From assembly GCF_009674675.1 (NCBI RefSeq), contig NZ_WKJC01000001.1:124001-188000 (forward strand): a stretch of 64,000 nucleotides of DNA, given 5' to 3'. This document shows, piece after piece, positions 1-64,000 of this stretch. Each line of letters opens with the position of its first letter. Position 1 is the first letter of the stretch. The notes under the pieces are model-generated. The model searched no databases. It was given only the letters and a program-made list of their open reading frames with translations, and was not told the origin of the DNA. The stretch comes from Kangiella sp. HZ709. GTDB taxonomy: Bacteria; Pseudomonadota; Gammaproteobacteria; Enterobacterales; Kangiellaceae. The position numbers were made by a program, and so were the translations under genes.

Positions 1-1268
1 ATTCTGCAGCTAAGGTGTTAGTGACGGCTGAATCTATGTGGTCCGAATTGTCGCAAGAATTGGTTGGCACTAACATTGAAAAAGTTATCTTAACGGGTAA
101 TAGTGCTACAGGTTCGGAAGCAGAGCAGAGCATTCAAGTTTTAAACTTCAATCAAGAAATTGAAAAAAGTTCCGTGGATTTTAGTTGTCACGAAAGTAAA
201 TCGGATGATGCGGCTTATTTAGTTTATACCTCCGGCACCACTGGTTACCCTAAAGGTGTATTGCATGCCCATAGAGCACTATTAGGAAGATTGCCAGCAA
301 GTAAATACTGGTTTGATTTAAGCGAAACTAAATCTGAACGAATTATGCACTCAGGTAAATTTAACTGGACTTACGTATTAGGCTCAGCTTTGATGGATCC
401 TTTGTTGCATGGTCATACGGTTATTGCCTACGAAGGTAAAAATGATGCTACTACCTGGCCTAACTTAATTCAGAAACATCAATGCAGTATTTTTATTGGC
501 GTACCCACTATCTATCGTCAAATTATTCAAAAGACTGAATTTAATTATCAAGACTTACCAAGCCTTAAGCATTGCATGAGTGCCGGCGAACATTTATCTG
601 ATGAGATGCAAGAAGCTTGGGAAAAGCGCTTCAATAAGCCTATTTATGAGGCGATTGGCATGTCAGAAGTTTCTTACTACATTTCTCAGCATAAAGATGC
701 CGAGGTGAAACCAGGCGCTGCTGGCTTTGTGCAACCGGGGCATTATGTTGAGTTACTGAATGAATCTTTAAAGCCCGTTGGCGCTATGGATGAGGGCATG
801 ATTTCTATTCGAGAAGATGATCCTGGCTTGTTTATAGAGTACTGGCAGCAGCCAGAAGAAACCGCCAGAGCAAAACACGACGGTTGGTTTTTTACTGGCG
901 ATTATGCCAAACGTGATGCACAAGATTACATTTGGTTTTTAGGCCGTAAAGACGACATCATTAATAGCTTCGGCTATCGTATTTCGCCACACGAAATAGA
1001 AAGAGTGATTAAAACGCATAACGATGTGGCTGATTGTGTTGCTTTGGGTGAAGATATTGAAGGTGGTAAAACATTAGTCGTTATTTGCGTTATACCAAGC
1101 AAAGATTCACAGCTTACAGAACAGGAGTTACTAACTTTTGGCCAAGCCAATTTGGCGAAGTATAAAGCTCCGAAAAAAGTTTATTTAATGCAAGATTTTC
1201 CTAGAACAAAGAATGGTAAGGTTTTGCGTAAACAAATGATCCAACAGCTTACAAATAGCTCTAGCTAA
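1..1268 (+). CDS. Acyl-CoA synthetase (AMP-forming), 5' truncated by window edge
   Basis: This is the C-terminal part of an ANL-superfamily acyl-CoA ligase, which activates a carboxylic acid with ATP and CoA in the cytoplasm. The frame is open from base 3, so the GTG at 15 is not the real start; roughly the first 100 residues lie outside the window. In the visible 417 residues I see the P-loop motif YTSGTTGYPKG near residue 71, the GMSEVSYY motif, the FFTGDYAKRD aspartate motif, the hinge GRKDDIINSFGYRISP and the C-terminal catalytic lysine in PRTKNGKVLRK. The overall look is that of the benzoate-CoA/acetyl-CoA ligase branch. It leads an operon with a CitE-type lyase 16 bp downstream and a MaoC hydratase, so its substrate is probably a short branched or dicarboxylic acid. 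That substrate is inference. Confidence 0.85.
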   Translation, partial: SAAKVLVTAESMWSELSQELVGTNIEKVILTGNSATGSEAEQSIQVLNFNQEIEKSSVDFSCHESKSDDAAYLVYTSGTTGYPKGVLHAHRALLGRLPASKYWFDLSETKSERIMHSGKFNWTYVLGSALMDPLLHGHTVIAYEGKNDATTWPNLIQKHQCSIFIGVPTIYRQIIQKTEFNYQDLPSLKHCMSAGEHLSDEMQEAWEKRFNKPIYEAIGMSEVSYYISQHKDAEVKPGAAGFVQPGHYVELLNESLKPVGAMDEGMISIREDDPGLFIEYWQQPEETARAKHDGWFFTGDYAKRDAQDYIWFLGRKDDIINSFGYRISPHEIERVIKTHNDVADCVALGEDIEGGKTLVVICVIPSKDSQLTEQELLTFGQANLAKYKAPKKVYLMQDFPRTKNGKVLRKQMIQQLTNSSS

Positions 1269-1284
1269 TAAATAAGGAACTCTT

Positions 1285-2172
1285 ATGAATTATCGTCCTC
1301 GTCGCACAATGTTGTATGTGCCAAACCATGTATCAAAATATATGGAAAAAGCTAGAGGTATAGAAGCAGATAGTATTATTTTTGATCTGCAAGAATCAGT
1401 TCCACCAGAATATAAAATTCAAGCTCGGGAATTGCTAGTCAAAGCTTTTGAAGAGTCATCAAAGTTTGGCCATTCGGAAAAAGTTGTTCGTATTAACTCA
1501 TTGCAAAGCCCTTGGGGTATGGATGATCTTAAAGCCATTGCAAAGTTGGATATTGATGCAGTTTTATTACCAAGGATCGAGTCTGCAGCTGAACTATTGA
1601 ACGCGATTCAGGCGATTGATGAAAGCCGAGACGATAAATTATCTATAATGATTAATATTGAGAGTCCATTAGGCGTTTTAAATGCTAAAGAAATCTGTTC
1701 TGCAAGTGATCGCCTAAAAGCGATCGTAATGGGCACGACAGATTTAGCCAATGAACTAAAAATCACGCCTACTTATGACAGAGCAGGCTTATTAACCAGC
1801 TTATCATTGGTGATGTTAGCAGCAAGAGCATTTAAAAAATGTGTTATCGACGGCCCGCATTTCGACTTAAAAAATGTCGAAGCCTGTGAGTTTTCTTGTC
1901 GCCAAGCTCGTGATTTAGGCTTTGATGGTAAAGCAGTAGTCCACCCAGTTCAGTTGGACTACACCAATGATGCATTTACTCCAAAGCAAAAAGACATTCA
2001 AAGAGCTAAAGATGTGATTGCTGCAATCGAACAAGCAAACCTTGATGGCCGAAATGTTGCCGTGATTGAAGACCGCTTAATTGAGCCTTCATTAAAAGAG
2101 TGGGCAGAGCGAGTGATTTCTTTATATAATCGAGTCAAAGATTTAGGACAAAACGAGCTAATCGGATCATAA
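1285..2172 (+). CDS. HpcH/HpaI-CitE family CoA-ester lyase (malyl/citramalyl-CoA lyase-like)
   Basis: This 295-residue protein belongs to the CitE branch of the HpcH/HpaI aldolase family, which cleaves 3-hydroxyacyl-CoA esters such as malyl-CoA, beta-methylmalyl-CoA or citramalyl-CoA with Mg2+. Family signs are RRTMLYVPNH at the N-terminus, the FDLQESVPP acidic motif near residue 35, LLPRIESA, MINIESPLGVLNA (metal-binding Glu), MGTTDLANEL and GFDGKAVVHPVQL. A good ribosome site, AAGGAA, lies 6 bp before the ATG. It sits between the ligase and the MaoC gene, only 2 bp from the latter, so all three are probably co-transcribed. The exact substrate cannot be read from the sequence. Confidence 0.85.
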   Translation: MNYRPRRTMLYVPNHVSKYMEKARGIEADSIIFDLQESVPPEYKIQARELLVKAFEESSKFGHSEKVVRINSLQSPWGMDDLKAIAKLDIDAVLLPRIESAAELLNAIQAIDESRDDKLSIMINIESPLGVLNAKEICSASDRLKAIVMGTTDLANELKITPTYDRAGLLTSLSLVMLAARAFKKCVIDGPHFDLKNVEACEFSCRQARDLGFDGKAVVHPVQLDYTNDAFTPKQKDIQRAKDVIAAIEQANLDGRNVAVIEDRLIEPSLKEWAERVISLYNRVKDLGQNELIGS

Positions 2173-2174
2173 GT

Positions 2175-3236
2175 ATGTCAAACAAGTCATCGGCTGGACG
2201 TTTTTTTGAGGATTTTTCTTTAGGCGAAGCTATTTATCATGCTACGCCTAGAACTGTCACAGAAGCTGATGCTGCTTTATATTTAGGGCTAACCGGTAGT
2301 CGTTATAGTCTTTATTGCAATCAAGAGTTTGCAACACGACTTGGTTTTGCGCAAACCCCTATCGATAATTTCTTGGTTTTTCATATAGCTTTTGGGAAAA
2401 CGGTTAATGACATTTCTTTAAATGCTGTTGCAAATTTAGGTTATGCTGAATTGCAGTTTTATCTGCCAACTTATCCAGGCGATACTTTAAATGTAATGTC
2501 CGAAGTTATTGGCCTTAAGGAAAACTCAAATGGCAAAACGGGCATTGTTTATGTCAATTCTAAAGCCTTAAATCAAGACGGCCATATTGTTTTAAGTTGG
2601 AAGCGCTGGGTGATGGTGCGTAAACGTCAACAACAAATGCTTAATAGCTTCGAAGTTAAGCCTCATCTAGAAGATGCCGTTAGTATGGAATTATTGAATG
2701 TTCCGGCATCTTTTTCTGCCAATCATTATGACCCGCAAATCAGCGGTGAGAATTATTTGCTTAACGATTATGAACTAGGTGAATGGATCGATCATATTGA
2801 TGGCATTACCATTGATAATACTCAGCATACATTAGCGACTAATTTATACCAGAATAATGCCAAGGTTCACTTTAATCATCATCAAATGAACTCAAGCAAG
2901 CATGGGCAACGTTTAGTTTATGGCGGCCATGTTATTTCTTTGTGCCGTACCGTATCGCACAATGGTTTAGCCAATGCTCAATGGTTGGCAGCTATTAATT
3001 CTGGCGCTCATGTAAACCCTAGTTATGAAGGCGATACTATTTATGCCGCCTCTCAAGTGCTGGATAAAAAGGCACTGGGCAATGGCGTAGGCGCTTTAAA
3101 TATTAGAACTATTGGTTATAAAAATAGCAGCTGGGATGAAATGCAAAACCTATTTTTAATGACGTTAGACGGCAAAAACAAATATCACCCGCAAGTAGTC
3201 TTGGACTTAAATTATACACTTTTGGTTCCTGCTTAA
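2175..3236 (+). CDS. MaoC-like double hot-dog hydratase, mesaconyl-CoA hydratase-like
   Basis: This 353-residue protein has two MaoC-type hot-dog halves, about residues 1-160 and 185-350. The length and the opening (GRFFEDFSLGEAIYHATPRT, TGSRYSLYCN) resemble mesaconyl-CoA (beta-methylmalyl-CoA) hydratase, which interconverts mesaconyl-CoA and beta-methylmalyl-CoA. The start is 2 bp after the lyase stop, indicating translational coupling. With the lyase next door the pair could split a C5 CoA ester into glyoxylate plus propionyl-CoA, or pyruvate plus acetyl-CoA if the lyase prefers citramalyl-CoA. The family call is firm; the exact reaction is inferred from the neighbour and the length. No clear terminator follows. 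Confidence 0.8.
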   Translation: MSNKSSAGRFFEDFSLGEAIYHATPRTVTEADAALYLGLTGSRYSLYCNQEFATRLGFAQTPIDNFLVFHIAFGKTVNDISLNAVANLGYAELQFYLPTYPGDTLNVMSEVIGLKENSNGKTGIVYVNSKALNQDGHIVLSWKRWVMVRKRQQQMLNSFEVKPHLEDAVSMELLNVPASFSANHYDPQISGENYLLNDYELGEWIDHIDGITIDNTQHTLATNLYQNNAKVHFNHHQMNSSKHGQRLVYGGHVISLCRTVSHNGLANAQWLAAINSGAHVNPSYEGDTIYAASQVLDKKALGNGVGALNIRTIGYKNSSWDEMQNLFLMTLDGKNKYHPQVVLDLNYTLLVPA

Positions 3237-3311
3237 TTAGCACCTTCAAGGCTAGCTGTTCTTTTGTAGCTATGCTATTTTAGCAACACAAATTATTATA
3301 AAAATCTTGTC

Positions 3312-4205
3312 ATGGGTCTTGGCGAAATTCTTTCCTTAGCGTGTGCGGTTTGCTGGGCAATAGGCGTCGTTTTATTTAAGCATTCTGGTGAATCATTAAG
3401 TGCTAATAGCTTAAATTTGTTTAAGAACTTTGTGGCCACGCTGCTCATTATTCCAACAGCCTTAATTATTGAAGGCTTCAATATTCCTGCGTTAAGTTTA
3501 AAAGAGTGGCTGATAGTGATAATAAGTGGCTACTTCGGTATAGCAATTGCAGACAACTGGTATTTTCAGGCACTGCGTAAGATAGGGGCAGGGCGTACTG
3601 CTATTGTAGCTAGCCTCTATAGTCCTTTTGTTATTCTTTTATCAATATTATATTTAAATGAAACATTAGAGTTATGGCAATGGCTTGGCTTTGTGCTAGT
3701 TTTGTCAGGAATTCTAATGGTAGTTTATCAGCGTAAATATCAAGAAGTTGACACAAATCAACTCTATCGAGGTGTGGCTTATGCTGCCGCATCGGTATTC
3801 CTAACTGCATTTGGCGTAGTGTTGGTTAAGCCGGTATTAGACAGCGGTGAGCATGGTTTCTACTGGATAGTAATGTTGAGATTACTCGCTGGTATAGCGG
3901 GCATGTTGTTGTTTATGACGCTCAAAAGACAATTGGCAAAAACTAAAGAAGAGTTTCGAGCCGGTAATCACAATTGGCCTGTTCTTATCACCGCCAGTAT
4001 TTTTGCCACCTATTTAGCTATGCTTATGTGGCTTGGCGGATTTAAGTATACGGACGCTTCAACTGCATCAGTCTTAAATGAAACTGCAAATATTTTTATT
4101 GTGTTACTGGCCTGGTTATTCTTAAAAGAAGAGCTCAAAGCAAGAAAGCTAGCAGGGATTTTACTAGCTTTTGTTGGAGTGGTTATTTTTATCGGGATAG
4201 TTTAG
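3312..4205 (+). CDS. DMT-superfamily (EamA) transporter
   Basis: This is an inner-membrane transporter of 297 residues with the ten-helix, two-repeat plan of the drug/metabolite transporter family. EamA repeat 1 covers about residues 3-138 and repeat 2 about 148-295. Characteristic pieces are the first-helix motif LACAVCWAIGVVLFKHSG, ISGYFGIAIADNWYFQALRKIGAGRTAIV at the end of repeat 1 helices, and the matching TDASTASVLNETANIFIVLL near the C-terminus. The substrate cannot be predicted. It stands alone behind the CoA-ester operon (75 bp gap) and converges with pyruvate kinase, their stops being only 6 bp apart with no hairpin between them. Confidence 0.85.
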   Translation: MGLGEILSLACAVCWAIGVVLFKHSGESLSANSLNLFKNFVATLLIIPTALIIEGFNIPALSLKEWLIVIISGYFGIAIADNWYFQALRKIGAGRTAIVASLYSPFVILLSILYLNETLELWQWLGFVLVLSGILMVVYQRKYQEVDTNQLYRGVAYAAASVFLTAFGVVLVKPVLDSGEHGFYWIVMLRLLAGIAGMLLFMTLKRQLAKTKEEFRAGNHNWPVLITASIFATYLAMLMWLGGFKYTDASTASVLNETANIFIVLLAWLFLKEELKARKLAGILLAFVGVVIFIGIV

Positions 4206-4211
4206 AAACGG

Positions 4212-5657
4212 CTAGTTAACTTCACCAACCTTGACAATTTTCATGGCATTAGTACCGCCTAAGGCTCCCATAGAATCGCCCTTTGTAATAATCACAAGAT
4301 CTCCATCTTGAACATAGTCTCGACTTTTAAGCTCTTCTACTGCTAAACGATTAACATCATGTCGTCCTAACGCTGTAGGATCGAAATTAATCGGTTCAAC
4401 ACCACGGTAAAGTGCTACCTTTCTTAAGGTTTCGATGCTTCTGCTTAATGCATAAATTGGCATGCCTGAGCGGATACGTGAAAGCCATAAAGCGGTTGAG
4501 CCTGATTCGGTGAGCGATATGATTGCCTTAACACCTTTTAAATGATTTGCGGTATACATAGTAGCCATGGCAATGGCTTCATCGATAGATTCAAAGTTAA
4601 TATCGACCCGGTGGTTAGAGGTTTTGGCAAGCTTTTGACCTTCTGCACCCACACAAACATTAGCCATCGCTTGTACGGTTTTTGCAGGGTTGTCACCAGT
4701 GGCTGTTTCTGCGCTTAACATTACTGCATCTGTGCCGTCTAAAATAGCATTGGCAACATCAAAAATCTCCGCGCGTGTTGGAATAGGGTTATGAATCATG
4801 GATTCCATCATCTGGGTGGCGGTTATCACCACTCGGTTTAGTTCTCGGGTACGATTGATGATGTGTTTTTGTACACCGATTAATTGCGCATCGCCAATCT
4901 CAACACCTAAATCGCCGCGCGCTACCATGACGGCATCTGAAGCAAGAATAATTGAATCTAGTACATCATGGTCATTAACCGTTTCTGCACGCTCAATCTT
5001 TGCCACCAAGGCAGAATCGCCGCCAGCTTCTTTAAGCAATTTTCTAGCCAGTTCAATATCTTCAGCTGATCGCGGAAAGGAGACTGCTAAATAGTCGATA
5101 CCAATTTTAGCAGCCGTGACTATATCCTTTTTATCTTTGTCTGTTAACGCCGGTGCGGAAAGGCCACCGCCCTTGAGGTTAATGCCTTTGTTGTTACTTA
5201 AATCGCCGCCCACTAAGACTTTTGTAATCACTTGAGTAGTATTAGTGGCAATAATTTCTAATTGAATACGGCCATCATCTAGCATGAGTTGATCGCCTGA
5301 TTTAACTTCTTTTGGTAGTGTATTGTAGCTGGTGCCTACTATCGAGGAATTACCAGCTTCTCTATCATGACTAACATCAATAATAAACTCAGCATTTTTT
5401 GCTAAAACTATTTTACCTTCAGCAAAGCGGGCGACTCGAATTTTAGGGCCTTGCAAATCCCCTAAGATAGCAATGTAGGTATTGAGCTCTTTGGCTATAT
5501 CTCGAATTTTTTCTGCTCTTTTAATGTGGTCTTCAGATTCACCATGGGAGAAATTTAAGCGAAAAACATTAGCGCCAGCTTCAATTAACGATTTAATGGA
5601 TTCTCTTGAATCAGTCGCAGGACCTAGAGTAGCAACAATTTTAGTTCTTTTAAGCAT
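4212..5657 (-). CDS. pyk: Pyruvate kinase (PykA type)
   Basis: This is the last enzyme of glycolysis, converting phosphoenolpyruvate and ADP to pyruvate and ATP in the cytosol. The 481-residue length matches E. coli PykA, and the sequence resembles it more than PykF. Landmarks are RRTKIVATLGPA-type N-terminus (LKRTKIVATLGPATDS), the substrate-binding NFSHG near residue 36, LGDLQGPKIR, LSNNKGINLKGGGLS, the active-site stretch VAKIERAETV with its catalytic Lys, MVARGDLGVEIG and ITATQMMESMI, then the regulatory C-terminal domain. It is monocistronic. A 7-bp inverted repeat lies at 5691-5713 in its upstream region. Confidence 0.97.
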   Translation of the reverse strand: MLKRTKIVATLGPATDSRESIKSLIEAGANVFRLNFSHGESEDHIKRAEKIRDIAKELNTYIAILGDLQGPKIRVARFAEGKIVLAKNAEFIIDVSHDREAGNSSIVGTSYNTLPKEVKSGDQLMLDDGRIQLEIIATNTTQVITKVLVGGDLSNNKGINLKGGGLSAPALTDKDKKDIVTAAKIGIDYLAVSFPRSAEDIELARKLLKEAGGDSALVAKIERAETVNDHDVLDSIILASDAVMVARGDLGVEIGDAQLIGVQKHIINRTRELNRVVITATQMMESMIHNPIPTRAEIFDVANAILDGTDAVMLSAETATGDNPAKTVQAMANVCVGAEGQKLAKTSNHRVDINFESIDEAIAMATMYTANHLKGVKAIISLTESGSTALWLSRIRSGMPIYALSRSIETLRKVALYRGVEPINFDPTALGRHDVNRLAVEELKSRDYVQDGDLVIITKGDSMGALGGTNAMKIVKVGEVN

Positions 5658-5690
5658 ATTAAATTGATACTTAATTTGGATAAGTTAAGT

Positions 5691-5713
5691 GTATTCTTAA
5701 ACTAATAGAATAC
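5691..5713. repeat. Inverted repeat upstream of pyk
   Basis: The arms GTATTCT and AGAATAC flank a 9-bp AT-rich spacer, 34-56 bp before the pyk start codon. This is the right place for an operator or a promoter-overlapping regulator site. No known regulator consensus is recognised. Confidence 0.4.
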
Positions 5714-5764
5714 AACTACAATTTTATGAAATTCTGATTTTTCAGCAGTGGTTTGACCAACTAT

Positions 5765-5791
5765 AAAAAAAGAGCCTTGAGGCTCTTTTTT
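5765..5791 (-). terminator. Intrinsic terminator of the RND efflux operon (possibly bidirectional)
   Basis: A stem of AAAAAAGAGCC with GGCTCTTTTTT closes over a TTGA loop. It lies 15 bp beyond the stop of the RND pump gene and has an A-tract on one side and a T-tract on the other, so it can work in both directions. Confidence 0.88.
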
Positions 5792-5805
5792 CAGTTAGGT
5801 AAAAA

Positions 5806-8800
5806 TTACGCATTTTCCAAAGCTGCTTGTCGGGCTAAACTTTTTGGATCACGTTTTAAGAACCAGTCTTTAGCATTGCCCATCATGATGTATAAACATG
5901 GGATCCACACTAAAGTAATTAAAGTCGCAAATACGATACCAAAACCTAAGGATACGGCCATAGGTATTACCAATTGAGCTTGCAAACTGGTTTCTAAAGT
6001 AATGGGTAACAATCCAAAGAATGTCGTTAATGAAGTCAAAACAATAGCTCTAAACCTTCTAGTACCTGCATTGATAGCAGCTTCCTTACGCGACATACCT
6101 TCTGCGCGACCACGATTAATGAAATCTACCATCAATAAGCTATCATTCACCACTACGCCGGATAGGGCGATGATACCAAATAGTGAGAACATACTCAGTG
6201 AAATGCCCATCAATAAATGCCCGACCATGGCGCCAATCATACCGAAAGGAATTGCTGACATTACTACTAGTGGCTTGATATATGATTTAAGTGGAATAGC
6301 CAGTAATATGAAAATTAACGCCATACCAATTAAAAATCCAGAAACGAGCTCATTAACTAACGTTTGCTGATTTTTACTTGGACCACCAGGAACCAATTTA
6401 ACACTTGGATATTGTGCTAATAAACTGGGCAAGAACTCTGCTTTAATAGCAGCATCGATTTCATTTGAGGAAATCGGCGCTTCAGGGCTAACATCAGCAG
6501 ACAAACGGTTCGCTCTTACACCGTCGATTCTAGAAATAGTTGAGAAGCCTTCAGAGATTTCGAAATTAGCAACATCACTGAAAGTAACGTAATCACCATC
6601 ATTAGTTCTTACTGGCATACTTTCTAAATTGCCAATAGAACTCCGCTCTGAGAGAGGGTAGCGCACATAGACGCGTATTTCCTCGTTATCGCGTTGGAAT
6701 CTTTGTGCTTCCGCACCAAAGAAAGCATTCCGTACTTGGCGCGATAAATCAGAAACAGTTAAACCGAGGTTTGTTGCTTCAGGCTTTAACTCGATAATGA
6801 TTTCTTCTTTACCGCCAGATAGGCTATCGCTAATATCATAAACGCCTTCATAGGTAGCGAGTTTATTCTTAATCTCATCAGAAACCAATTTCAACTCATC
6901 CATGTTTTCACCAATTAAGCGATAACCAACGCCACCGCCACCAGGGCCGCCACCGCCACCAAAGCTTACTTCTTTAACGCCAGCCACTTGACCAATTTTG
7001 TCTCGCCACAAATCATTAATTTTAAATTGATTTATCGGCAAATTTTCTGATTTATGGAACTCAACCCACATAAAGGCAGCTGTGTTATTATTGGTCCATG
7101 AAATTGAGTGAGCTTTGATAGGCTTACCATACTCTTCTTGAACCTCTGCATCCAATTCGATTAATTTTGATTCCACAAACTCTACTGCTTCAATAGTTTT
7201 TTCAGCAGTGGAGCCTTCAGCCATCTGTATTTCTACAAAGGTGCCATCGTTAGGGATGCTAGGGAATAGTTCTGCTTTGACCCAGCCGCCGCCAATAAAG
7301 CCAAAAGTTGATATACAAAATAGGCACACAAAACTTAGAATAACTAGCCCTCGAACTTTGATTAATGACTCTAACTTTGGCTTATAAACATTTTCGATAA
7401 ATCTTTTTAGAGAACTTGCTACTTTTCTTCGAATTCCAGTAAAAAATAATTTACCTTTTCTTAAAGTATCGTTTTTAGTTTCTTCTGGCTTAGTCAGTTT
7501 CATGTGAGCTAAGTGGGCAGGTAAAATCAATTTTGATTCAATTAGTGAAAAAATCAAACAAAACATAACCACTAAACCGATAGATGCCATGGCATTACTA
7601 AATGCGCCAGATACATTCATCATTGGATAGAAGGCTGCGATAGTGGTTAAAACACCAAAAGTTGCAGGTAAGGCTACTCGCCTAGCACCTTCAATAACAC
7701 TATCTTTACTATGGCCTTTTTCTTCAATGCTAGCCCAGGAGCTTTCCGCAATAATAATGGCATCATCAACCACGATTCCCAGTACTAAGATAAAGGCAAA
7801 GAGGCTTATCATGTTTATTGTCATTGGGAAGCCTGGGTACAAGAGCATTAGGGTAAACGCACCTGCAAAACAAATTGGAATACCAATAGCTACCCAAAAA
7901 GCTAATTTAAACCTTAAAAATAATGCCAAAACAATGAAAACTAATGCTAAACCTGCAATCATGTTACCTTGCATTAACTCTAAACGGCCCTTCAGATAAT
8001 AAGTGCCATCTCCCCAGGCATCAATGGCGATAGAGTCGGGCAAGTTAGGTCGCTTCTTATCTAAATAATCATAAACCGCAGCAGAAGTGGCTAGGTCGTC
8101 TGATTCTAAACTTGATTTTACGCGCAGATTAACCGCGTCTTTACCGTCAAATCTTGAGATAAATTGATACTCAGCAAATCCATCATCAATAGAAGCAACA
8201 TCTGAGACTAATAATCGTGTTCCATCTGTTCTTGTAATTAACGGGATTTGGGCGAAGTCAAAGCCATTATAAGCTTGTTCTTTTGTTCGAACGAGAATAT
8301 CGCCACCTTCGGTTTTGATCGTTCCGCTTGGCAAATCCAAAGAAGATAGACGGATGGCTTGCGCTACTTGATTGATAGTCAATCCGTATTCTCTAAGCTT
8401 TTGGTCAGTAACTTGAATACCCACTTCGTAGGGACGTACGCCATTAACTTCTACCGTGCTGATATCTTCTTTAGCAACTAGCTCATCTTTAATTTCGGTA
8501 GCAATTTCTTTTAACGTTCTTTCGTCGGCATCGCCATAGACACTTACCCACATTACATCTCTTTGGAATTTTCGCTCGTAAACAACTGGCCGCTCCGCAG
8601 AGTCTGGTAACTGTGGTACTACGGTGTCTACTTGGACTTTGACTTCGTCCATAACATCCGTAACCGCATACCCTTGCTTAATCTCAATGGTAATATTGGC
8701 AGAACCTTCTCGTGCGAATGAAGTTATCTTTTCAATACCATCGATTTCTTTAATGTTTTCTTCGATCTTGGTAACAATACCTTCTTCAACTTCTTGAGGT

Positions 8801-8988
8801 GCTGCGCCCGGATAGGCAACGCGCACAGAAATTGAGTTGGTAATTAAATCAGGAAAAACTTGTTGTCTTAAGTTTAAGATTCCAATGAAGCCAGCAATAA
8901 AAATTGCGCCCATTAATAGGTTTGCTGCAACAGAGTTGCGAGTAAACCAAGCGATAATTCCGGAATGTGTATCGTATTGTTTGACCAT
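5806..8988 (-). CDS. RND-family efflux transporter permease (AcrB-like)
   Basis: This 1060-residue inner-membrane proton antiporter belongs to the AcrB/AcrD/AcrF (HAE1-like) family. The opening GIIAWFTRNSVAANLLMG marks the first transmembrane helix, followed by a large periplasmic porter domain, helices 2-6, a second porter domain and helices 8-12. The proton-relay Asp pair is present in GIVVDDAIII near residues 407-408. Length is normal for the family. The gene follows its membrane-fusion partner by 10 bp, and together they form a two-gene operon ending in the hairpin at 5765-5791. No outer-membrane channel gene is next to it, so a TolC-like protein must be supplied from elsewhere. Substrates are not predictable. 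Confidence 0.93.
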   Translation of the reverse strand: MVKQYDTHSGIIAWFTRNSVAANLLMGAIFIAGFIGILNLRQQVFPDLITNSISVRVAYPGAAPQEVEEGIVTKIEENIKEIDGIEKITSFAREGSANITIEIKQGYAVTDVMDEVKVQVDTVVPQLPDSAERPVVYERKFQRDVMWVSVYGDADERTLKEIATEIKDELVAKEDISTVEVNGVRPYEVGIQVTDQKLREYGLTINQVAQAIRLSSLDLPSGTIKTEGGDILVRTKEQAYNGFDFAQIPLITRTDGTRLLVSDVASIDDGFAEYQFISRFDGKDAVNLRVKSSLESDDLATSAAVYDYLDKKRPNLPDSIAIDAWGDGTYYLKGRLELMQGNMIAGLALVFIVLALFLRFKLAFWVAIGIPICFAGAFTLMLLYPGFPMTINMISLFAFILVLGIVVDDAIIIAESSWASIEEKGHSKDSVIEGARRVALPATFGVLTTIAAFYPMMNVSGAFSNAMASIGLVVMFCLIFSLIESKLILPAHLAHMKLTKPEETKNDTLRKGKLFFTGIRRKVASSLKRFIENVYKPKLESLIKVRGLVILSFVCLFCISTFGFIGGGWVKAELFPSIPNDGTFVEIQMAEGSTAEKTIEAVEFVESKLIELDAEVQEEYGKPIKAHSISWTNNNTAAFMWVEFHKSENLPINQFKINDLWRDKIGQVAGVKEVSFGGGGGPGGGGVGYRLIGENMDELKLVSDEIKNKLATYEGVYDISDSLSGGKEEIIIELKPEATNLGLTVSDLSRQVRNAFFGAEAQRFQRDNEEIRVYVRYPLSERSSIGNLESMPVRTNDGDYVTFSDVANFEISEGFSTISRIDGVRANRLSADVSPEAPISSNEIDAAIKAEFLPSLLAQYPSVKLVPGGPSKNQQTLVNELVSGFLIGMALIFILLAIPLKSYIKPLVVMSAIPFGMIGAMVGHLLMGISLSMFSLFGIIALSGVVVNDSLLMVDFINRGRAEGMSRKEAAINAGTRRFRAIVLTSLTTFFGLLPITLETSLQAQLVIPMAVSLGFGIVFATLITLVWIPCLYIMMGNAKDWFLKRDPKSLARQAALENA

Positions 8989-8998
8989 TCTTAGGCTC

Positions 8999-10231
8999 CT
9001 ATTGGCTTACTGCAACTGAGTTATCATTTTCTGGTGTGGCTTCTTCTTCTTTTTTACTTTTCTCAGCTGCCTTTTCTGCTTCAGCGTCACTTACTCGCTT
9101 AACCAACATGCCATTGATAGGGTTTTCAATTGGGGTGATAATAATTTCTGCGCCATCAGTAATACCACCATTGACATAAATGATGTCTTTGTCACCTTTA
9201 ACAATGTCTACTGTAATGATAGAAATTTTGCTTTCATCGGAAATTTGCAGTACTTGGTCCTTATTAATTAACGCTGAGCGTGGAAGCACGATTAAATTAT
9301 CTTGCGTTATCCCCTCAATCTCTGCATTGACAAAAGTACCAAAACGTAACGGCGTTGAAGCGTTTTGTTTATTCGCTAAACCGTAAGGATCTTTTATTTC
9401 AGCAACTAAATAGGTTAAGCGATTATTTTCCTCTACTACACCTTCTGTTCGAACGACTTTTCCTTGCCATGCTTGAGGTTTGCCTGCATAAATTCCACTT
9501 AAAATCACGTTTGGGTAAGATGCTTCAATACCTTGCTGCGGCAACTGTAAAAAAGCTAATTCACGATCTGCAAGAGGTAATCTAACTTCTGCGGCTTCGG
9601 TGCCAAATAAATTAGCTACCGTAAATCCAACATTGACATACTGACCTAAATCAACTTGTTTGCTTTTAATTAAGGCGCTATAAGGTGCTTTTACATTGGT
9701 TCTTGATAAATCTCTTTGTGCACGCAAAAGATTGGCTTCAGCTGATTGGACGTTCGCTTTAGCTTGGTTAAGCTGAGGTACTCTAAGAACTAAGTCATTA
9801 GCTTTGCCTCGACCAATTTTTTCCCAATCTTTTCTAGCTTGATCCGAGCGAGCTTTTGCGTCTTGATAGCCTGCTTTAGCTTGAGCTAGCGATGCTTCCG
9901 CTGAGCGTAAGTTAGCAATGTAGTTCGCCTTATCAATAGTGAACAGTGTTTCACCTTGATTTACGAAGGCGCCAACTCTAAAGTTCTTGGATACGTCACT
10001 AACACGACCGCTAACTTCAGCGACAATATTACTGGTTAGCTTTGGCTTTACAGGCCCTTGGCTATCGACAGTAAACTGCTGAATATCAGACTGTACAATG
10101 AGTGTTTCAACTAAAGGAGTAGGTGGTAACTGTACTCTTTGTGGTGGTTTGGTTTTTGTAGCAATAGCAAAAACAATAAATGCTACTGTAAGACCGACAA
10201 ACATTAAGCCAACTAAAATGCGCTTTGTCAT
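8999..10231 (-). CDS. RND efflux periplasmic adaptor (membrane fusion protein)
   Basis: This is the 410-residue periplasmic adaptor of the RND pump encoded next to it. An N-terminal membrane anchor (RILVGLMFVGLTVAFIVFAI) is followed by a lipoyl-like half (VGAFVNQGETLFTID near residue 90), a coiled-coil hairpin of about residues 100-175 rich in Ala/Gln/Lys (SLAQAKAGYQDAKARSDQAR), a second lipoyl half (YSALIKSKQVDLGQYVNVG), a beta-barrel domain and a charged Glu/Lys-rich tail. An AAGGA ribosome site precedes the ATG very closely. A TATAAT-like minus-strand box lies at 10278-10283, overlapping a short palindrome. Confidence 0.92.
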   Translation of the reverse strand: MTKRILVGLMFVGLTVAFIVFAIATKTKPPQRVQLPPTPLVETLIVQSDIQQFTVDSQGPVKPKLTSNIVAEVSGRVSDVSKNFRVGAFVNQGETLFTIDKANYIANLRSAEASLAQAKAGYQDAKARSDQARKDWEKIGRGKANDLVLRVPQLNQAKANVQSAEANLLRAQRDLSRTNVKAPYSALIKSKQVDLGQYVNVGFTVANLFGTEAAEVRLPLADRELAFLQLPQQGIEASYPNVILSGIYAGKPQAWQGKVVRTEGVVEENNRLTYLVAEIKDPYGLANKQNASTPLRFGTFVNAEIEGITQDNLIVLPRSALINKDQVLQISDESKISIITVDIVKGDKDIIYVNGGITDGAEIIITPIENPINGMLVKRVSDAEAEKAAEKSKKEEEATPENDNSVAVSQ

Positions 10232-10277
10232 ATTCCTTCTCTCTTATATTTGAATCGATTTGTACACTTATGTAGCA

Positions 10278-10295
10278 ATTATATAGGAGGCCTAT
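10278..10295 (-). promoter_or_regulatory. Putative -10 box and adjoining palindrome of the RND operon
   Basis: Read on the minus strand, TATAAT occupies 10278-10283, 47 bp before the adaptor start codon. Directly upstream is ATAGG-AGG-CCTAT (10283-10295), a short interrupted palindrome between the -10 and the expected -35. The -35 itself is poor, which would fit an activated or repressed pump promoter. Confidence 0.4.
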
Positions 10296-10430
10296 CCGCT
10301 AACCTAATGTTATGTAATGACAAAAAGTTAGAAAATGTTTCAAAATTCACAATACTACATCTATACATTATTGCTTTTATTAAGGAATTTTATGTGAAAA
10401 TTTAAGATCTTAGAGAATATTAAAATCGTA

Positions 10431-10458
10431 TTGACAGGTTTTAAAGCCGTGCTAAAAT
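10431..10458 (+). promoter_or_regulatory. Promoter of the tRNA-Ala/tRNA-Glu operon
   Basis: A consensus -35 TTGACA (10431-10436) and a -10 TAAAAT (10453-10458) are separated by 16 bp. They are followed at once by the GC-only stretch GCGCGCC, the kind of discriminator typical of stable-RNA promoters under stringent control. The first tRNA begins 35 bp after the -10. Confidence 0.8.
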
Positions 10459-10493
10459 GCGCGCCACTACTTTGAGTAGTTTTGTTAAAAGTA

Positions 10494-10569
10494 GGGGCTA
10501 TAGCTCAGCTGGGAGAGCGCTACACTGGCAGTGTAGAGGTCAGCGGTTCGATCCCGCTTAGCTCCACCA
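10494..10569 (+). tRNA. tRNA-Ala (GGC)
   Basis: This is a 76-nt tRNA with an encoded CCA end. The acceptor stem GGGGCTA pairs with TAGCTCC and includes the G3-U70 wobble that identifies alanine tRNAs. The anticodon stem-loop carries CTGGCAG, giving anticodon GGC, and the T-arm holds GGTTCGATCC. It is the first gene of a two-tRNA operon. Confidence 0.97.
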
Positions 10570-10624
10570 TTTTCATTATGCTTTGTTGAGTTAATCGTCT
10601 AAAGCAATAAATGATTTTAACAAT

Positions 10625-10700
10625 GTCCCGTTCGTCTAGAGGCCTAGGACACCGCCCTTTCACGGCGGTAACAGGGGTTCGACTCCCCTACGGGATGCCA
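10625..10700 (+). tRNA. tRNA-Glu (TTC)
   Basis: This is a 76-nt tRNA with encoded CCA, very close to E. coli tRNA-Glu. The anticodon arm CCGCC-CTTTCAC-GGCGG gives anticodon TTC. The acceptor stem GTCCCGT pairs with ACGGGAT, so the terminal pair is a G1-U72 wobble rather than G-C. It shares the promoter at 10431 with the upstream tRNA-Ala and is followed by a terminator. Confidence 0.97.
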
Positions 10701-10705
10701 ATTAT

Positions 10706-10732
10706 AAAAGCCTGCTTTTTGCAGGCTTTTTT
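10706..10732 (+). terminator. Terminator of the tRNA operon
   Basis: The stem AAAAGCCTGC / GCAGGCTTTT has a T5 loop and a following T-tract. It begins 6 bp after the CCA of tRNA-Glu. Confidence 0.92.
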
Positions 10733-10903
10733 GTATCCAGTAGTTTTTTTATTAAGCTCAAGCGAGTAGGGCATGCAGAAGCCTTGTAAATTAGACACTA
10801 CATTCTATTTACTTAAGCTATAAATCATTCGAATTCAATAACTCGAATACTTAAGCCGGGTTTTTCATGCTAAAGTTCGATTATCAGTAAATTCTTAATG
10901 TAA

Positions 10904-11473
10904 ATGTTAACAATCATGCTAGAAAACATTATTAATCGCGTATCGTGCGGCCGATTAACAGCACCAGAACCTTCAGCCGAGCAATTAGAGTTATTATTTC
11001 AAGCCGCACTTAGAGCTCCGGATCACAAAGGTATTAAACCTTGGCAATACATTGTTTTTAGCGGAGAAGAGCAATTAAACCAACTAGCGGATTTATATCT
11101 GCAGGCTAGCTTATTAGTAGAACCTGACCTCGAGGAGAGTAAAAGAGTAAGGATTTTATCGCTGCCTCATCGAGCGCCAATGGTTATCGTCGCTGTAGCA
11201 AAAAGTCGCAACCATGAAAAAGTCCCGCATATTGAAGAGGTTTTATCTGCAGGAGCTGGAGTGCAAAACTTATTGTTAGGCGCCTATGATTTAGGATATG
11301 GCGCTTATTGGCGTTCAGGCCCTTTATGTTTCAATCCTCATCTAAAGACGCTCTTAGGGCTTGAACAAGAAGATACCATGGTTGGTTTTATATACTTGGG
11401 TACTCCATCGATAGCGCTAAAAGCAAAGCCAGTTCCAGAAGTAAAAGATTTTGTTAGGTTTGGTTTAGATTAA
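10904..11473 (+). CDS. Nitroreductase-family flavoprotein (YdjA-like)
   Basis: This 189-residue protein is closely similar in layout to E. coli YdjA, a small FMN-dependent oxidoreductase of the nitroreductase family whose physiological substrate is unknown. Matching stretches include the FMN-binding start (INRVSCGRLTAPEPS), AALRAPDHKGIKPWQYIVF near residue 38, HRAPMVIVAVAK, VLSAGAGVQNLLLGAYDLGYGAYWRSG and VGFIYLGTP. Alignment with YdjA suggests the second ATG (10916) as an alternative start; neither has a clear ribosome site. Its TAA stop shares a base with the ATG of the acyltransferase gene downstream, so the two are translationally coupled. Confidence 0.87.
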   Translation: MLTIMLENIINRVSCGRLTAPEPSAEQLELLFQAALRAPDHKGIKPWQYIVFSGEEQLNQLADLYLQASLLVEPDLEESKRVRILSLPHRAPMVIVAVAKSRNHEKVPHIEEVLSAGAGVQNLLLGAYDLGYGAYWRSGPLCFNPHLKTLLGLEQEDTMVGFIYLGTPSIALKAKPVPEVKDFVRFGLD

Positions 11474-12876
11474 TGATGCAAATGGTCGAGGTACCGTTTT
11501 GGTTGCTAGTCATTATTTTAGTACTAGCGCTTTTTTTAGTGCTTGACCGAATTTTACTGCCAAGCGTTCGTTGGTTTTTTCGTCGAAAGGTCAACAAAAT
11601 CCTCCACGATGTCAGTGACAAACTTTCTATACAGATCCGCTCTTTCCAGTTGACCCGTAAGCAAGTATTAGTTGATCGTTTAGTGTTTGACGAGCAAGTT
11701 TTTCGTGCTATCCGTGACTATGCTGAAGAGAATGATATGCCCATGGAAGTAGCGCAAGAAAAAGCCTATCAATACGCCAAAGAAATAGTGCCTAAATTTA
11801 ATGCTTATATGTATTTTAAATTCGGCCATTGGTTATCTAAATCTATCACTCGATTGATCTATAGGATGAAAGTAGGCTTTTACGATGATCATGAATTATC
11901 AAAAATTGATCCTAAATCGAGCGTAGTCTTTGTGATGAATCATCGCTCTAATATGGACTATGTGGTGGTTTCATTTTTAGTGATGAATCGTACTGCATTG
12001 TCGTATGCAGTAGGTGAATGGGCTAGAGTATGGCCATTAGCGCCTTTAATCCGCTCAATGGGTGCGTTTTTTGTGCGCAGAAACTCAAATAACCCCTTAT
12101 ATCGAAAAGTGCTAGAACGTTATGTTCATTATTCTACTCGAGCTGGGGTAAGTCAGGCGGTATATCCTGAAGGTGGTTTAAGCAAAGATGGATATTTAAA
12201 ACAGCCTAAACTTGGGTTTATTGACTATTTATTGCGAGACTTTGACCCCTCTAAAGATCGTGACATTATTTTTATTCCGGTAGGGTTAAATTATGATCGC
12301 GTGGTAGAGGATAAAAGTTTAAATCGCAGTTTGGACAAACACCTACCTAAACAAAGCAAGTGGTTTGTCTTTAAAACCAGCAGTAAGTTTTTTTTGAAAA
12401 CATTATTCACCAAAAGAAAAAAACGCTGGAAACGATTCGGTTATGCAGGTGTTAATTTTGCAAAACCAGTGTCTGCAAAAGCTTATTTTTCTAAACTTTC
12501 AGAGCCATTAAATCAGCTAACTACAGAGCAACGCAAAAGTGAAGTAAAGATATTTGGTAATGACATGATGCAAAAGGTTGCCAGTGTCATACCAGTATTG
12601 CCAGTACCATTAATTTCCTTGGTTTTAAAGAAAAATGATTACCGAGATATTAGTCGAGAACAATTGTTGGCTGCTTGTAATCAGAAGTTAGTCTATTTGA
12701 AGCAACAAGATGCGCCAGTAAAAATTGACGAAATTCGTTTTGACGGAATTCTAACTAAAACTTTAGAGTTACTGACTAATAGAAACCTGATCACCTATAA
12801 AGAAGGTGAAGTAAAAATTGCGGAATCAGCTAAGCCAATATTGGATTATTATGCAAATTCATTAGCTCATTGGTAA
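11473..12876 (+). CDS. PlsB-like glycerol-3-phosphate/lysophosphatidate acyltransferase
   Basis: This 467-residue membrane-associated acyltransferase carries the four-block signature of the glycerolipid acyltransferases: the HX4D block NHRSNMDYVVV near residue 158, GAFFVRRNSNNPLYRKVL, YPEGGLSKDGYL and a proline block before FIPVGLNYDRV. The blocks resemble PlsB, the sn-1 glycerol-3-phosphate acyltransferase, but the protein lacks the long N-terminal region of the roughly 800-residue E. coli enzyme and has one N-terminal transmembrane helix (PFWLLVIILVLALFLVLDRI). The start overlaps the nitroreductase stop by one base. Family membership is firm; whether it acylates glycerol-3-phosphate or another acceptor is open. 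Confidence 0.83.
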   Translation: MMQMVEVPFWLLVIILVLALFLVLDRILLPSVRWFFRRKVNKILHDVSDKLSIQIRSFQLTRKQVLVDRLVFDEQVFRAIRDYAEENDMPMEVAQEKAYQYAKEIVPKFNAYMYFKFGHWLSKSITRLIYRMKVGFYDDHELSKIDPKSSVVFVMNHRSNMDYVVVSFLVMNRTALSYAVGEWARVWPLAPLIRSMGAFFVRRNSNNPLYRKVLERYVHYSTRAGVSQAVYPEGGLSKDGYLKQPKLGFIDYLLRDFDPSKDRDIIFIPVGLNYDRVVEDKSLNRSLDKHLPKQSKWFVFKTSSKFFLKTLFTKRKKRWKRFGYAGVNFAKPVSAKAYFSKLSEPLNQLTTEQRKSEVKIFGNDMMQKVASVIPVLPVPLISLVLKKNDYRDISREQLLAACNQKLVYLKQQDAPVKIDEIRFDGILTKTLELLTNRNLITYKEGEVKIAESAKPILDYYANSLAHW

Positions 12877-12884
12877 AGCAAATA

Positions 12885-13250
12885 CTAAATCTTAATATCC
12901 ATTTCAAAATAAGCGTGTATTGGACAAAAAGCTAAACCCTTAACGCAGTTTTTATCACATGATTTCCAGCGGCAGCTATCAAAAGATAATCCCCCATGAT
13001 TATTGACCATCAATTGAACTCTAGTTTGCGTCATATCTAGCTTTAGCCACTCTTCTTTTGAATTCACTTTGACACACAAGCCAACTTGATTATTTTTAGC
13101 GATATCGATATGCCATAACTGTTTGCAATCAGAGCACTGATTTAAGGTGGCCCAGCGTTCTGGATCCCATTCAAGTTCATCTAAAGCCTTAAATGGATGG
13201 CTTTCATCGGTTCCTAGAATGATAGATTCTAATTGATTGCAATTACACAT
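12885..13250 (-). CDS. Cysteine-rich hypothetical protein, probably zinc-binding
   Basis: The family is not recognised. The 121-residue product has no signal peptide or membrane helix. Eight or more Cys/His residues are grouped like zinc ligands: CNC at the start, CSDCKQLWH in the middle (near residues 38-46), then CRWKSCDKNC and CPIHAYF at the end. The last set looks like a treble-clef or zinc-ribbon remnant. The gene starts 7 bp after the stop of the C15-like gene, so they are likely co-transcribed. Its 3' end converges with the acyltransferase gene, 8 bp away. Confidence 0.7.
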   Translation of the reverse strand: MCNCNQLESIILGTDESHPFKALDELEWDPERWATLNQCSDCKQLWHIDIAKNNQVGLCVKVNSKEEWLKLDMTQTRVQLMVNNHGGLSFDSCRWKSCDKNCVKGLAFCPIHAYFEMDIKI

Positions 13251-13257
13251 AGTTATT

Positions 13258-14391
13258 TTAGAGTTCTCTTCCGCCAGAAATTATTATATTTTTTATTTGC
13301 TCTACAATGGCTTTTTCTGCTTTCGGATCAAAGCCCTGAATACGAGGTGTATGTAAATGCCCAATGGCAATTTTAGAATTTAACTTACGAGCTAAATTGA
13401 TACTGCGATAGGATATTTCGTTGGATAAATATCCGCCGCCAGAACCGGAGACTGAAGTTTTATCCAATAGTTCTTTCAAAGATTGCGCATCGAAAGTTTT
13501 ATCAGTTGTAGAGACGGTCCGTCTATCATTCACTTTGTAAGGTGTTTTAATAGACTGCATTGCTTCGACTGGCAAACTAAATTCAACAAACTCTGGGCCT
13601 TGCAATGTGTTCTCTCCAACTTTTGGTACTAATGGATTGATTTTGGTAGCCCCGGTATAAACATTTAAATTATCTGGTGCTTCAGCTGATCGCCTAAGTG
13701 CAGGAAAGCGCTCTAGGTCAAAGTGATCTCTACCCATACTAATAGTGACGATCATATCTACAGCATTATTTGACAGGTAGGGTTCTAAAAAACGCTCCAC
13801 TTCTCCATGATCGAAATCTGCAAAACGCACTGGAAAAATAGCGCTTTCAATTTGGATAAGCTCATCATCAATTTGATAAGTTTTTCCATCAAGCATTAGA
13901 GCGGCTAGACCAGAGGGGTTACTTTGCCCAATATTTCTATCAAGGAAAAAAGGATCAAAACCAGTAATAAGAATCTTCTTTGTAGCTTTGTCAGAAAAGT
14001 TTATATCATTTTGACCGCGGGAAGCTCTTTCCATTTCCCAAAAAATAGGCTCTTTAATATTAGATACTTGCTTGATAGCTGCTGATAATTTTAGCCTTGC
14101 CCAATAGAGACTCCTATCGTCATAAGTCGAACTGTTTGATTGAACATCTGCCACTGAGTTAAGCCATAAGTTATTGGCATAATTTAAAGACAGCTGAGAC
14201 AGATCTTCTTTTGAAAGCTTTGAGGCGACCTGGTTAAAATTATTTAGCAATAAACTATACCGGCTGGCTGTTGCTTTCAAGGCTTGATTAGCTTTGTTAA
14301 TTCGAGCTTCTTCAACATTTATCTCTGAAGCAGTTAATACAGCGCTTCGTAAAAGGATAATCAGTAATAATAGGTATCTTTTATATGTCAT
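13258..14391 (-). CDS. Secreted pyrrolidone-carboxylate peptidase (C15)-like protein with Ser at the catalytic Cys position
   Basis: The 377-residue product has an N-terminal hydrophobic signal (YLLLLIILLRSAVLTASE), a helical region to about residue 135, then a domain like peptidase family C15. Seen motifs are ILITGFDPFFLDRN with NPSG (residues 140-161), the region around the catalytic Glu (FDLERFPALRR, Glu227), GGGYLSNEISYRS (318-330) and IGHLHTPRI (His345/347). In true pyroglutamyl peptidases the GGYLSN motif reads with Cys in place of Ser; here codon 323 is TCC (13423-13425). Export is also unusual for C15 enzymes, which are normally cytosolic. It lies in a run of three minus-strand genes for envelope or unknown proteins. 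Activity is uncertain: it may be a serine-type variant or non-catalytic. Confidence 0.72.
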   Translation of the reverse strand: MTYKRYLLLLIILLRSAVLTASEINVEEARINKANQALKATASRYSLLLNNFNQVASKLSKEDLSQLSLNYANNLWLNSVADVQSNSSTYDDRSLYWARLKLSAAIKQVSNIKEPIFWEMERASRGQNDINFSDKATKKILITGFDPFFLDRNIGQSNPSGLAALMLDGKTYQIDDELIQIESAIFPVRFADFDHGEVERFLEPYLSNNAVDMIVTISMGRDHFDLERFPALRRSAEAPDNLNVYTGATKINPLVPKVGENTLQGPEFVEFSLPVEAMQSIKTPYKVNDRRTVSTTDKTFDAQSLKELLDKTSVSGSGGGYLSNEISYRSINLARKLNSKIAIGHLHTPRIQGFDPKAEKAIVEQIKNIIISGGREL

Positions 14392-14430
14392 AACGATATG
14401 TTCGGGTGGGTTATTCCCTTATAAAGAATG

Positions 14431-16008
14431 CTAACATTGAATTGGTAGTGGCGAACAATAATCTTGTAGCTCAATCACCTGAGACGGCAGCTGATGTAGT
14501 TTATTAGAATGTTCATACTCATTTGAATAAATTGAGATGATTACATCATCACCTTCGTAAGTGCTTTGGTAAGTGGTGCTTTCAATTAAACCTTGTGAAT
14601 ATTTATAATTAATTTCTTGATAAGGATTTCTAGCTATATATTGATATTTAACAAGCTGATCTGCATCCCACTCATATGAAAATACCTCCAGAGGACTTGT
14701 CAATAATGAGTTTTCTACACGCTCTAATTGATTGAATTCATTATAGAAGTAATCAAGACTCCCTGCTAAAACAGTGTTTCCGCTTATAATCTCTTGAGAA
14801 CTGCTTTTGATGAGGTTCCATGTGTTGTATTCATTATTCTTTTTAATTGTTTGATCTGGATAAACTTGTTCTTCAAAGGAGGGTAACCCATAATCATTAT
14901 ACAAAAAGCTAAAGGACAAAAGGGTTTGCATATCCTGAGTGTTTACTTTTATAGACGATCTAAGGCCTAGCGAATATTCTCTATCAGTTACTGTTTTATT
15001 TCCTTGGGTATCTTCTCTTACGCTCTGTACGATAAGGCCGTTTTCTATAGTATTGCGGGTAGAGGATGTTGGAGTAGTAGTGTCATTAGCAGAGAAAACA
15101 TTTGTTTGTAAAATGTTTCCGTAAATATCATGATTGCTAATACTTTTCTGTAAGTTACTATCGGTAATGATAGTTTCGACTAAAATACCATTGGTGTATT
15201 TATACTCCGTACTATCTAAATCAGTCGATACTTTTGTTAACAAACCATTATCATATTCTCTATCGATAGTATAAGAAGTATTATCAACTTGGTCGCTAAC
15301 TATAGTAGTTACTAAATTATCATCGGAATCATAAATATACTCATAGGTAGTATCATGATTATAATCAAACGTGTTTACCATATCTTTATACTGGTAAGTT
15401 TGTTTGTAGGTATTGAGAAGAGAATTTAACCAGCCTTGTTCTATATATTTATTCAGTACAGAAATATTATCTATCACAGGTGCTTCTATGCTATTAGTCG
15501 CTAAAATGTAAGCTGGGGGTTGTCTCATAAAGTAAGCAAACGTTGGAGCGCTAATAGCTAAAGTAGCAGGTAACTCAATTCCATCAGATAAATCTTGGTT
15601 GATATCTAAATGATAGAAGTGTGATAGGAGCTTAATCAGCTCACTTGTGCGTAATTCTTTTAATGATTTTGTATACTCTATTTCAGCGGATCCAAATTCT
15701 TCGATAGCCTCAAGTATTTGTATTTGAGTCAATGATTGTAAATCGAATAGTTGTGTGAGACTGATTTCTTCATCGGCTGAAAGCGTCGCTATCTCTAATC
15801 CCTGATAGCTGAATGTAATGTCGTCATTTGAGCGGAACTGGAAAAAACCATCAACTAAGGTTCCAGATAAATTACTAGAGGTATTATAAGTTAAGTTAGT
15901 TATAGGAAGACCAAATTTTCCTTGCTTTATAGTATTGGCTTCCGTATTGCTTGAGGAGCCACATGAAAGTAGTAAACCAAGGAAAAAAAGTACTGTTAGA
16001 GTTTTCAT
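14431..16008 (-). CDS. Lipoprotein with YD/RHS-like repeats
   Basis: This is a 525-residue predicted lipoprotein. The signal peptide ends in a lipobox, LLSC, with the lipidated Cys at residue 16, followed by GSSS. From about residue 215 the protein is a series of beta-hairpin-like units of the type YEYIYDSDDNLVTT, REYDNGLLTKVST, YKYTNGILVETIITD and FSYEWDADQLVKYQYI, which resemble the YD repeats of RHS/wall-associated proteins. The N-terminal 210 residues are not recognised. A GGAGG ribosome site supports the start. It is 39 bp upstream of the C15-like gene. No toxin domain is visible at the C-terminus. Confidence 0.72.
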   Translation of the reverse strand: MKTLTVLFFLGLLLSCGSSSNTEANTIKQGKFGLPITNLTYNTSSNLSGTLVDGFFQFRSNDDITFSYQGLEIATLSADEEISLTQLFDLQSLTQIQILEAIEEFGSAEIEYTKSLKELRTSELIKLLSHFYHLDINQDLSDGIELPATLAISAPTFAYFMRQPPAYILATNSIEAPVIDNISVLNKYIEQGWLNSLLNTYKQTYQYKDMVNTFDYNHDTTYEYIYDSDDNLVTTIVSDQVDNTSYTIDREYDNGLLTKVSTDLDSTEYKYTNGILVETIITDSNLQKSISNHDIYGNILQTNVFSANDTTTPTSSTRNTIENGLIVQSVREDTQGNKTVTDREYSLGLRSSIKVNTQDMQTLLSFSFLYNDYGLPSFEEQVYPDQTIKKNNEYNTWNLIKSSSQEIISGNTVLAGSLDYFYNEFNQLERVENSLLTSPLEVFSYEWDADQLVKYQYIARNPYQEINYKYSQGLIESTTYQSTYEGDDVIISIYSNEYEHSNKLHQLPSQVIELQDYCSPLPIQC

Positions 16009-16082
16009 GAATCCTCCATTGTTTTTTTTAAAGTAACTTATAATAAACCGACCTGTGTATAGGCAGAAAAGTTACGCTTAAC

Positions 16083-16259
16083 TTAAAAGCCTTCCCATAG
16101 CTTTGACTTTTTCTCATCGTACTCAGGGTTGTCGCGCTTTTCATTGATTTGCGCATACTTGTCTTTTTCAGCTTGGCGCGATTTTGAATCAGGTTTTATT
16201 TCTTCATCAAGTTGTTTTAAAAACTGAGTGATCTCGCTGGTGTGGTTGCTTTTACTCAT
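16083..16259 (-). CDS. Small charged protein of 58 residues
   Basis: This small open frame runs from ATG at 16259 to TAA at 16083. The product is very hydrophilic and helical-looking: it starts MSKSNHTSEITQFLKQLDEE, has a Lys/Glu/Asp-rich middle and ends with SKLWEGF. The gene lies alone between asnS and the lipoprotein gene, and the conserved-looking aromatic ending (KLWEGF) suggests a real protein rather than a chance frame. No strong ribosome site is visible. The function is unknown. Confidence 0.55.
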   Translation of the reverse strand: MSKSNHTSEITQFLKQLDEEIKPDSKSRQAEKDKYAQINEKRDNPEYDEKKSKLWEGF

Positions 16260-16296
16260 AATGTTTGAAAAATTATTTACTATTATTTAAGCATAT

Positions 16297-16325
16297 AAAA
16301 AAAGAGCCGCTGATGCGACTCTTTT
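16297..16325 (-). terminator. Terminator downstream of asnS
   Basis: Read on the minus strand, an AAAAGAG..CTCTTTT stem with GCG/CGC inner pairs, one A-C mismatch and a TCA-type loop is followed by a T-run. It lies 30 bp beyond the asnS stop. Confidence 0.8.
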
Positions 16326-16354
16326 AAATGTTTTAGCTTTATAACTTATCTGTC

Positions 16355-17752
16355 TTAGAACTTAACGTTATTAGGTACTCGTGGGAATGGAATAACGTCA
16401 CGGATATTTTGTACGCCAGTAACATAAGATACACAGCGATCAAAGCCTAAACCAAATCCTGCGTGAGGGACGGTGCCATAACGACGCAAGTCGCGATACC
16501 ACCAGTAATGCTCTTTAGGTAAACCCATTTCATCAATGCGGGCGTCTAACACATCTAAACGCTCCTCACGTTGCGAACCGCCAATGATTTCACCTATACC
16601 GGGGGCTAAAACATCCATTGCAGCGACGGTTTTTCCGTCGTCGTTCATACGCATGTAGAAAGCTTTAATATCTTTAGGGTAATCGGTGACAACGGTAGGG
16701 CGCCCTACGTATTCTTCGGCAATGAAACGTTCGTGCTCAGATTGGAGATCAATTCCCCATTTAACGTCGAATTCGAATTTTTTGTTTGATTTCTCTAAGG
16801 TAGAAATGACGTCGGTATAGGTCATGCGCTCGAAATTATTGTTGATAACGTTCTCTAAACGGTTAATACAGTCTTTATCAACCCGCTGTTGGAAGAAAGC
16901 CATATCATCGCCACACTCGTCTAAAACGGCTTTAAAAATATAACGCATCATTGCTTCTGCCAAATCCGCATCTTGAGACAAATCAGCAAAGGCAATCTCT
17001 GGTTCAACCATCCAAAATTCTGCTAGATGACGACTGGTATTTGAGTTTTCTGCGCGGAAGGTAGGGCCAAAGGTATAAACCTTAGACATAGCCATACAAT
17101 AACTTTCAACGTTTAATTGGCCTGAAACTGTTAAAAAGGATTCCTGGCCAAAGAAATCTTTAGAATAATCAATTTCACCTTTATCGGTCATTGGTAAGTT
17201 GGTTTGATCCAAAGTGCTCACGCGGAACATTTCACCAGCGCCTTCGGCATCCGAAGCAGTGATGATGGGTGTGTGGATCCAGTTAAAACCGTTTTCATGC
17301 ATAAAACGATGAATCGCCTGTGCCAGACAATTACGAACACGGGTAACGGCACCAATAAGGTTAGTGCGAGGGCGTAAATGGGCATGTTTACGTAAATGTT
17401 CAACAGTGTGCGGCTTCATTGGCATTGGGTAGGTATCAGGATCGTCGACCCAACCTAAAACTTCTACTGCAGTAGCTTGAATTTCAAAAGTCTGCCCTTT
17501 ACCTTGTGAAGGAACTAAAGTACCGGTTACGCGAACAGAGCAACCAGTGGTCAATTTAGTGACTTCAGACTCATAATTATTAACATTATTATCGACCACT
17601 GCTTGGATTGGATTAAAGCAGCTACCATCGTGAATATTGACAAAGGAAAGACCAGCTTTCGAGTCACGACGAGTACGTACCCAACCTTGAACGGTGACTT
17701 CTTCACCTTCGGCAGGTTTGCCCGCAAGGGCGTCGACAATAGAAACTAACAT
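16355..17752 (-). CDS. asnS: Asparaginyl-tRNA synthetase
   Basis: This 465-residue class IIb aminoacyl-tRNA synthetase charges tRNA-Asn. The N-terminal OB fold ([21 protein letters not shown] near residue 20) binds the anticodon. The catalytic domain has the class II motifs: motif 2 in [21 protein letters not shown] and motif 3 in [15 protein letters not shown] near the C-terminus, which ends with the family-typical [12 protein letters not shown]. The length equals that of E. coli AsnS (466). It is monocistronic with its own terminator. Confidence 0.98.
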
Positions 17753-17795
17753 TAGATATATCTCTTAAGTTATTGATTGTAAATGAAATAGAGTG

Positions 17796-18008
17796 CTAAA
17801 ACTTTATTTTACCTTCGAGCTTTAGTCTAAGATTAATCGCTTTTTTCTGATCATCAGAAAAAGTATGCCAATTTAAAACTTCATCAAAACTTCTACCGCA
17901 TCCACGACAAACCTCATCACCTAAAACGGTACTGCAGGTGCCAATACAGGGTGAATCAGTGGGTTTGCGCTCACGAGTCTTAGGAGTAATTTTAAATTTA
18001 TTGGACAA
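17796..18008 (-). CDS. DUF1289-family small Cys-motif protein
   Basis: This is a 70-residue protein of the DUF1289 family. The conserved motif DSPCIGTCSTVLGDEVCRGCGRS (four Cys, probably a metal site) is near residue 18, and the typical WHTFSDDQKKAIN follows. The start is TTG, supported by a GAGG ribosome site 7 bp upstream in TGAGGTTTTGGC. The function of this family is not known. It lies 43 bp upstream of asnS on the same strand. Confidence 0.85.
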   Translation of the reverse strand: MSNKFKITPKTRERKPTDSPCIGTCSTVLGDEVCRGCGRSFDEVLNWHTFSDDQKKAINLRLKLEGKIKF

Positions 18009-18204
18009 GCCAAAACCTCAGGCTAACGCTATCAAGCAAAACAACGCCGTATGTTACCGCGAGAGTCCTTTTATGGCTAGTGGTATTAAGAATAAAACTA
18101 CACAATATAGTGTGTAAATCAAAGGGAAACATTTGTGTAATAAAGCGTTGTTTTTACCGTCTAGCTTGGATACATTAGCCCAATGAAGGAAAAGAATTTT
18201 AGCC

Positions 18205-18714
18205 ATGTTTGAATTAGACCAGTCACAGATCCAAGAGTATCAAAAAGATAAACCAGAATATTATCGTCAGTTGGCTATGCAGCTTGAGTCACTGCTATCG
18301 GAAGATACTAACTGGGTGACCAACTTATCGCAGACGTCGGCTTTTGTGTATCAAATGCTGCCAGACTTGAATTGGGTCGGCTTTTACTTAGTTAACTCAA
18401 AAGATCCTAATGCGCTGATTCTTGGCCCTTATCAAGGAAAGGTGGCTTGCGTACACATTCCTTTTGGACGAGGAGTGTGTGGTACCGCAGCTGAAACACT
18501 CGAACCCCAATTGGTTGCCGACGTACATGCTTTTGATGGCCATATTGCTTGTGATGGCGATACCAATAGTGAAGTTGTGATTCCTATGATGGCTAATGGC
18601 AAGATAGCAGGGGTATTCGATATTGATAGTCCAGTACATAATCGTTTTGATCAAGAGGATGCAGATGGATTGACTGTATTACTGAAAACTCTTCTTGCTA
18701 GCACCGAATTTTGA
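18205..18714 (+). CDS. msrC: Free methionine-(R)-sulfoxide reductase (GAF domain)
   Basis: This 169-residue single-GAF protein reduces free methionine-R-sulfoxide with thioredoxin as electron source. The three conserved cysteines are Cys82, Cys92 and Cys116 (in VACVHIPFGRGVCG and HIACDGDTNSEVV), with the same spacing as E. coli fRMsr (84, 94, 118). The motif WVGFYLV and the end IDSPVHNRFDQED also match. It is monocistronic. A thioredoxin reductase gene, whose product indirectly feeds this enzyme, is at 62184-63131. Confidence 0.94.
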   Translation: MFELDQSQIQEYQKDKPEYYRQLAMQLESLLSEDTNWVTNLSQTSAFVYQMLPDLNWVGFYLVNSKDPNALILGPYQGKVACVHIPFGRGVCGTAAETLEPQLVADVHAFDGHIACDGDTNSEVVIPMMANGKIAGVFDIDSPVHNRFDQEDADGLTVLLKTLLASTEF

Positions 18715-18761
18715 ATTTTGTAGTTAAGCAGATCCTTTGCTACTGATTTTAAAGTGATTGC

Positions 18762-19853
18762 ATGAGTTTTAAGAAGGTATCAAGTAAGGATTTTGATTCT
18801 CTACGCTCTAAAGGGTTGTTTGATACTGATAGCGCGCGTAACCAATCTATCCAACCCAATAAGGAAATGAAAGCAAACCTTCGCTATTTAAGGTTGTATT
18901 TAAATATTCTATTCTTGCCTGCTTTTGAGTTTATTAAGTGGTATCTTTTTAAAGGCTTTTTACTTAAAGGAATTGATGGTTTTGTTTTTGCTGTCCAGCA
19001 GTCGTATTCAAAATTCCTAATACAGGCAAAATCTTTTGAGTATTTTTACGCAGAACCTATTGATGTTAATCGTTTTAGCAAAGCGGATACTTCAATCAAA
19101 AGCTCTCATCTCAGTATTTATATGATTGTTAAAAATGAAGAGCAAACGATCGAAACTGCATTAAGTACCACTTTGTGGGCTGATGAGGTTGTGGTTGTAG
19201 ACTCAGGCAGTAGTGATTCCACAGTAGACAAAGCAAAAGAGCTTGGCGCTACCGTATTATTTAATGCTTGGCAGGGTTTTCCACATCAAAAGCAATATGC
19301 ATTAGAGCAATGCCATAATGACTGGGTATACAGTATGGATGCAGATGAATGGATTACTTTAGACCTGCAGTCTGAAATAATCAAAACTATGCAGCAGGAT
19401 CAGTACACGTCATTACGATGTCTTAGAAATGATTTGTTTATGGGTAAACCCTTATCTGGCCTGTGTAAGTTGCCGCATAATAATAGGCTGTTTATTCGAA
19501 ATTCAGGTAAGTATGATCTAACTGAACTATCTCATGAAAACCCTAAGGTACATGGCAGAGAAAGGAAAACTTCAGCTTTTTTCTACCATACTGGTTATAA
19601 CCAAATTACTAAATTAGTGGATAAACTTTCACTTTATGCAAACCTAAAAGCTAAAGAGCGGCACTTGGCTAACAAAAAATATAGTAAGCTGAAGATTATT
19701 ATTAAGTTCCCAGTCATGCTGCTTAAAAATTTAATAATTAATCGATACATTGTTATGGGTATGAGAGGCTTTGTTTTCTCTGCTATCTACGCTTACTATG
19801 CTTTTCAAAAAGAATACATGCTTTTTGAAAACTATTTTACTAATCGAGATTAA
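18762..19853 (+). CDS. Family 2 glycosyltransferase, WaaE/KdtX-like, with a duplicated membrane tail
   Basis: This 363-residue glycosyltransferase carries the GT-A fold of the LPS-core WaaE group: SIYMIVKNEEQTIE near residue 118, ADEVVVVDSGSSDST, and the DXD-type metal site SMDADEW at 191-197. The C-terminal tail (about 306-360, with GFVFSAIYAYYAFQKEY) is the usual amphipathic/membrane tail of this family. Unusually, about residues 44-96 (GIDGFVFAVQQSYSKF) look like a second copy of that tail placed before the catalytic domain. It probably adds a sugar to LPS or another glycolipid at the inner membrane face. The VOC gene starts 3 bp downstream. Confidence 0.87.
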   Translation: MSFKKVSSKDFDSLRSKGLFDTDSARNQSIQPNKEMKANLRYLRLYLNILFLPAFEFIKWYLFKGFLLKGIDGFVFAVQQSYSKFLIQAKSFEYFYAEPIDVNRFSKADTSIKSSHLSIYMIVKNEEQTIETALSTTLWADEVVVVDSGSSDSTVDKAKELGATVLFNAWQGFPHQKQYALEQCHNDWVYSMDADEWITLDLQSEIIKTMQQDQYTSLRCLRNDLFMGKPLSGLCKLPHNNRLFIRNSGKYDLTELSHENPKVHGRERKTSAFFYHTGYNQITKLVDKLSLYANLKAKERHLANKKYSKLKIIIKFPVMLLKNLIINRYIVMGMRGFVFSAIYAYYAFQKEYMLFENYFTNRD

Positions 19854-19856
19854 ACC

Positions 19857-20279
19857 ATGCTTAGACCTTTCCATTTAGCAATACCAGTACACGATTTAGA
19901 GCTTGCTAGAAGTTTTTATGGTCTAGTTTTAGATTTTGAAGAGGGACGATCAAGTGATCATTGGATTGATTACAATTTTTATGGTCATCAGTTAGTCGTT
20001 CACTTTGATGAGAATATGAAACTTAATACTGATAAATCGATAAATGCAGTGGATGGGCATAATGTCCCAGTGCCTCACTTTGGAGTAGTTTTGGATATGT
20101 CAAATTGGCAACTGCTTGCGGATAAATTAAAAGAAAAGGGTGTTGAGTTTGTTATCGAGCCTTATATTCGCTTTAAAGGTAAGGCAGGCGAACAAGCCAC
20201 TATGTTTTTTTATGACCCGTCTGGTAATGCGTTAGAATTTAAGGGCTTTAATGATTTAAGTGGTTTGTTTGAGAAATAG
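19857..20279 (+). CDS. VOC-superfamily (glyoxalase/dioxygenase) protein
   Basis: This 140-residue protein belongs to the vicinal-oxygen-chelate fold family. The N-terminal [25 protein letters not shown] is the standard first beta-alpha-beta unit with a metal-ligand His at residue 6. QLVVHFD near residue 50, [12 protein letters not shown], and [16 protein letters not shown] supply the other likely ligands (His, His, Glu). Small stand-alone members have many activities, so no substrate is proposed. The gene begins 3 bp after the glycosyltransferase stop, so the two are probably transcribed together. Confidence 0.87.
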
Positions 20280-20280
20280 T

Positions 20281-20739
20281 TTATTCTGAGCAAGCTTGGG
20301 TTATTTCTTTTTTATAGAACTTGGAATCTAAAGTGAAATAATACATCAAATATTTATAGTCATAATCCAAATAAAATTCTTTTTGGCACTCAACTTCTGA
20401 CCCAAAAGGAATTTGGAGTAATATCGTAGAAGGAGAGTTGTAAGGGGTCTCGCCACCTATTCTAAGCCCTCCATTATAAAAAAGTTGAATTCCATTTAAG
20501 TCAGCATCAGTTATTTCATTAAGATTAGGTACTGCGAAATTTTTTCCATCAAAATTAAAGTCTAGTATTTCTATATTTCCAGTATCTAAATTCTTTTTAA
20601 TGTGAAAGCTGTAATACTTGATATTTTCTAACTCAATATACCCTTCATATTTGATTTCACTTCTTGTCAGCGGTGTTGTTATGCTGGCAGTAATGCTAGG
20701 TGAAATAAAGAGACATAACATGAGGAAAAAATACTTCAC
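20281..20739 (-). CDS. Exported hypothetical protein
   Basis: No family is recognised. The 152-residue product starts with a clear signal peptide (FFLMLCLFISPSITAS), so it should be periplasmic or secreted at about 130 residues. Two cysteines near the C-terminus (EVECQKEF and TQACSE) could form a disulfide. The rest is rich in Tyr, Asp and beta-type residues. The start lies 2 bp after the tryptophan dioxygenase stop, so it is in the kynA transcript; the 3' end meets the VOC gene head-on. Confidence 0.65.
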   Translation of the reverse strand: MKYFFLMLCLFISPSITASITTPLTRSEIKYEGYIELENIKYYSFHIKKNLDTGNIEILDFNFDGKNFAVPNLNEITDADLNGIQLFYNGGLRIGGETPYNSPSTILLQIPFGSEVECQKEFYLDYDYKYLMYYFTLDSKFYKKEITQACSE

Positions 20740-20741
20740 GA

Positions 20742-21827
20742 CTACTTCCCAAAACTCATAGCATCAATCACTTCTTTTGGTAACTCTGGTAAAGCCGATC
20801 GGGGTATTAAAAAAGTGGTGATATTCATTAAATCTCTAAAGAACTTATTGTTCATGGTGGTTTGACGTAAGTAGTCATGGCCAGACGATCCGCCAGTACC
20901 GATTTTGTTACCAATCATCCGCATCACCATATCCACATGGCGTGAGCGCCAGAGAGTAAAGTTTACATCTAACTCGACTAACGCTTGCAGAAGACGGAAT
21001 GGGGCGGTTAACATCGGCTGTTCACGATAAAGATTAATAAAAATTGCGCTAAGGGTAGCTTCTTGACTCATTCTAAAAACACCTTGCTGCTTCATTTCTT
21101 GATATTTTTCTTTATCAAATAATGCGGCAAAGTTTGCCCGAGTATTATTTAAATCATTCAGTTGAAAACGCTTTTCGCCATCGGATAAATAATCCGCTTC
21201 TTTGAGTGTTTCTTCATCGTGGTCGAGCATGCTTTTTACAGAGGCTTGATATTGTTCCCAAAAATTAAAGTCGCCAAATTCTAAAAATGGCATTCTAGCC
21301 AGCCAGTTTTCCACCGCGTCATATAAACTAGGAGCTTCTTCCAGTGCCATAAGGTGAGTGCGATCCACTTCATTTAAACGGCTATAAAAAGATTCTTTAT
21401 CGAAATTAATTCTAAATTCTGATTTCAAACCAAGAATAATTTCAATTTCCTTAAATTGAATCGACTGAAAACCCGAGGCTGGAATTAGATAATCTCTAAA
21501 GTCTAAAAAGTCGAGAGGGGTCATTGTTTCCAGAATATCAATTTGGTCGACCATGACTTCTTGAATTTTATGGATACGCTCTAAGCGCAGGTTAATGGTA
21601 CTTAATTCTTTTTCAGGAACAGATCTTTGTGATAGCACAGGAAGTATCGCGTTTACTTCGTGTAAAATTTGTTTAAACCATAGTTCATAGGCTTGATGCA
21701 CCATGATAAAAAGCATTTCATCGTGCGCCTCTTTACCATACTTTTTACTTTCTGGATGTTGCGCATCTAACAGTTTGTCCAGCTGTAAATATTCACTGTA
21801 ATAGCATGGTTTTATGTTTTTTTGCAT
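20742..21827 (-). CDS. kynA: Tryptophan 2,3-dioxygenase
   Basis: This 361-residue haem enzyme opens the indole ring of L-tryptophan to N-formylkynurenine, the first step of the kynurenine pathway. Family landmarks are YYSEYLQLDKLL, DEMLFIMVHQAYELWFKQI near residue 40, FRDYLIPASGFQS, and the haem-ligand/substrate region WRSRHVDMVMRMIGNKIG followed by GTGGSSGHDYLRQT. The other kynurenine genes are not nearby. A convincing minus-strand promoter at 21889-21918 would start the transcript inside the hairpin at 21855-21887, so the kynA leader is only about 55 nt and is mostly a hairpin. Confidence 0.95.
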   Translation of the reverse strand: MQKNIKPCYYSEYLQLDKLLDAQHPESKKYGKEAHDEMLFIMVHQAYELWFKQILHEVNAILPVLSQRSVPEKELSTINLRLERIHKIQEVMVDQIDILETMTPLDFLDFRDYLIPASGFQSIQFKEIEIILGLKSEFRINFDKESFYSRLNEVDRTHLMALEEAPSLYDAVENWLARMPFLEFGDFNFWEQYQASVKSMLDHDEETLKEADYLSDGEKRFQLNDLNNTRANFAALFDKEKYQEMKQQGVFRMSQEATLSAIFINLYREQPMLTAPFRLLQALVELDVNFTLWRSRHVDMVMRMIGNKIGTGGSSGHDYLRQTTMNNKFFRDLMNITTFLIPRSALPELPKEVIDAMSFGK

Positions 21828-21854
21828 TCTATTGTTCCATAAATGGTGGCCATT

Positions 21855-21887
21855 AAAAAAGGAGTGTTATTGCTAACGCTCCTTTTT
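21855..21887 (-). terminator. Hairpin with T-tract: terminator of the upstream gene and/or kynA leader attenuator
   Basis: Read on the minus strand, GGAGCGTTA pairs with TAACACTCC (one G-U) around a short loop, with an A-run before and a T6 run after. It is 58 bp beyond the stop of the gene at 21946-22779, but only 27 bp before the kynA ATG. Confidence 0.85.
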
Positions 21888-21888
21888 G

Positions 21889-21918
21889 ATTATAGACATT
21901 TAGAAAAAATAATGTCAG
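21889..21918 (-). promoter_or_regulatory. Predicted kynA promoter
   Basis: On the minus strand, CTGACA (21913-21918) and a perfect TATAAT (21889-21894) are 18 bp apart. Transcription would begin near 21882, at the foot of the hairpin. Confidence 0.6.
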
Positions 21919-21945
21919 CAGAAATTTCGTATAAGCTTATATTTA

Positions 21946-22779
21946 TTAACGAGTCACTCTTTTAGCAAAGCTATCTAAGCATTGCTGTCCCTTCGAATTC
22001 AATTTGGATTTTTCATGCATTGAATATGCACTGTCCATGGTTTTTGCATGGTACTCAAAACCGAAGAAATATTGTTTAGTAAAATTGAAACCGTTTGAGT
22101 AGGCTTTACATGTATAGAATATAAAGTCAGGTGTTAGATACACGGGTAAATCCTGGTTTACTATAGTTGAAATTCCAATAAGCCATTCTTTCACAGGTTC
22201 TTGAGCATGATTTTTAATTTTTCCAATCGACTGTAATTGATTTAAATCCTTATTATTATTGATGCCGTAAAATTTTTTAATAACAGCAGAGTAATACAGA
22301 TCAAACACTTCTGAGCTATTATTATGCTTTGCCGCATAGCTAATCTTATTATTCCCTCTAAGTCTGGTTGCTTCTGTGTCTGAAGTTCCAAGATGTTGAC
22401 CGTTAACGTATATCGACTTCAGATTTTTTTTGAATTGATTTTCTAAAAGTAAAGATCTAAACAATGCTATATGGTTTAAACCGTCCAGCTCTAAGGCTTT
22501 CCGGTAGTGGTTCTGAGCACGGTTATAATCAGAAGTATCTTTAGCATCTTTTAAAATACTAGGTGCCCAGTAAGCTGCTACGTTTAAATATTTATAATCG
22601 TAGGTAATGGCCAAGAGAGTGTGCTGTCTAGAGTTTAAAGGCTTAACTTTTAAAAGTGCTTTCTGCGCATCGGCAAAAAGGCCTTTAAAAAATAACTCTT
22701 CACCATCCTGAGGGTCAGCGAATACTTTTGTAGATATTAAAGCTAGTAGTGAAGTTATAATTAAAGCCAAATTTTTCAT
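21946..22779 (-). CDS. Exported TPR-like hypothetical protein
   Basis: This 277-residue protein has a signal peptide (LALIITSLLALISTKVFA, cleavage after about residue 21). Residues 25-115 resemble tetratricopeptide repeats: GEELFFKGLFADAQKALLKVKPLN and the unit NRAQNHYRKALELDGLNHIALF. The rest, with RLRGNNKISYAAKHNNSSEVFDLYYSAVIKKFYG, is not recognised. Two cysteines near the end may form a disulfide. It follows gltA on the same strand; its ribosome site AAAGGAGC at 22789-22796 can pair with the gltA terminator arm, which may link the two. Confidence 0.65.
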   Translation of the reverse strand: MKNLALIITSLLALISTKVFADPQDGEELFFKGLFADAQKALLKVKPLNSRQHTLLAITYDYKYLNVAAYWAPSILKDAKDTSDYNRAQNHYRKALELDGLNHIALFRSLLLENQFKKNLKSIYVNGQHLGTSDTEATRLRGNNKISYAAKHNNSSEVFDLYYSAVIKKFYGINNNKDLNQLQSIGKIKNHAQEPVKEWLIGISTIVNQDLPVYLTPDFIFYTCKAYSNGFNFTKQYFFGFEYHAKTMDSAYSMHEKSKLNSKGQQCLDSFAKRVTR

Positions 22780-22800
22780 GTGTAAAACGCTCCTTTATTA

Positions 22801-22824
22801 AAAAAGGAGCATTTAAGCTCCTTT
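22801..22824 (-). terminator. gltA terminator
   Basis: On the minus strand AAAGGAGC (22824-22817), loop TTAAAT and GCTCCTTTTTT form a hairpin with a T-tract 20 bp beyond the gltA stop. The same 3' arm can alternatively pair with AAAGGAGC at 22796-22789, the ribosome site of the next gene. Confidence 0.8.
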
Positions 22825-22844
22825 AATATAGTAAACAATTTCGC

Positions 22845-24134
22845 TTACCTTTTCGAAATTTCCACATAATCCCTTGCAGTTTCGCCTGTGTACAACTGGC
22901 GAGGACGACCAATCTTACGATTAGGTTCACCAATCATTTCATTCCACTGAGATACCCAGCCTACGGTTCTTGCTAAAGCAAAGATTACAGTGAACATATT
23001 CGTTGGAATGCCGATTGCATCTAAGATAACACCAGAGTAGAAATCAACATTAGGATACAGTTTCTTTTCAACGAAATAAGGATCTTCTAATGCAATTTTT
23101 TCTAGCTCTAATGCAACCTTGAAAGTTGGATCGTCATGCTTACCTAGTAACTCTAGAACTTGATATGCCGAATCGCGCATCACTTTTGCACGCGGATCGA
23201 AGTTTTTGTAGACGCGGTGACCGAAGCCCATTAAACGGAATGGATCAGATTTGTCTTTGGCGCGAGCAATAAATTCTGGAATACGCTCTACATCACCAAT
23301 TTCACGTAGCATGTTCAAGCAGGCTTCGTTGGCACCGCCGTGTGCTGGTCCCCATAAGCAAGCAATACCTGAAGCAATCGCAGCGAAAGGGTTAGCTCCT
23401 GAAGAGCCTGCTAAACGTACTGTTGAAGTTGAAGCATTTTGCTCGTGATCGGCATGCAAAGTGAAAATCTTATCCATTGCATCTACTAAAATTGGATCCG
23501 GCTCCCAGTCCATAGTTGGCTGACTGAACATCATGTTTAGGAAGTTCCAAGCTAAGCTTTTGTCATTATTCGGATAAACGAAAGGGTGTCCCACTGTATA
23601 GCGGTAGCACATAGCCGCAATCGTCGGAACCTTAGCGATTAAACGCATTGCGCTAATTTCACGATGTTGTGGGTCGTTAATGTCCAAAGAATCATGATAG
23701 AAAGCAGAAAGAGCGCCAACTACAGCGATCATAATCGCCATCGGGTGCGCATCACGACGGAAACCATTAAAGAAGTTCATCATTTGCTGATGAACCATGG
23801 TGTGGTTATTTATTTTAGCCACAAACGCATCGTATTCTTCTTGGTTAGGTAGTTCGCCATTTAGCAGTAAATAAGCCACTTCTTCGAAAGTCGCTTCATC
23901 GGCTAACTGCTCGATTGGGTAGCCTCTGTACAATAATTGGCCTTTGCCACCGTCGATAAAAGTGATCTTAGATTCACAAGCACCTGTTGAAACGTAACCA
24001 GGGTCATACGTGAAATAGCCTGCTTTTCCTAAAGCGCGGACGTCGATAACGTCTTTTCCCATAGTAGGGCTTAAAACATTTAAATCTAACGTTTCGCCAT
24101 TGGGAAGGCTTAGTTTTGCTGTTTTATCCGACAT
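22845..24134 (-). CDS. gltA: Citrate synthase (type II)
   Basis: This enzyme condenses oxaloacetate and acetyl-CoA to citrate at the entry of the TCA cycle. The 429-residue protein is of the Gram-negative hexameric type (E. coli GltA has 427). Landmarks are the N-terminal ANGETLDL-like small domain ([11 protein letters not shown]), [19 protein letters not shown], the active-site stretch [41 protein letters not shown] with catalytic His, [14 protein letters not shown] and VDFYSGVIL with catalytic Asp. The ribosome site AAGGAG is 6 bp before the ATG. It is divergent from the sdh operon across a 400-bp gap, as in E. coli. Confidence 0.98.
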
Positions 24135-24534
24135 GAAGTCTCCTTAGACTTTATTGAATACAGAAATTTATTTCCTAGATAGCCGTTCATTCTACAAAAT
24201 TTTCATGACTTTTCTAAGACATTTTTATAACAACCGTTTGAAATAAGTTAAATTGTTGGCTTTTTAAACAGCATTGGATGCTTTTTATTCAAGAATGCTA
24301 CAGCTTTTATTTTTTAAAAGCTTTTATAGCGATTTGTTTGTAATCAGCATCAAGCACTTATATAATTCTCTGCCTATCAGTTTGTATCACTGGGGACGTC
24401 TTCCAAACTGCATTTATTAGGTCGAAAATGCAATAATTTCAATGGCACATATTGTTTTAACCATTGAGAGACTTAAGGTTTGAAGACATCTTTTTGTAAC
24501 GCCACCGACCTGGGCATAAAAATAGATACTAATC
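24135..24534. other. Divergent gltA-sdhC control region
   Basis: This 400-bp AT-rich gap contains no gene that I can support. It holds a short terminator-like hairpin (AGCAT-TGG-ATGCT with T5, near 24275), an 8-bp inverted repeat AGCTTTTA/TAAAAGCT at 24302-24322 and the likely sdh promoter at 24338-24366. The predicted sdhC leader is about 160 nt long. Confidence 0.6.
24338..24366 (+). promoter_or_regulatory. Predicted sdhCDAB promoter
   Basis: TTGTAA (24338-24343) and a perfect TATAAT (24361-24366) are separated by 17 bp, with an 8-bp inverted repeat just upstream (24302-24322). Confidence 0.55.
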
Positions 24535-24909
24535 GTGAAGCATAACAGACCTAAAAACTTGAATCTTATGACAGTAAGATTCCCTGTGACGGCAATCTCT
24601 TCGATTTTGCACCGCATCACAGGCGTTATTCTATTCATCGCAATACCTATTCTTCTTTGGGCTTTGCAAAAATCATTCAACCCGGCAGGTTTTGCAGAAT
24701 TACAAACCAGTCTTAACGACAATTTCATTTGTCAGTTTGTATTTTGGGCAATCTTGACCGCTTTAGCATTCCACATTATTGCTGGTGTTCGTCACTTGTT
24801 AATGGATGCTGGTATTGGTGAGTCATTAGAAGGCGGTAAACGCGGCGCTTGGATAGTGTTAATCCTATCTGCAATTGTCGCAGTCGCATTAGGAGTGTGG
24901 GTATGGTAG
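24535..24909 (+). CDS. sdhC: Succinate dehydrogenase cytochrome b556 subunit
   Basis: This is one of the two membrane anchors of complex II, with haem b and the quinone site. The 124-residue protein has three transmembrane helices. It aligns from its first residues with E. coli SdhC (HNRPKNLNLMTVRFPVTAIS), followed by the signature SSILHRITGVILF and the haem-ligand region LAFHIIAGVRHLLMD. The start is GTG at 24535; an in-frame stop at 24523 rules out much extension. No good ribosome site is visible. The 3' end overlaps sdhD by 7 bp. Confidence 0.93.
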   Translation: MKHNRPKNLNLMTVRFPVTAISSILHRITGVILFIAIPILLWALQKSFNPAGFAELQTSLNDNFICQFVFWAILTALAFHIIAGVRHLLMDAGIGESLEGGKRGAWIVLILSAIVAVALGVWVW

Positions 24910-25250
24910 CAACAGTCACTAGTTTAGGTCGTTCAGGCTTACACGATTGGATTATCCAACGTTTGTCAGCAGTAATTATGTTGGCTTATACGTTGTATTT
25001 AACGTATTTCGTCATTAGTACCGGTGATGTGACAGCTGCTGCATGGCAAGCTTTGTTTGCAACCACCTTTATGAAAGTTTTTTCACTATTAGCCTTAGGT
25101 TCAATAGTGATGCATGCTTGGATTGGTTTATGGATTGTGTCTACTGACTATATGCCTAAACTAGCTATCCGAATGGCTTTCCAAGCGTTTGTGATTATTA
25201 TGTGTCTTGCCTTGATGATTTGGGGCATTCAAATTTTGTGGAGCATTTAA
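24903..25250 (+). CDS. sdhD: Succinate dehydrogenase membrane anchor subunit
   Basis: This is the second membrane anchor of complex II, 115 residues with three transmembrane helices. I place the start at ATG 24903, overlapping the end of sdhC by 7 bp, because the product then begins MVATVTSLGRSGLHDWIIQR, matching E. coli SdhD (LGRNGVHDFI). The longer frame from 24849 adds residues that are just sdhC read out of frame. The motif SIVMHAWIGLWIVSTDYMP holds the haem-ligand region and the quinone-site Asp-Tyr. sdhA starts 3 bp after the stop. Confidence 0.93.
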   Translation: MVATVTSLGRSGLHDWIIQRLSAVIMLAYTLYLTYFVISTGDVTAAAWQALFATTFMKVFSLLALGSIVMHAWIGLWIVSTDYMPKLAIRMAFQAFVIIMCLALMIWGIQILWSI

Positions 25251-25253
25251 TTA

Positions 25254-27029
25254 ATGTCTATTCCAACTTATACATTTGATGCCGTAATCGTAGGTGGCGG
25301 TGGCGCAGGTATGCGTGCTTCGCTACAGCTGGCAAAAAGCGGTCAAAAGGTCGCTTTAATTTCAAAAGTTTTCCCAACTCGTTCGCACACAGTATCAGCT
25401 CAAGGTGGTATTACTGTTGCACTAGGTAACAGTCATGATGACGATTGGCGCTGGCATATGTTTGATACCGTTAAAGGTTCAGATTATATCGGTGATCAGG
25501 ATGCGATCGAATATATGTGTGAAAATGGTCCTGCAGCTATATATGAGCTTGAGCATATGGGCTTACCATTTTCTCGTTTAGATAATGGCAAAATCTACCA
25601 AAGACCTTTTGGCGGTCAATCTAAAGATTTTGGTGGTGAGCAGGCAGCTCGTACTGCAGCTGCGGCCGATAGAACAGGACATGCTTTATTACACACTTTA
25701 TACCAAGCGAACTTAGCGGCTAACACTCAGTTCTTTAATGAGTGGTATGCAATGGACTTGGTTCGTAACGAAGATGGCGACGTTTGTGGTGTCACAGCTA
25801 TGTCGATTGAAACTGGCGAAATTGCTATGTTTAAATCGCGTGCGACAGTATTTGCCACAGGTGGAGCTGGTCGTATATATGCTTCAACGACTAATGCATT
25901 AATTAACACTGGAGACGGTGTTGGTATGGCATTGCGCGCAGGTCTGCCGGTTCAAGATATGGAAATGTGGCAGTTCCACCCAACGGGTATTGCTGGCGCA
26001 GGCGTATTAGTAACCGAAGGTTGTCGTGGTGAAGGTGGTTATCTGATCAATAAAGATGGCGAGCGTTTTATGGAGCGTTATGCACCGAATGCTAAAGATT
26101 TAGCATCGCGTGACGTAGTTGCTCGTTCTATGACAAAAGAAATTTTAGCGGGTAATGGTTGTGGACCTAATGGCGACCATGTGATGCTAAAGCTTGATCA
26201 TTTAGGTGAAGAAGTTCTTAACAAACGTTTACCTGGCATTTTAGAGTTGGCTCGTACTTTCGGGCATGTTGATCCGACCAAGGAACCCATTCCAGTAGTA
26301 CCAACTTGTCACTATATGATGGGTGGTATTCCGACCAATAAACATGGTCAAGTGATTGACCGTAACCCTGATGGTAGTGAGAATATCGTTAAAGGCTTCT
26401 ATGCGGTTGGTGAAATTGCTTGTGTATCAGTGCACGGTGCAAATCGTCTTGGTGGTAACTCGCTATTAGACTTAGTCGTATTTGGTCGCGCAGCAGGTAT
26501 GCACATAGAAGAGTCTTTACGTGAAGGTCTAACTTTCTCAGAATTATCAGAAAGTGATGCAGATAATGCGATGAAGCGTTACAACCGTTGGGATCAGTCT
26601 TCAGCAGAAGATAAAGGTGCTGTTGACCCAGTAGAGCTTCGTAAAGAGCTACAGACAGTAATGCAAAATCACTTTGGTGTATTCCGCACCGGTGATTTAA
26701 TGAAAGTGGGCTTGGCTAAAATTAAAGAGCTTCGTGAGCGTCTTAAGCATGGCTACCTTAAAGATAAGTCTAAAGCCTTTAATACTGAACGTATTGAATG
26801 CTTAGAGTTAGAGAATTTAATGGAAGTGGCTTATGCAACTGCGATGTCTGCTGAATATCGAACAGAATCTCGTGGTGCACATTCACGTGAAGATTATTTA
26901 GATCGTGATGATGAAAACTGGTTAGTACACTCAGTTTATTACCCTGAAACAGAAGAAATGGGTAAGCGCGACGTTAATATGCAACCAGAAAAAGTTGATG
27001 CTTTCCCGCCGAAAGCACGTACTTATTAA
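25254..27029 (+). CDS. sdhA: Succinate dehydrogenase flavoprotein subunit
   Basis: This is the catalytic subunit of complex II, oxidising succinate to fumarate with covalent FAD. The 591-residue protein has the FAD-binding [14 protein letters not shown] near residue 15, the flavin-attachment stretch [12 protein letters not shown] (His near residue 45), FHPTGI, the active-site Arg region in [10 protein letters not shown], and the [19 protein letters not shown] signature near residue 400. The length is like E. coli SdhA (588). It sits in sdhCDAB order, 31 bp before sdhB. Confidence 0.98.
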
Positions 27030-27060
27030 TTCTCCATAAAAGAGAACGGAGAAATAAATT

Positions 27061-27759
27061 ATGAAATTTAGTATTTATCGCTATAACCCTGAGACTGACA
27101 AGAAGCCTTACATGCAAGAGTTTGATCTGGAGGTGCCAGAAGGCTCTGACATGATGTTACTTGATGCTATGTTATTGCTAAAAGATCAAGACGCAACTTT
27201 ATCTTTCCGTCGTTCTTGTCGTGAAGGTGTTTGTGGATCTGACGGTATGAGCATTAATGGCAAAAATGGTCTAGCTTGTATTACACCACTTTCTAGTCTG
27301 AAAACGCCGATCGTTGTTCGCCCCTTACCTGGCTTACCAGTAGTGCGCGACCTAGTCGTTGATATGACTCAGTTCTATAAGCAGTATGAAAAAATTAAGC
27401 CTTATTTAATTACCAATGATGAGCCACCTGCAAAAGAGCGCCTTCAATCACCAGAAGAGCGCGCAAAGTTAGACGGTTTATATGAATGTATCTTGTGTGC
27501 TTGTTGTTCAACTTCATGTCCATCATTCTGGTGGAACCCAGATAAATTCGTGGGTCCTTCTGGCTTGTTGCAGGCTTATCGTTTCTTAATCGATAGTCGT
27601 GACACCGAAACCGATGAGCGTTTAGCGGATTTAGATGATGCCTACAGCGTATTCCGTTGTCGTGGCATTATGAACTGTGTCGATGTCTGCCCTAAGGGGT
27701 TAAACCCTACTCAGGCTATTGGACATATTCGTTCTATGCTGCTTAAGCGCGGGGTATAA
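27061..27759 (+). CDS. sdhB: Succinate dehydrogenase iron-sulfur subunit
   Basis: This electron-transfer subunit of complex II carries three Fe-S clusters. In its 232 residues the [2Fe-2S] motif CREGVCGSDG with C later in GLAC (residues 53-76), the [4Fe-4S] motif CILCACCSTSCP near residue 145, and the [3Fe-4S] motif CRGIMNCVDVCPKGLNP near residue 203 are all intact. The ribosome site GGAGA is 8 bp before the ATG. Two hairpins follow: one at the stop codon without T-tract and a proper terminator at 27871. Confidence 0.97.
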   Translation: MKFSIYRYNPETDKKPYMQEFDLEVPEGSDMMLLDAMLLLKDQDATLSFRRSCREGVCGSDGMSINGKNGLACITPLSSLKTPIVVRPLPGLPVVRDLVVDMTQFYKQYEKIKPYLITNDEPPAKERLQSPEERAKLDGLYECILCACCSTSCPSFWWNPDKFVGPSGLLQAYRFLIDSRDTETDERLADLDDAYSVFRCRGIMNCVDVCPKGLNPTQAIGHIRSMLLKRGV

Positions 27760-27784
27760 TTTAAAGGATTTAGTCTCCTTTAAA
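27760..27784 (+). repeat. Perfect 9-bp inverted repeat directly after sdhB
   Basis: TTTAAAGGA and TCCTTTAAA flank a 7-nt loop, starting at the base after the sdhB stop codon. It lacks a T-tract, so it may be a 3'-end stabiliser rather than a terminator. Confidence 0.6.
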
Positions 27785-27870
27785 GTGGTTTTATACAATT
27801 TTACAGCGAGCTAAGCTGTATATTTTGTAAAATACCATTCAGAACAAAGAGTTAATACCCGAACTTAAAG

Positions 27871-27898
27871 AAGCCCTTTTATAATTAAAAGGGCTTTT
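27871..27898 (+). terminator. Terminator of the sdhCDAB operon
   Basis: AAGCCCTTTT pairs with AAAAGGGCTT around a 6-nt loop, with a short T-run at the end. It separates sdhB from sucA. Confidence 0.8.
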
Positions 27899-27944
27899 AC
27901 TGTGTTAAGACGGGCAAAAATTAGTTATCATATGCGACTTGGAT

Positions 27945-27978
27945 TCTCTGAGGCAAAATGCTTAGCCTAATTCAGAGA
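27945..27978 (+). promoter_or_regulatory. Hairpin in the sucA 5' leader
   Basis: The outer stem TCTCTGA/TCAGAGA and inner stem GGC/GCC, with a TAAT bulge on the 3' side, form an imperfect hairpin 30 bp before the sucA ATG. The sequence shows no T-tract, so it is more likely an RNA leader element than a terminator. Confidence 0.45.
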
Positions 27979-28008
27979 GCTTAAACGATAAAAAGGTAAA
28001 ACCTTAAA

Positions 28009-30828
28009 ATGAAAAATGGGTTAGAGGCGATGTTCGAGAGCGCCTACCTGTCAGGTGGAAGCGCGGCCTATTTAGAAGAATTGTACGAACAGTACTTAGC
28101 AGATCCTCAATCAGTTGATGCTGATTGGCGAGCTAAATTCGACGAATACTCGAAGGTCAACCAGAAAAAGGAAGTGGGGCATGGAGCAATTCGTGAGCAT
28201 TTCCGTCAAATCGGTTTAAACCGTCAGAAAATAGCATTCTCTCAAGGGTCGGGTTCATTAGCGGCTGATCCCAAGCAAGTTAAGGTTTTACACCTAATCG
28301 AGTCTTATCGTGCTCGTGGTCACCACCATGCTGAAATTGATCCGCTAGGCATGTGGCAACATCCTTATCCTACCGATTTATCGCTTGAAAGCTTCGAGCT
28401 TTCTGATTCAGATCTAAATACGAAGTTCTCAGTCGGTAATCTTGCAGGGCCAGATGAACAGCCTCTATCGGAAATCTTAGAGCGATTAAAAACTACCTAT
28501 TCAAGTTCAATCGGCGCAGAATTCTTACACATGAATTCGCTTGAAGAACGCCGCTGGATCCAGGAAAAATTAGAAGCGGTTAATGCTTCGCATGCTTTCA
28601 GAAAGGAAACCCAAGAAAAGATTCTTGAAGGTTTGTCGGCTGCTGAAGGCCTAGAGAAATATTTAGGCGCAAAATTCCCAGGAGCTAAACGCTTTTCGCT
28701 AGAAGGTGGTGATAGCTTAGTACCAATGATGCGCGACATGATCAATCAAGCAGGTGTCGCCGGAACTAAAGAAATTGTTATCGGTATGGCTCACCGGGGC
28801 CGTCTGAATGTTCTAGTTAATGTCATGGGCAAAAATCCAAGCATCTTATTTAATGAATTTGCTGGTAATGGCGATGTGGTGGGGACCTCGGGTGATGTTA
28901 AATACCACATGGGCTATTCATCAGATGTAGAAACCGAAGGTGGCCCAGTACATTTGGCATTGGCGTTCAATCCATCGCATTTGGAAATTGTTAGCCCTGT
29001 AGTTATTGGTTCAGTACGTGCTCGTCAAGAGCGTCGCAAAGATGATAGCCATCAGCAAGTTTTACCAGTATTGATTCATGGCGATTCTGCCTTTACCGGT
29101 CAAGGCGTTGTGATGGAGACATTTAATATGTCTCAAGCTCGCGGTTTTGAGGTGGGCGGCTCCGTTCATATTGTTATCAATAACCAAGTTGGCTTTACCA
29201 CCTCTAAACCAACCGATGTTCGTTCAACAGCCTACTGTACTGATGTTGCGAAAATGGTGGAAGCTCCTATTTTCCACGTCAATGGTGATGATCCTGAAGC
29301 TGTATTATTCGTAACTCGCTTGGCATTAGAGTTTAGAAATAAATTCAAAAAAGACGTGGTGATTGATTTAGTTTGTTACCGTCGACATGGCCACAATGAA
29401 GCGGATGAGCCGAATGCCACTCAGCCGTTGATGTATCAAAAAATTAAGAAGCATCCAACACCACGTAAACTTTATGAAGATAGTTTGATTTCGCGTGGCG
29501 TCTTTGAAGCTGTCCAAGCTAAAGCGGTTTTAGATGGTTATAGAAATTCATTGGATAATGGTGAAAGCACGGTTAAAAATCTATTACCCGTGCAAGAAAG
29601 TGAATTCAATGTTGATTGGTCACCGTATTTTGACCAAACTTGGCAGTCGCCAGCGAATACCAATATTACAAAGAAAGATTTTAAGCAATTAGCAGAGCGT
29701 ATTTGTTACTACCCTGAAGATCATCCTTTGCAGTCTCGAGTTAAGAAACTGATGGGCGATCGCAAAAAGATGGCTTCTGGTGAAGTTGCTATGGACTGGG
29801 GTTTCGCTGAAACCATGGCTTACGCGGGCTTATTAAACGATGGCTACGAAGTTCGTTTATGTGGTCAAGATTCTGGTCGCGGAACTTTCTTCCATCGCCA
29901 TGCTGTGTTACACGACCAAAATGATGCCGAAGTTTATGTTCCATTGCAGAACATTAAAGAAGAACAGCCAAAGTTTGAAGTAATCGATTCTGTCTTATCT
30001 GAAGAAGCCGTGCTTGCTTTTGAATATGGTTACTCTTCAAATGAGCCGCGTTCGATGGTTATTTGGGAAGCACAGTTTGGTGACTTTGTGAATGGTGCGC
30101 AGGTCGTTATTGATCAATTTATTAGTTCTGGTGAACAAAAGTGGGCAAGGCTTTCTGGACTTTCTATGTTCTTGCCGCACGGTTATGAAGGCCAAGGTCC
30201 AGAACACAGTTCAGCACGTTTAGAGCGTTTCTTGCAGTTGGCTGCTGAACATAATATTCAAGTATTGGTTCCATCAACTCCGGCGCAAGCATTCCATATG
30301 ATCCGTCGTCAGATGATTCGCCCTTTGCGCAAGCCGTTGATTGTGATGACACCTAAAAGCTTATTGAGACATAAGCTGGCAGTTTCTGATATTAGCGATT
30401 TGACTGATGGTAAATTCCATAATGCGATTCCAGAAGTAGATGCACTTGAGGCTAAAAAAGTTACTCGTATAGTGATGTGTTCTGGTAAAGTTTATTACGA
30501 TTTGTTAGAAAAGCGTCGTGAAGAAAAATTAGAAAATGTAGCTATCATCCGTATCGAGCAGTTGTATCCATTCCCGCATGAGGAAGTTGAGGCTATCTTA
30601 GCTCAATACAAGAATGCTAAAGAGTTTATTTGGTGTCAAGAAGAACCAAAAAATCAAGGTGCCTGGTATTGTACTCGCCATAATTTAGATGATGCGGTGA
30701 TGAAAATCGATACTCAGTACCGAGTATTGTTTGCTGGCCGAACAGCGTCGGCAGCTCCAGCGGTGGGTTATGCTGGATTACATAATGAACAACAAGCACA
30801 GCTCGTCAATGACGCGCTTGGCTTATAA
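28009..30828 (+). CDS. sucA: 2-oxoglutarate dehydrogenase E1 component
   Basis: This thiamine-diphosphate enzyme decarboxylates 2-oxoglutarate and passes the succinyl group to the E2 lipoyl arm. The 939-residue length fits the family (E. coli 933). Landmarks are the N-terminal E2-binding segment (MFESAYLSGGSAAYLEELYEQY), SYRARGHHHAEIDPLG, the active-site GMAHRGRLNVLVNV and FNPSHLEIV, the ThDP/Mg2+ motif GDSAFTGQGVV...NNQVGFTTS, CYRRHGHNEADEPNATQP, and the transketolase-like GEGTFFHRHAVLHDQ-type stretch (SGRGTFFHRHAVLHDQ). It is followed by sucB 37 bp downstream. Confidence 0.98.
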   Translation: MKNGLEAMFESAYLSGGSAAYLEELYEQYLADPQSVDADWRAKFDEYSKVNQKKEVGHGAIREHFRQIGLNRQKIAFSQGSGSLAADPKQVKVLHLIESYRARGHHHAEIDPLGMWQHPYPTDLSLESFELSDSDLNTKFSVGNLAGPDEQPLSEILERLKTTYSSSIGAEFLHMNSLEERRWIQEKLEAVNASHAFRKETQEKILEGLSAAEGLEKYLGAKFPGAKRFSLEGGDSLVPMMRDMINQAGVAGTKEIVIGMAHRGRLNVLVNVMGKNPSILFNEFAGNGDVVGTSGDVKYHMGYSSDVETEGGPVHLALAFNPSHLEIVSPVVIGSVRARQERRKDDSHQQVLPVLIHGDSAFTGQGVVMETFNMSQARGFEVGGSVHIVINNQVGFTTSKPTDVRSTAYCTDVAKMVEAPIFHVNGDDPEAVLFVTRLALEFRNKFKKDVVIDLVCYRRHGHNEADEPNATQPLMYQKIKKHPTPRKLYEDSLISRGVFEAVQAKAVLDGYRNSLDNGESTVKNLLPVQESEFNVDWSPYFDQTWQSPANTNITKKDFKQLAERICYYPEDHPLQSRVKKLMGDRKKMASGEVAMDWGFAETMAYAGLLNDGYEVRLCGQDSGRGTFFHRHAVLHDQNDAEVYVPLQNIKEEQPKFEVIDSVLSEEAVLAFEYGYSSNEPRSMVIWEAQFGDFVNGAQVVIDQFISSGEQKWARLSGLSMFLPHGYEGQGPEHSSARLERFLQLAAEHNIQVLVPSTPAQAFHMIRRQMIRPLRKPLIVMTPKSLLRHKLAVSDISDLTDGKFHNAIPEVDALEAKKVTRIVMCSGKVYYDLLEKRREEKLENVAIIRIEQLYPFPHEEVEAILAQYKNAKEFIWCQEEPKNQGAWYCTRHNLDDAVMKIDTQYRVLFAGRTASAAPAVGYAGLHNEQQAQLVNDALGL

Positions 30829-30865
30829 TAGATTAATTTTAATTTAAGAGAAATAGGTTAGGACA

Positions 30866-32077
30866 ATGGGTATTGAAATCAAAGTTCCTGTGTTACCTGA
30901 ATCGGTTGCCGATGCAACGATTGCTACTTGGCACGTACAACCAGGTGAAGCAGTTTCGCGCGATCAAAACTTAGTGGATATTGAAACCGATAAAGTGGTT
31001 TTAGAAGTGGTTGCGCCAGAAGATGGTTCAATCTCTGAAATTATAAAGCAAGAAGGCGATACGGTTTTGCAAGAAGAATTGATTGCAAATTTTGTTGCTG
31101 GTGCAGCTGCAGCTGCAGCTCCTGCCACAAAAGAAGCGCCGAAAGCAGAGGCCACTCCAGCCGTTGAGGCTGCTCCAGTTGCAGCTGCTGATTTGGATGT
31201 GTTATCTCCAGCGGTACGTCGCTTGGTTGCAGAGCACAATTTAGATCCTAAGCAAATTCCAGCCTCTGGTAAGCGTTTATCTAAAGAAGATGTCGAAGCT
31301 TTTATTAAAAATGGTAAAGCAAGTGGCGCGAAAGCAGCTCCTGTTACTAGCGGTTCTGCACCTTTAGCAGCTGGTCTACGAGAAGAAAAGCGTGTGCCAA
31401 TGACTCGTCTTCGTAAGCGTATTGCTGAGCGTTTATTAGAAGCACAGCACAGCGCAGCTATTTTAACGACCTTCAATGATGTCAATATGAAGGAAGTGGT
31501 TGAATTACGTGCTCGTTATAAAGAACAATTTGAAAAAGTACATGGCACTCGTCTAGGTTTCATGTCTTTCTTCGTGAAAGCTACCGTTGAAGCACTAAAA
31601 CGCTTCCCAGATGTTAATGCATCCATAGATGGCGATGATATTGTTTATCATGGTTATTATGATGTAGGGGTTGCGGTATCTTCACCTCGTGGTTTGGTAG
31701 TACCCATTTTACGTGATGCAGATACTATGTCTTTGGCCGAAATAGAAGCGAAAATTCGTGAGTTTGGGGCTAAAGCTCGTGATAACAAGTTAACCGTTGA
31801 AGATATGACCGGCGGAACTTTTACTATCTCTAATGGCGGTGTGTTTGGCTCATTAATGGCAACTCCAATTATTAATCCTCCACAGTCTGCAATTTTAGGC
31901 ATGAACCGTATGGAAGATCGTCCAGTGGTTGTTAATGGCGAAATCGTGATCCGTCCTATGATGAATGTGGCGTTATCTTATGATCATAGAATTATTGATG
32001 GTCGTGAGTCAGTTGGTTTCTTAAAAACCATTAAAGAGTTTATAGAAGATCCTGCACGTCTTTTATTAGACCTATAG
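30866..32077 (+). CDS. sucB: 2-oxoglutarate dehydrogenase E2 (dihydrolipoyl succinyltransferase)
   Basis: This is the core of the 2-oxoglutarate dehydrogenase complex, 403 residues. It has one lipoyl domain (1-80) with the lipoylated Lys in ETDKVVLEV near residue 43, a flexible Ala/Pro-rich linker (80-110), a peripheral-subunit-binding domain ([19 protein letters not shown] near residue 113) and the acyltransferase domain with catalytic His in [16 protein letters not shown] near residue 375. The E3 gene (lpd) does not follow; instead a hairpin and sucC come next, so E3 must be encoded elsewhere and may be shared with other complexes. Confidence 0.98.
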
Positions 32078-32096
32078 GATAAGTATTTGATTTATG

Positions 32097-32121
32097 ATGC
32101 CGAACATTAGTTCGGCATTTT
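32097..32121 (+). terminator. Hairpin between sucB and sucC
   Basis: ATGCCGAAC and GTTCGGCAT form a perfect 9-bp stem with an ATTA loop, followed by a weak T-rich tract (TTTGTGTTTT). It could end sucAB transcripts partially and so set the sucAB to sucCD ratio. Confidence 0.7.
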
Positions 32122-32177
32122 GTGTTTTAGTATTTTAGTTTTTTTAATTTTAGATTTATTCAAATAGGATTCTTATT

Positions 32178-33347
32178 ATGAATTTGCATGAATATCAAGG
32201 TAAGCAACTTTTTAGAGAGTATGGTTTACCAGTGTCAGAAGGGTATGCAGTTGATAACCCACAAGCAGCTTTTGAAGCGGCAGGTAGCATCGGCGGTGAT
32301 ATGTGGGTGGTAAAAGCTCAAGTTCACGCGGGTGGTCGTGGTAAAGCTGGTGGCGTAAAAGTTACGGGTGATAAAAACGAGATCAAAGAGTTTGCTCAAA
32401 AGTGGTTGGGGAAGAACTTAGTAACTTATCAAACGGATGCAAATGGCCAACCAGTCAGTAAGATCTTAGTTGAGACTTGCACAGATATTGCTGAAGAGTT
32501 ATATCTTGGAGCGGTAGTCGATCGTTCAAGTCGTCGCGTGGTATTTATGGCTTCAACTGAAGGCGGCGTTGAAATTGAAACAGTTGCTCATGAAACTCCA
32601 GAAAAAATCTTGAAAGCGACTATCGATCCATTAGTTGGCGCTCAGCCGTACCAAGGACGCGACTTAGCTTTCCGTTTGGGTTTAAAGGGTAAGCAAGTTA
32701 AGCAGTTTACGCATATCTTTATGCAATTAGCGAAAATGTTTACCGAAAAAGATTTGGCGCTTTTAGAAATTAATCCTTTAGTCATTAAAGAAGATGGTGA
32801 CTTACATTGTTTGGATGCAAAAATTGGCATCGATTCTAATGCTTTATACCGTCACCCAAAATTACGTGAAATGCACGATCCGTCTCAAGAAGATGAGCGT
32901 GAATCTCATGCTGCCAAGTTTGAATTAAACTATGTTGCACTAGATGGCACTATTGGTTGTATGGTTAATGGTGCTGGTCTTGCGATGGGCACTATGGATA
33001 TCATTAAATTACACGGTGGCGAGCCGGCAAACTTCTTAGATGTTGGTGGCGGGGCGACTAAAGAGCGTGTTACCGAAGCTTTTAAAATAATTCTTTCGGA
33101 TGAAAATGTTAAAGCAGTATTGGTAAATATTTTCGGCGGTATCGTACGTTGCGATCTAATTGCTGAAGGTATTATCGGTGCGGTTAAAGAAGTGGGAATC
33201 GAAGATCCAGTGGTTGTACGTTTAGAAGGTAACAATGCTGAATTAGGTTCAAAAGTATTGGCAGATTCAGGTTTGAATATTATCGCTGCTACCAGTTTAA
33301 GAGATGCTGCTGAGAAAGTTGTAGCTGCAGCTGAGGGAGCTAAATAA
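32178..33347 (+). CDS. sucC: Succinyl-CoA synthetase beta subunit (ADP-forming)
   Basis: This subunit binds succinate and nucleotide in the enzyme that converts succinyl-CoA to succinate with ATP formation. The 389-residue protein starts [19 protein letters not shown], has the ATP-grasp stretch [18 protein letters not shown] near residue 45, [23 protein letters not shown] and [12 protein letters not shown]. coli SucC has 388 residues. Its last base overlaps the sucD ATG, indicating coupled translation. Confidence 0.98.
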
Positions 33348-34219
33348 TGAGTATTTTAATCAACAAAAACACTAAAGTTATCTGCCAAGGCATCACTGGC
33401 TCGCAAGGTACTTTCCATACCGAGCAAGCTATTGAATACGGCACTAACATGGTTGGCGGTGTGACTCCAGGTAAGGGTGGTCAAGAACATTTAGGCTTAC
33501 CAGTTTTTAATACTGTAGCTGAAGCAGTTGAGCAAACAGGCGCAGAAGCGTCGGTAATTTATGTGCCAGCACCATTTTGTAAAGACTCTATTTTAGAAGC
33601 TGCTAATGCGGGTATTAAATTAGTAGTTTGTATCACTGAAGGCATTCCAACAATGGATATGCTGGATGCCAAAATTGTGTGTGATAATTTAGGCGTACAA
33701 TTAATTGGCCCTAACTGCCCAGGCGTTATTACTCCAGGCGAATGTAAAATTGGCATTATGCCAGGTCATATTCACTTGCCGGGTAAAGTAGGTATTGTTT
33801 CTCGCTCGGGTACATTAACCTATGAAGCGGTCAAGCAAACAACCGACGCAGGCTTTGGTCAATCTACCTGTGTGGGTATTGGTGGCGACCCAATTCCTGG
33901 TTCAAACTTCATTGATATTTTGAAGATGTTCCAAGAAGACCCTGCAACTGAGGCTATCGTAATGATTGGTGAGATTGGTGGTTCAGCTGAAGAAGAAGCA
34001 GCTGCATTTATTAAAGCTAACGTTACTAAGCCAGTGGTTTCTTACATTGCAGGTGTTACAGCGCCTCCAGGCAAGCGTATGGGCCACGCCGGTGCAATTA
34101 TCGCTGGTGGTAAAGGTACTGCAGCCGAAAAATTTGCCGCGCTTGAAGATGCAGGTGTAAAAACTGTACGTTCATTAGCAGATATCGGTAAAGGTTTAAA
34201 AGAGATTACGGGTTGGTAA
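33347..34219 (+). CDS. sucD: Succinyl-CoA synthetase alpha subunit
   Basis: This 290-residue subunit binds CoA and carries the phosphohistidine intermediate. The CoA-binding Rossmann part has [19 protein letters not shown] and [17 protein letters not shown]; the catalytic end has [36 protein letters not shown] and the active-site His in [17 protein letters not shown]-like sequence ([17 protein letters not shown], near residue 246). The start overlaps the sucC stop by one base. It ends the TCA operon with a strong terminator. Confidence 0.98.
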
Positions 34220-34235
34220 AAGTTAACCCTTTAAC

Positions 34236-34262
34236 AAAAGCCGCTCTTGTAGCGGCTTTTTT
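34236..34262 (+). terminator. Terminator of the suc operon
   Basis: AAAAGCCGCT / AGCGGCTTTT with loop CTTGT and a T-tract lies 16 bp after the sucD stop. Confidence 0.93.
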
Positions 34263-34340
34263 AATGCTATTTTTAGTGAAATTTAGTGTAACTTACTTTA
34301 TATTGAGAGTGTCATATGGCTAACAAATAACAGGCTTTAT

Positions 34341-34904
34341 ATGTCTTTTTCAAAGAGATTACCAACAAAAGTAATAATCAAGGCGCAGAAAGGCGATAAA
34401 TTCGCTTTAACCACTATTTATCAGGAATTTAAGGTTCCAGTATTTAACTTAGCCTACAAAGTTACATTAAATACGGCTGCATCTGAAGATATCCTGCAGC
34501 AAGTTTTTGAAAAAGTTATCAATAAGATTATATTTCTTGATAATCCCAGCACATTCAATGGCTGGATTAAGACCATTACATATAGAGCCTCAATTGACTA
34601 CATTAACAAAAAGAAACTTCACGTAGATTTAAGTCTTGTTGAAAGTGGCAATGTTGATTACGAGAAACTGTTATTTTCAATTAATGAAGAGTCTCTTGAT
34701 ATTGAGAAGTATTTAAAGAATCTAGCGGACCGAGAAAGAGTGGTCTTAATATTGTTTGTAGTCGAAGGTTATTCGCATAGAGAAATCGGAAATCTTTTAG
34801 ATATAACAGAAGGTAATTCTAAGCAAATTTACAAAAGGCTCTTAGCTAAGCTCTCTAAAGTATCAAATCTTGCTGGTTACAGCGGAAAACAGAAAAGCTT
34901 ATAG
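34341..34904 (+). CDS. ECF-like RNA polymerase sigma factor
   Basis: This 187-residue protein has the two-domain plan of an extracytoplasmic-function sigma factor. Region 2 covers about residues 20-92 (LTTIYQEFKVPVFNLAY, EDILQQVFEKVINK, FNGWIKTITYRASIDYIN) and region 4 about 122-172 (LADRERVVLILFVVEGYSHREIGNLLDI, then a basic helix). Region 4's GYSHREIGNLLD is the helix-turn-helix that would read the -35. It opens an operon with an anti-sigma-like membrane protein 9 bp downstream and a PDZ protein, so it is probably released by an envelope signal. The branch within the sigma-70 family is not identified. Confidence 0.85.
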   Translation: MSFSKRLPTKVIIKAQKGDKFALTTIYQEFKVPVFNLAYKVTLNTAASEDILQQVFEKVINKIIFLDNPSTFNGWIKTITYRASIDYINKKKLHVDLSLVESGNVDYEKLLFSINEESLDIEKYLKNLADRERVVLILFVVEGYSHREIGNLLDITEGNSKQIYKRLLAKLSKVSNLAGYSGKQKSL

Positions 34905-34913
34905 GTTTTATAT

Positions 34914-35435
34914 ATGAATTTAGATAACCATTCAGAAAAGAAATTTTTTGCCGTAATCAATCATGAAATTGAGCAGTTACAAGCACCTAATATAAATGAA
35001 AGTTGTGACGATAAGATTTTAGAATTAATAAATTCTGGCTCCAACAACAATAACATCAGAGCTAAGTATTTTGCTAATTGGAACAAAAAGGCTCTGGCAT
35101 CTGCTGTATGTGTAATAGCCTTCAGTTTGTTATTTTTTATTCCTAATCAAATAAAGCAAGGCAAAATAAATACCGCTATTGCTGATTCAAAAGCTTTGGA
35201 AAATAAAATAAGTCAAATCAAGTCTAATGATCTTGACCCTTTGATATACTTGGCTGCACAAAGAGTTAATAATGAGATCAATAATATTGATCGGGTTATT
35301 TTTGAAATTTATAACTCTAATCAATTCTATGAGAGCCAAGAAGAAGAAACCATAGAACTGTGGAATCAAAGAATTAAAAAGCTATCAGAATTACAATATA
35401 TTTACGAGAACGGTCTTGCGGCTAATAAAATCTAA
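34914..35435 (+). CDS. Single-pass membrane protein, putative anti-sigma factor
   Basis: No family is recognised with certainty. The 173-residue protein has a cytoplasmic N-terminal part (about 1-57), one transmembrane helix (LASAVCVIAFSLLFFIPN, about 61-78) and a periplasmic helical part rich in Asn, Glu and Lys. This layout, and the position 9 bp after an ECF-like sigma factor gene, are those of a membrane anti-sigma factor. It lacks a zinc-binding HxxxCxxC motif. Its start codon ATG at 34914 follows a poor ribosome site (TAGG). The role is inferred from context. Confidence 0.65.
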   Translation: MNLDNHSEKKFFAVINHEIEQLQAPNINESCDDKILELINSGSNNNNIRAKYFANWNKKALASAVCVIAFSLLFFIPNQIKQGKINTAIADSKALENKISQIKSNDLDPLIYLAAQRVNNEINNIDRVIFEIYNSNQFYESQEEETIELWNQRIKKLSELQYIYENGLAANKI

Positions 35436-35444
35436 GGGTTTCAT

Positions 35445-36323
35445 GTGAGAGTTATAGTTTTAGGGATTGTTATGCTTCTTGTCCCATCACCATCATTTGC
35501 TCAAGAGCTCAAAAGCCAAAAATCTAAGATGTTGGCCAAAGAGCTAAAAGAAACTATTAATGATGCAATCACAAGAATCATTAGGTATGAAAAGGAAATT
35601 TCGCCGGAAGCAAAAATTGAGTTTAACTTAATTCAAGACAATGAAGAAACTCAATCCTTTGGTTTGATTCTCAAGAAAGACAGCACAAGTGTCATCTTAG
35701 TAACTCCTGGTAGTAATGCTGAAAAATTTGGTATTAAATCTGGTGATGTGATTGATAGTTTTCGTGTCAATGGGCTTGATGTTGATTTAAGGAAACCTGT
35801 CTTATTCAAAAATGGAGATAGAATTAAAGCCACTCTGACGAGAGGGGCGACAAAAGTAGAAATCTCTGATTACTTTCAATTACCTCAGTTACCTGCCTGG
35901 GAGCTAACCCTAGTTGATACTATCAATATATCTGATGAACTGAGTCAGCCGAAGCCAGAGTATGCAGCGAATAGTTGTGGGCATATATCGACTTATTTTA
36001 GACCACCTCCGTCAAAATCAATCTACCCAGCATCAATAGATAGAGTAAATGAACAAAAACTGAGAACTGAAGACAGAATTATAAAAGTTAAACCAGGTAA
36101 GTATACTCTTATGATTAAAGAGTTAATCCCTTATCGTGAGACTGTACATATTAGAAGGTTTAATAAAGCTGAAAAACCTTTACAACTTGAGATTACAGTT
36201 GAACCTAATAAAGATTATTATATTGGTGCAAAGTTTGATATGGCTCAAAGGTATGCTAAAGCAGGTTCTGAATTTTGGCAGCCTGTGATTTGGAAAATTG
36301 CTGATAAAGACTGTGAATTTTGA
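35445..36323 (+). CDS. Exported PDZ-domain protein
   Basis: This 292-residue protein starts at GTG with an AAGGG ribosome site 7 bp upstream. It has a signal peptide (RVIVLGIVMLLVPSPSFAQ), a short helical region, then a PDZ domain at about residues 70-145 (FGLILKKDSTSVILVTPGSNAEKFGIKSGDVIDSFRVNG). The remaining half contains a PEGA-like segment near residues 215-270 (RIIKVKPGKYTLMIKELIP, LQLEITVEPNKDYYIGAKF). No protease catalytic residues are visible. As the third gene of the sigma/anti-sigma operon it may sense a periplasmic signal or modulate proteolysis; that is inference. Confidence 0.72.
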   Translation: MRVIVLGIVMLLVPSPSFAQELKSQKSKMLAKELKETINDAITRIIRYEKEISPEAKIEFNLIQDNEETQSFGLILKKDSTSVILVTPGSNAEKFGIKSGDVIDSFRVNGLDVDLRKPVLFKNGDRIKATLTRGATKVEISDYFQLPQLPAWELTLVDTINISDELSQPKPEYAANSCGHISTYFRPPPSKSIYPASIDRVNEQKLRTEDRIIKVKPGKYTLMIKELIPYRETVHIRRFNKAEKPLQLEITVEPNKDYYIGAKFDMAQRYAKAGSEFWQPVIWKIADKDCEF

Positions 36324-36326
36324 TTT

Positions 36327-37001
36327 ATGTATTCAAAGAAAACTTTTGATTTCTTAGAGCAACTCAAGCTAAACAACAATAGAGAATGGTTTAATGATAA
36401 TAAAGAAATATATGAAGACATCATCCGTACTCCTACTTTGCATTTGATCGAATCTTTTAAGCCTTACTTAAATAGCTTAACACCACAATTTGTTGCCATT
36501 CCCAAAAAGATTGGTGGCTCAATGATGCGACCTTATCGAGACACTCGTTTCTCAAAAGATAAAACGCCCTATAAAACTAATGTAGGTGTTCAATTTCGTC
36601 ATCAATTGGGAAAAAATGTTCATGCGCCAGGATACTATTTCCATATTAGCCCTGACGATTGCTTTATTGGAGCGGGTATTTGGCACCCAGAATCAAAAGC
36701 TTTACGAAATATTAGGGAGTTGATCGATCAAGCACCCGGTGCATGGAATAAAATAAAGAAAAATAAATTCCTGAGTAATGACTTTGAATTTGTTGGTAGT
36801 GTATTAACTAACCCACCAAGAGGTTACCCAAAGGATCATCCGAATATTGATGATCTAAAACGCAAAGATTTTATTGTGATAAAAAACGTTAAAAGAAAAG
36901 AACTTTATTCAAAAGACTTACCGCAGATCCTGCATAAAGAATATAAGAAAACAGAACCATTAATGCGCTTTTTATGCGAAGCACAAAACCTTAATTTCTA
37001 G
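36327..37001 (+). CDS. DUF2461-family protein
   Basis: This 224-residue protein belongs to the DUF2461 (TIGR02453) family. Typical stretches are TFDFLEQLKLNNNREWFNDN at the start, MRPYRDTRFSKDKTPYKTNVG near residue 70, GYYFHISPDDCFIGAGIWHPE and LKRPPRGY-like TNPPRGYPKDHP. The biochemical role of the family is not established. The start is 3 bp after the PDZ gene stop, so it may ride on the sigma operon. The 3' end converges with hflD, 13 bp away. Confidence 0.85.
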   Translation: MYSKKTFDFLEQLKLNNNREWFNDNKEIYEDIIRTPTLHLIESFKPYLNSLTPQFVAIPKKIGGSMMRPYRDTRFSKDKTPYKTNVGVQFRHQLGKNVHAPGYYFHISPDDCFIGAGIWHPESKALRNIRELIDQAPGAWNKIKKNKFLSNDFEFVGSVLTNPPRGYPKDHPNIDDLKRKDFIVIKNVKRKELYSKDLPQILHKEYKKTEPLMRFLCEAQNLNF

Positions 37002-37014
37002 TGACGTATTTCCT

Positions 37015-37647
37015 TTATTTAAGAAAATCTTTAGCGGTGTTAATGAGTTGGTTTTTATTAAATATAAAATGACGTTTCTTGCCGCCTACCTGACGCCATA
37101 ATACAGCACTTCTGATAGCACCCAATAATAAGGCTCTAATTAAATGTTGGTTATTAGACTGCTCTAAATATTTACTGTTGCCTGTAACCTGGATCTTGGT
37201 GGGTAAAGTCGAGATACTATCTTTATAAGTTCCAGCTAGCTGCTCAATAGTAGAAAAATGTATTTCTTCATCAGTATCTTTATAGTCTACTAAACGATTA
37301 GCTTGCGATATTCTACCAGCGATTAATTCTAATAGTTGTGGCTTGCTAGCTAGTTGCTTCTCTAAAGTAATAACATTAATCAAGTAACGCCCAAAGTCAG
37401 GCTCCGTTTTGCTACCGGAGAGTTGCGCAAGAATTGATTTAAAACCAGTATTTAAATTATTAATGTCACCGAAAATTGCTTCGGTAGACTCTGCTTCTAG
37501 TTTTAAAGATGCCTCGAATAAAGTCTGCATATCTTCTTTATTGGCCTGTCCATTGCGAGCGATAGATTGTACGCAGTCGATCGCTTGACAGACTCCGGCT
37601 AGCGCTATGGTAATTTCTTTAAAGTTATCGTTCGAGTTAAAAAACAT
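37015..37647 (-). CDS. hflD: HflD (high-frequency lysogenization) homolog
   Basis: This 210-residue helical protein corresponds to E. coli HflD, a peripheral membrane protein that binds phage lambda CII and has an unclear host role. ITIALAGVCQAIDCVQSIARNGQ near residue 12, LEAESTEAIFGDINNL and the C-terminal AIRSAVLWRQVGGKKRHFIFNK match family features. It lies 1 bp after mnmA, the conserved E. coli order. purB, which follows hflD in E. coli, is absent here. Confidence 0.9.
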   Translation of the reverse strand: MFFNSNDNFKEITIALAGVCQAIDCVQSIARNGQANKEDMQTLFEASLKLEAESTEAIFGDINNLNTGFKSILAQLSGSKTEPDFGRYLINVITLEKQLASKPQLLELIAGRISQANRLVDYKDTDEEIHFSTIEQLAGTYKDSISTLPTKIQVTGNSKYLEQSNNQHLIRALLLGAIRSAVLWRQVGGKKRHFIFNKNQLINTAKDFLK

Positions 37648-37648
37648 A

Positions 37649-38767
37649 TTAGATTCTATTTATTTGATCGATGATACCACCGCCAAGGCAAGTGTCATCT
37701 TGATAAAAAACTACAGATTGCCCCGGCGTTGCAGCACGCTCGGGTTGCGCAAACTCTACTAGCCATGAGTCATCGTCAATGCGACTGACTGTGCAAGCAA
37801 CATCTTCCTGTCGATAACGATTTTTTGCCGTACAACTGAAATTAGTATCTGGGGCTGTACCTGCGATCCAATCTAATTTCTTTGCTATTAAAGAGTTACT
37901 CATTAAAAGAGGGTGCTCATGGCCTTGTGCCACAATTAAAACATTTCTTTCTAAATCTTTATCTACACTAAACCAAGGGTCTTCACTGGCATTAGCAAGA
38001 CCACCAATCCCCAGCCCTTTTCTTTGGCCAAGAGTGTGATACATCAAACCATTATGTTTACCAATGACCTTGCCGTCTGGTGTTTCTATGTCTCCAGGTT
38101 GAGCAGGTAAATATTGCTGTAAAAAATCACTAAACTTTCTTTCACCAATGAAACAAATCCCTGTTGAATCTTTTTTCTTGGCAGTAATTAAATCTTGTTC
38201 TTCAGCTATTTTTCTTACATCAGGCTTATCAAGTTCGCCCACTGGAAATAACGTTTTACCTATCTTGTCATGGCTCACTGCATACAAGAAATAGGATTGG
38301 TCTTTATTGGGATCTAAGCCACGCATTAAAGTGGCTTTGCCATCTTTTTCTCCACGTCGAACATAGTGGCCCGTGGCAATATAATCTGCTCCTAGTAATT
38401 GCGCATAATCTAAAAAAGCTTTAAATTTTATTTCTTTATTACACATAATATCTGGATTGGGTGTTCGTCCAGCACGATATTCTTCTAAGAAATATTCAAA
38501 AACATTATCCCAGTATTCAGCAGCAAAATTGATCGTTTTAAGAGGAATATCTAGTTTGTCACAAACAGCTTGCGCGTCGGCTAGATCTTCTGCTGCGGTA
38601 CAATATTCGGTATCGTCATCTTCTTCCCAATTTTTCATAAACAAGCCAGTGACTTGATAGCCTTGTTTTTTCAATAAGTATGCTGAGACTGAAGAGTCAA
38701 CACCGCCTGACATGCCGACGATAACTTTAGTTTCAGAAGTTGGTTTTTTATGCTGTTGTTGGTTCAT
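37649..38767 (-). CDS. mnmA: tRNA-specific 2-thiouridylase
   Basis: MnmA thiolates uridine-34 of tRNA-Lys, -Glu and -Gln using sulfur from the IscS-Tus relay. The 372-residue protein has the ATP pyrophosphatase P-loop [16 protein letters not shown] near residue 18, the catalytic cysteine pair in [12 protein letters not shown] and [12 protein letters not shown], and the downstream [17 protein letters not shown]. The start overlaps the nudJ end by 4 bp and hflD begins 1 bp after the stop. Confidence 0.97.
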
Positions 38768-39276
38768 AATTGATAATTATTCAGGAAGCTAATTCCAGTC
38801 GATTGAAGAAGTTCTTCATTATTGCTGAAGGCCAAAGACTCTAATGGTGTTCTTTTGCCTAAGAGGTAATCTTTTAAACAGTCGACAATTAAACCACTTC
38901 TATGTTGTGGCAGAATATCTAGTATTTGTTCTTTGCTCATCCAATGGGCGGCAATAATATCGGCATCTTGAGGTTCAGGTTTCTTATCTCCAGAGATATA
39001 GCCTGTAAAGCAAAATCTCAAGTAGTAATGGTTATTCGCTGCTGGATTCAATAAATAGGTACCGACTAAAGCTGTTGGTTTAAAATCTAAACCAGTTTCT
39101 TCTGCAACTTCTCTAATAATAGCGTCTTTTATAGATTCATTTTCTTCTAAATGACCGGCAGGTTGATTGAAGACGATTTCGCCATTGGAAGCGTGTTCTT
39201 CTACCATTAAATACTTACCTTGATTTTCTCCACGGCCCTCAATAACAGCCGCTACAGTGACATGAACAGGTAACAT
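38764..39276 (-). CDS. nudJ: Nudix hydrolase (NudJ-like)
   Basis: This 170-residue Nudix protein has the full Nudix box in [25 protein letters not shown]-type sequence (Gly near residue 41, REVAEETG at 54-61). It occupies the E. coli nudJ (ymfB) position between rluE and mnmA, where the enzyme hydrolyses HMP-PP and nucleotide di/triphosphates. It overlaps mnmA by 4 bp. Gene order and motif support the name. Confidence 0.9.
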
Positions 39277-39302
39277 ATATGAATTCTTATTGAATAGTGA
39301 CG

Positions 39303-39992
39303 CTATTTTAGCCTATTTGATCTTTTAGCTAAACCTTTAGCGAGCTTGTGTGAGCTATTCTTTTGTCCATTTCTAACTTTGCTTGGTAAACGCCTACGTT
39401 TACTGTTGTTTTCACTAGGCACATCCACTTCGATCGACTTATGTTCTCCAATTGTTAAATCATCCAAATGCCATTCGCCAATAGCAGCTCGAATAAGACG
39501 TAAGGTAGGAAAGCCGATGGCTGCCGTCATACGACGAACTTGTCTGTTTTTTCCTTCTTTAATTTTAATTTCTAACCAGCTTGTAGGAATGTTTTTACGT
39601 TCTCTAATTGGCGGATTCCTGGGCCAAACAGTAGGTGGGTCAATAACCTTAACTCTGGCTGGTTTAGTTATATAATCTTGAATTTCGACACCATGCCTTA
39701 AATCTTCTAAATCACTATTAAAAGGCACACCTTCAACTTGCACCCAGTAGGTTTTTTCCATTTTATTTTTTGGGTTAGCGATCTGGTGTTGCAGCAGGCC
39801 GTTATCGGTCAATAGCAGCAAACCCTCTGAGTCTTTATCCAAGCGACCGGCAGCATACACATTCGGTATTTTAACGAAATCAGCAAGGGTAGAATCACCA
39901 TCCTCGCCAGTAAACTGACAAAGCGTATTAAAGGGCTTATTGAACAGTATTAACTGTGCTGTTTGAGACCTATTAGAGTTATTTCTGCTCAA
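39303..39992 (-). CDS. rluE: 23S rRNA pseudouridine(2457) synthase
   Basis: This 229-residue RsuA/RluE-type pseudouridine synthase has no S4 domain. The catalytic Asp is in AGRLDKDSEGLLLLTDNG near residue 56; KMEKTYWVQVEG and EGKNRQVRRMTAAIGFPTLRLIR are the other family signatures. A basic, Lys/Arg-rich tail follows. It heads the rluE-nudJ-mnmA-hflD operon and is divergent from icd, as in E. coli. Confidence 0.92.
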   Translation of the reverse strand: MSRNNSNRSQTAQLILFNKPFNTLCQFTGEDGDSTLADFVKIPNVYAAGRLDKDSEGLLLLTDNGLLQHQIANPKNKMEKTYWVQVEGVPFNSDLEDLRHGVEIQDYITKPARVKVIDPPTVWPRNPPIRERKNIPTSWLEIKIKEGKNRQVRRMTAAIGFPTLRLIRAAIGEWHLDDLTIGEHKSIEVDVPSENNSKRRRLPSKVRNGQKNSSHKLAKGLAKRSNRLK

Positions 39993-40094
39993 GTTTTAGA
40001 CAGGTGCATATGTGTTGGGCTCATTGTAACTCTATTTTCAAAATTTTACAGGCTTGATAGGTCGGTTAGCGGTGCAGATGGCATCATTTTGACG

Positions 40095-40107
40095 TATAAT
40101 GCGCGCC
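40095..40107 (+). promoter_or_regulatory. -10 box and GC discriminator of icd
   Basis: A perfect TATAAT (40095-40100) is followed by GCGCGCC, the same 7-base discriminator as in the tRNA promoter at 10459-10465. The -35 region is weak. The leader to the ATG would be about 67 nt. Confidence 0.6.
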
Positions 40108-40170
40108 ATTAAATCACTTGGATTTGTCAAAACCGTCATATCCAACTTCAAGAAGCAGAACACAGGATAA

Positions 40171-42390
<2,220 letters not shown>

Positions 42391-42407
42391 GATTATTTAT
42401 CTTGTTC

Positions 42408-42433
42408 AAAAGGCACCTTAGGGTGCCTTTTTT
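42408..42433 (+). terminator. Terminator of icd
   Basis: GGCACC / GGTGCC stem flanked by A4 and T6 runs, 17 bp after the icd stop. Confidence 0.92.
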
Positions 42434-42502
42434 GTACATGGTTTTTCTTCATTCCCGCGCATGCGGTAATCTTGTTGAGATTGAGCTTTGCTCACCTAAA
42501 TA

Positions 42503-43035
42503 TTAAGGGACAATTATCGCGGATTCTAAACTTCGACTGTTATCAGCCCAAAACTTCAAAGCTCTTCTTGAGCTTTCTTTGTCAAACTGATTACCTCTAA
42601 GAGAAATATAATTTAAGAAATTAATAATAGAGTTTCTTTGCGCAAAATTTATCTTTTTATATTTATTGAAAGTAAAGCCTTTGAAAGAAAGGTTTGTTTC
42701 TAATGGGTCTAAATGGAAGATCACAGAAGTGGTTATAATATCTACTGATAAGTCTAAATGCTTAATTGAATATCTCATATAGGCGGGAAGATAATATAGA
42801 AACTCACCAGATTCCATATGTGCTAGAACACATTCACTTATTTTTAATCCTTTATCAGTTAACTCTGTCCAGTGTTTATCTGTTCGGTTGACTTTGGCTA
42901 GAAATCACTCTTCATCGGTAATTTCTCCAGCCATACCTTTTTCATATGTTAGAACAAATTGTGCTAGTGATGTTTCTGGCTTAGTGACGCCCCAAAAGTT
43001 TTTTCTATCTGTTTTATTACTTCAGCAGCATACAT
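42503..43035 (-). pseudogene. Broken DUF6714-family gene (frameshift plus nonsense codon)
   Basis: The only long open piece is the last 104 codons (42503-42817), but its product begins in mid-domain with MESGEFLYYLPAYMRYSIKHL. Reading further upstream in the same frame gives GLKISECVLAH, DKHWTELTDK and ITDEE before a TGA at 42905-42907, where a Trp (TGG) would be natural. Before that stop the frame continues with KPETSLAQFVLTYEKGMAGE up to about 42991. There a one-base shift joins it to MYAAEVIKQIEKTF, starting at ATG 43035. Together the pieces make one protein of about 177 residues with the YYLPAYM block typical, as I recall it, of DUF6714. The function of that family is unknown. Confidence 0.72.
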
Positions 43036-43120
43036 ATTTTAAATTTATAGCTTTTATTTGTATAGATTAAGTTTTCATTATATCTTGAGGCTCATTAATA
43101 ACAATATTCAATCTACTTTG

Positions 43121-44134
43121 ATGAAAGCAATTGATTTAAGAAGCGATACAGTAACGCAACCCACTGAGGGTATGCGCAAGGTAATGGCTGCGGCGGCGGT
43201 TGGTGATGATGTTTTTCAAGACGATCCGACGGTTAAGAAGCTTGAAGATAAATTGGCGGAGATGTCGGGTAAGGCGGATGCTTTGTTTGTTCCGTCGGGA
43301 ACCATGTCGAATCTGGTGGCTTTATTAAGTCATTGTCAGCGCGGTGAAGAGTACATTGTAGGGCAGGGTTACCATACCTATTTGTATGAAGCGGGTGGGG
43401 CGCCGGTTTTGGGAAGCGTTATTCCGCAAACTTTGCCTGTAGAAAAAGACGGTACCTTAGATTTAGATAAGGTGGCATCAGTGATTAAAGTAGATGATGT
43501 GCATTTTGCACGTTCAAAACTCTTGTGCCTTGAAAATACCCATAACGGTAAAGTGATTTCTTTGGAGTATATGCAAAAGGCTTATGACTTTGCCAAGTCA
43601 AAAGGTTTGTCAGTTCATTTAGATGGTGCGCGTGCTTTTAACGCCATTACTGAATTAAACTGTGAGTTAAGCGACTTAGCGCAACACGCAGATTCAGTGT
43701 CTATTTGTTTATCTAAAGGTTTGGGCGCGCCAGTGGGTTCTGTGTTATGCGCTGATAAAGAAATTATTCAATGGGCACGTCGTTGGCGAAAAATGGTTGG
43801 CGGTGGAATGCGTCAATCAGGCGTCTTAGCCGCTGCTGGAATTTACGCACTTGATGAGCATGTGCAAAGATTAGCGATTGATCATGCCAACGCTAAAGTG
43901 TTAGCGGAGCGTTTACTAGGTATTCCTCAACTGTCGATTAATAAAGATTTAGTGCAAACCAATATGCTGTTTGTGAAAACGGATATGGAAACTGCAACCA
44001 GCCTTGCAAATCATTTAAAGCAGCACAATATTATTATTATTCCATCGGAAACTATGCGCTGGGTTATGCACTTAGATGTCAGCAGTTCTGATGTAAAGTT
44101 TGTGTCTGAAAAAGTGAAGGAGTTTTTTGCATGA
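43121..44134 (+). CDS. ltaE: Low-specificity L-threonine aldolase
   Basis: This 337-residue PLP enzyme cleaves L-threonine or L-allo-threonine to glycine and acetaldehyde. I chose ATG 43121, giving MKAIDLRSDTVTQPTEGMR, the exact family start; the longer frame from 43058 adds 21 unrelated residues. Landmarks are GDDVFQDDPTVKKLE, FVPSGTMSNLVALLSHC, HLDGARAFNA and the PLP-lysine in SICLSKGLGAPVGSVL near residue 200. The gene downstream overlaps its end by 4 bp. Confidence 0.95.
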   Translation: MKAIDLRSDTVTQPTEGMRKVMAAAAVGDDVFQDDPTVKKLEDKLAEMSGKADALFVPSGTMSNLVALLSHCQRGEEYIVGQGYHTYLYEAGGAPVLGSVIPQTLPVEKDGTLDLDKVASVIKVDDVHFARSKLLCLENTHNGKVISLEYMQKAYDFAKSKGLSVHLDGARAFNAITELNCELSDLAQHADSVSICLSKGLGAPVGSVLCADKEIIQWARRWRKMVGGGMRQSGVLAAAGIYALDEHVQRLAIDHANAKVLAERLLGIPQLSINKDLVQTNMLFVKTDMETATSLANHLKQHNIIIIPSETMRWVMHLDVSSSDVKFVSEKVKEFFA

Positions 44135-44520
44135 TTGTTTATTTTGCTGGCTTGTTAGTAGTAGGCTTAATCTTTATGTATTTATCCAATAAACGCGCTA
44201 GCCCGGACTTTAAGCAAAATGAATTAACCGGCGTTAGAACTGTAGAAACTCTTGCTGATGAAGACATTTGGCGTAAAGTTAATTTGCGCGCGGCCTTATA
44301 TTACAAGCATTGCGGCTTAAGTTTTATCGCTCTGGCATTTGCCTCATTAGTTTTTGCGCGAGGTATTCTTGCTTTGTTAGTTTTTGTAGCTGCGGTAATT
44401 TTTATTGTGATTTTAATGTGGCGCCATGAGTATTTAAAGGAATATGCCAAAGAGCTCTATGCTGAAAAATATCCTGAAGCAATTGAAGATGATAAAAATA
44501 ATTCTGAAGATGAAGAATAA
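44131..44520 (+). CDS. Small membrane protein, SdpI-like relative
   Basis: This 129-residue protein has about three transmembrane helices: IVYFAGLLVVGLIFMYL, then two in CGLSFIALAFASLVFARGILALLVFVAAVIFIVILMW. A soluble segment between them reads ELTGVRTVETLADEDIWRKVNLRAALYY, which recalls the GxRTPxTLxNxxIWxxxN motif of SdpI proteins. A very acidic tail (EDDKNNSEDEE) ends it. It overlaps ltaE by 4 bp. The relation to the true SdpI gene 50 bp downstream suggests an ancient duplication; that is inference. Confidence 0.68.
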   Translation: MIVYFAGLLVVGLIFMYLSNKRASPDFKQNELTGVRTVETLADEDIWRKVNLRAALYYKHCGLSFIALAFASLVFARGILALLVFVAAVIFIVILMWRHEYLKEYAKELYAEKYPEAIEDDKNNSEDEE

Positions 44521-44570
44521 TTAGGGAATAAAAGCCTGACTTTATCGTTAAGTCTATAAAGGAGGCTGTT

Positions 44571-44912
44571 ATGCAAAACATTATTACTTTATCGTTTATC
44601 GCTTTTTCAGTGTTGTTAATCTTGTTGTCTTTGCCATTAATGTTTAACAAAATAAAACCAAACTGGTGGTACGGTTTTAGAACTCCCGCCAGCTTGAACA
44701 ACCCTGAAATTTGGTATTCCGTTAATCAAACCGCCGCCAAGCAAAGTATCGTGCTTGGTATTTTAATGATAATTGTGTCATTAGGCCTTTATTCCATGGG
44801 TGACATGACGGTGGATGCTTCGTTAATTATTAATTCGTTAGTAGCCACAACTGGCTTGTTGGTCATCGCTATTAAGGGAGTGGCGACCATCAGAAAGCTT
44901 TCGAGCAAATAA
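44571..44912 (+). CDS. SdpI-family membrane protein
   Basis: This 113-residue membrane protein carries the SdpI signature PNWWYGFRTPASLNNPEIWYSVNQTAAKQS near residue 30, with three or so hydrophobic helices (LSFIAFSVLLILLSLPLMF, IVLGILMIIVSLGLYSMG, LIINSLVATTGLLVIAIKG). In Bacillus, SdpI protects against the SdpC toxin; stand-alone proteobacterial members have no known role. A GGAGG ribosome site supports the start. A terminator follows. Confidence 0.85.
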   Translation: MQNIITLSFIAFSVLLILLSLPLMFNKIKPNWWYGFRTPASLNNPEIWYSVNQTAAKQSIVLGILMIIVSLGLYSMGDMTVDASLIINSLVATTGLLVIAIKGVATIRKLSSK

Positions 44913-44916
44913 TGTT

Positions 44917-44951
44917 AACCGACTAGAAATGCTAGTCGGTTTTCTTTTTTA
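44917..44951 (+). terminator. Terminator after the SdpI-family gene
   Basis: AACCGACTAG pairs with CTAGTCGGTT over a 5-nt loop, then a T-rich tract. It lies 4 bp after the stop. Confidence 0.9.
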
Positions 44952-44963
44952 TACGCCTATTAA

Positions 44964-45914
44964 TTAGTCTTCAAATTCAGCAATAGTTTGTCTTTGTCTG
45001 TTGACTATTAATTGGGTTACATCGGGTCTTGAATAATGGCCGGTAACGTCAATTAAGGAGCGCTCTTTTCGTACCTCATGGTGATCAATCTCTACAATGA
45101 AAATACCTTCTTTGCCAACTTGCGGTTCCAACAACCACTCGCCATTTGGCTTCGCAACACATGAAGCGCCGTTGGCCATTGAATCGGGCATTAAATCAAT
45201 TATCTTATCGTAAAAAGGTAAATCTTTTGGTATCTGTTCTTTGATTAAAAATCCTGAAACCGATACAGCATAGCTTCGTGATTCCTTGGCTACAAAACGA
45301 GTAATATCATGTGTGTTGTGATCGCCACCTGGCCAAACTGCCACGTGTAAATCTTCGCCTTGAGCGTATAAAGAAGTTCTGGCTAAAGGTAGCCAGTTTT
45401 CCCAACAGTTAAGTCCGCCAAGGGTAAATGCCTCTAGAGCGTGAGTTCTTAAGCCATGCCCATCGCCATTAGACCAAACTAGACGTTCCTCATAGGTTGG
45501 AACTAGCTTACGGTGGTTTGAGCCTATAGCACCGTTTTTATCAATATAAATAAGCGAACAATAAAGACTATGGCCTGAGCGGTCATGGGCTCGTTCGATA
45601 ATTCCTAAATAACAGGCAATGTTATGATGTTTACAAGCGGCTTGAATGCTACTTAGATCACCAGCTTTGATGTTAACGGCTTGAGAAGAATAGTAGGCAA
45701 ACAGAGACTTTTGAAAGTCATCATTGAATTTTGCGCCACCAGTATTTTCCACCCAAAAAGGGTAGCCAGGTAATAAAGACTCTCCAAAACAAACCAGATC
45801 TGAGCTTTTTTCCGCAGCCTGCTTGATTGAGTCTATTACTTTATCGATAGTGGCTTCTTTGTTTAGCCACACTGGTGCTATTTGCGCTAATGCTACCGTT
45901 ATTTTCTCATTCAT
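44964..45914 (-). CDS. Nitrilase
   Basis: This 316-residue carbon-nitrogen hydrolase is of the nitrilase branch. The catalytic triad is present: Glu in CFGESLLPGYPFW near residue 44, Lys in NHRKLVPTYEERLVWSNGDG near residue 133, and Cys in LGGLNCWENWLPLARTSLY near residue 169. WENW after the Cys and the GYPFW block mark true nitrilases (nitrile to acid plus ammonia) or cyanide-type hydrolases rather than amidases. The gene begins 4 bp after fabR, so both are in one transcript and under FabR autoregulation. The natural substrate is unknown. Confidence 0.88.
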   Translation of the reverse strand: MNEKITVALAQIAPVWLNKEATIDKVIDSIKQAAEKSSDLVCFGESLLPGYPFWVENTGGAKFNDDFQKSLFAYYSSQAVNIKAGDLSSIQAACKHHNIACYLGIIERAHDRSGHSLYCSLIYIDKNGAIGSNHRKLVPTYEERLVWSNGDGHGLRTHALEAFTLGGLNCWENWLPLARTSLYAQGEDLHVAVWPGGDHNTHDITRFVAKESRSYAVSVSGFLIKEQIPKDLPFYDKIIDLMPDSMANGASCVAKPNGEWLLEPQVGKEGIFIVEIDHHEVRKERSLIDVTGHYSRPDVTQLIVNRQRQTIAEFED

Positions 45915-45918
45915 GGAT

Positions 45919-46536
45919 TTATCCTTTGCTTTGGTTTTGATACAAGGCTACAGCCCCTACTGCAATAAATTGGAGTTGTTTTTTGAGTCGTTGTTGCAGT
46001 TCGTTTTGTTTTTGTTTTGATAAATCCAGTGCATCAGCACCAGAGTTAAAAACTAAGGTAACTAAACCTTCTGCTAAGGGGTAGGCATGTTCTTGTGTAT
46101 AACTATTTTCGGCAATGAGATAATCTGTCAGTTCATCTTTAAAGTGATTAATTTCTCGCGCTACCGCATCTCTAAAAGCTGGTGAAGTGCCTGAGCGCTC
46201 CCTGAGTAGTAATCTAAAAATATTCGGATTCTTCTGCACAAACTCCATAAAGGTATCAACGGATGTATTGATGACACTGCCTTTCTTTTCAATACGTTTC
46301 CGGGCTTTGCGCATTAATTGACGAAGGGTGACACCACATTCATCAACTAAAGTTAGTCCTAATTCCTCCATATCCGCAAAATGCCGGTAAAAAGAGGTTG
46401 GAGCAATACCAGCTTCTCGAGCAACTTCACGCAAGCTTAAGTTGCTAAAGCCGTGTTCAGCAGTTAGTTGAGTAAGCGCCGCATCAATGATTGCCTGCCG
46501 CGTTTTTTCTTTTTGTAAAGCTCGTGTTTCTGCCAT
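45919..46536 (-). CDS. fabR: FabR, TetR-family repressor of unsaturated fatty acid genes
   Basis: This TetR-type regulator senses the saturated/unsaturated acyl-CoA balance and represses unsaturation genes. I start at ATG 46536 (205 residues, [16 protein letters not shown]), which matches E. coli FabR and has GGGGA 5 bp upstream; the longer frame to 46575 adds 13 residues without a site. The helix-turn-helix reads [21 protein letters not shown] near residue 32 and is nearly identical to Fab[23 protein letters not shown] is also FabR-specific. It is divergent from a desaturase gene across two matching operators. Confidence 0.93.
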
Positions 46537-46582
46537 AATCATCCCCGGTTGATTCTTGAACAGTATAAAAAACAATTAGTTA

Positions 46583-46600
46583 AGTGTACAGGTGTTCGCT
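46583..46600. promoter_or_regulatory. FabR operator (fabR side)
   Basis: AGTGTACA-GG-TGTTCGCT is an 18-bp near-palindrome of the FabR/DesT type. It overlaps the expected -35 of fabR, whose -10 (TATACT, minus strand) is at 46562-46567, consistent with autorepression. Confidence 0.75.
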
Positions 46601-46603
46601 GAA

Positions 46604-46631
46604 TTGCCTTTATCAAAATTAATGGTATACT
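46604..46631 (+). promoter_or_regulatory. Predicted desaturase promoter
   Basis: TTGCCT (46604-46609) and TATACT (46626-46631) are 16 bp apart. The promoter lies between the two FabR operators, so the repressor could block both directions. Confidence 0.65.
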
Positions 46632-46644
46632 AGCTTCTAATTTA

Positions 46645-46662
46645 AGCGTACATGTGTACGCT
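46645..46662. promoter_or_regulatory. FabR operator (desaturase side)
   Basis: AGCGTACA-TG-TGTACGCT has two perfect 8-bp arms and closely resembles E. coli FabR sites. It lies 14 bp after the desaturase -10, at the start of transcription, 31 bp before the ATG. Confidence 0.82.
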
Positions 46663-46692
46663 CAATAGCGATTTAATAGGGTTGTCAGTAAT

Positions 46693-47823
46693 ATGCAAAA
46701 GTCTAAATCTATTTTGGTTTGGAAAAATATCATATTTTTTAGTGTGAGCTTTTTAGTAGCCATTACCATAGTGCCTTGGTATGGATTCGCTTATGGTTTT
46801 GATTTATCACCATGGATTTGGGGAACAGTACTGTGGTTGTTCTCCAGTACCGCAATTTCTATGGGTTACCACCGTTTATGGTCACATAGAGCTTATGAAG
46901 CTAATCCAGTGTTACGTGCGATATTAGCTTTTGGTGGTTGTTTGGCCTTACAAAATAGTGCGTTACATTGGTCTTCTGATCATCGTATCCATCACAAGCA
47001 TGTCGATCATGATCATAAAGATCCTTACTCAGCAAGCCGTGGTTTTTGGCATTCGCACATTGGTTGGTTGCTTAAGCGCGAAAACCAAGACAAGCGTTAT
47101 GATGAACAGTACGATCGTTGCCCTGATTTAAAGCGCGATCCCATTGTGATGTTTCAACACAAATACTATTGGAAGATAGCTATTTGGGGAAATATTCTAG
47201 TGCCAGTGGTGTTGGGTTTAATTCACGGTAATGTCGTTCAGATGGTATTAATTGCTGGCGTATTTAGATTGGTGTGGTCACATCACTTAACCTTTTTTAT
47301 TAATTCTCTAGCTCACATTTGGGGAACTCGTCCTTATACGGAAGAGAACTCTGCTCGCGATAATATTGTATTGGCAGTTTTAACCGGTGGCGAAGGTTAT
47401 CATAATTACCACCACAAATTTCAATACGATTACCGCAATGGTGTTCGTTGGTGGCACTTTGATCCATCAAAGTGGTGGATTAAAGCTTTAAGTTGGATTG
47501 GAGTTACTAAAAACTTGAAAGTGGTTTCAAAAGACAAAATTGAAAAAGCAAAAGCAGAAACATTGTTGTTAAAAGCGAAGGAAAAAACGGCTCATTTACA
47601 CAATGCAGAAGAAATCATGCAAATGCTGCAGTCTGAATATGAAGAATTAGTGGCGAAGCTGAATGAAGTTTACGTAGCTAGAAAACAATGGGTTGAAGCG
47701 AAAAGAGATAAGTTGTCAGAAACTTATGAGAATTTAGATTTAAGAAAAGAATACCAACAACTCAAAAGGAAATTTGAATTACAAAAGGCAATTTGGTTAC
47801 AGCTTGCAAAACAATACGCATAA
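46693..47823 (+). CDS. Acyl-CoA/acyl-lipid delta-9 fatty acid desaturase with coiled-coil tail
   Basis: This 376-residue membrane di-iron desaturase inserts double bonds in fatty acyl chains. The three histidine boxes are present: HRLWSHRAYEA near residue 57, DHRIHHKHVDHDHKDPY near residue 96, and EGYHNYHHKF near residue 235. Hydrophobic pairs lie at about 10-60 and 150-190. Unusually, about residues 275-376 form a charged, coiled-coil-like extension (KAKAETLLLKAKEKTAHL, ETYENLDLRKEYQQLKRKFE). It is controlled by FabR through the operator at 46645. In Pseudomonas, the DesT-regulated DesB/DesC work on acyl-CoA; the exact substrate form here is unknown. Confidence 0.92.
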   Translation: MQKSKSILVWKNIIFFSVSFLVAITIVPWYGFAYGFDLSPWIWGTVLWLFSSTAISMGYHRLWSHRAYEANPVLRAILAFGGCLALQNSALHWSSDHRIHHKHVDHDHKDPYSASRGFWHSHIGWLLKRENQDKRYDEQYDRCPDLKRDPIVMFQHKYYWKIAIWGNILVPVVLGLIHGNVVQMVLIAGVFRLVWSHHLTFFINSLAHIWGTRPYTEENSARDNIVLAVLTGGEGYHNYHHKFQYDYRNGVRWWHFDPSKWWIKALSWIGVTKNLKVVSKDKIEKAKAETLLLKAKEKTAHLHNAEEIMQMLQSEYEELVAKLNEVYVARKQWVEAKRDKLSETYENLDLRKEYQQLKRKFELQKAIWLQLAKQYA

Positions 47824-47837
47824 CCAATCACCTTTAT

Positions 47838-47861
47838 AAAAGCTCCTTAGGGAGCTTTTTT
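47838..47861 (+). terminator. Terminator of the desaturase gene
   Basis: AAAAGCTCC / GGAGCTTTTTT with a 4-nt loop, 14 bp after the stop. Confidence 0.9.
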
Positions 47862-47952
47862 ATTGCCATTGAATTGTAAGTAAATGCAATAGTCGCTTGT
47901 TTATTTTGCTTTTAATTTATAAGCTTTAGAAAGTTTAGTTATGGGGACTAGT

Positions 47953-50097
47953 ATGAAAACAGATATTAAATTCAATAAATTATCTTTAGCGGTGGTTCTA
48001 TCGCTTGGCTTAACTTTAACTGCCTGCGATAAGGATTCACAAAAGACTGAAACGATAGCTGATAAAACGGCGGCACCAGTTGCTGAGTCTATGCCGATTA
48101 CTGAGTCAAGCTCCAAAGCTACCCAAGAGAAAAATCAATCGGAAGTCACTTACAACATTTGGAATAAAGAAGATTCTGCTGGTGATTTAAAAGTTAAGCA
48201 AGATGGTAATTTTTATAACGCCAAACTCAAAATGGGCTGGAACAATCGACGTATCGAAACAGAAGAAACGATTGAGGTTAATGAGCAAGGTTTTATTGTT
48301 AACCAAGAGATTAAAGGTATTTCAGCTTTTGGTGCTCCAATTGATGAGAAGTTTTCTTATACCGATGGTAAGTCGGTTTGGAAAAGTTTAAATGAATCTG
48401 GGCAGGCTGAATCTAACGGCGATCAGTTTTATGTACCTATTGATGGCACTGGCGTTTCAAATTCTCTTTTAGTCAAAGCACTGGCAAAAGACCCAGACAA
48501 TAAAATTGAGTTATTACCAGCGGGCACAGCTAGTTTAGTTAAGCTGGATACCGTGACTTTAAGTAATGGCACAGAGAAAAAAGATGTTCATTTGATTGGT
48601 ATTGCGGGTTTTGGATTTACTCCTAATTTTGCTTGGTATGACGATGACTATAATTTCTTTGCAACTGATGGCGGCGGATGGTTTGGAATTATTCCTGATG
48701 GCTGGGGTAGGGAGCATCTAGAACAGTTAAGTAATATTCAAAAGAAAGCTGATAATGATTACCTAAAAGATTTAGCACAAAAACACACTCATACCGTTAA
48801 TGATCCGATTTTAATTATTAACGCTAATTATGTGGATGTAAATTCTGGCGAGTTAGTAGAAGGTCAAAATATCATGCTCGCTGACGGCAAGATTTCAATG
48901 ATTGGCAAATCAGTGCCTAAACTTGCTGCTGATTCTCCTTTGAAAACTATCGATGCTAAAGGCAAAACATTGATCCCAGGTCTATGGGATATGCATGGCC
49001 ATTTGTCTAAAAGCGATGGGTTATTAAATATGCCAGCGGGTGTTACTAACGTACGTGATATGGGTAATACTCATGACAATATTACCGCTATTGAGCGCAT
49101 GAGTGAGGCGAATGAAATTATAGGCGCCGATGTTTATCGTTCAGGCTTTATGGATCGTGAAAGCCCTTATGCTATGAAAATGGGTAAGACGGTCGATTCT
49201 TTAGAGTCCGCTAAAGCAGCTGTTGACTGGTATGCGGAAAATGATTACCCACAAATTAAAACATACAGCTCAATGGAGCCTCAATGGGTCAAACCCTTGG
49301 CTGAGCACATCCATAGCAAGGGTATGCGCTTAAGTGGCCACATTCCGGCCTTTATGACCGCGGAAGAGGCAGTGGATGCCGGCTTTGATGAAATTCAGCA
49401 CATTAACATGCTGTTTTTGAATTTCTTAGGCAAGAACGTCGATACTCGTCAACGCTTACGTTTTACTATGGTTGGCGAGAAAGCCGGTGAGCTAGACTTG
49501 GATTCTAAGGAAGTCACAGACTTTATCGCTAAGCTTAAAGAAAAGGGTACCGTTATTGATCCGACTCTTATGGTTTTCCGTTGGTTGTTACAAGCCAAAG
49601 CTGGCGTAGTGAACCCTGAAATGCAGGATATTTATGAGCATTTGCCAGTAACCGTGTCGCGGGGTTTTAAAACCGCTGTGTTAGATATTAAAGATCATGA
49701 AAGAGACGCATACAATAAGTCCACCGAAGCTTTAAGTGCTATGGTAAAAAAGTTACATGACGGCGGTGTACAAATTGTTCCCGGTACCGATAACATTGCA
49801 GGCTTTTCTTTGCATCGAGAATTGATCACCTATGCTGATGCGGGCATTTCAAATGCGGATGTTTTAAAGCTTGGCACTATTGATTCTGCTCGAGTAGTTG
49901 GTGCAGATAAAACCAATGGTTCTATTGAACAAGGTAAGCAAGCTGACTTAGTGTTTATTGATGGTAATCCTTTAGAAGATATGAACCATTTGCGCAAAGT
50001 ATCTTTAGTGATTAAAGGTAAAAATCTTTATAAGCCGGATGAAATCTATCAAGCAATTGGTGTTAAGCCATTTACTACTTCAATCGAGCTTCCTTAA
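47953..50097 (+). CDS. Lipoprotein amidohydrolase
   Basis: This 714-residue protein is a lipoprotein with lipobox LTAC (Cys25). I start at ATG 47953 because GGGGA lies 6 bp upstream; the frame could begin 4 codons earlier. Residues 60-260 form an unrecognised beta-rich domain. From about 275 there is an amidohydrolase fold: LIINANYVDVNSGELVEGQ, the HxH metal pair in WDMHGHLSK near residue 345, further ligands in SGHIPAFMTAEEAVDAGFDEIQHIN and the Asp in VPGTDNIAG, ending GTIDSARVVGADKTNGSIEQGKQADLVFIDGNPL. The family includes imidazolonepropionase- and Xaa-Pro-dipeptidase-like secreted hydrolases; substrate unknown. Confidence 0.88.
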   Translation: MKTDIKFNKLSLAVVLSLGLTLTACDKDSQKTETIADKTAAPVAESMPITESSSKATQEKNQSEVTYNIWNKEDSAGDLKVKQDGNFYNAKLKMGWNNRRIETEETIEVNEQGFIVNQEIKGISAFGAPIDEKFSYTDGKSVWKSLNESGQAESNGDQFYVPIDGTGVSNSLLVKALAKDPDNKIELLPAGTASLVKLDTVTLSNGTEKKDVHLIGIAGFGFTPNFAWYDDDYNFFATDGGGWFGIIPDGWGREHLEQLSNIQKKADNDYLKDLAQKHTHTVNDPILIINANYVDVNSGELVEGQNIMLADGKISMIGKSVPKLAADSPLKTIDAKGKTLIPGLWDMHGHLSKSDGLLNMPAGVTNVRDMGNTHDNITAIERMSEANEIIGADVYRSGFMDRESPYAMKMGKTVDSLESAKAAVDWYAENDYPQIKTYSSMEPQWVKPLAEHIHSKGMRLSGHIPAFMTAEEAVDAGFDEIQHINMLFLNFLGKNVDTRQRLRFTMVGEKAGELDLDSKEVTDFIAKLKEKGTVIDPTLMVFRWLLQAKAGVVNPEMQDIYEHLPVTVSRGFKTAVLDIKDHERDAYNKSTEALSAMVKKLHDGGVQIVPGTDNIAGFSLHRELITYADAGISNADVLKLGTIDSARVVGADKTNGSIEQGKQADLVFIDGNPLEDMNHLRKVSLVIKGKNLYKPDEIYQAIGVKPFTTSIELP

Positions 50098-50204
50098 TAC
50101 CATGTTAACCCAAGTATAAAATACTAGCGCTGCTGGTATTTTTATATGTTTGAATAAGTTTATTAATATTCATAAAACTGTATTCAAGTTGTCATCTGAA
50201 CGTC

Positions 50205-50232
50205 GTGTGCTGAAATTATAATTTCAGCACAC
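50205..50232. repeat. Perfect 28-bp palindrome upstream of sixA
   Basis: The half-site GTGTGCTGAAATTA is followed directly by its reverse complement with no spacer. The arms are not followed by a T-tract (ATTTAAGG follows), so an operator is as likely as a terminator for the amidohydrolase gene. It ends 38 bp before the sixA ATG. Confidence 0.7.
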
Positions 50233-50270
50233 ATTTAAGGCACTTGTTAGTAGGCAAGGTGGGTTTAGAA

Positions 50271-50774
50271 ATGGCAGGTAAAAAATTGTTTATCATGCGG
50301 CATGGCAAGTCTGATTGGAATGCCCAATTTAAGCGTGATCATGAGCGTCCTTTAGCAGCGCGTGGAGTTGAGGCTGCGGCTTTGATGGGAAAACATCTGC
50401 AATCTATTCGTCAGGTTCCTGAGTTGGTTATTAGCTCGAATGCAAAAAGAACCGCTGATACTATCGATATTGCTATTTCACATGGAACTTGGGAAGCCCA
50501 GTTAAAGAAAAAGCGCGAACTGTATCTTGCCAGTGCAGGAGAAATATCTGAAATTATTCAGCAAGTTTCAAATACAGTCAAAACTTTAATGTTGGTGGGG
50601 CACGAACCAATGTGCTCAAGTCTTATTGCTGAGTTGTGTATGGGAGCACATGTTAAGTTTCCAACTGCCGCAGTGGCAAGAATCAATCTTAATATTGATT
50701 CTTGGTCGGAATTAGCCAGTGACACCGGGCGATTAGATTGGTTGTTAACCCCTAAAGCACTGCAGCAGATTTAA
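50271..50774 (+). CDS. sixA: Phosphohistidine phosphatase SixA
   Basis: This 167-residue histidine-phosphatase-superfamily protein dephosphorylates phosphohistidines; in E. coli SixA acts on ArcB and on the nitrogen-PTS. The catalytic RHG motif is in LFIMRHGKSDWN near residue 11, followed by DHERPLAARG, SSNAKRTADTI and the second catalytic His in LVGHEPMCSSL. I chose ATG 50271 because AAGGTGG lies 7 bp upstream; the TTG-started frame from 50244 adds 9 residues. It is monocistronic. Confidence 0.9.
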   Translation: MAGKKLFIMRHGKSDWNAQFKRDHERPLAARGVEAAALMGKHLQSIRQVPELVISSNAKRTADTIDIAISHGTWEAQLKKKRELYLASAGEISEIIQQVSNTVKTLMLVGHEPMCSSLIAELCMGAHVKFPTAAVARINLNIDSWSELASDTGRLDWLLTPKALQQI

Positions 50775-50798
50775 ATGGAAGCGGTATTCAGAGTTGTA

Positions 50799-51209
50799 TC
50801 AAAATAAGCGACTCAATACGGCTCCTAAGAGAAGTCCAATTACAAATGCAATGATAGGGTTTCTAAAACTGAATGGATTTGGACTCTCGTCTCGTATAAT
50901 AATTACAGGGTCGAGTTGAGTATCAGTATCTGCTGTTGAAATATTGTAGTTTATAATTCTTTCTTCATCGGCGGTTGCGCCATTAACAGTGGTTTCAACC
51001 TCACTCTTTGCCGATAATTTAGTATTATTTGATTTGCCATCGAATGAGACGTCTGAATCGATAGTGATATCCGAATTATTATCGTACTTCCACTTAATGA
51101 TATCGCCGTTAAAAGCAATAATAGTTTTCTGAGATTTATCCTTTAGTTCAGGTATTGAATCTCCTTTCTTCAATTTTTTCGATTTTACATTAACGATGAT
51201 AGTGCTCAT
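50799..51209 (-). CDS. Tail-anchored hypothetical protein
   Basis: No family is recognised. The 136-residue protein has a cytosolic beta-rich part and a single C-terminal transmembrane helix (NPIIAFVIGLLLGAVLSRLF, about 117-136), so it is probably tail-anchored. The segment KTIIAFNGDIIKWKYDNNSDITIDS is repeated in style by later strands. The gene begins 18 bp after the stop of the TPR/cyclase-like membrane protein, so the two are probably an operon and may form one complex; this is inference. Confidence 0.65.
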   Translation of the reverse strand: MSTIIVNVKSKKLKKGDSIPELKDKSQKTIIAFNGDIIKWKYDNNSDITIDSDVSFDGKSNNTKLSAKSEVETTVNGATADEERIINYNISTADTDTQLDPVIIIRDESPNPFSFRNPIIAFVIGLLLGAVLSRLF

Positions 51210-51227
51210 AGATTACTCCTTGTAGTG

Positions 51228-53669
51228 TTAACCTTGTAAATGAAGCGCTTTGATAAAAGGTGATGCATTGATAACGCTTTGTGGGAACCCTAATTGTTTA
51301 GAACTTTTAAGATGAGATTTCGCTTGTTCGATATTGCCAAGAGCTGTAAAAACCTTGGCCGCCATAAATAAAATATTGGGGTCATTTGGACTAAGCTGCA
51401 AAGCGTTTTCAGCCTGCTCAAATGCTAAGCTTTTATTTCCGACTTGAGAGTAACACCAAGCTATATACATTCTAGCTTCAGCATTGTTTGGGTTTACTTC
51501 AATAATCTTTAAAGCCAGCTCTAGTGCGTGTTGATAGTGCGCGGCAGTTTCAGATGGTGAGCTGCTGGTTTGGCTGACAGAGTCACCTAAGTTCAGCCAC
51601 AGTCGGTAATCATTTGGAGTGATTTGCACTGCCTGCATATAGTAGTTTGAAGCTTTAAGGTAGTCGCCATGGTAAAACCACATTGTTGCTGTATTAGATA
51701 GCGCCACTTCACTTCTTTGAATCGCCAGGGACTGTTCGTAAGCTAACGCAGCCTCATCGAATTGGCCCATAAAAAAATAACTGGTTCCTAAGTTATCATA
51801 TCCATGGGTATCATTCGGAATTAAAGAAATCACTCTTTTGAACGCAGTGGCAGCTTGCTGCCAGTTTCCCGAAATCAGATAACTATGTCCAAGCTCTTGA
51901 TAGAGGCGCCAATAGCCGGGTTCTAAATCTATAGCTTGATTTAAAAGCGTCATAGCTTCTTTAGATTTGCTTTGAGCTTTTTTTAATTTTGAAGAAACGT
52001 AAATTAGCTCTACGTCACTTGGGTTGATGGTTTCTGCAATACTAATAAAATTGGCTGCTGACTGAAAATCACCTTTTTTAGTATGAAGCATTGTCAGCGC
52101 TATTAAGATATCGATATTAGCTTCTTGGTTTTTATATACGTTTGAACACAGCTCTTCTGCTAAATCAAATTGTTCTGGTTTAAATTGCAACGAGTACATT
52201 AAATAGTAAGCCTTACATAGCCCTGCTTTGGCGGGGGCAAAATTAGGCTGTTTAGAAGTTATTTCTTTAAAGATAATTTCGACCTCATCTAGTCTGTTCA
52301 TAGTTGGAGGTTGTTTTAATATTCCTTTAGCTTGGAGGTACTTAACGTAAAGTTCGTTATCGAGGCGTCCTGAAACTTTAGTCGCTGCAACGGTATCAAC
52401 CGGTTTATCTAGAAAGGAAGAAATAGATGCCAGAATTTGTCTATTGCCTATTAATAAATCATTGGACGATAAATTAAAAATTTGATTCCATTGCTCTAAG
52501 CCTGATTTGCTATCAGTGATCCATATAGACACTCTGATATTGTCGTTAATTCGATTGATAGAGCCTTCTAAAACCCAATCAGCATTCAATATACTGCCTA
52601 TTTCTTTGATGCTTAAATCGCTATTGGTGATAGCTTGCGATGATCGACGAGAGGTGATGTTAAGATTTGGGATCTTAGAAATATTAAAGAATATATCTTC
52701 ACTTAAACCATTAACAAAGTTGTCATGGTTTTTATCCACACTAGTATTTTTAAAAGGAAGAATTGATAAGGTAATGTTGTCGCTGCGCTCTAACGTTGGA
52801 ATAAAACTCCATAAAATTGCGCCAATAACCGATAGAAATACTAACGCCGCGAGCTTTAAGGTCATTGGCGTCTTTACATAAAGAACTGTATCTGAATATT
52901 GATTTAGTGCCTGATTCACTTGTTGGATTTTAGTGGGGTTAATAATATATTCAGTTTGCTCAATAGCACTTCGATGTATATCAATAGGGCTGAAAGCTTG
53001 TTCTACGCTCTCTATTCCACGATTCTTAATGGCCTCTTTAACCGCTTTAGTCGATAGAATAGCGCCAACTTTGGCATCTACGGCTAGGGTTCTTGCTCGA
53101 ACAATCTCTTCCGCCTCTGAAAAATTATTACTGTAATCTTTGGGGGCCTCGATGACAGAAATTTTTAGGGGTAGGTCTAGAGATAAAGAATGATTTTGGA
53201 TCTTGATCGCATAACGTAAAGCATCTATAGAATTTTCAAACAGAATAAGGCATTCATTGTCATATACTTCATTGCGTTCAGCGCGATAATCTTCTGACCA
53301 TAAAATATAATCTCTAATTCTTTCTGCACATTTCTCTGAAGGGATGTTATCAGGAAAGGTTGCGTGAAAGATAATTGGTATTGATTTAATGTCTAGAGAG
53401 TTAGGGTGGGGAAGCTCTTTAGTTTTGACAATCCCGCCTTGTTTGATATCAAAAATCCAAGCAAGGATAGCGGTAACGGGTAAGCCGATAATTAAGGTTA
53501 AAAATAATGCTTTTAAAAACCAGTTTGGTGTTTCGAAAGTATCAACTAAGACATCGCCAACTTGGATTATTAGCCAGGCGAACGCAACATAAGCAATAAT
53601 AACTTGAACAACTTTACGTCGCTTTAATTCCCTGAAAAATGTTTGCCATCGGTTATTGCTAATTTTCAT
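51228..53669 (-). CDS. Membrane protein with degenerate cyclase-like domain, TolB/FlgO-like domain and TPR repeats
   Basis: The 813-residue protein starts with FFRELKRRKVVQVIIAYVAFAWLIIQV and a second helix (FLKALFLTLIIGLPVTAILAWIF), a head shared by a group of proteobacterial TPR proteins. About residues 90-235 resemble a class III nucleotide-cyclase fold (ECLILFENSIDALRYAIKIQN, ILSTKAVKEAI), but the metal-binding Asp and catalytic Asn/Arg are not visible. A third helix near 270 is followed by a FlgO/TolB-type domain (ILPFKNTSVDKNHDNFVNGLSEDIFFNISKI) and about seven TPR units from residue 425. It probably acts as a membrane scaffold or sensor; function unknown. Confidence 0.75.
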   Translation of the reverse strand: MKISNNRWQTFFRELKRRKVVQVIIAYVAFAWLIIQVGDVLVDTFETPNWFLKALFLTLIIGLPVTAILAWIFDIKQGGIVKTKELPHPNSLDIKSIPIIFHATFPDNIPSEKCAERIRDYILWSEDYRAERNEVYDNECLILFENSIDALRYAIKIQNHSLSLDLPLKISVIEAPKDYSNNFSEAEEIVRARTLAVDAKVGAILSTKAVKEAIKNRGIESVEQAFSPIDIHRSAIEQTEYIINPTKIQQVNQALNQYSDTVLYVKTPMTLKLAALVFLSVIGAILWSFIPTLERSDNITLSILPFKNTSVDKNHDNFVNGLSEDIFFNISKIPNLNITSRRSSQAITNSDLSIKEIGSILNADWVLEGSINRINDNIRVSIWITDSKSGLEQWNQIFNLSSNDLLIGNRQILASISSFLDKPVDTVAATKVSGRLDNELYVKYLQAKGILKQPPTMNRLDEVEIIFKEITSKQPNFAPAKAGLCKAYYLMYSLQFKPEQFDLAEELCSNVYKNQEANIDILIALTMLHTKKGDFQSAANFISIAETINPSDVELIYVSSKLKKAQSKSKEAMTLLNQAIDLEPGYWRLYQELGHSYLISGNWQQAATAFKRVISLIPNDTHGYDNLGTSYFFMGQFDEAALAYEQSLAIQRSEVALSNTATMWFYHGDYLKASNYYMQAVQITPNDYRLWLNLGDSVSQTSSSPSETAAHYQHALELALKIIEVNPNNAEARMYIAWCYSQVGNKSLAFEQAENALQLSPNDPNILFMAAKVFTALGNIEQAKSHLKSSKQLGFPQSVINASPFIKALHLQG

Positions 53670-54002
53670 GCTATATCCGTAACATCTAATTGCAAAATAT
53701 AAACAATACTCAGGAGCGACTTTGATATTTTGACACGATAGTTTATAGGTTTCACATCATTCCTTTGACGCTGCATTGATGTACAAAAAACATACTAGCA
53801 TGGATTTATGGAAAAAAAAGATTTTAAAGTCAAACCTGCATCAAGTGACATTTATTGAAAAGATCGTCAATTCAATGACTTATATTGGTTTCTAGGATAA
53901 AAATATGGTTTATCTAGCTTATATTAAGGCTTGAATAACTTCCCTTTAACCCCATTTTAGTTTCATAATAGAAGTCAGTAAAAAGAAAGAATTAAATTAG
54001 TC
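53670..54002. other. Intergenic region before clpS
   Basis: This 333-bp AT-rich gap must hold the divergent promoters of the TPR gene and clpS. I see a TTGACA at about 53738 and scattered AT-rich boxes but no convincing pair, no tRNA and no cspD gene, which precedes clpS in some relatives. A 31-codon frame at 53800-53895 lacks a ribosome site. Confidence 0.5.
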
Positions 54003-54332
54003 ATGAGTCAAAACGGCAATTTAGATAATGAGCGCGATAACGGTTTAGCAGTAGCAGAAGCTAAACCCAAAGTGAAACAACCACCGATGTATAAGGTCAT
54101 ATTATTAAATGATGACTATACGCCTATGGATTTTGTGGTTGAAGTATTGCGAAAGTTTTTTGCATTGCATGAAGAAGATGCTACGCGAGTTATGTTGCAA
54201 GTGCACCATGATGGCAAAGGTGTCTGCGGTATTTTTACTGCTGATATTGCCGAAACTAAAGTAGTGCAAGTGAACGAGTTTTCAAGAAATAATGAACATC
54301 CGTTAATGTGTACTATGGAACCCAATGATTAA
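54003..54332 (+). CDS. clpS: ClpS adaptor, N-degron recognition
   Basis: ClpS captures proteins with N-terminal Leu, Phe, Tyr or Trp and hands them to ClpAP. The 109-residue protein has a flexible acidic start, then the family core [23 protein letters not shown] with the Asp pair that holds the substrate amino group, [23 protein letters not shown] with the pocket His, and a final HPLMCTME. E. coli ClpS has 106 residues. clpA follows after 89 bp. Confidence 0.97.
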
Positions 54333-54421
54333 GGTTAAAATGACGACATTAAAGAGACTATAGTCAAATAACTCAAAAAGCTAAGATAAAAGAACCCTGT
54401 GTTATTCAAAAGAGGTAGCCA

Positions 54422-56698
54422 ATGTTAGATAAAGAGCTCGAACAATCACTGAATAAAGCGTTTCACAAAGCTCGTGAAAAGCGTCATGAGTTTATTACCA
54501 TCGAACATTTGATGCTGGCTTTGTTAGATAACAAAGATTCTTTAGAAGTTTTAAAAGCCTGTGAAATTGATTTGACAACATTAAGAGCCGACCTTGAGTC
54601 TTTTGTCGATAAAACAACGCCGCTTTTTGCTGAGGAAGATACCGACTTTGAAATTCAACCAACCATTGGTTTTCAGCGCGTTTTACAAAGAGCAGTATTT
54701 CACGTTCAATCATCAGGCCGTGATGCTGTTACTGGTGCTAACGTTTTGGTGGCTATTTTTAGCGAGCCAGAAAGCCAGGCAGTGTATCTTTTATCAAAAC
54801 AAGATATTTCAAGACTTGATGTGGTTAATTATATTTCTCATGGCATCGGCAAAGCAGAAGAAGAGTTCCAACTAGGTCATGACGATGATGAAGAGCAAGA
54901 CTCTGAAGCGGTTGAAGAAGCTCGCCCACTTGATCAATATGCGATTAACTTAAATAAGTTAGCCGAAGAAGGGAAAATTGATCCTTTGATTGGTCGAGCT
55001 TATGAAATTGAACGAGTGGTACAAATTTTAAGTCGGCGCCGCAAGAATAACCCTCTATTGGTTGGAGAAGCTGGTGTTGGTAAAACAGCTATTGCGGAAG
55101 GTTTAGCGAAACGAATTATTGATCAAGATGTACCTGAAGTGATTTCCGACGCGGTTGTGTATAGCTTAGATCTGGGTGTTCTTTTAGCAGGTACAAAATA
55201 CCGTGGCGATTTTGAGAAGCGATTAAAAGCGGTATTGGCTCAGTTGAAAAAAGAAACAAACGTCATACTCTTTATCGATGAAATTCATACTATTATTGGA
55301 GCAGGCGCAGCTTCTGGTGGGTCGATGGATGCTTCGAATTTAATCAAACCAGTGCTTGCTAATGGTGATTTACGTTGTATCGGCTCAACCACCTATCAGG
55401 AATACCGTGGTATTTTTGAAAAAGATCACGCATTAGCACGTCGCTTTCAAAAAATTGACATAAAAGAACCCACTATTGATGAAACCATTCAAATTCTAGA
55501 AGGGTTGCAAGACCGTTATGAAAAGCATCATGGTGTTAAGTATCAGGCCGCGGCTTTAAAATCAGCTGCTGAGCTGAGCGCAAAATATATTACCGACAGA
55601 CAGTTACCGGATAAGGCAATTGATCTAATCGATGAAGCCGGTGCGAGACAAAGGGTTGTGCCTGAAGCAGAACGAAAATCAACCATTACTTCATATGAAA
55701 TTGAACAGGTCGTAGCTAAAGTTGCTCGAATTCCGGAAAAAACGGTTTCAACATCAGATAAAGAATTGCTGAAAAACCTTGAGCGCAATTTGAAGATGGT
55801 GGTATTTGGTCAAAATGCAGCGATAAGCACTTTATCTGAAGCCATCAAACTTTCTCGTGCAGGCTTAGGACAAGAGAATAAGCCGGTGGGCTCCTTCTTA
55901 TTTGCAGGTCCTACTGGAGTTGGTAAAACTGAAGTGACGAAACAGTTATCTCGCTTAATGGGCGTAGAGTTAATTCGTTTTGATATGTCTGAATATATGG
56001 AACGGCATACTGTATCTCGCTTGATTGGCGCGCCTCCTGGTTATGTTGGCTATGATCAAGGTGGTTTATTGACAGAAGCGGTCAATAAAAATCCGCATGC
56101 AGTTTTACTGCTGGATGAAATTGAGAAAGCACACCCTGATGTTTTCAATTTGTTATTACAAGTTATGGATAATGGCACCTTGACAGACAATAACGGACGT
56201 AAAGCGGACTTTAGGAACGTTGTGATTGTGATGACCTCAAATGCGGGCGCGCAAGAATTGTCCAAAGGCTCGATAGGATTTAAGGGTCAAGATGATTTTT
56301 CACGAGAAAATATCGAAGCCATTAACAAAACCTTCTCACCAGAGTTTAGAAATCGCTTGGATTCGATTGTTTGGTTTAAGGCATTGCCACCGAAAGTTAT
56401 TTTATCTATTGTCGATAAGTTCCTAACCGAGTTGCAAGGTCAATTAGATGAGAAGCAGGTGAATCTTCATGTGAATGATGAAGCGCGTCAACATTTAGCT
56501 AATATTGGTTATGATGTTCGTATGGGGGCCAGACCCATGGAGCGTATCATTAGTGAAAATATTCGTAAGCCTCTAGCTAATGAGTTACTGTTTGGAGATC
56601 TAGTTCAAGGTGGTGATGTATACGTTACTTTGATAAATGAACAGCTGGATATTCGAATTGAGCCTCATCGCGAAAAGCTTCCAGCTGCAGCTGATTAA
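54422..56698 (+). CDS. clpA: ATP-dependent Clp protease ATP-binding subunit ClpA
   Basis: ClpA is the AAA+ unfoldase that feeds ClpP. The 758-residue protein has the N domain (1-145, [30 protein letters not shown]), D1 with Walker [15 protein letters not shown] near residue 215 and Walker [11 protein letters not shown]2 with Walker [15 protein letters not shown] near residue 497 and Walker [15 protein letters not shown]. An IGF-type ClpP-docking loop is visible as SIGFKGQDD near residue 620. Ribosome site GAGG 6 bp upstream. The length equals E. coli ClpA. Confidence 0.98.
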
Positions 56699-56714
56699 GC
56701 CGTTACAGAAATAT

Positions 56715-56743
56715 AAAAAAGGCACTCAATCGAGTGCCTTTTT
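56715..56743. terminator. Terminator between clpA and infA (bidirectional)
   Basis: GGCACTC and GAGTGCC close over AATC, with an A6 tract on the left and T5 on the right. It lies between two convergent genes and can end both transcripts. Confidence 0.9.
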
Positions 56744-56794
56744 GTTAATGAATAATCTATGATTTTCTGATTAGTTCATTTTAGCTAAGAAGTA

Positions 56795-57013
56795 TTAACG
56801 CGCGCGGAAGGTAATTCTACCTTTTGATAAGTCGTAAGGACTGATTTCTACAGTCACAGTATCGCCGGTTAAAATACGAATGTAGTTTTTTCGCATCTTT
56901 CCTGAGATATGCGCGGTAACTACGTGACCATTTTCAAGTTCAACTCGAAACATGGTGTTTGGTAGAGTATCAAGCACTTTGCCTTCTAACTCAATTACAT
57001 CTTCTTTTGCCAT
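56795..57013 (-). CDS. infA: Translation initiation factor IF-1
   Basis: IF-1 is a 72-residue S1/OB-fold protein that binds the 30S A site. [49 protein letters not shown] and the end [12 protein letters not shown] are near-invariant in proteobacteria. In this lineage, as in E. coli, it sits between clpA and the aminoacyl-transferase genes, but the tRNA-Ser usually beside it in E. coli is missing. A minus-strand promoter is predicted at 57095-57123. Confidence 0.98.
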
Positions 57014-57094
57014 ATAAATTCAATACCTGTGTTGCCTAACAATGGGTTTCATAACCTAATTATGAAACTGACTATGTGTTCAAAAAACGCGCGT

Positions 57095-57123
57095 ATAATG
57101 CACTATTTGAGCAATAATCGCAA
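57095..57123 (-). promoter_or_regulatory. Predicted infA promoter
   Basis: On the minus strand TTGCGA (57118-57123) and CATTAT (57095-57100) are 17 bp apart and followed by the GC-rich ACGCGCG, a discriminator suited to growth-rate control. The leader to infA is about 75 nt. Confidence 0.6.
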
Positions 57124-57186
57124 AGCATTTTAACTAAAATAGCTGAATATAGCCTGAATTGCTTGGATTTAGCTAAGCTTTATCTC

Positions 57187-57909
57187 TTAATCCAGTAATT
57201 CCCAGCGATTATTGATAAAAGCTTCAGCGGGCTTAAAGTTTCTTTTATAACTCATTTTATTGCAGTTCTCTACGTAGTAGCCTAAATAACAATAGGGCAG
57301 TTGTTGTCTTTGGCAAAGCATAATGCTTTGTAGGATAAGGTAAGTCCCGAGGCTTTTGTAATGGCTCTCAGGATTAAAAAAAGAATAAACTGCAGAAAGC
57401 CCATCATCTAAAATATCCAATGCCATGATGGCTTGGGTTTTACCGCTGGGATCATAAGCTTTTAATAAAATCATGTCGCACCATTTGGAAAATAGAAAAT
57501 CATCATATTGTTCAAACGATGGTGGGAACATATCGCCGTCTTGATGGCGAAAAGAAATATACTTCTCATATAGTTCGTAATCTTCTGCAGTTGCTTCCGG
57601 AGGAGCTAATTTTATTTTTAATTCTAAATTAGCTTTTAAAATACGTCTATGGGATTTGCTTAGCTTTAGCTGCGAAACTAATACGCGATAGGCCCAACAG
57701 GCATTGCATGACGGACATTGGGGACGATAAACATGGTTACCGCTACGGCGAAAGCCTAAACGGCTTAACGCCGAGTAGATAGTGTTATCAAATTCAATAG
57801 TTGGATCTGCAAAAACAGAAACAGAGTTTTGCTCTTCAAGATAGCCGCAAGCATGCTCAGGTCCAGCATACAATTTTATATGTTGCGTATCTTTTTGCTT
57901 ATCGCTCAT
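57187..57909 (-). CDS. bpt: Aspartate/glutamate leucyltransferase
   Basis: Bpt (ATE1-related) moves leucine from Leu-tRNA to proteins with N-terminal Asp or Glu, marking them for ClpS. The 240-residue protein has ATE-type blocks: EHACGYLEEQNSVSVFADP near residue 17, the Cys-pair region PQCPSCNACWAYRVLV, LFSKWCDMILLKAY and GTYLILQSIMLCQRQQLPYCYLGYYVENCNKMSYKRNFKPAE near the end. It follows aat immediately (stop and start adjacent), and the two transferases supply substrates to ClpS-ClpA encoded 3 kb away. Confidence 0.95.
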   Translation of the reverse strand: MSDKQKDTQHIKLYAGPEHACGYLEEQNSVSVFADPTIEFDNTIYSALSRLGFRRSGNHVYRPQCPSCNACWAYRVLVSQLKLSKSHRRILKANLELKIKLAPPEATAEDYELYEKYISFRHQDGDMFPPSFEQYDDFLFSKWCDMILLKAYDPSGKTQAIMALDILDDGLSAVYSFFNPESHYKSLGTYLILQSIMLCQRQQLPYCYLGYYVENCNKMSYKRNFKPAEAFINNRWELLD

Positions 57910-58641
57910 CTAGCTTAGTTTACGCCAACTGAGTTTTTTATTCATCTCAAAAAGGTTCTGCGGCTGCTCTGTTTTAGCATGTTTCGACAATAACCGTAAA
58001 AAGTTATCGCGACTGATATCGACCGCGCCTAATGAGTAAAGGTGCTCATTGGGAACTTGACAATCAATTAAAATAAAATGCGCTCGTTTAAGGTAAGCTG
58101 CAAGATGAGCCAAAGCAATTTTTGAAGCGTCGGGTTTTGTGCTAAACATGGATTCACCAAAAAAGAACTTACCTAAACTGACACCATATAAACCGCCAAT
58201 TAAATTAGATTCTTCATCGTAAACCTCCACTGAATGGGCAATTTTCGCCTGGTGCAGTGCTAAGTATGCTGACTGCATTTCTGGTAAAATCCATGTGTCA
58301 GGCTGTTTGGAACGGGGCATAGAGCAGCTTTGAATAACCGTTTTAAAGTCATTATTAATAACGACTTGATAATTGTCTTTTTTTAATCTTCTTCTTAGCG
58401 ATTTAGAAATATGAATAGGGTTTTCATCGGTTAAATTAAATACGCACCGAGGATCGGGAGACCACCAAAGGATAGGCTCATCTTCGCAATACCAAGGAAA
58501 GATGCCATTTTGATAGGCTTTGGTTAGACGTACTACCGATAAGTCACCTCCTACTGCTAATAAACCATTCGGCTCTTCTTGCGCTAGGTCGGCAGAAGGA
58601 AAATAAGGTGAATCATCTAGAAAAATAAGTGGCTGACTCAT
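57910..58641 (-). CDS. aat: Leucyl/phenylalanyl-tRNA-protein transferase
   Basis: Aat adds Leu or Phe to proteins with N-terminal Lys or Arg, making them ClpS substrates. The protein has EEPNGLLAVGGDLSVVRLTKAYQNGIFPWYCEDEPILWWSPDPRCVF near residue 22, SKSLRRRLKKDNYQV, HSVEVYDEESNLIGGLYGVSLGKFFFGESMFS and LIDCQVPNEHLYSLGAVDISRDNFL. I start at ATG 58641 (MSQPLIFLDD, 243 residues); the frame is open to an ATG at 58665 and neither has a strong ribosome site. bpt begins at the next base. Confidence 0.95.
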   Translation of the reverse strand: MSQPLIFLDDSPYFPSADLAQEEPNGLLAVGGDLSVVRLTKAYQNGIFPWYCEDEPILWWSPDPRCVFNLTDENPIHISKSLRRRLKKDNYQVVINNDFKTVIQSCSMPRSKQPDTWILPEMQSAYLALHQAKIAHSVEVYDEESNLIGGLYGVSLGKFFFGESMFSTKPDASKIALAHLAAYLKRAHFILIDCQVPNEHLYSLGAVDISRDNFLRLLSKHAKTEQPQNLFEMNKKLSWRKLS

Positions 58642-58747
58642 TAGTCTTAGTAACCAATAAAGCATATAATGATTGTGATAATATCAGAAGTTAAATAAAG
58701 CTGAATTATTTTTGCACTTCCTAACCACTTCCTTTTGAGAATTTTAG

Positions 58748-60190
58748 ATGAATTTTAAAGATATTGGCTTAATCCCTGAGTTATTGGAAACCGTTCAAGC
58801 CGAAGGTTATAGCACACCCTCGCCAATCCAACAAAAAGCCATTCCAGAAATTTTGAGAGGAAAGGATTTAATGGGTGCAGCCCAAACAGGGACTGGCAAA
58901 ACTGCTGGCTTTACCTTACCAATTTTGCAGATGCTAGCGGAATCAACACAACAAGAGCCTACCCAAGGGAATGCAGCTAGAGCATTAATTTTAGCGCCTA
59001 CCCGTGAGCTAGCTGCGCAAGTAGCAAAAAGTGTTGAAACCTATGGCAAAAAATTAAGATTAAGCTCCATGGTGGTATTTGGTGGTGTAAAAATTAACCC
59101 ACAAATGATGCGCTTACGCAAAGGAGTAGATATCTTAATTGCTACACCGGGACGCTTATTGGATCTGTATGAAAAAAATGCTATTAAGTTTCATCAATTA
59201 GAAGTTCTAGTGTTAGATGAAGCTGATCGAATGCTCGATATGGGTTTTATTCACGATATTAAACGCGTATTAAAAATTTTACCAAGCAAACGCCAAAATT
59301 TAATGTTTTCGGCTACATTTTCTGAATCCATTCGAGCTTTGGCTAAGACCATAGTTAGTAACCCAGTAGAAGTTTCAGTTAGTCCGCCGAATGCGACTGC
59401 TAAAAGTGTTAAGCAATGGCTACATCCAGTTGATAAAAAGAAGAAGGCATCTTTATTGACTCACCTGATTATTGAGAGTAAGTGGCATCAAGTTTTAGTT
59501 TTTGTCCGCACTAAACATGGTGCTAATAAATTGGTCAAACAGTTAAATGCAGCAAGAATAAAAAGCTTGGCAATCCATGGTAATAAAAGCCAAGGCGCGA
59601 GAACCAAAGCGTTAGCGGACTTTAAAGCCAATAAAGTTCAAGTGCTAGTCGCAACTGATATTGCCGCTCGTGGTATTGATATCCACCAGCTGCCGCAAGT
59701 TGTCAATTTTGACTTGCCGAATGTGGCGGAAGACTATGTGCATCGGATCGGTCGAACGGGCAGAGCTAGCTCTTCAGGTCACGCTGTTTCATTAGTTAGT
59801 GCGGATGAATTCAAACAGTTACAAGATATAGAGCAATTGATTCAAAAGCCACTTGAGCGTGAATATGTAGGGGGATTTGAGCCAGATCATGAAGTACCTG
59901 CTTCTAAGCCAATTAAACCTATAAAAGCAAAGAAACCAAAAAAACCTAAAAAGACCAAGCAACAGCTTTCTAACGAAAGTACTCAATCAAGATCAACAAA
60001 GCAGAACTCCAATAAAAAACCAAATAAAAATGCACAAGAAGGAAAAGCGAATAATAACACGGCTAAGAATAGCGCTAGTAAAAAAGGTAAGTTAGTTAAA
60101 AACAAAAGTAAAACTAAGCCACGCAACTCAGGAAATGATCAAGTTTGGTCTCGCTCAAGTAAAAGCAAGAAAAGCGCAGGTAAGACTTAA
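58748..60190 (+). CDS. DEAD-box RNA helicase, RhlE-like
   Basis: This 480-residue ATP-dependent RNA helicase has all core motifs: Q motif ([13 protein letters not shown]), Walker [17 protein letters not shown] near residue 45, [39 protein letters not shown], the C-terminal motifs [34 protein letters not shown] and HRIGRTGRA. From about residue 385 a long Lys/Asn/Ser-rich tail ([17 protein letters not shown]) follows, typical of RhlE-type RNA tethers. Its stop codon overlaps the start of an NYN nuclease-domain gene. Confidence 0.93.
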
Positions 60191-60672
60191 TGGCTAAGGT
60201 TGCTGTGTTTGTCGATGTGCAAAATATCTATTATACCTGCAGAGATGCATTTGCTCGGCCATTCAACTATAGACACTTCTGGCAGAAAATTAACCTTTCA
60301 GAAGAAATTATTCTAGCGAATGCTTACGCCATAAAATCGAACCAAGATAGCCAAATCAAATTCCAAGATGCGCTTAAATATATTGGCTTTAATGTGAAGT
60401 TGAAACCCTTTATTCAGCGTTCAGACGGTTCGGCAAAAGGTGATTGGGATGTGGGCATTACTATCGACATTATGCGAGCAGCTGCAAATCCTGAGATAAA
60501 AAAAATCATTCTTTTATCAGGCGACGGTGATTTTGAATTGCTATTAAAAGCAGTTCGTGAAGATTATAAAATAACGACAGAGGTTTACGGTGTGAAAGAT
60601 TTAACCGCACAATCTCTTATCGACGCCAGTGATTACTTTTATCCTATCGATCCTACCTATTTAATCAGCTAA
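60190..60672 (+). CDS. NYN-domain (LabA/DUF88-like) putative ribonuclease
   Basis: This 160-residue protein is a minimal NYN (PIN-like) domain. The acidic residues expected for metal binding are seen in VAVFVDVQNIYYTC (Asp9), KGDWDVGITIDIM (Asp near 93 and 100) and LLSGDGDFELLLKAV (Asp near 117-119), followed by the conserved TEVYGV. The ATG overlaps the helicase stop by one base, so the two are co-translated; a shared role in RNA processing is inferred. It overlaps the end of dbpA on the opposite strand by 8 bp. Confidence 0.85.
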   Translation: MAKVAVFVDVQNIYYTCRDAFARPFNYRHFWQKINLSEEIILANAYAIKSNQDSQIKFQDALKYIGFNVKLKPFIQRSDGSAKGDWDVGITIDIMRAAANPEIKKIILLSGDGDFELLLKAVREDYKITTEVYGVKDLTAQSLIDASDYFYPIDPTYLIS

Positions 60673-62050
60673 TTCGCTTTACTCGATATTTCCGACCTTT
60701 AATTTTGCCATCCGTTAATTGTCGAAAAGCGTTGTCGACAAACTTTCGCGTTACAGCGATATATGACCAATTAGCTGCGACCTTTATTTTTCCTAAGTCA
60801 TCACCAGTTATTTCTTTTGATTGAGTTAAAGCTCCGACAATATCACCTGGCCGTATTTTGTTCTTCTTGCCACCGCTAATTTGTAAAGTGGCCATTGGCG
60901 CTTTGTAGCCTGGCTGTTTTAAGAGGGATAAGTCCGGTAGTTTTTCAGCTTCGATTTTAAAGCCCAAATGTTCACCAAGGCGATTGATTTTAAAATGCTC
61001 TTTCTCAGAAAATAATGAGCAAGCGATACCTTGATTTCCTGCACGACCCGTTCGGCCAATTCTATGTACATGAGTTTCCGGATCGCTGGCAGTGTGGTAA
61101 TTGATGACTAGATCTAATGCTTCAATATCCAGCCCACGGCCAGCAACATCCGTAGCGACTAGAATTGAGGTGCTTTTATTGGCAAATTGAACTAACGCTT
61201 GATCGCGGTCAATTTGATCTAAGTCGCCATGCAAAGCGATGACACTAAAGCCAAAGCGCTTTAACTCCCCGGCGACTTCTTTAACGTCTTTTTTGGTGTT
61301 ACAGAAAATAACCGTTGAGTCAGGTCGACTTTCTAACAGCAGCAACCTGGTTGCGGTAAGTCGATGGGTATCGTCATTGACTTTATAAAATTTTTGCGCA
61401 ATATCTGAATCAATATGATCAGACTCAATTTGAACATGCTTAGGGTTGCGCATAACTCGTTTCGAAATAGATTCAATTTCTTTGGGAAAAGTTGCACTGA
61501 AAATTAAGGTTTGGCGTTTGCTAGGAGTATATTGCATTATGGCATCAATGGATGGTTGAAAGCCCATGTCGAGCATTCTGTCAGCTTCATCCAGCACCAA
61601 CATGCTTAGATCGTCGAGCTTTAATGTCTGCTGTTCTAAATGCTCTTCCACTCTGCCTGGCGTTCCAATAACAATATGGATCCCGCTTGCTAATGAATTT
61701 GTTTGTAGTTTTTTAGGGATACCGCCGCAAATCACTAAAACTTTTATGTTAGGTAAAGTTCTTGCCAAAGCCCTAATGTCTTCGGCTACTTGCTCTGCTA
61801 GTTCGCGAGTAGGGCATAAGACTAACGATTGGACATTAAAGTTTTTCACGTCTAACTTTTGCAAAATCCCTAAGCCAAATGCCGCAGTTTTTCCAGAACC
61901 TGTTTTGGCTTGGCCAATTAAGTCTTGTCCTTCCAAAATTGATGGTAGTGCAGCTTCTTGAATAGGCGTCATGGCGCTATAGCCCAAACTTTCGATATTT
62001 TGTTGTAAGGCGGAATTTAAGGCAATATTTTGGAAGTTAGACTTTGGCAT
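60665..62050 (-). CDS. dbpA: ATP-dependent RNA helicase DbpA
   Basis: DbpA acts in 50S ribosome assembly, recruited to helix 92 of 23S rRNA. The 461-residue protein has the Q motif GYSAMTPIQEAALP, Walker A GQAKTGSGKTAAFGLGIL near residue 45, [40 protein letters not shown] and [11 protein letters not shown]. Residues 390-461 form the DbpA RNA-binding domain (LQISGGKKNKIRPGDIVGAL, IKVAANWSYIAVTRKFV, KGRKYRVKRI), which is specific to this family. It is monocistronic. Confidence 0.96.
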   Translation of the reverse strand: MPKSNFQNIALNSALQQNIESLGYSAMTPIQEAALPSILEGQDLIGQAKTGSGKTAAFGLGILQKLDVKNFNVQSLVLCPTRELAEQVAEDIRALARTLPNIKVLVICGGIPKKLQTNSLASGIHIVIGTPGRVEEHLEQQTLKLDDLSMLVLDEADRMLDMGFQPSIDAIMQYTPSKRQTLIFSATFPKEIESISKRVMRNPKHVQIESDHIDSDIAQKFYKVNDDTHRLTATRLLLLESRPDSTVIFCNTKKDVKEVAGELKRFGFSVIALHGDLDQIDRDQALVQFANKSTSILVATDVAGRGLDIEALDLVINYHTASDPETHVHRIGRTGRAGNQGIACSLFSEKEHFKINRLGEHLGFKIEAEKLPDLSLLKQPGYKAPMATLQISGGKKNKIRPGDIVGALTQSKEITGDDLGKIKVAANWSYIAVTRKFVDNAFRQLTDGKIKGRKYRVKRIS

Positions 62051-62137
62051 GAGTTATCTCATAAGAGCGGGTGCTGCATTATGACTCTATTTGTCTTAAA
62101 TATACAGACACCATTGATGATTAAGTTATCAGGCAAC

Positions 62138-62162
62138 AAAAAAGGGCGGTGAAACCGCCCTT
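62138..62162 (-). terminator. Terminator of trxB
   Basis: AAGGGCGGT / ACCGCCCTT with a GAA-type loop; on the minus strand it is followed by T6, 22 bp beyond the trxB stop. Confidence 0.92.
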
Positions 62163-62183
62163 AACACATTAACTCAGAGAGAA

Positions 62184-63146
<963 letters not shown>

Positions 63147-63182
63147 CTAGAACTGAATTATTTTGATGGAGTGATTGTATGG

Positions 63183-63209
63183 GCTTGGGCACTAAAAATA
63201 AACCCAAGC
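63183..63209. repeat. Inverted repeat upstream of trxB
   Basis: GCTTGGG and CCCAAGC flank 13 bp, 52-78 bp before the trxB ATG. It could be an operator or a hairpin ending the DUF1801 transcript; no T-tract is present. Confidence 0.4.
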
Positions 63210-63271
63210 ATAGGGATTAATTGTGACTATAGTAAATATCAATGACTTTAATAGTCATCTCGAGGGCCAAT

Positions 63272-63697
63272 TTAACAAGCCGACTGTTGTTCTTTAACGT
63301 ATTCGGCAGACTCTTTAATTACCTGTCTTAAGATATCTTCATCAACATCTTCTAATTTATTGATGTATAAGCAAGCTACGCTTGTTTTACATTTACCAAT
63401 TTTATCCAACAATTCTGGACGTTTCTTAAAGCCATCCATAATGTATAGAGTTAAATTCTGCTTTCTTGGTGAAAAGCCGGTATAAAACCACTCGCCAGAA
63501 CGACCAGACTTGTAGTTATAGGTAAATTGTCCAAAGCCAATAATGGAGTCGCCCCACATAACGGGTTTCTCGCCGGTGATCTCAGTCATCATTTCGAGCA
63601 TGATGAAACTATCTTCGCGACGCTTTTTGTGTTCAACAGCATTTAAAAAAGCTTTAACATCGCCATTATTGGGTTGGGTTTTATTTGCTGTAGCCAT
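63272..63697 (-). CDS. DUF1801-family protein
   Basis: This 141-residue protein belongs to DUF1801 (YdhG-like). The stretch DVKAFLNAVEHKKRREDSFIMLEMMTEITGEKPVMWGDSIIGFGQFTY followed by WFYTGFSPRKQNLTLYIMDGF and the Cys-containing IGKCKTSVACLYINKLEDVD is the typical family pattern. Function is unknown. It is in line with trxB, 140 bp upstream, with its own ribosome site (GGAGAAT). Confidence 0.87.
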   Translation of the reverse strand: MATANKTQPNNGDVKAFLNAVEHKKRREDSFIMLEMMTEITGEKPVMWGDSIIGFGQFTYNYKSGRSGEWFYTGFSPRKQNLTLYIMDGFKKRPELLDKIGKCKTSVACLYINKLEDVDEDILRQVIKESAEYVKEQQSAC

Positions 63698-64000
63698 TAG
63701 ATTCTCCTATCCATAAGTCATATATGAATTAGCTTTCTTACTATAAGTTAGCAAGAGTGACTAAAATTGTCTAACCAGTTGAATATTAGAGCATTATTAC
63801 TTTACTTTTAGACAGAATACTGTATCGTTCTACTTGCTGGTTAATGTAACAGCTATAAAAGATTTTAATGTTCGACGGTACTACCCCAAGCAAGTCTGTT
63901 TTAGCAATAAACTGATTTACTAGAGTTTAGTAGCACAAGCTTAAATATCGTAATAGTAGTGTCATTAGTGTTCAGTACAATATGCCGACTTTGGCAACAG
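63698..64000. other. Intergenic stretch at window end
   Basis: This 303-bp AT-rich region holds no ORF, tRNA or clear hairpin that I can support. It must include the promoter of the DUF1801 gene and perhaps of a gene beyond the window. Confidence 0.5.

Follow-up and report, generated by a model that had tools for sequence, protein, structure and literature searches.

A protein that carries Ser where pyroglutamyl peptidases have their nucleophilic Cys may be an enzyme that works in another way, a dead relative or an error of sequencing, and this is the question raised by a gene of Kangiella sp. HZ709. The gene lies in the window, by which we mean the whole stretch of 64,000 nucleotides that was analysed (contig NZ_WKJC01000001.1), and occupies positions 13258-14391 on the minus strand, as do all of its features described below. 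Its frame, read from the ORF and its translation, is open from an ATG start and encodes 377 amino acids followed by a stop. A sequence-only reading had described the product as an exported C15-peptidase-like protein with Ser323 (TCC, 13423-13425, in GGGYLSNEISY) in place of the catalytic Cys and with Glu227 (GAG, 13711-13713) and His347 (CAT, 13351-13353) retained; re-reading of the sequence gave the same ORF, frame and codons. In Pfam, residues 138-244 matched PF01470 (Peptidase_C15) at 32.3 bits (curated cut-off 22.7), and the scores against the NCBIfam models of pyroglutamyl peptidase I (PGP-I) lay far below their cut-offs (TIGR00504, 22.4 bits vs 201.75; PRK13197, 32.4 vs 199). No metal-enzyme family appeared among the Pfam and NCBIfam matches of the protein up to E 1. 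The same genome contains no canonical C15 paralog, as PF01470 matches up to E 1 fell only within 13258-14391.

The full-length AlphaFold2 model, made with 62 relatives, reached a pLDDT of 94.6 and a pTM of 0.91. Compared in VIA, residues 138-377 (13261-13980) superposed on the C15 structure 5z40 with a Z of 20.3 and an rmsd of 2.3 Å over 194 aligned residues; the top 23 entries were all C15, and the next, purine nucleoside phosphorylases and a carboxypeptidase, followed at Z 9.8. Foldseek, with the predicted model as query, also returned only C15 entries at ranks 1-34 for these residues (E 1.2e-11). As modelled, residues 138-377 adopt the C15 (pyrrolidone carboxyl peptidase) fold, and the structure prediction that the sequence-only reading had proposed as a check thus found the expected scaffold, with Ser323 being placed at the nucleophile position by alignment. 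The preceding residues 23-137 (13981-14325) were predicted as an all-helical domain, which AlphaFold modelled alone with a pLDDT of 92.7. Among solved structures Foldseek gave no confident match for this domain (best E 2.8), and its best VIA entry was a designed helical protein (Z 8.6, rmsd 2.8, 79 residues aligned), values in a range that is common for helical bundles.

To place the three residues, the family (63 rows) was aligned with 31 canonical C15 proteins, 30 of them from the same order as the window and one from a plasmid. This profile-profile comparison (hhalign; probability 98.3, E 1.9e-14) paired Ser323 with the C of FVCN, Glu227 with the E of PERVAIN and His347 with the H of FVHVP. 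In the joint alignment, position 323 was Ser in 148/148 family rows, including the window protein, and Cys in 31/31 canonical C15 proteins; position 347 was His in 148/148 and 31/31, and position 227 was Glu in 146 family rows, Asp in the other 2, both from Tenacibaculum, and Glu in 31/31 C15. The two Phe of the C15 GF.PF motif, found as GFDPF at residues 144-148 (13948-13962) of the window protein, were likewise kept (Phe145 in 147/148 and Phe148 in 145/148 family rows; both in 31/31 C15). Of the 150 distinct family rows, two are absent from this alignment, namely a short fragment from L040 and L106, in which residues are unknown. Position 323 is filled in 149 of the 150, with Ser in 149/149. 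In addition, the SNE motif, and hence Ser, is present at all 57 places that a protein search returned from the order (295 genomes), a set that was not chosen for Ser and that includes the source genome itself; in L213 the contig ends within the motif. The codon for Ser323 is AGY instead of TCN in two of the 149 rows (L099 and L091), both in one part of the tree, indicating that Ser was kept through a change requiring more than one base. The homologs that were to reveal either a conserved or a random residue at this position therefore show a conserved one, all three residues fall on the C15 triad as had been claimed, and a random Ser or a sequencing error is ruled out by the presence of Ser in every family row with a letter there. 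The best sequence matches of the window protein, both in phmmer and in a profile search, were entries of the P. furiosus enzyme that have Ser at this place, YLSN aligning on YLSN; we take these entries to be engineered Cys-free variants.

The joint alignment also revealed family-specific residues at several other positions, indicating that the surroundings of the active site were rebuilt and that loss of the thiol is not the sole change. Glu325 (13417-13419), beside Ser323, is Glu in 148/148 family rows and His in 28/31 C15; Arg329 (13405-13407) is Arg in 148/148 and Gly in 28/31 C15; and His345 (13357-13359), two residues ahead of the triad His, is His in 148/148 and Phe in 31/31 C15. Ser218 and Arg234 vary little or not at all among family members, the C15 rows having Gly at the former and mostly Asp at the latter. 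The N-terminal domain has invariants of its own: Arg125 is invariant or nearly so, and in the motif DDRxLYWxR (residues 91-99, 14095-14121) Asp92, Arg93 and Trp97 occur in 149/149 rows with a letter and Arg99 in 148/149. The Gln of the C15 motif GQAGGR binds pyroglutamate. Residue 219, its best-aligned counterpart, is Met in 102 of the 150 rows, those of the window's clade among them, Gln in 42, Arg in 5 and a gap in 1, an alignment that is uncertain because the loop changes length there.

Relatives were found in Gammaproteobacteria, Burkholderiales, Actinomycetota, Bacteroidota and Thermodesulfobacteriota. Within the order, the protein search found the family in 56/295 genomes and 15/99 genera. 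Profile searches, which like all of these surveys count the genome on which the sample is centred, found it in 13/398 genomes of the phylum sample, in 2/369 of the window's class (sample centred on G452), in 26/246 from the class to which the Streptomyces genome behind L114 belongs and in 1/242 from that of the Desulforhopalus genome, the one being the source genome itself. A scan of genome contigs returned at least 315 relatives, of which the best 80 were taken; one of its two patterns contains YLSNE, and these 80 loci are thus partly selected for Ser. Eight plasmid records also carry relatives, from Enterobacter, Streptomyces, Kitasatospora, Tenacibaculum (two), Burkholderia, Tsukamurella and a comamonad. 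A second Tenacibaculum strain has a copy of the gene that is split across several annotated ORFs (L040:4540-5726). In the tree, the family and C15 lie on opposite sides of one branch with a support of 100/100, in an analysis whose bootstrap had not settled and whose 22 canonical C15 rows were drawn from a single bacterial order and a plasmid. A locus from the window's own family (L028) groups there with a Kangiellaceae MAG (L080), pointing to Kangiellaceae as the probable family of the source genome. A phage origin was considered and rejected, as viral contigs and phage records contained no relative and the viral fold library gave no match under E 0.001. We judge the relatives to be a distinct and probably mostly extracytoplasmic C15-like family in which Ser replaces Cys, set apart by an N-terminal domain and by invariants that the canonical C15 rows lack.

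With regard to export, residues 1-21 of the window protein (14329-14391) form a hydrophobic leader, for which the cleavage site is a guess. The leader-like N-terminus, which had been called a signal peptide from the letters, is supported by reading of the translation and by a crude hydrophobicity score, and it is probably a Sec signal peptide. The score, which takes ATG starts only, was passed by 88/150 family rows, 5 of the 88 having a lipobox-like motif, vs 1/31 canonical C15 proteins, which were scored on a nearly identical version. In a selection of the rows that failed the score, inspected by eye, streptomycete members had leaders that probably begin at GTG or TTG start codons. No leader was recognisable by eye in 4/5 members titled Pseudomonadales and in several actinobacterial members. 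Leaders thus occur in many but not all members, indicating that export is common in the family and not universal. Seven members from gammaproteobacterial MAGs (L099, L101, L102, L103, L105, L106 and L110), four of them titled Pseudomonadales and the other three being L099, L106 and L110, were leaderless by eye, and these proteins may be cytosolic. The two members with an AGY codon differ in this respect, L091 having a leader and L099 having none recognisable by eye.

We also compared the gene neighbourhoods. The window gene sits between a gene for a 525-aa protein, followed by asnS, and a small Cys-rich ORF. The 525-aa protein (14431-16008, minus strand, just upstream) is lipoprotein-like, with YD-like repeats by eye, and the Cys-rich protein (12885-13250, minus strand, just downstream) has 121 aa; neither has a family match over the cut-off. 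Neither was matched in the other family loci compared, whose flanks differ in length (mostly 1.5 to 8 kb), and therefore no functional partner was found. Among the other loci of the same genus with flanks, asnS was present in 9/10. Four conserved genes follow the family gene in 20 to 22 of the 87 loci, most of these being from Shewanella and close relatives; we take them for sprT, endA, rsmE and gshB, the fourth presumably being gshB. The first three names are those given for a Shewanella locus (PMC3480492). A conserved operon partner was nevertheless rejected, since this four-gene order is confined mainly to Shewanella and close relatives and the neighbours in the window are unmatched. On the conjugative IncHI2A plasmid pOXA436, a relative with the Ser motif (L033:7926-9083) lies between blaOXA-436, with lysR beyond it, and sprT, indicating that a Shewanella-type family gene hitchhikes with a carbapenemase gene. 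A search for near-identical DNA in E. coli genomes with the pOXA436 gene as query found no relative.

In two organisms the Ser-C15 module was found in the setting of an injection system. In the Tenacibaculum T6SS locus (L036/L197; L197:17259-19569), the module gene lies directly downstream of a "phage baseplate assembly protein V" (VgrG-like) gene, and its 3' end is overlapped by 35 bases by a gene whose product has 186 aa and, by eye, a leader. This leader-bearing protein is as would be expected of a periplasmic immunity protein. Its likely mature end begins with Gln, in keeping with the Q-rule of Bacteroidota. In Desulforhopalus (L113), an ORF of 1043 aa carries eCIS_core and calpain domains and has the module at its C-terminal end, and it is followed by two ORFs with N-terminal regions that look similar by eye; L113:4123-11451 is perhaps an eCIS cargo cluster. 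The Pfam C15 match of L113 is below the cut-off (19 vs 22.7 bits), and the family profile matches it with E 6.6e-60 and 1.2e-24. Fusion of DUF4157 to C-terminal toxin domains is described for eCIS (PMC8213781), and the main texts of PMC8213781 and PMC11297309 contain no mention of pyroglut-, C15 or PF01470. Such settings were seen only in L036/L197 and L113; the window gene is neither in an injection-system locus nor fused to a delivery domain.

On this evidence, we consider it about an even chance (roughly 0.5) that the window protein is an extracytoplasmic serine-type hydrolase on a C15 scaffold, with the putative triad Ser323-His347-Glu227. Such a hydrolase is argued for most strongly by the retention of Ser, His and Glu/Asp across phyla, together with the Phe pair of the pocket. 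The T6SS and eCIS_core payload settings, from two organisms only, also appear to support a hydrolase. The strongest objections to the hydrolase are that Ser is a poor substitute for Cys, a swap that normally leaves a thiol enzyme inactive, and that other invariant residues came in along with it. The leaderless members count against an extracytoplasmic location holding family-wide. An ordinary cytosolic PGP-I that only seems to have lost its Cys through a sequencing or annotation error would agree with the placement in PF01470 and with the public annotation of two plasmid relatives as pyroglutamyl peptidase. However, it is refuted by the conservation of Ser wherever a family row has a residue at this position, the NCBIfam PGP-I scores of at most 32.4 bits stand against cut-offs of 199 or more, and neither the extra N-terminal domain nor the leader belongs to such an enzyme; we regard its probability as negligible.

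The pattern of conservation appears to favour an enzyme over a binding protein, and it would also allow a remodelled site built around the invariant His345, Glu325 and Arg329. In general, the inactivation of thiol enzymes typically begins with a Cys-to-Ser change, and the family could be a pseudoenzyme in which the C15 pocket was kept for binding a ligand such as a pyroglutamyl group or another group at an N-terminus, with Ser holding the pocket or the ligand. Retention of the GF.PF Phe pair would agree with this, as would Met, in the majority of rows and in the window's clade, at the uncertainly aligned counterpart of the C15 Gln. More of the triad is usually missing from pseudoenzymes, however, whereas here Glu/Asp and His are invariant together with Ser across phyla, and the T6SS and eCIS_core settings suit an enzyme better, so that we think a pseudoenzyme rather unlikely. 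His345, Glu325, Arg329 and Ser218 changed along with the Cys, and the site may therefore work in another way. One form of this would be a remodelled, possibly metal-dependent hydrolase in which a metal is held by His345 and His347 (HxH), Glu227 and Glu325, Ser323 having a role other than that of nucleophile. Both His345 and Glu325 are specific to the family, and residues 342-348 form one strand in the AlphaFold model, which should turn 345 and 347 to a common side. Against a metal site, His347 and Glu227 align exactly with the C15 triad positions, and the Pfam and NCBIfam matches named no family of metal enzymes; we hold it to be improbable.

If the serine-type hydrolase is correct, Ser323, together with His347 and Glu227, would act as a serine-type nucleophile in place of the Glu-Cys-His triad, and the helical N-terminal domain, with Arg329, Glu325 and His345, would probably reshape the substrate site. 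The protein would be secreted in its Kangiella host, and its target would be a peptide or amide of the cell envelope or outside the cell. A broader proposal, which we put forward tentatively as possible yet doubtful, is that these proteins form a class of serine hydrolases in their own right, built on the C15 scaffold and directed at bacterial envelope or extracellular targets, which free-living bacteria export by Sec and which have been redeployed as an injected antibacterial effector of T6SS and eCIS. As a speculative form of this proposal, the branches that keep the Gln might remove the N-terminal pyroglutamate that protects exported Bacteroidota proteins, an idea grounded in the Q-rule for such proteins (PMC10653852, PMC5837995). 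Were Ser the nucleophile, the family would exemplify the natural conversion of thiol enzymes into serine enzymes; otherwise, it could be a fixed binding protein. The names 'peptidase C15' and pyroglutamyl peptidase, as used in publications and public records, are possibly misleading for these proteins, including those whose genes travel beside OXA-48-type carbapenemases, and the injection-system settings point to a target worth finding. Beyond the sequence-only reading, the analysis shows that the protein belongs to a widespread family having an N-terminal domain and invariants of its own, and that members occur in injection-system settings in two other phyla.

The family has been little noticed, and a Shewanella member is already in print: the gene adjoining blaOXA-48-like genes in Shewanella is named 'peptidase C15' (PMC3480492, PMC9604219). 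The relative on pOXA436 shares the gene order given in these two papers and belongs to the Ser family; the passages concerned only name the Shewanella gene and are silent on the Ser and on the N-terminal domain. Pyroglutamyl-peptidase domains have also been reported in polymorphic toxins and in PVC secretion-system loci (PMC3482391), that is, the same fold in toxin settings like those of L113 and L036, in passages that describe neither a Ser-for-Cys replacement nor the N-terminal domain. Among the open-access papers listed in literature searches, no title or abstract opening describes a C15 family with Ser for Cys, and none of the papers joins C15 with type VI secretion or pyroglutamyl peptidase with a serine nucleophile.

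Canonical C15 enzymes are cytosolic, stand-alone proteins of ~200 aa without a leader, whereas the window protein has 377 aa, a leader-like N-terminus and an extra domain. The family resembles PGP-I (MEROPS C15, PF01470) in its predicted fold, in GF.PF and the NP after it, and in the Glu and His of the triad, and it shares with C15 in the joint alignment the Asn right after the nucleophile and the Tyr five residues past it. It differs from C15 in having Ser for Cys, the extra helical N-terminal domain and, frequently, a leader, as well as the family-specific His345, Glu325, Arg329 and Ser218 and NCBIfam PGP-I scores far below the cut-offs. The catalytic triad of C15 is given as Glu-Cys-His (PMC12445089), and in the family the Cys position is Ser in each of the 148 rows; the Ser-His-acid arrangement of a serine-type hydrolase is instead present, as far as the sequences tell, in the form of invariant Ser, His and Glu/Asp at the active-site positions.
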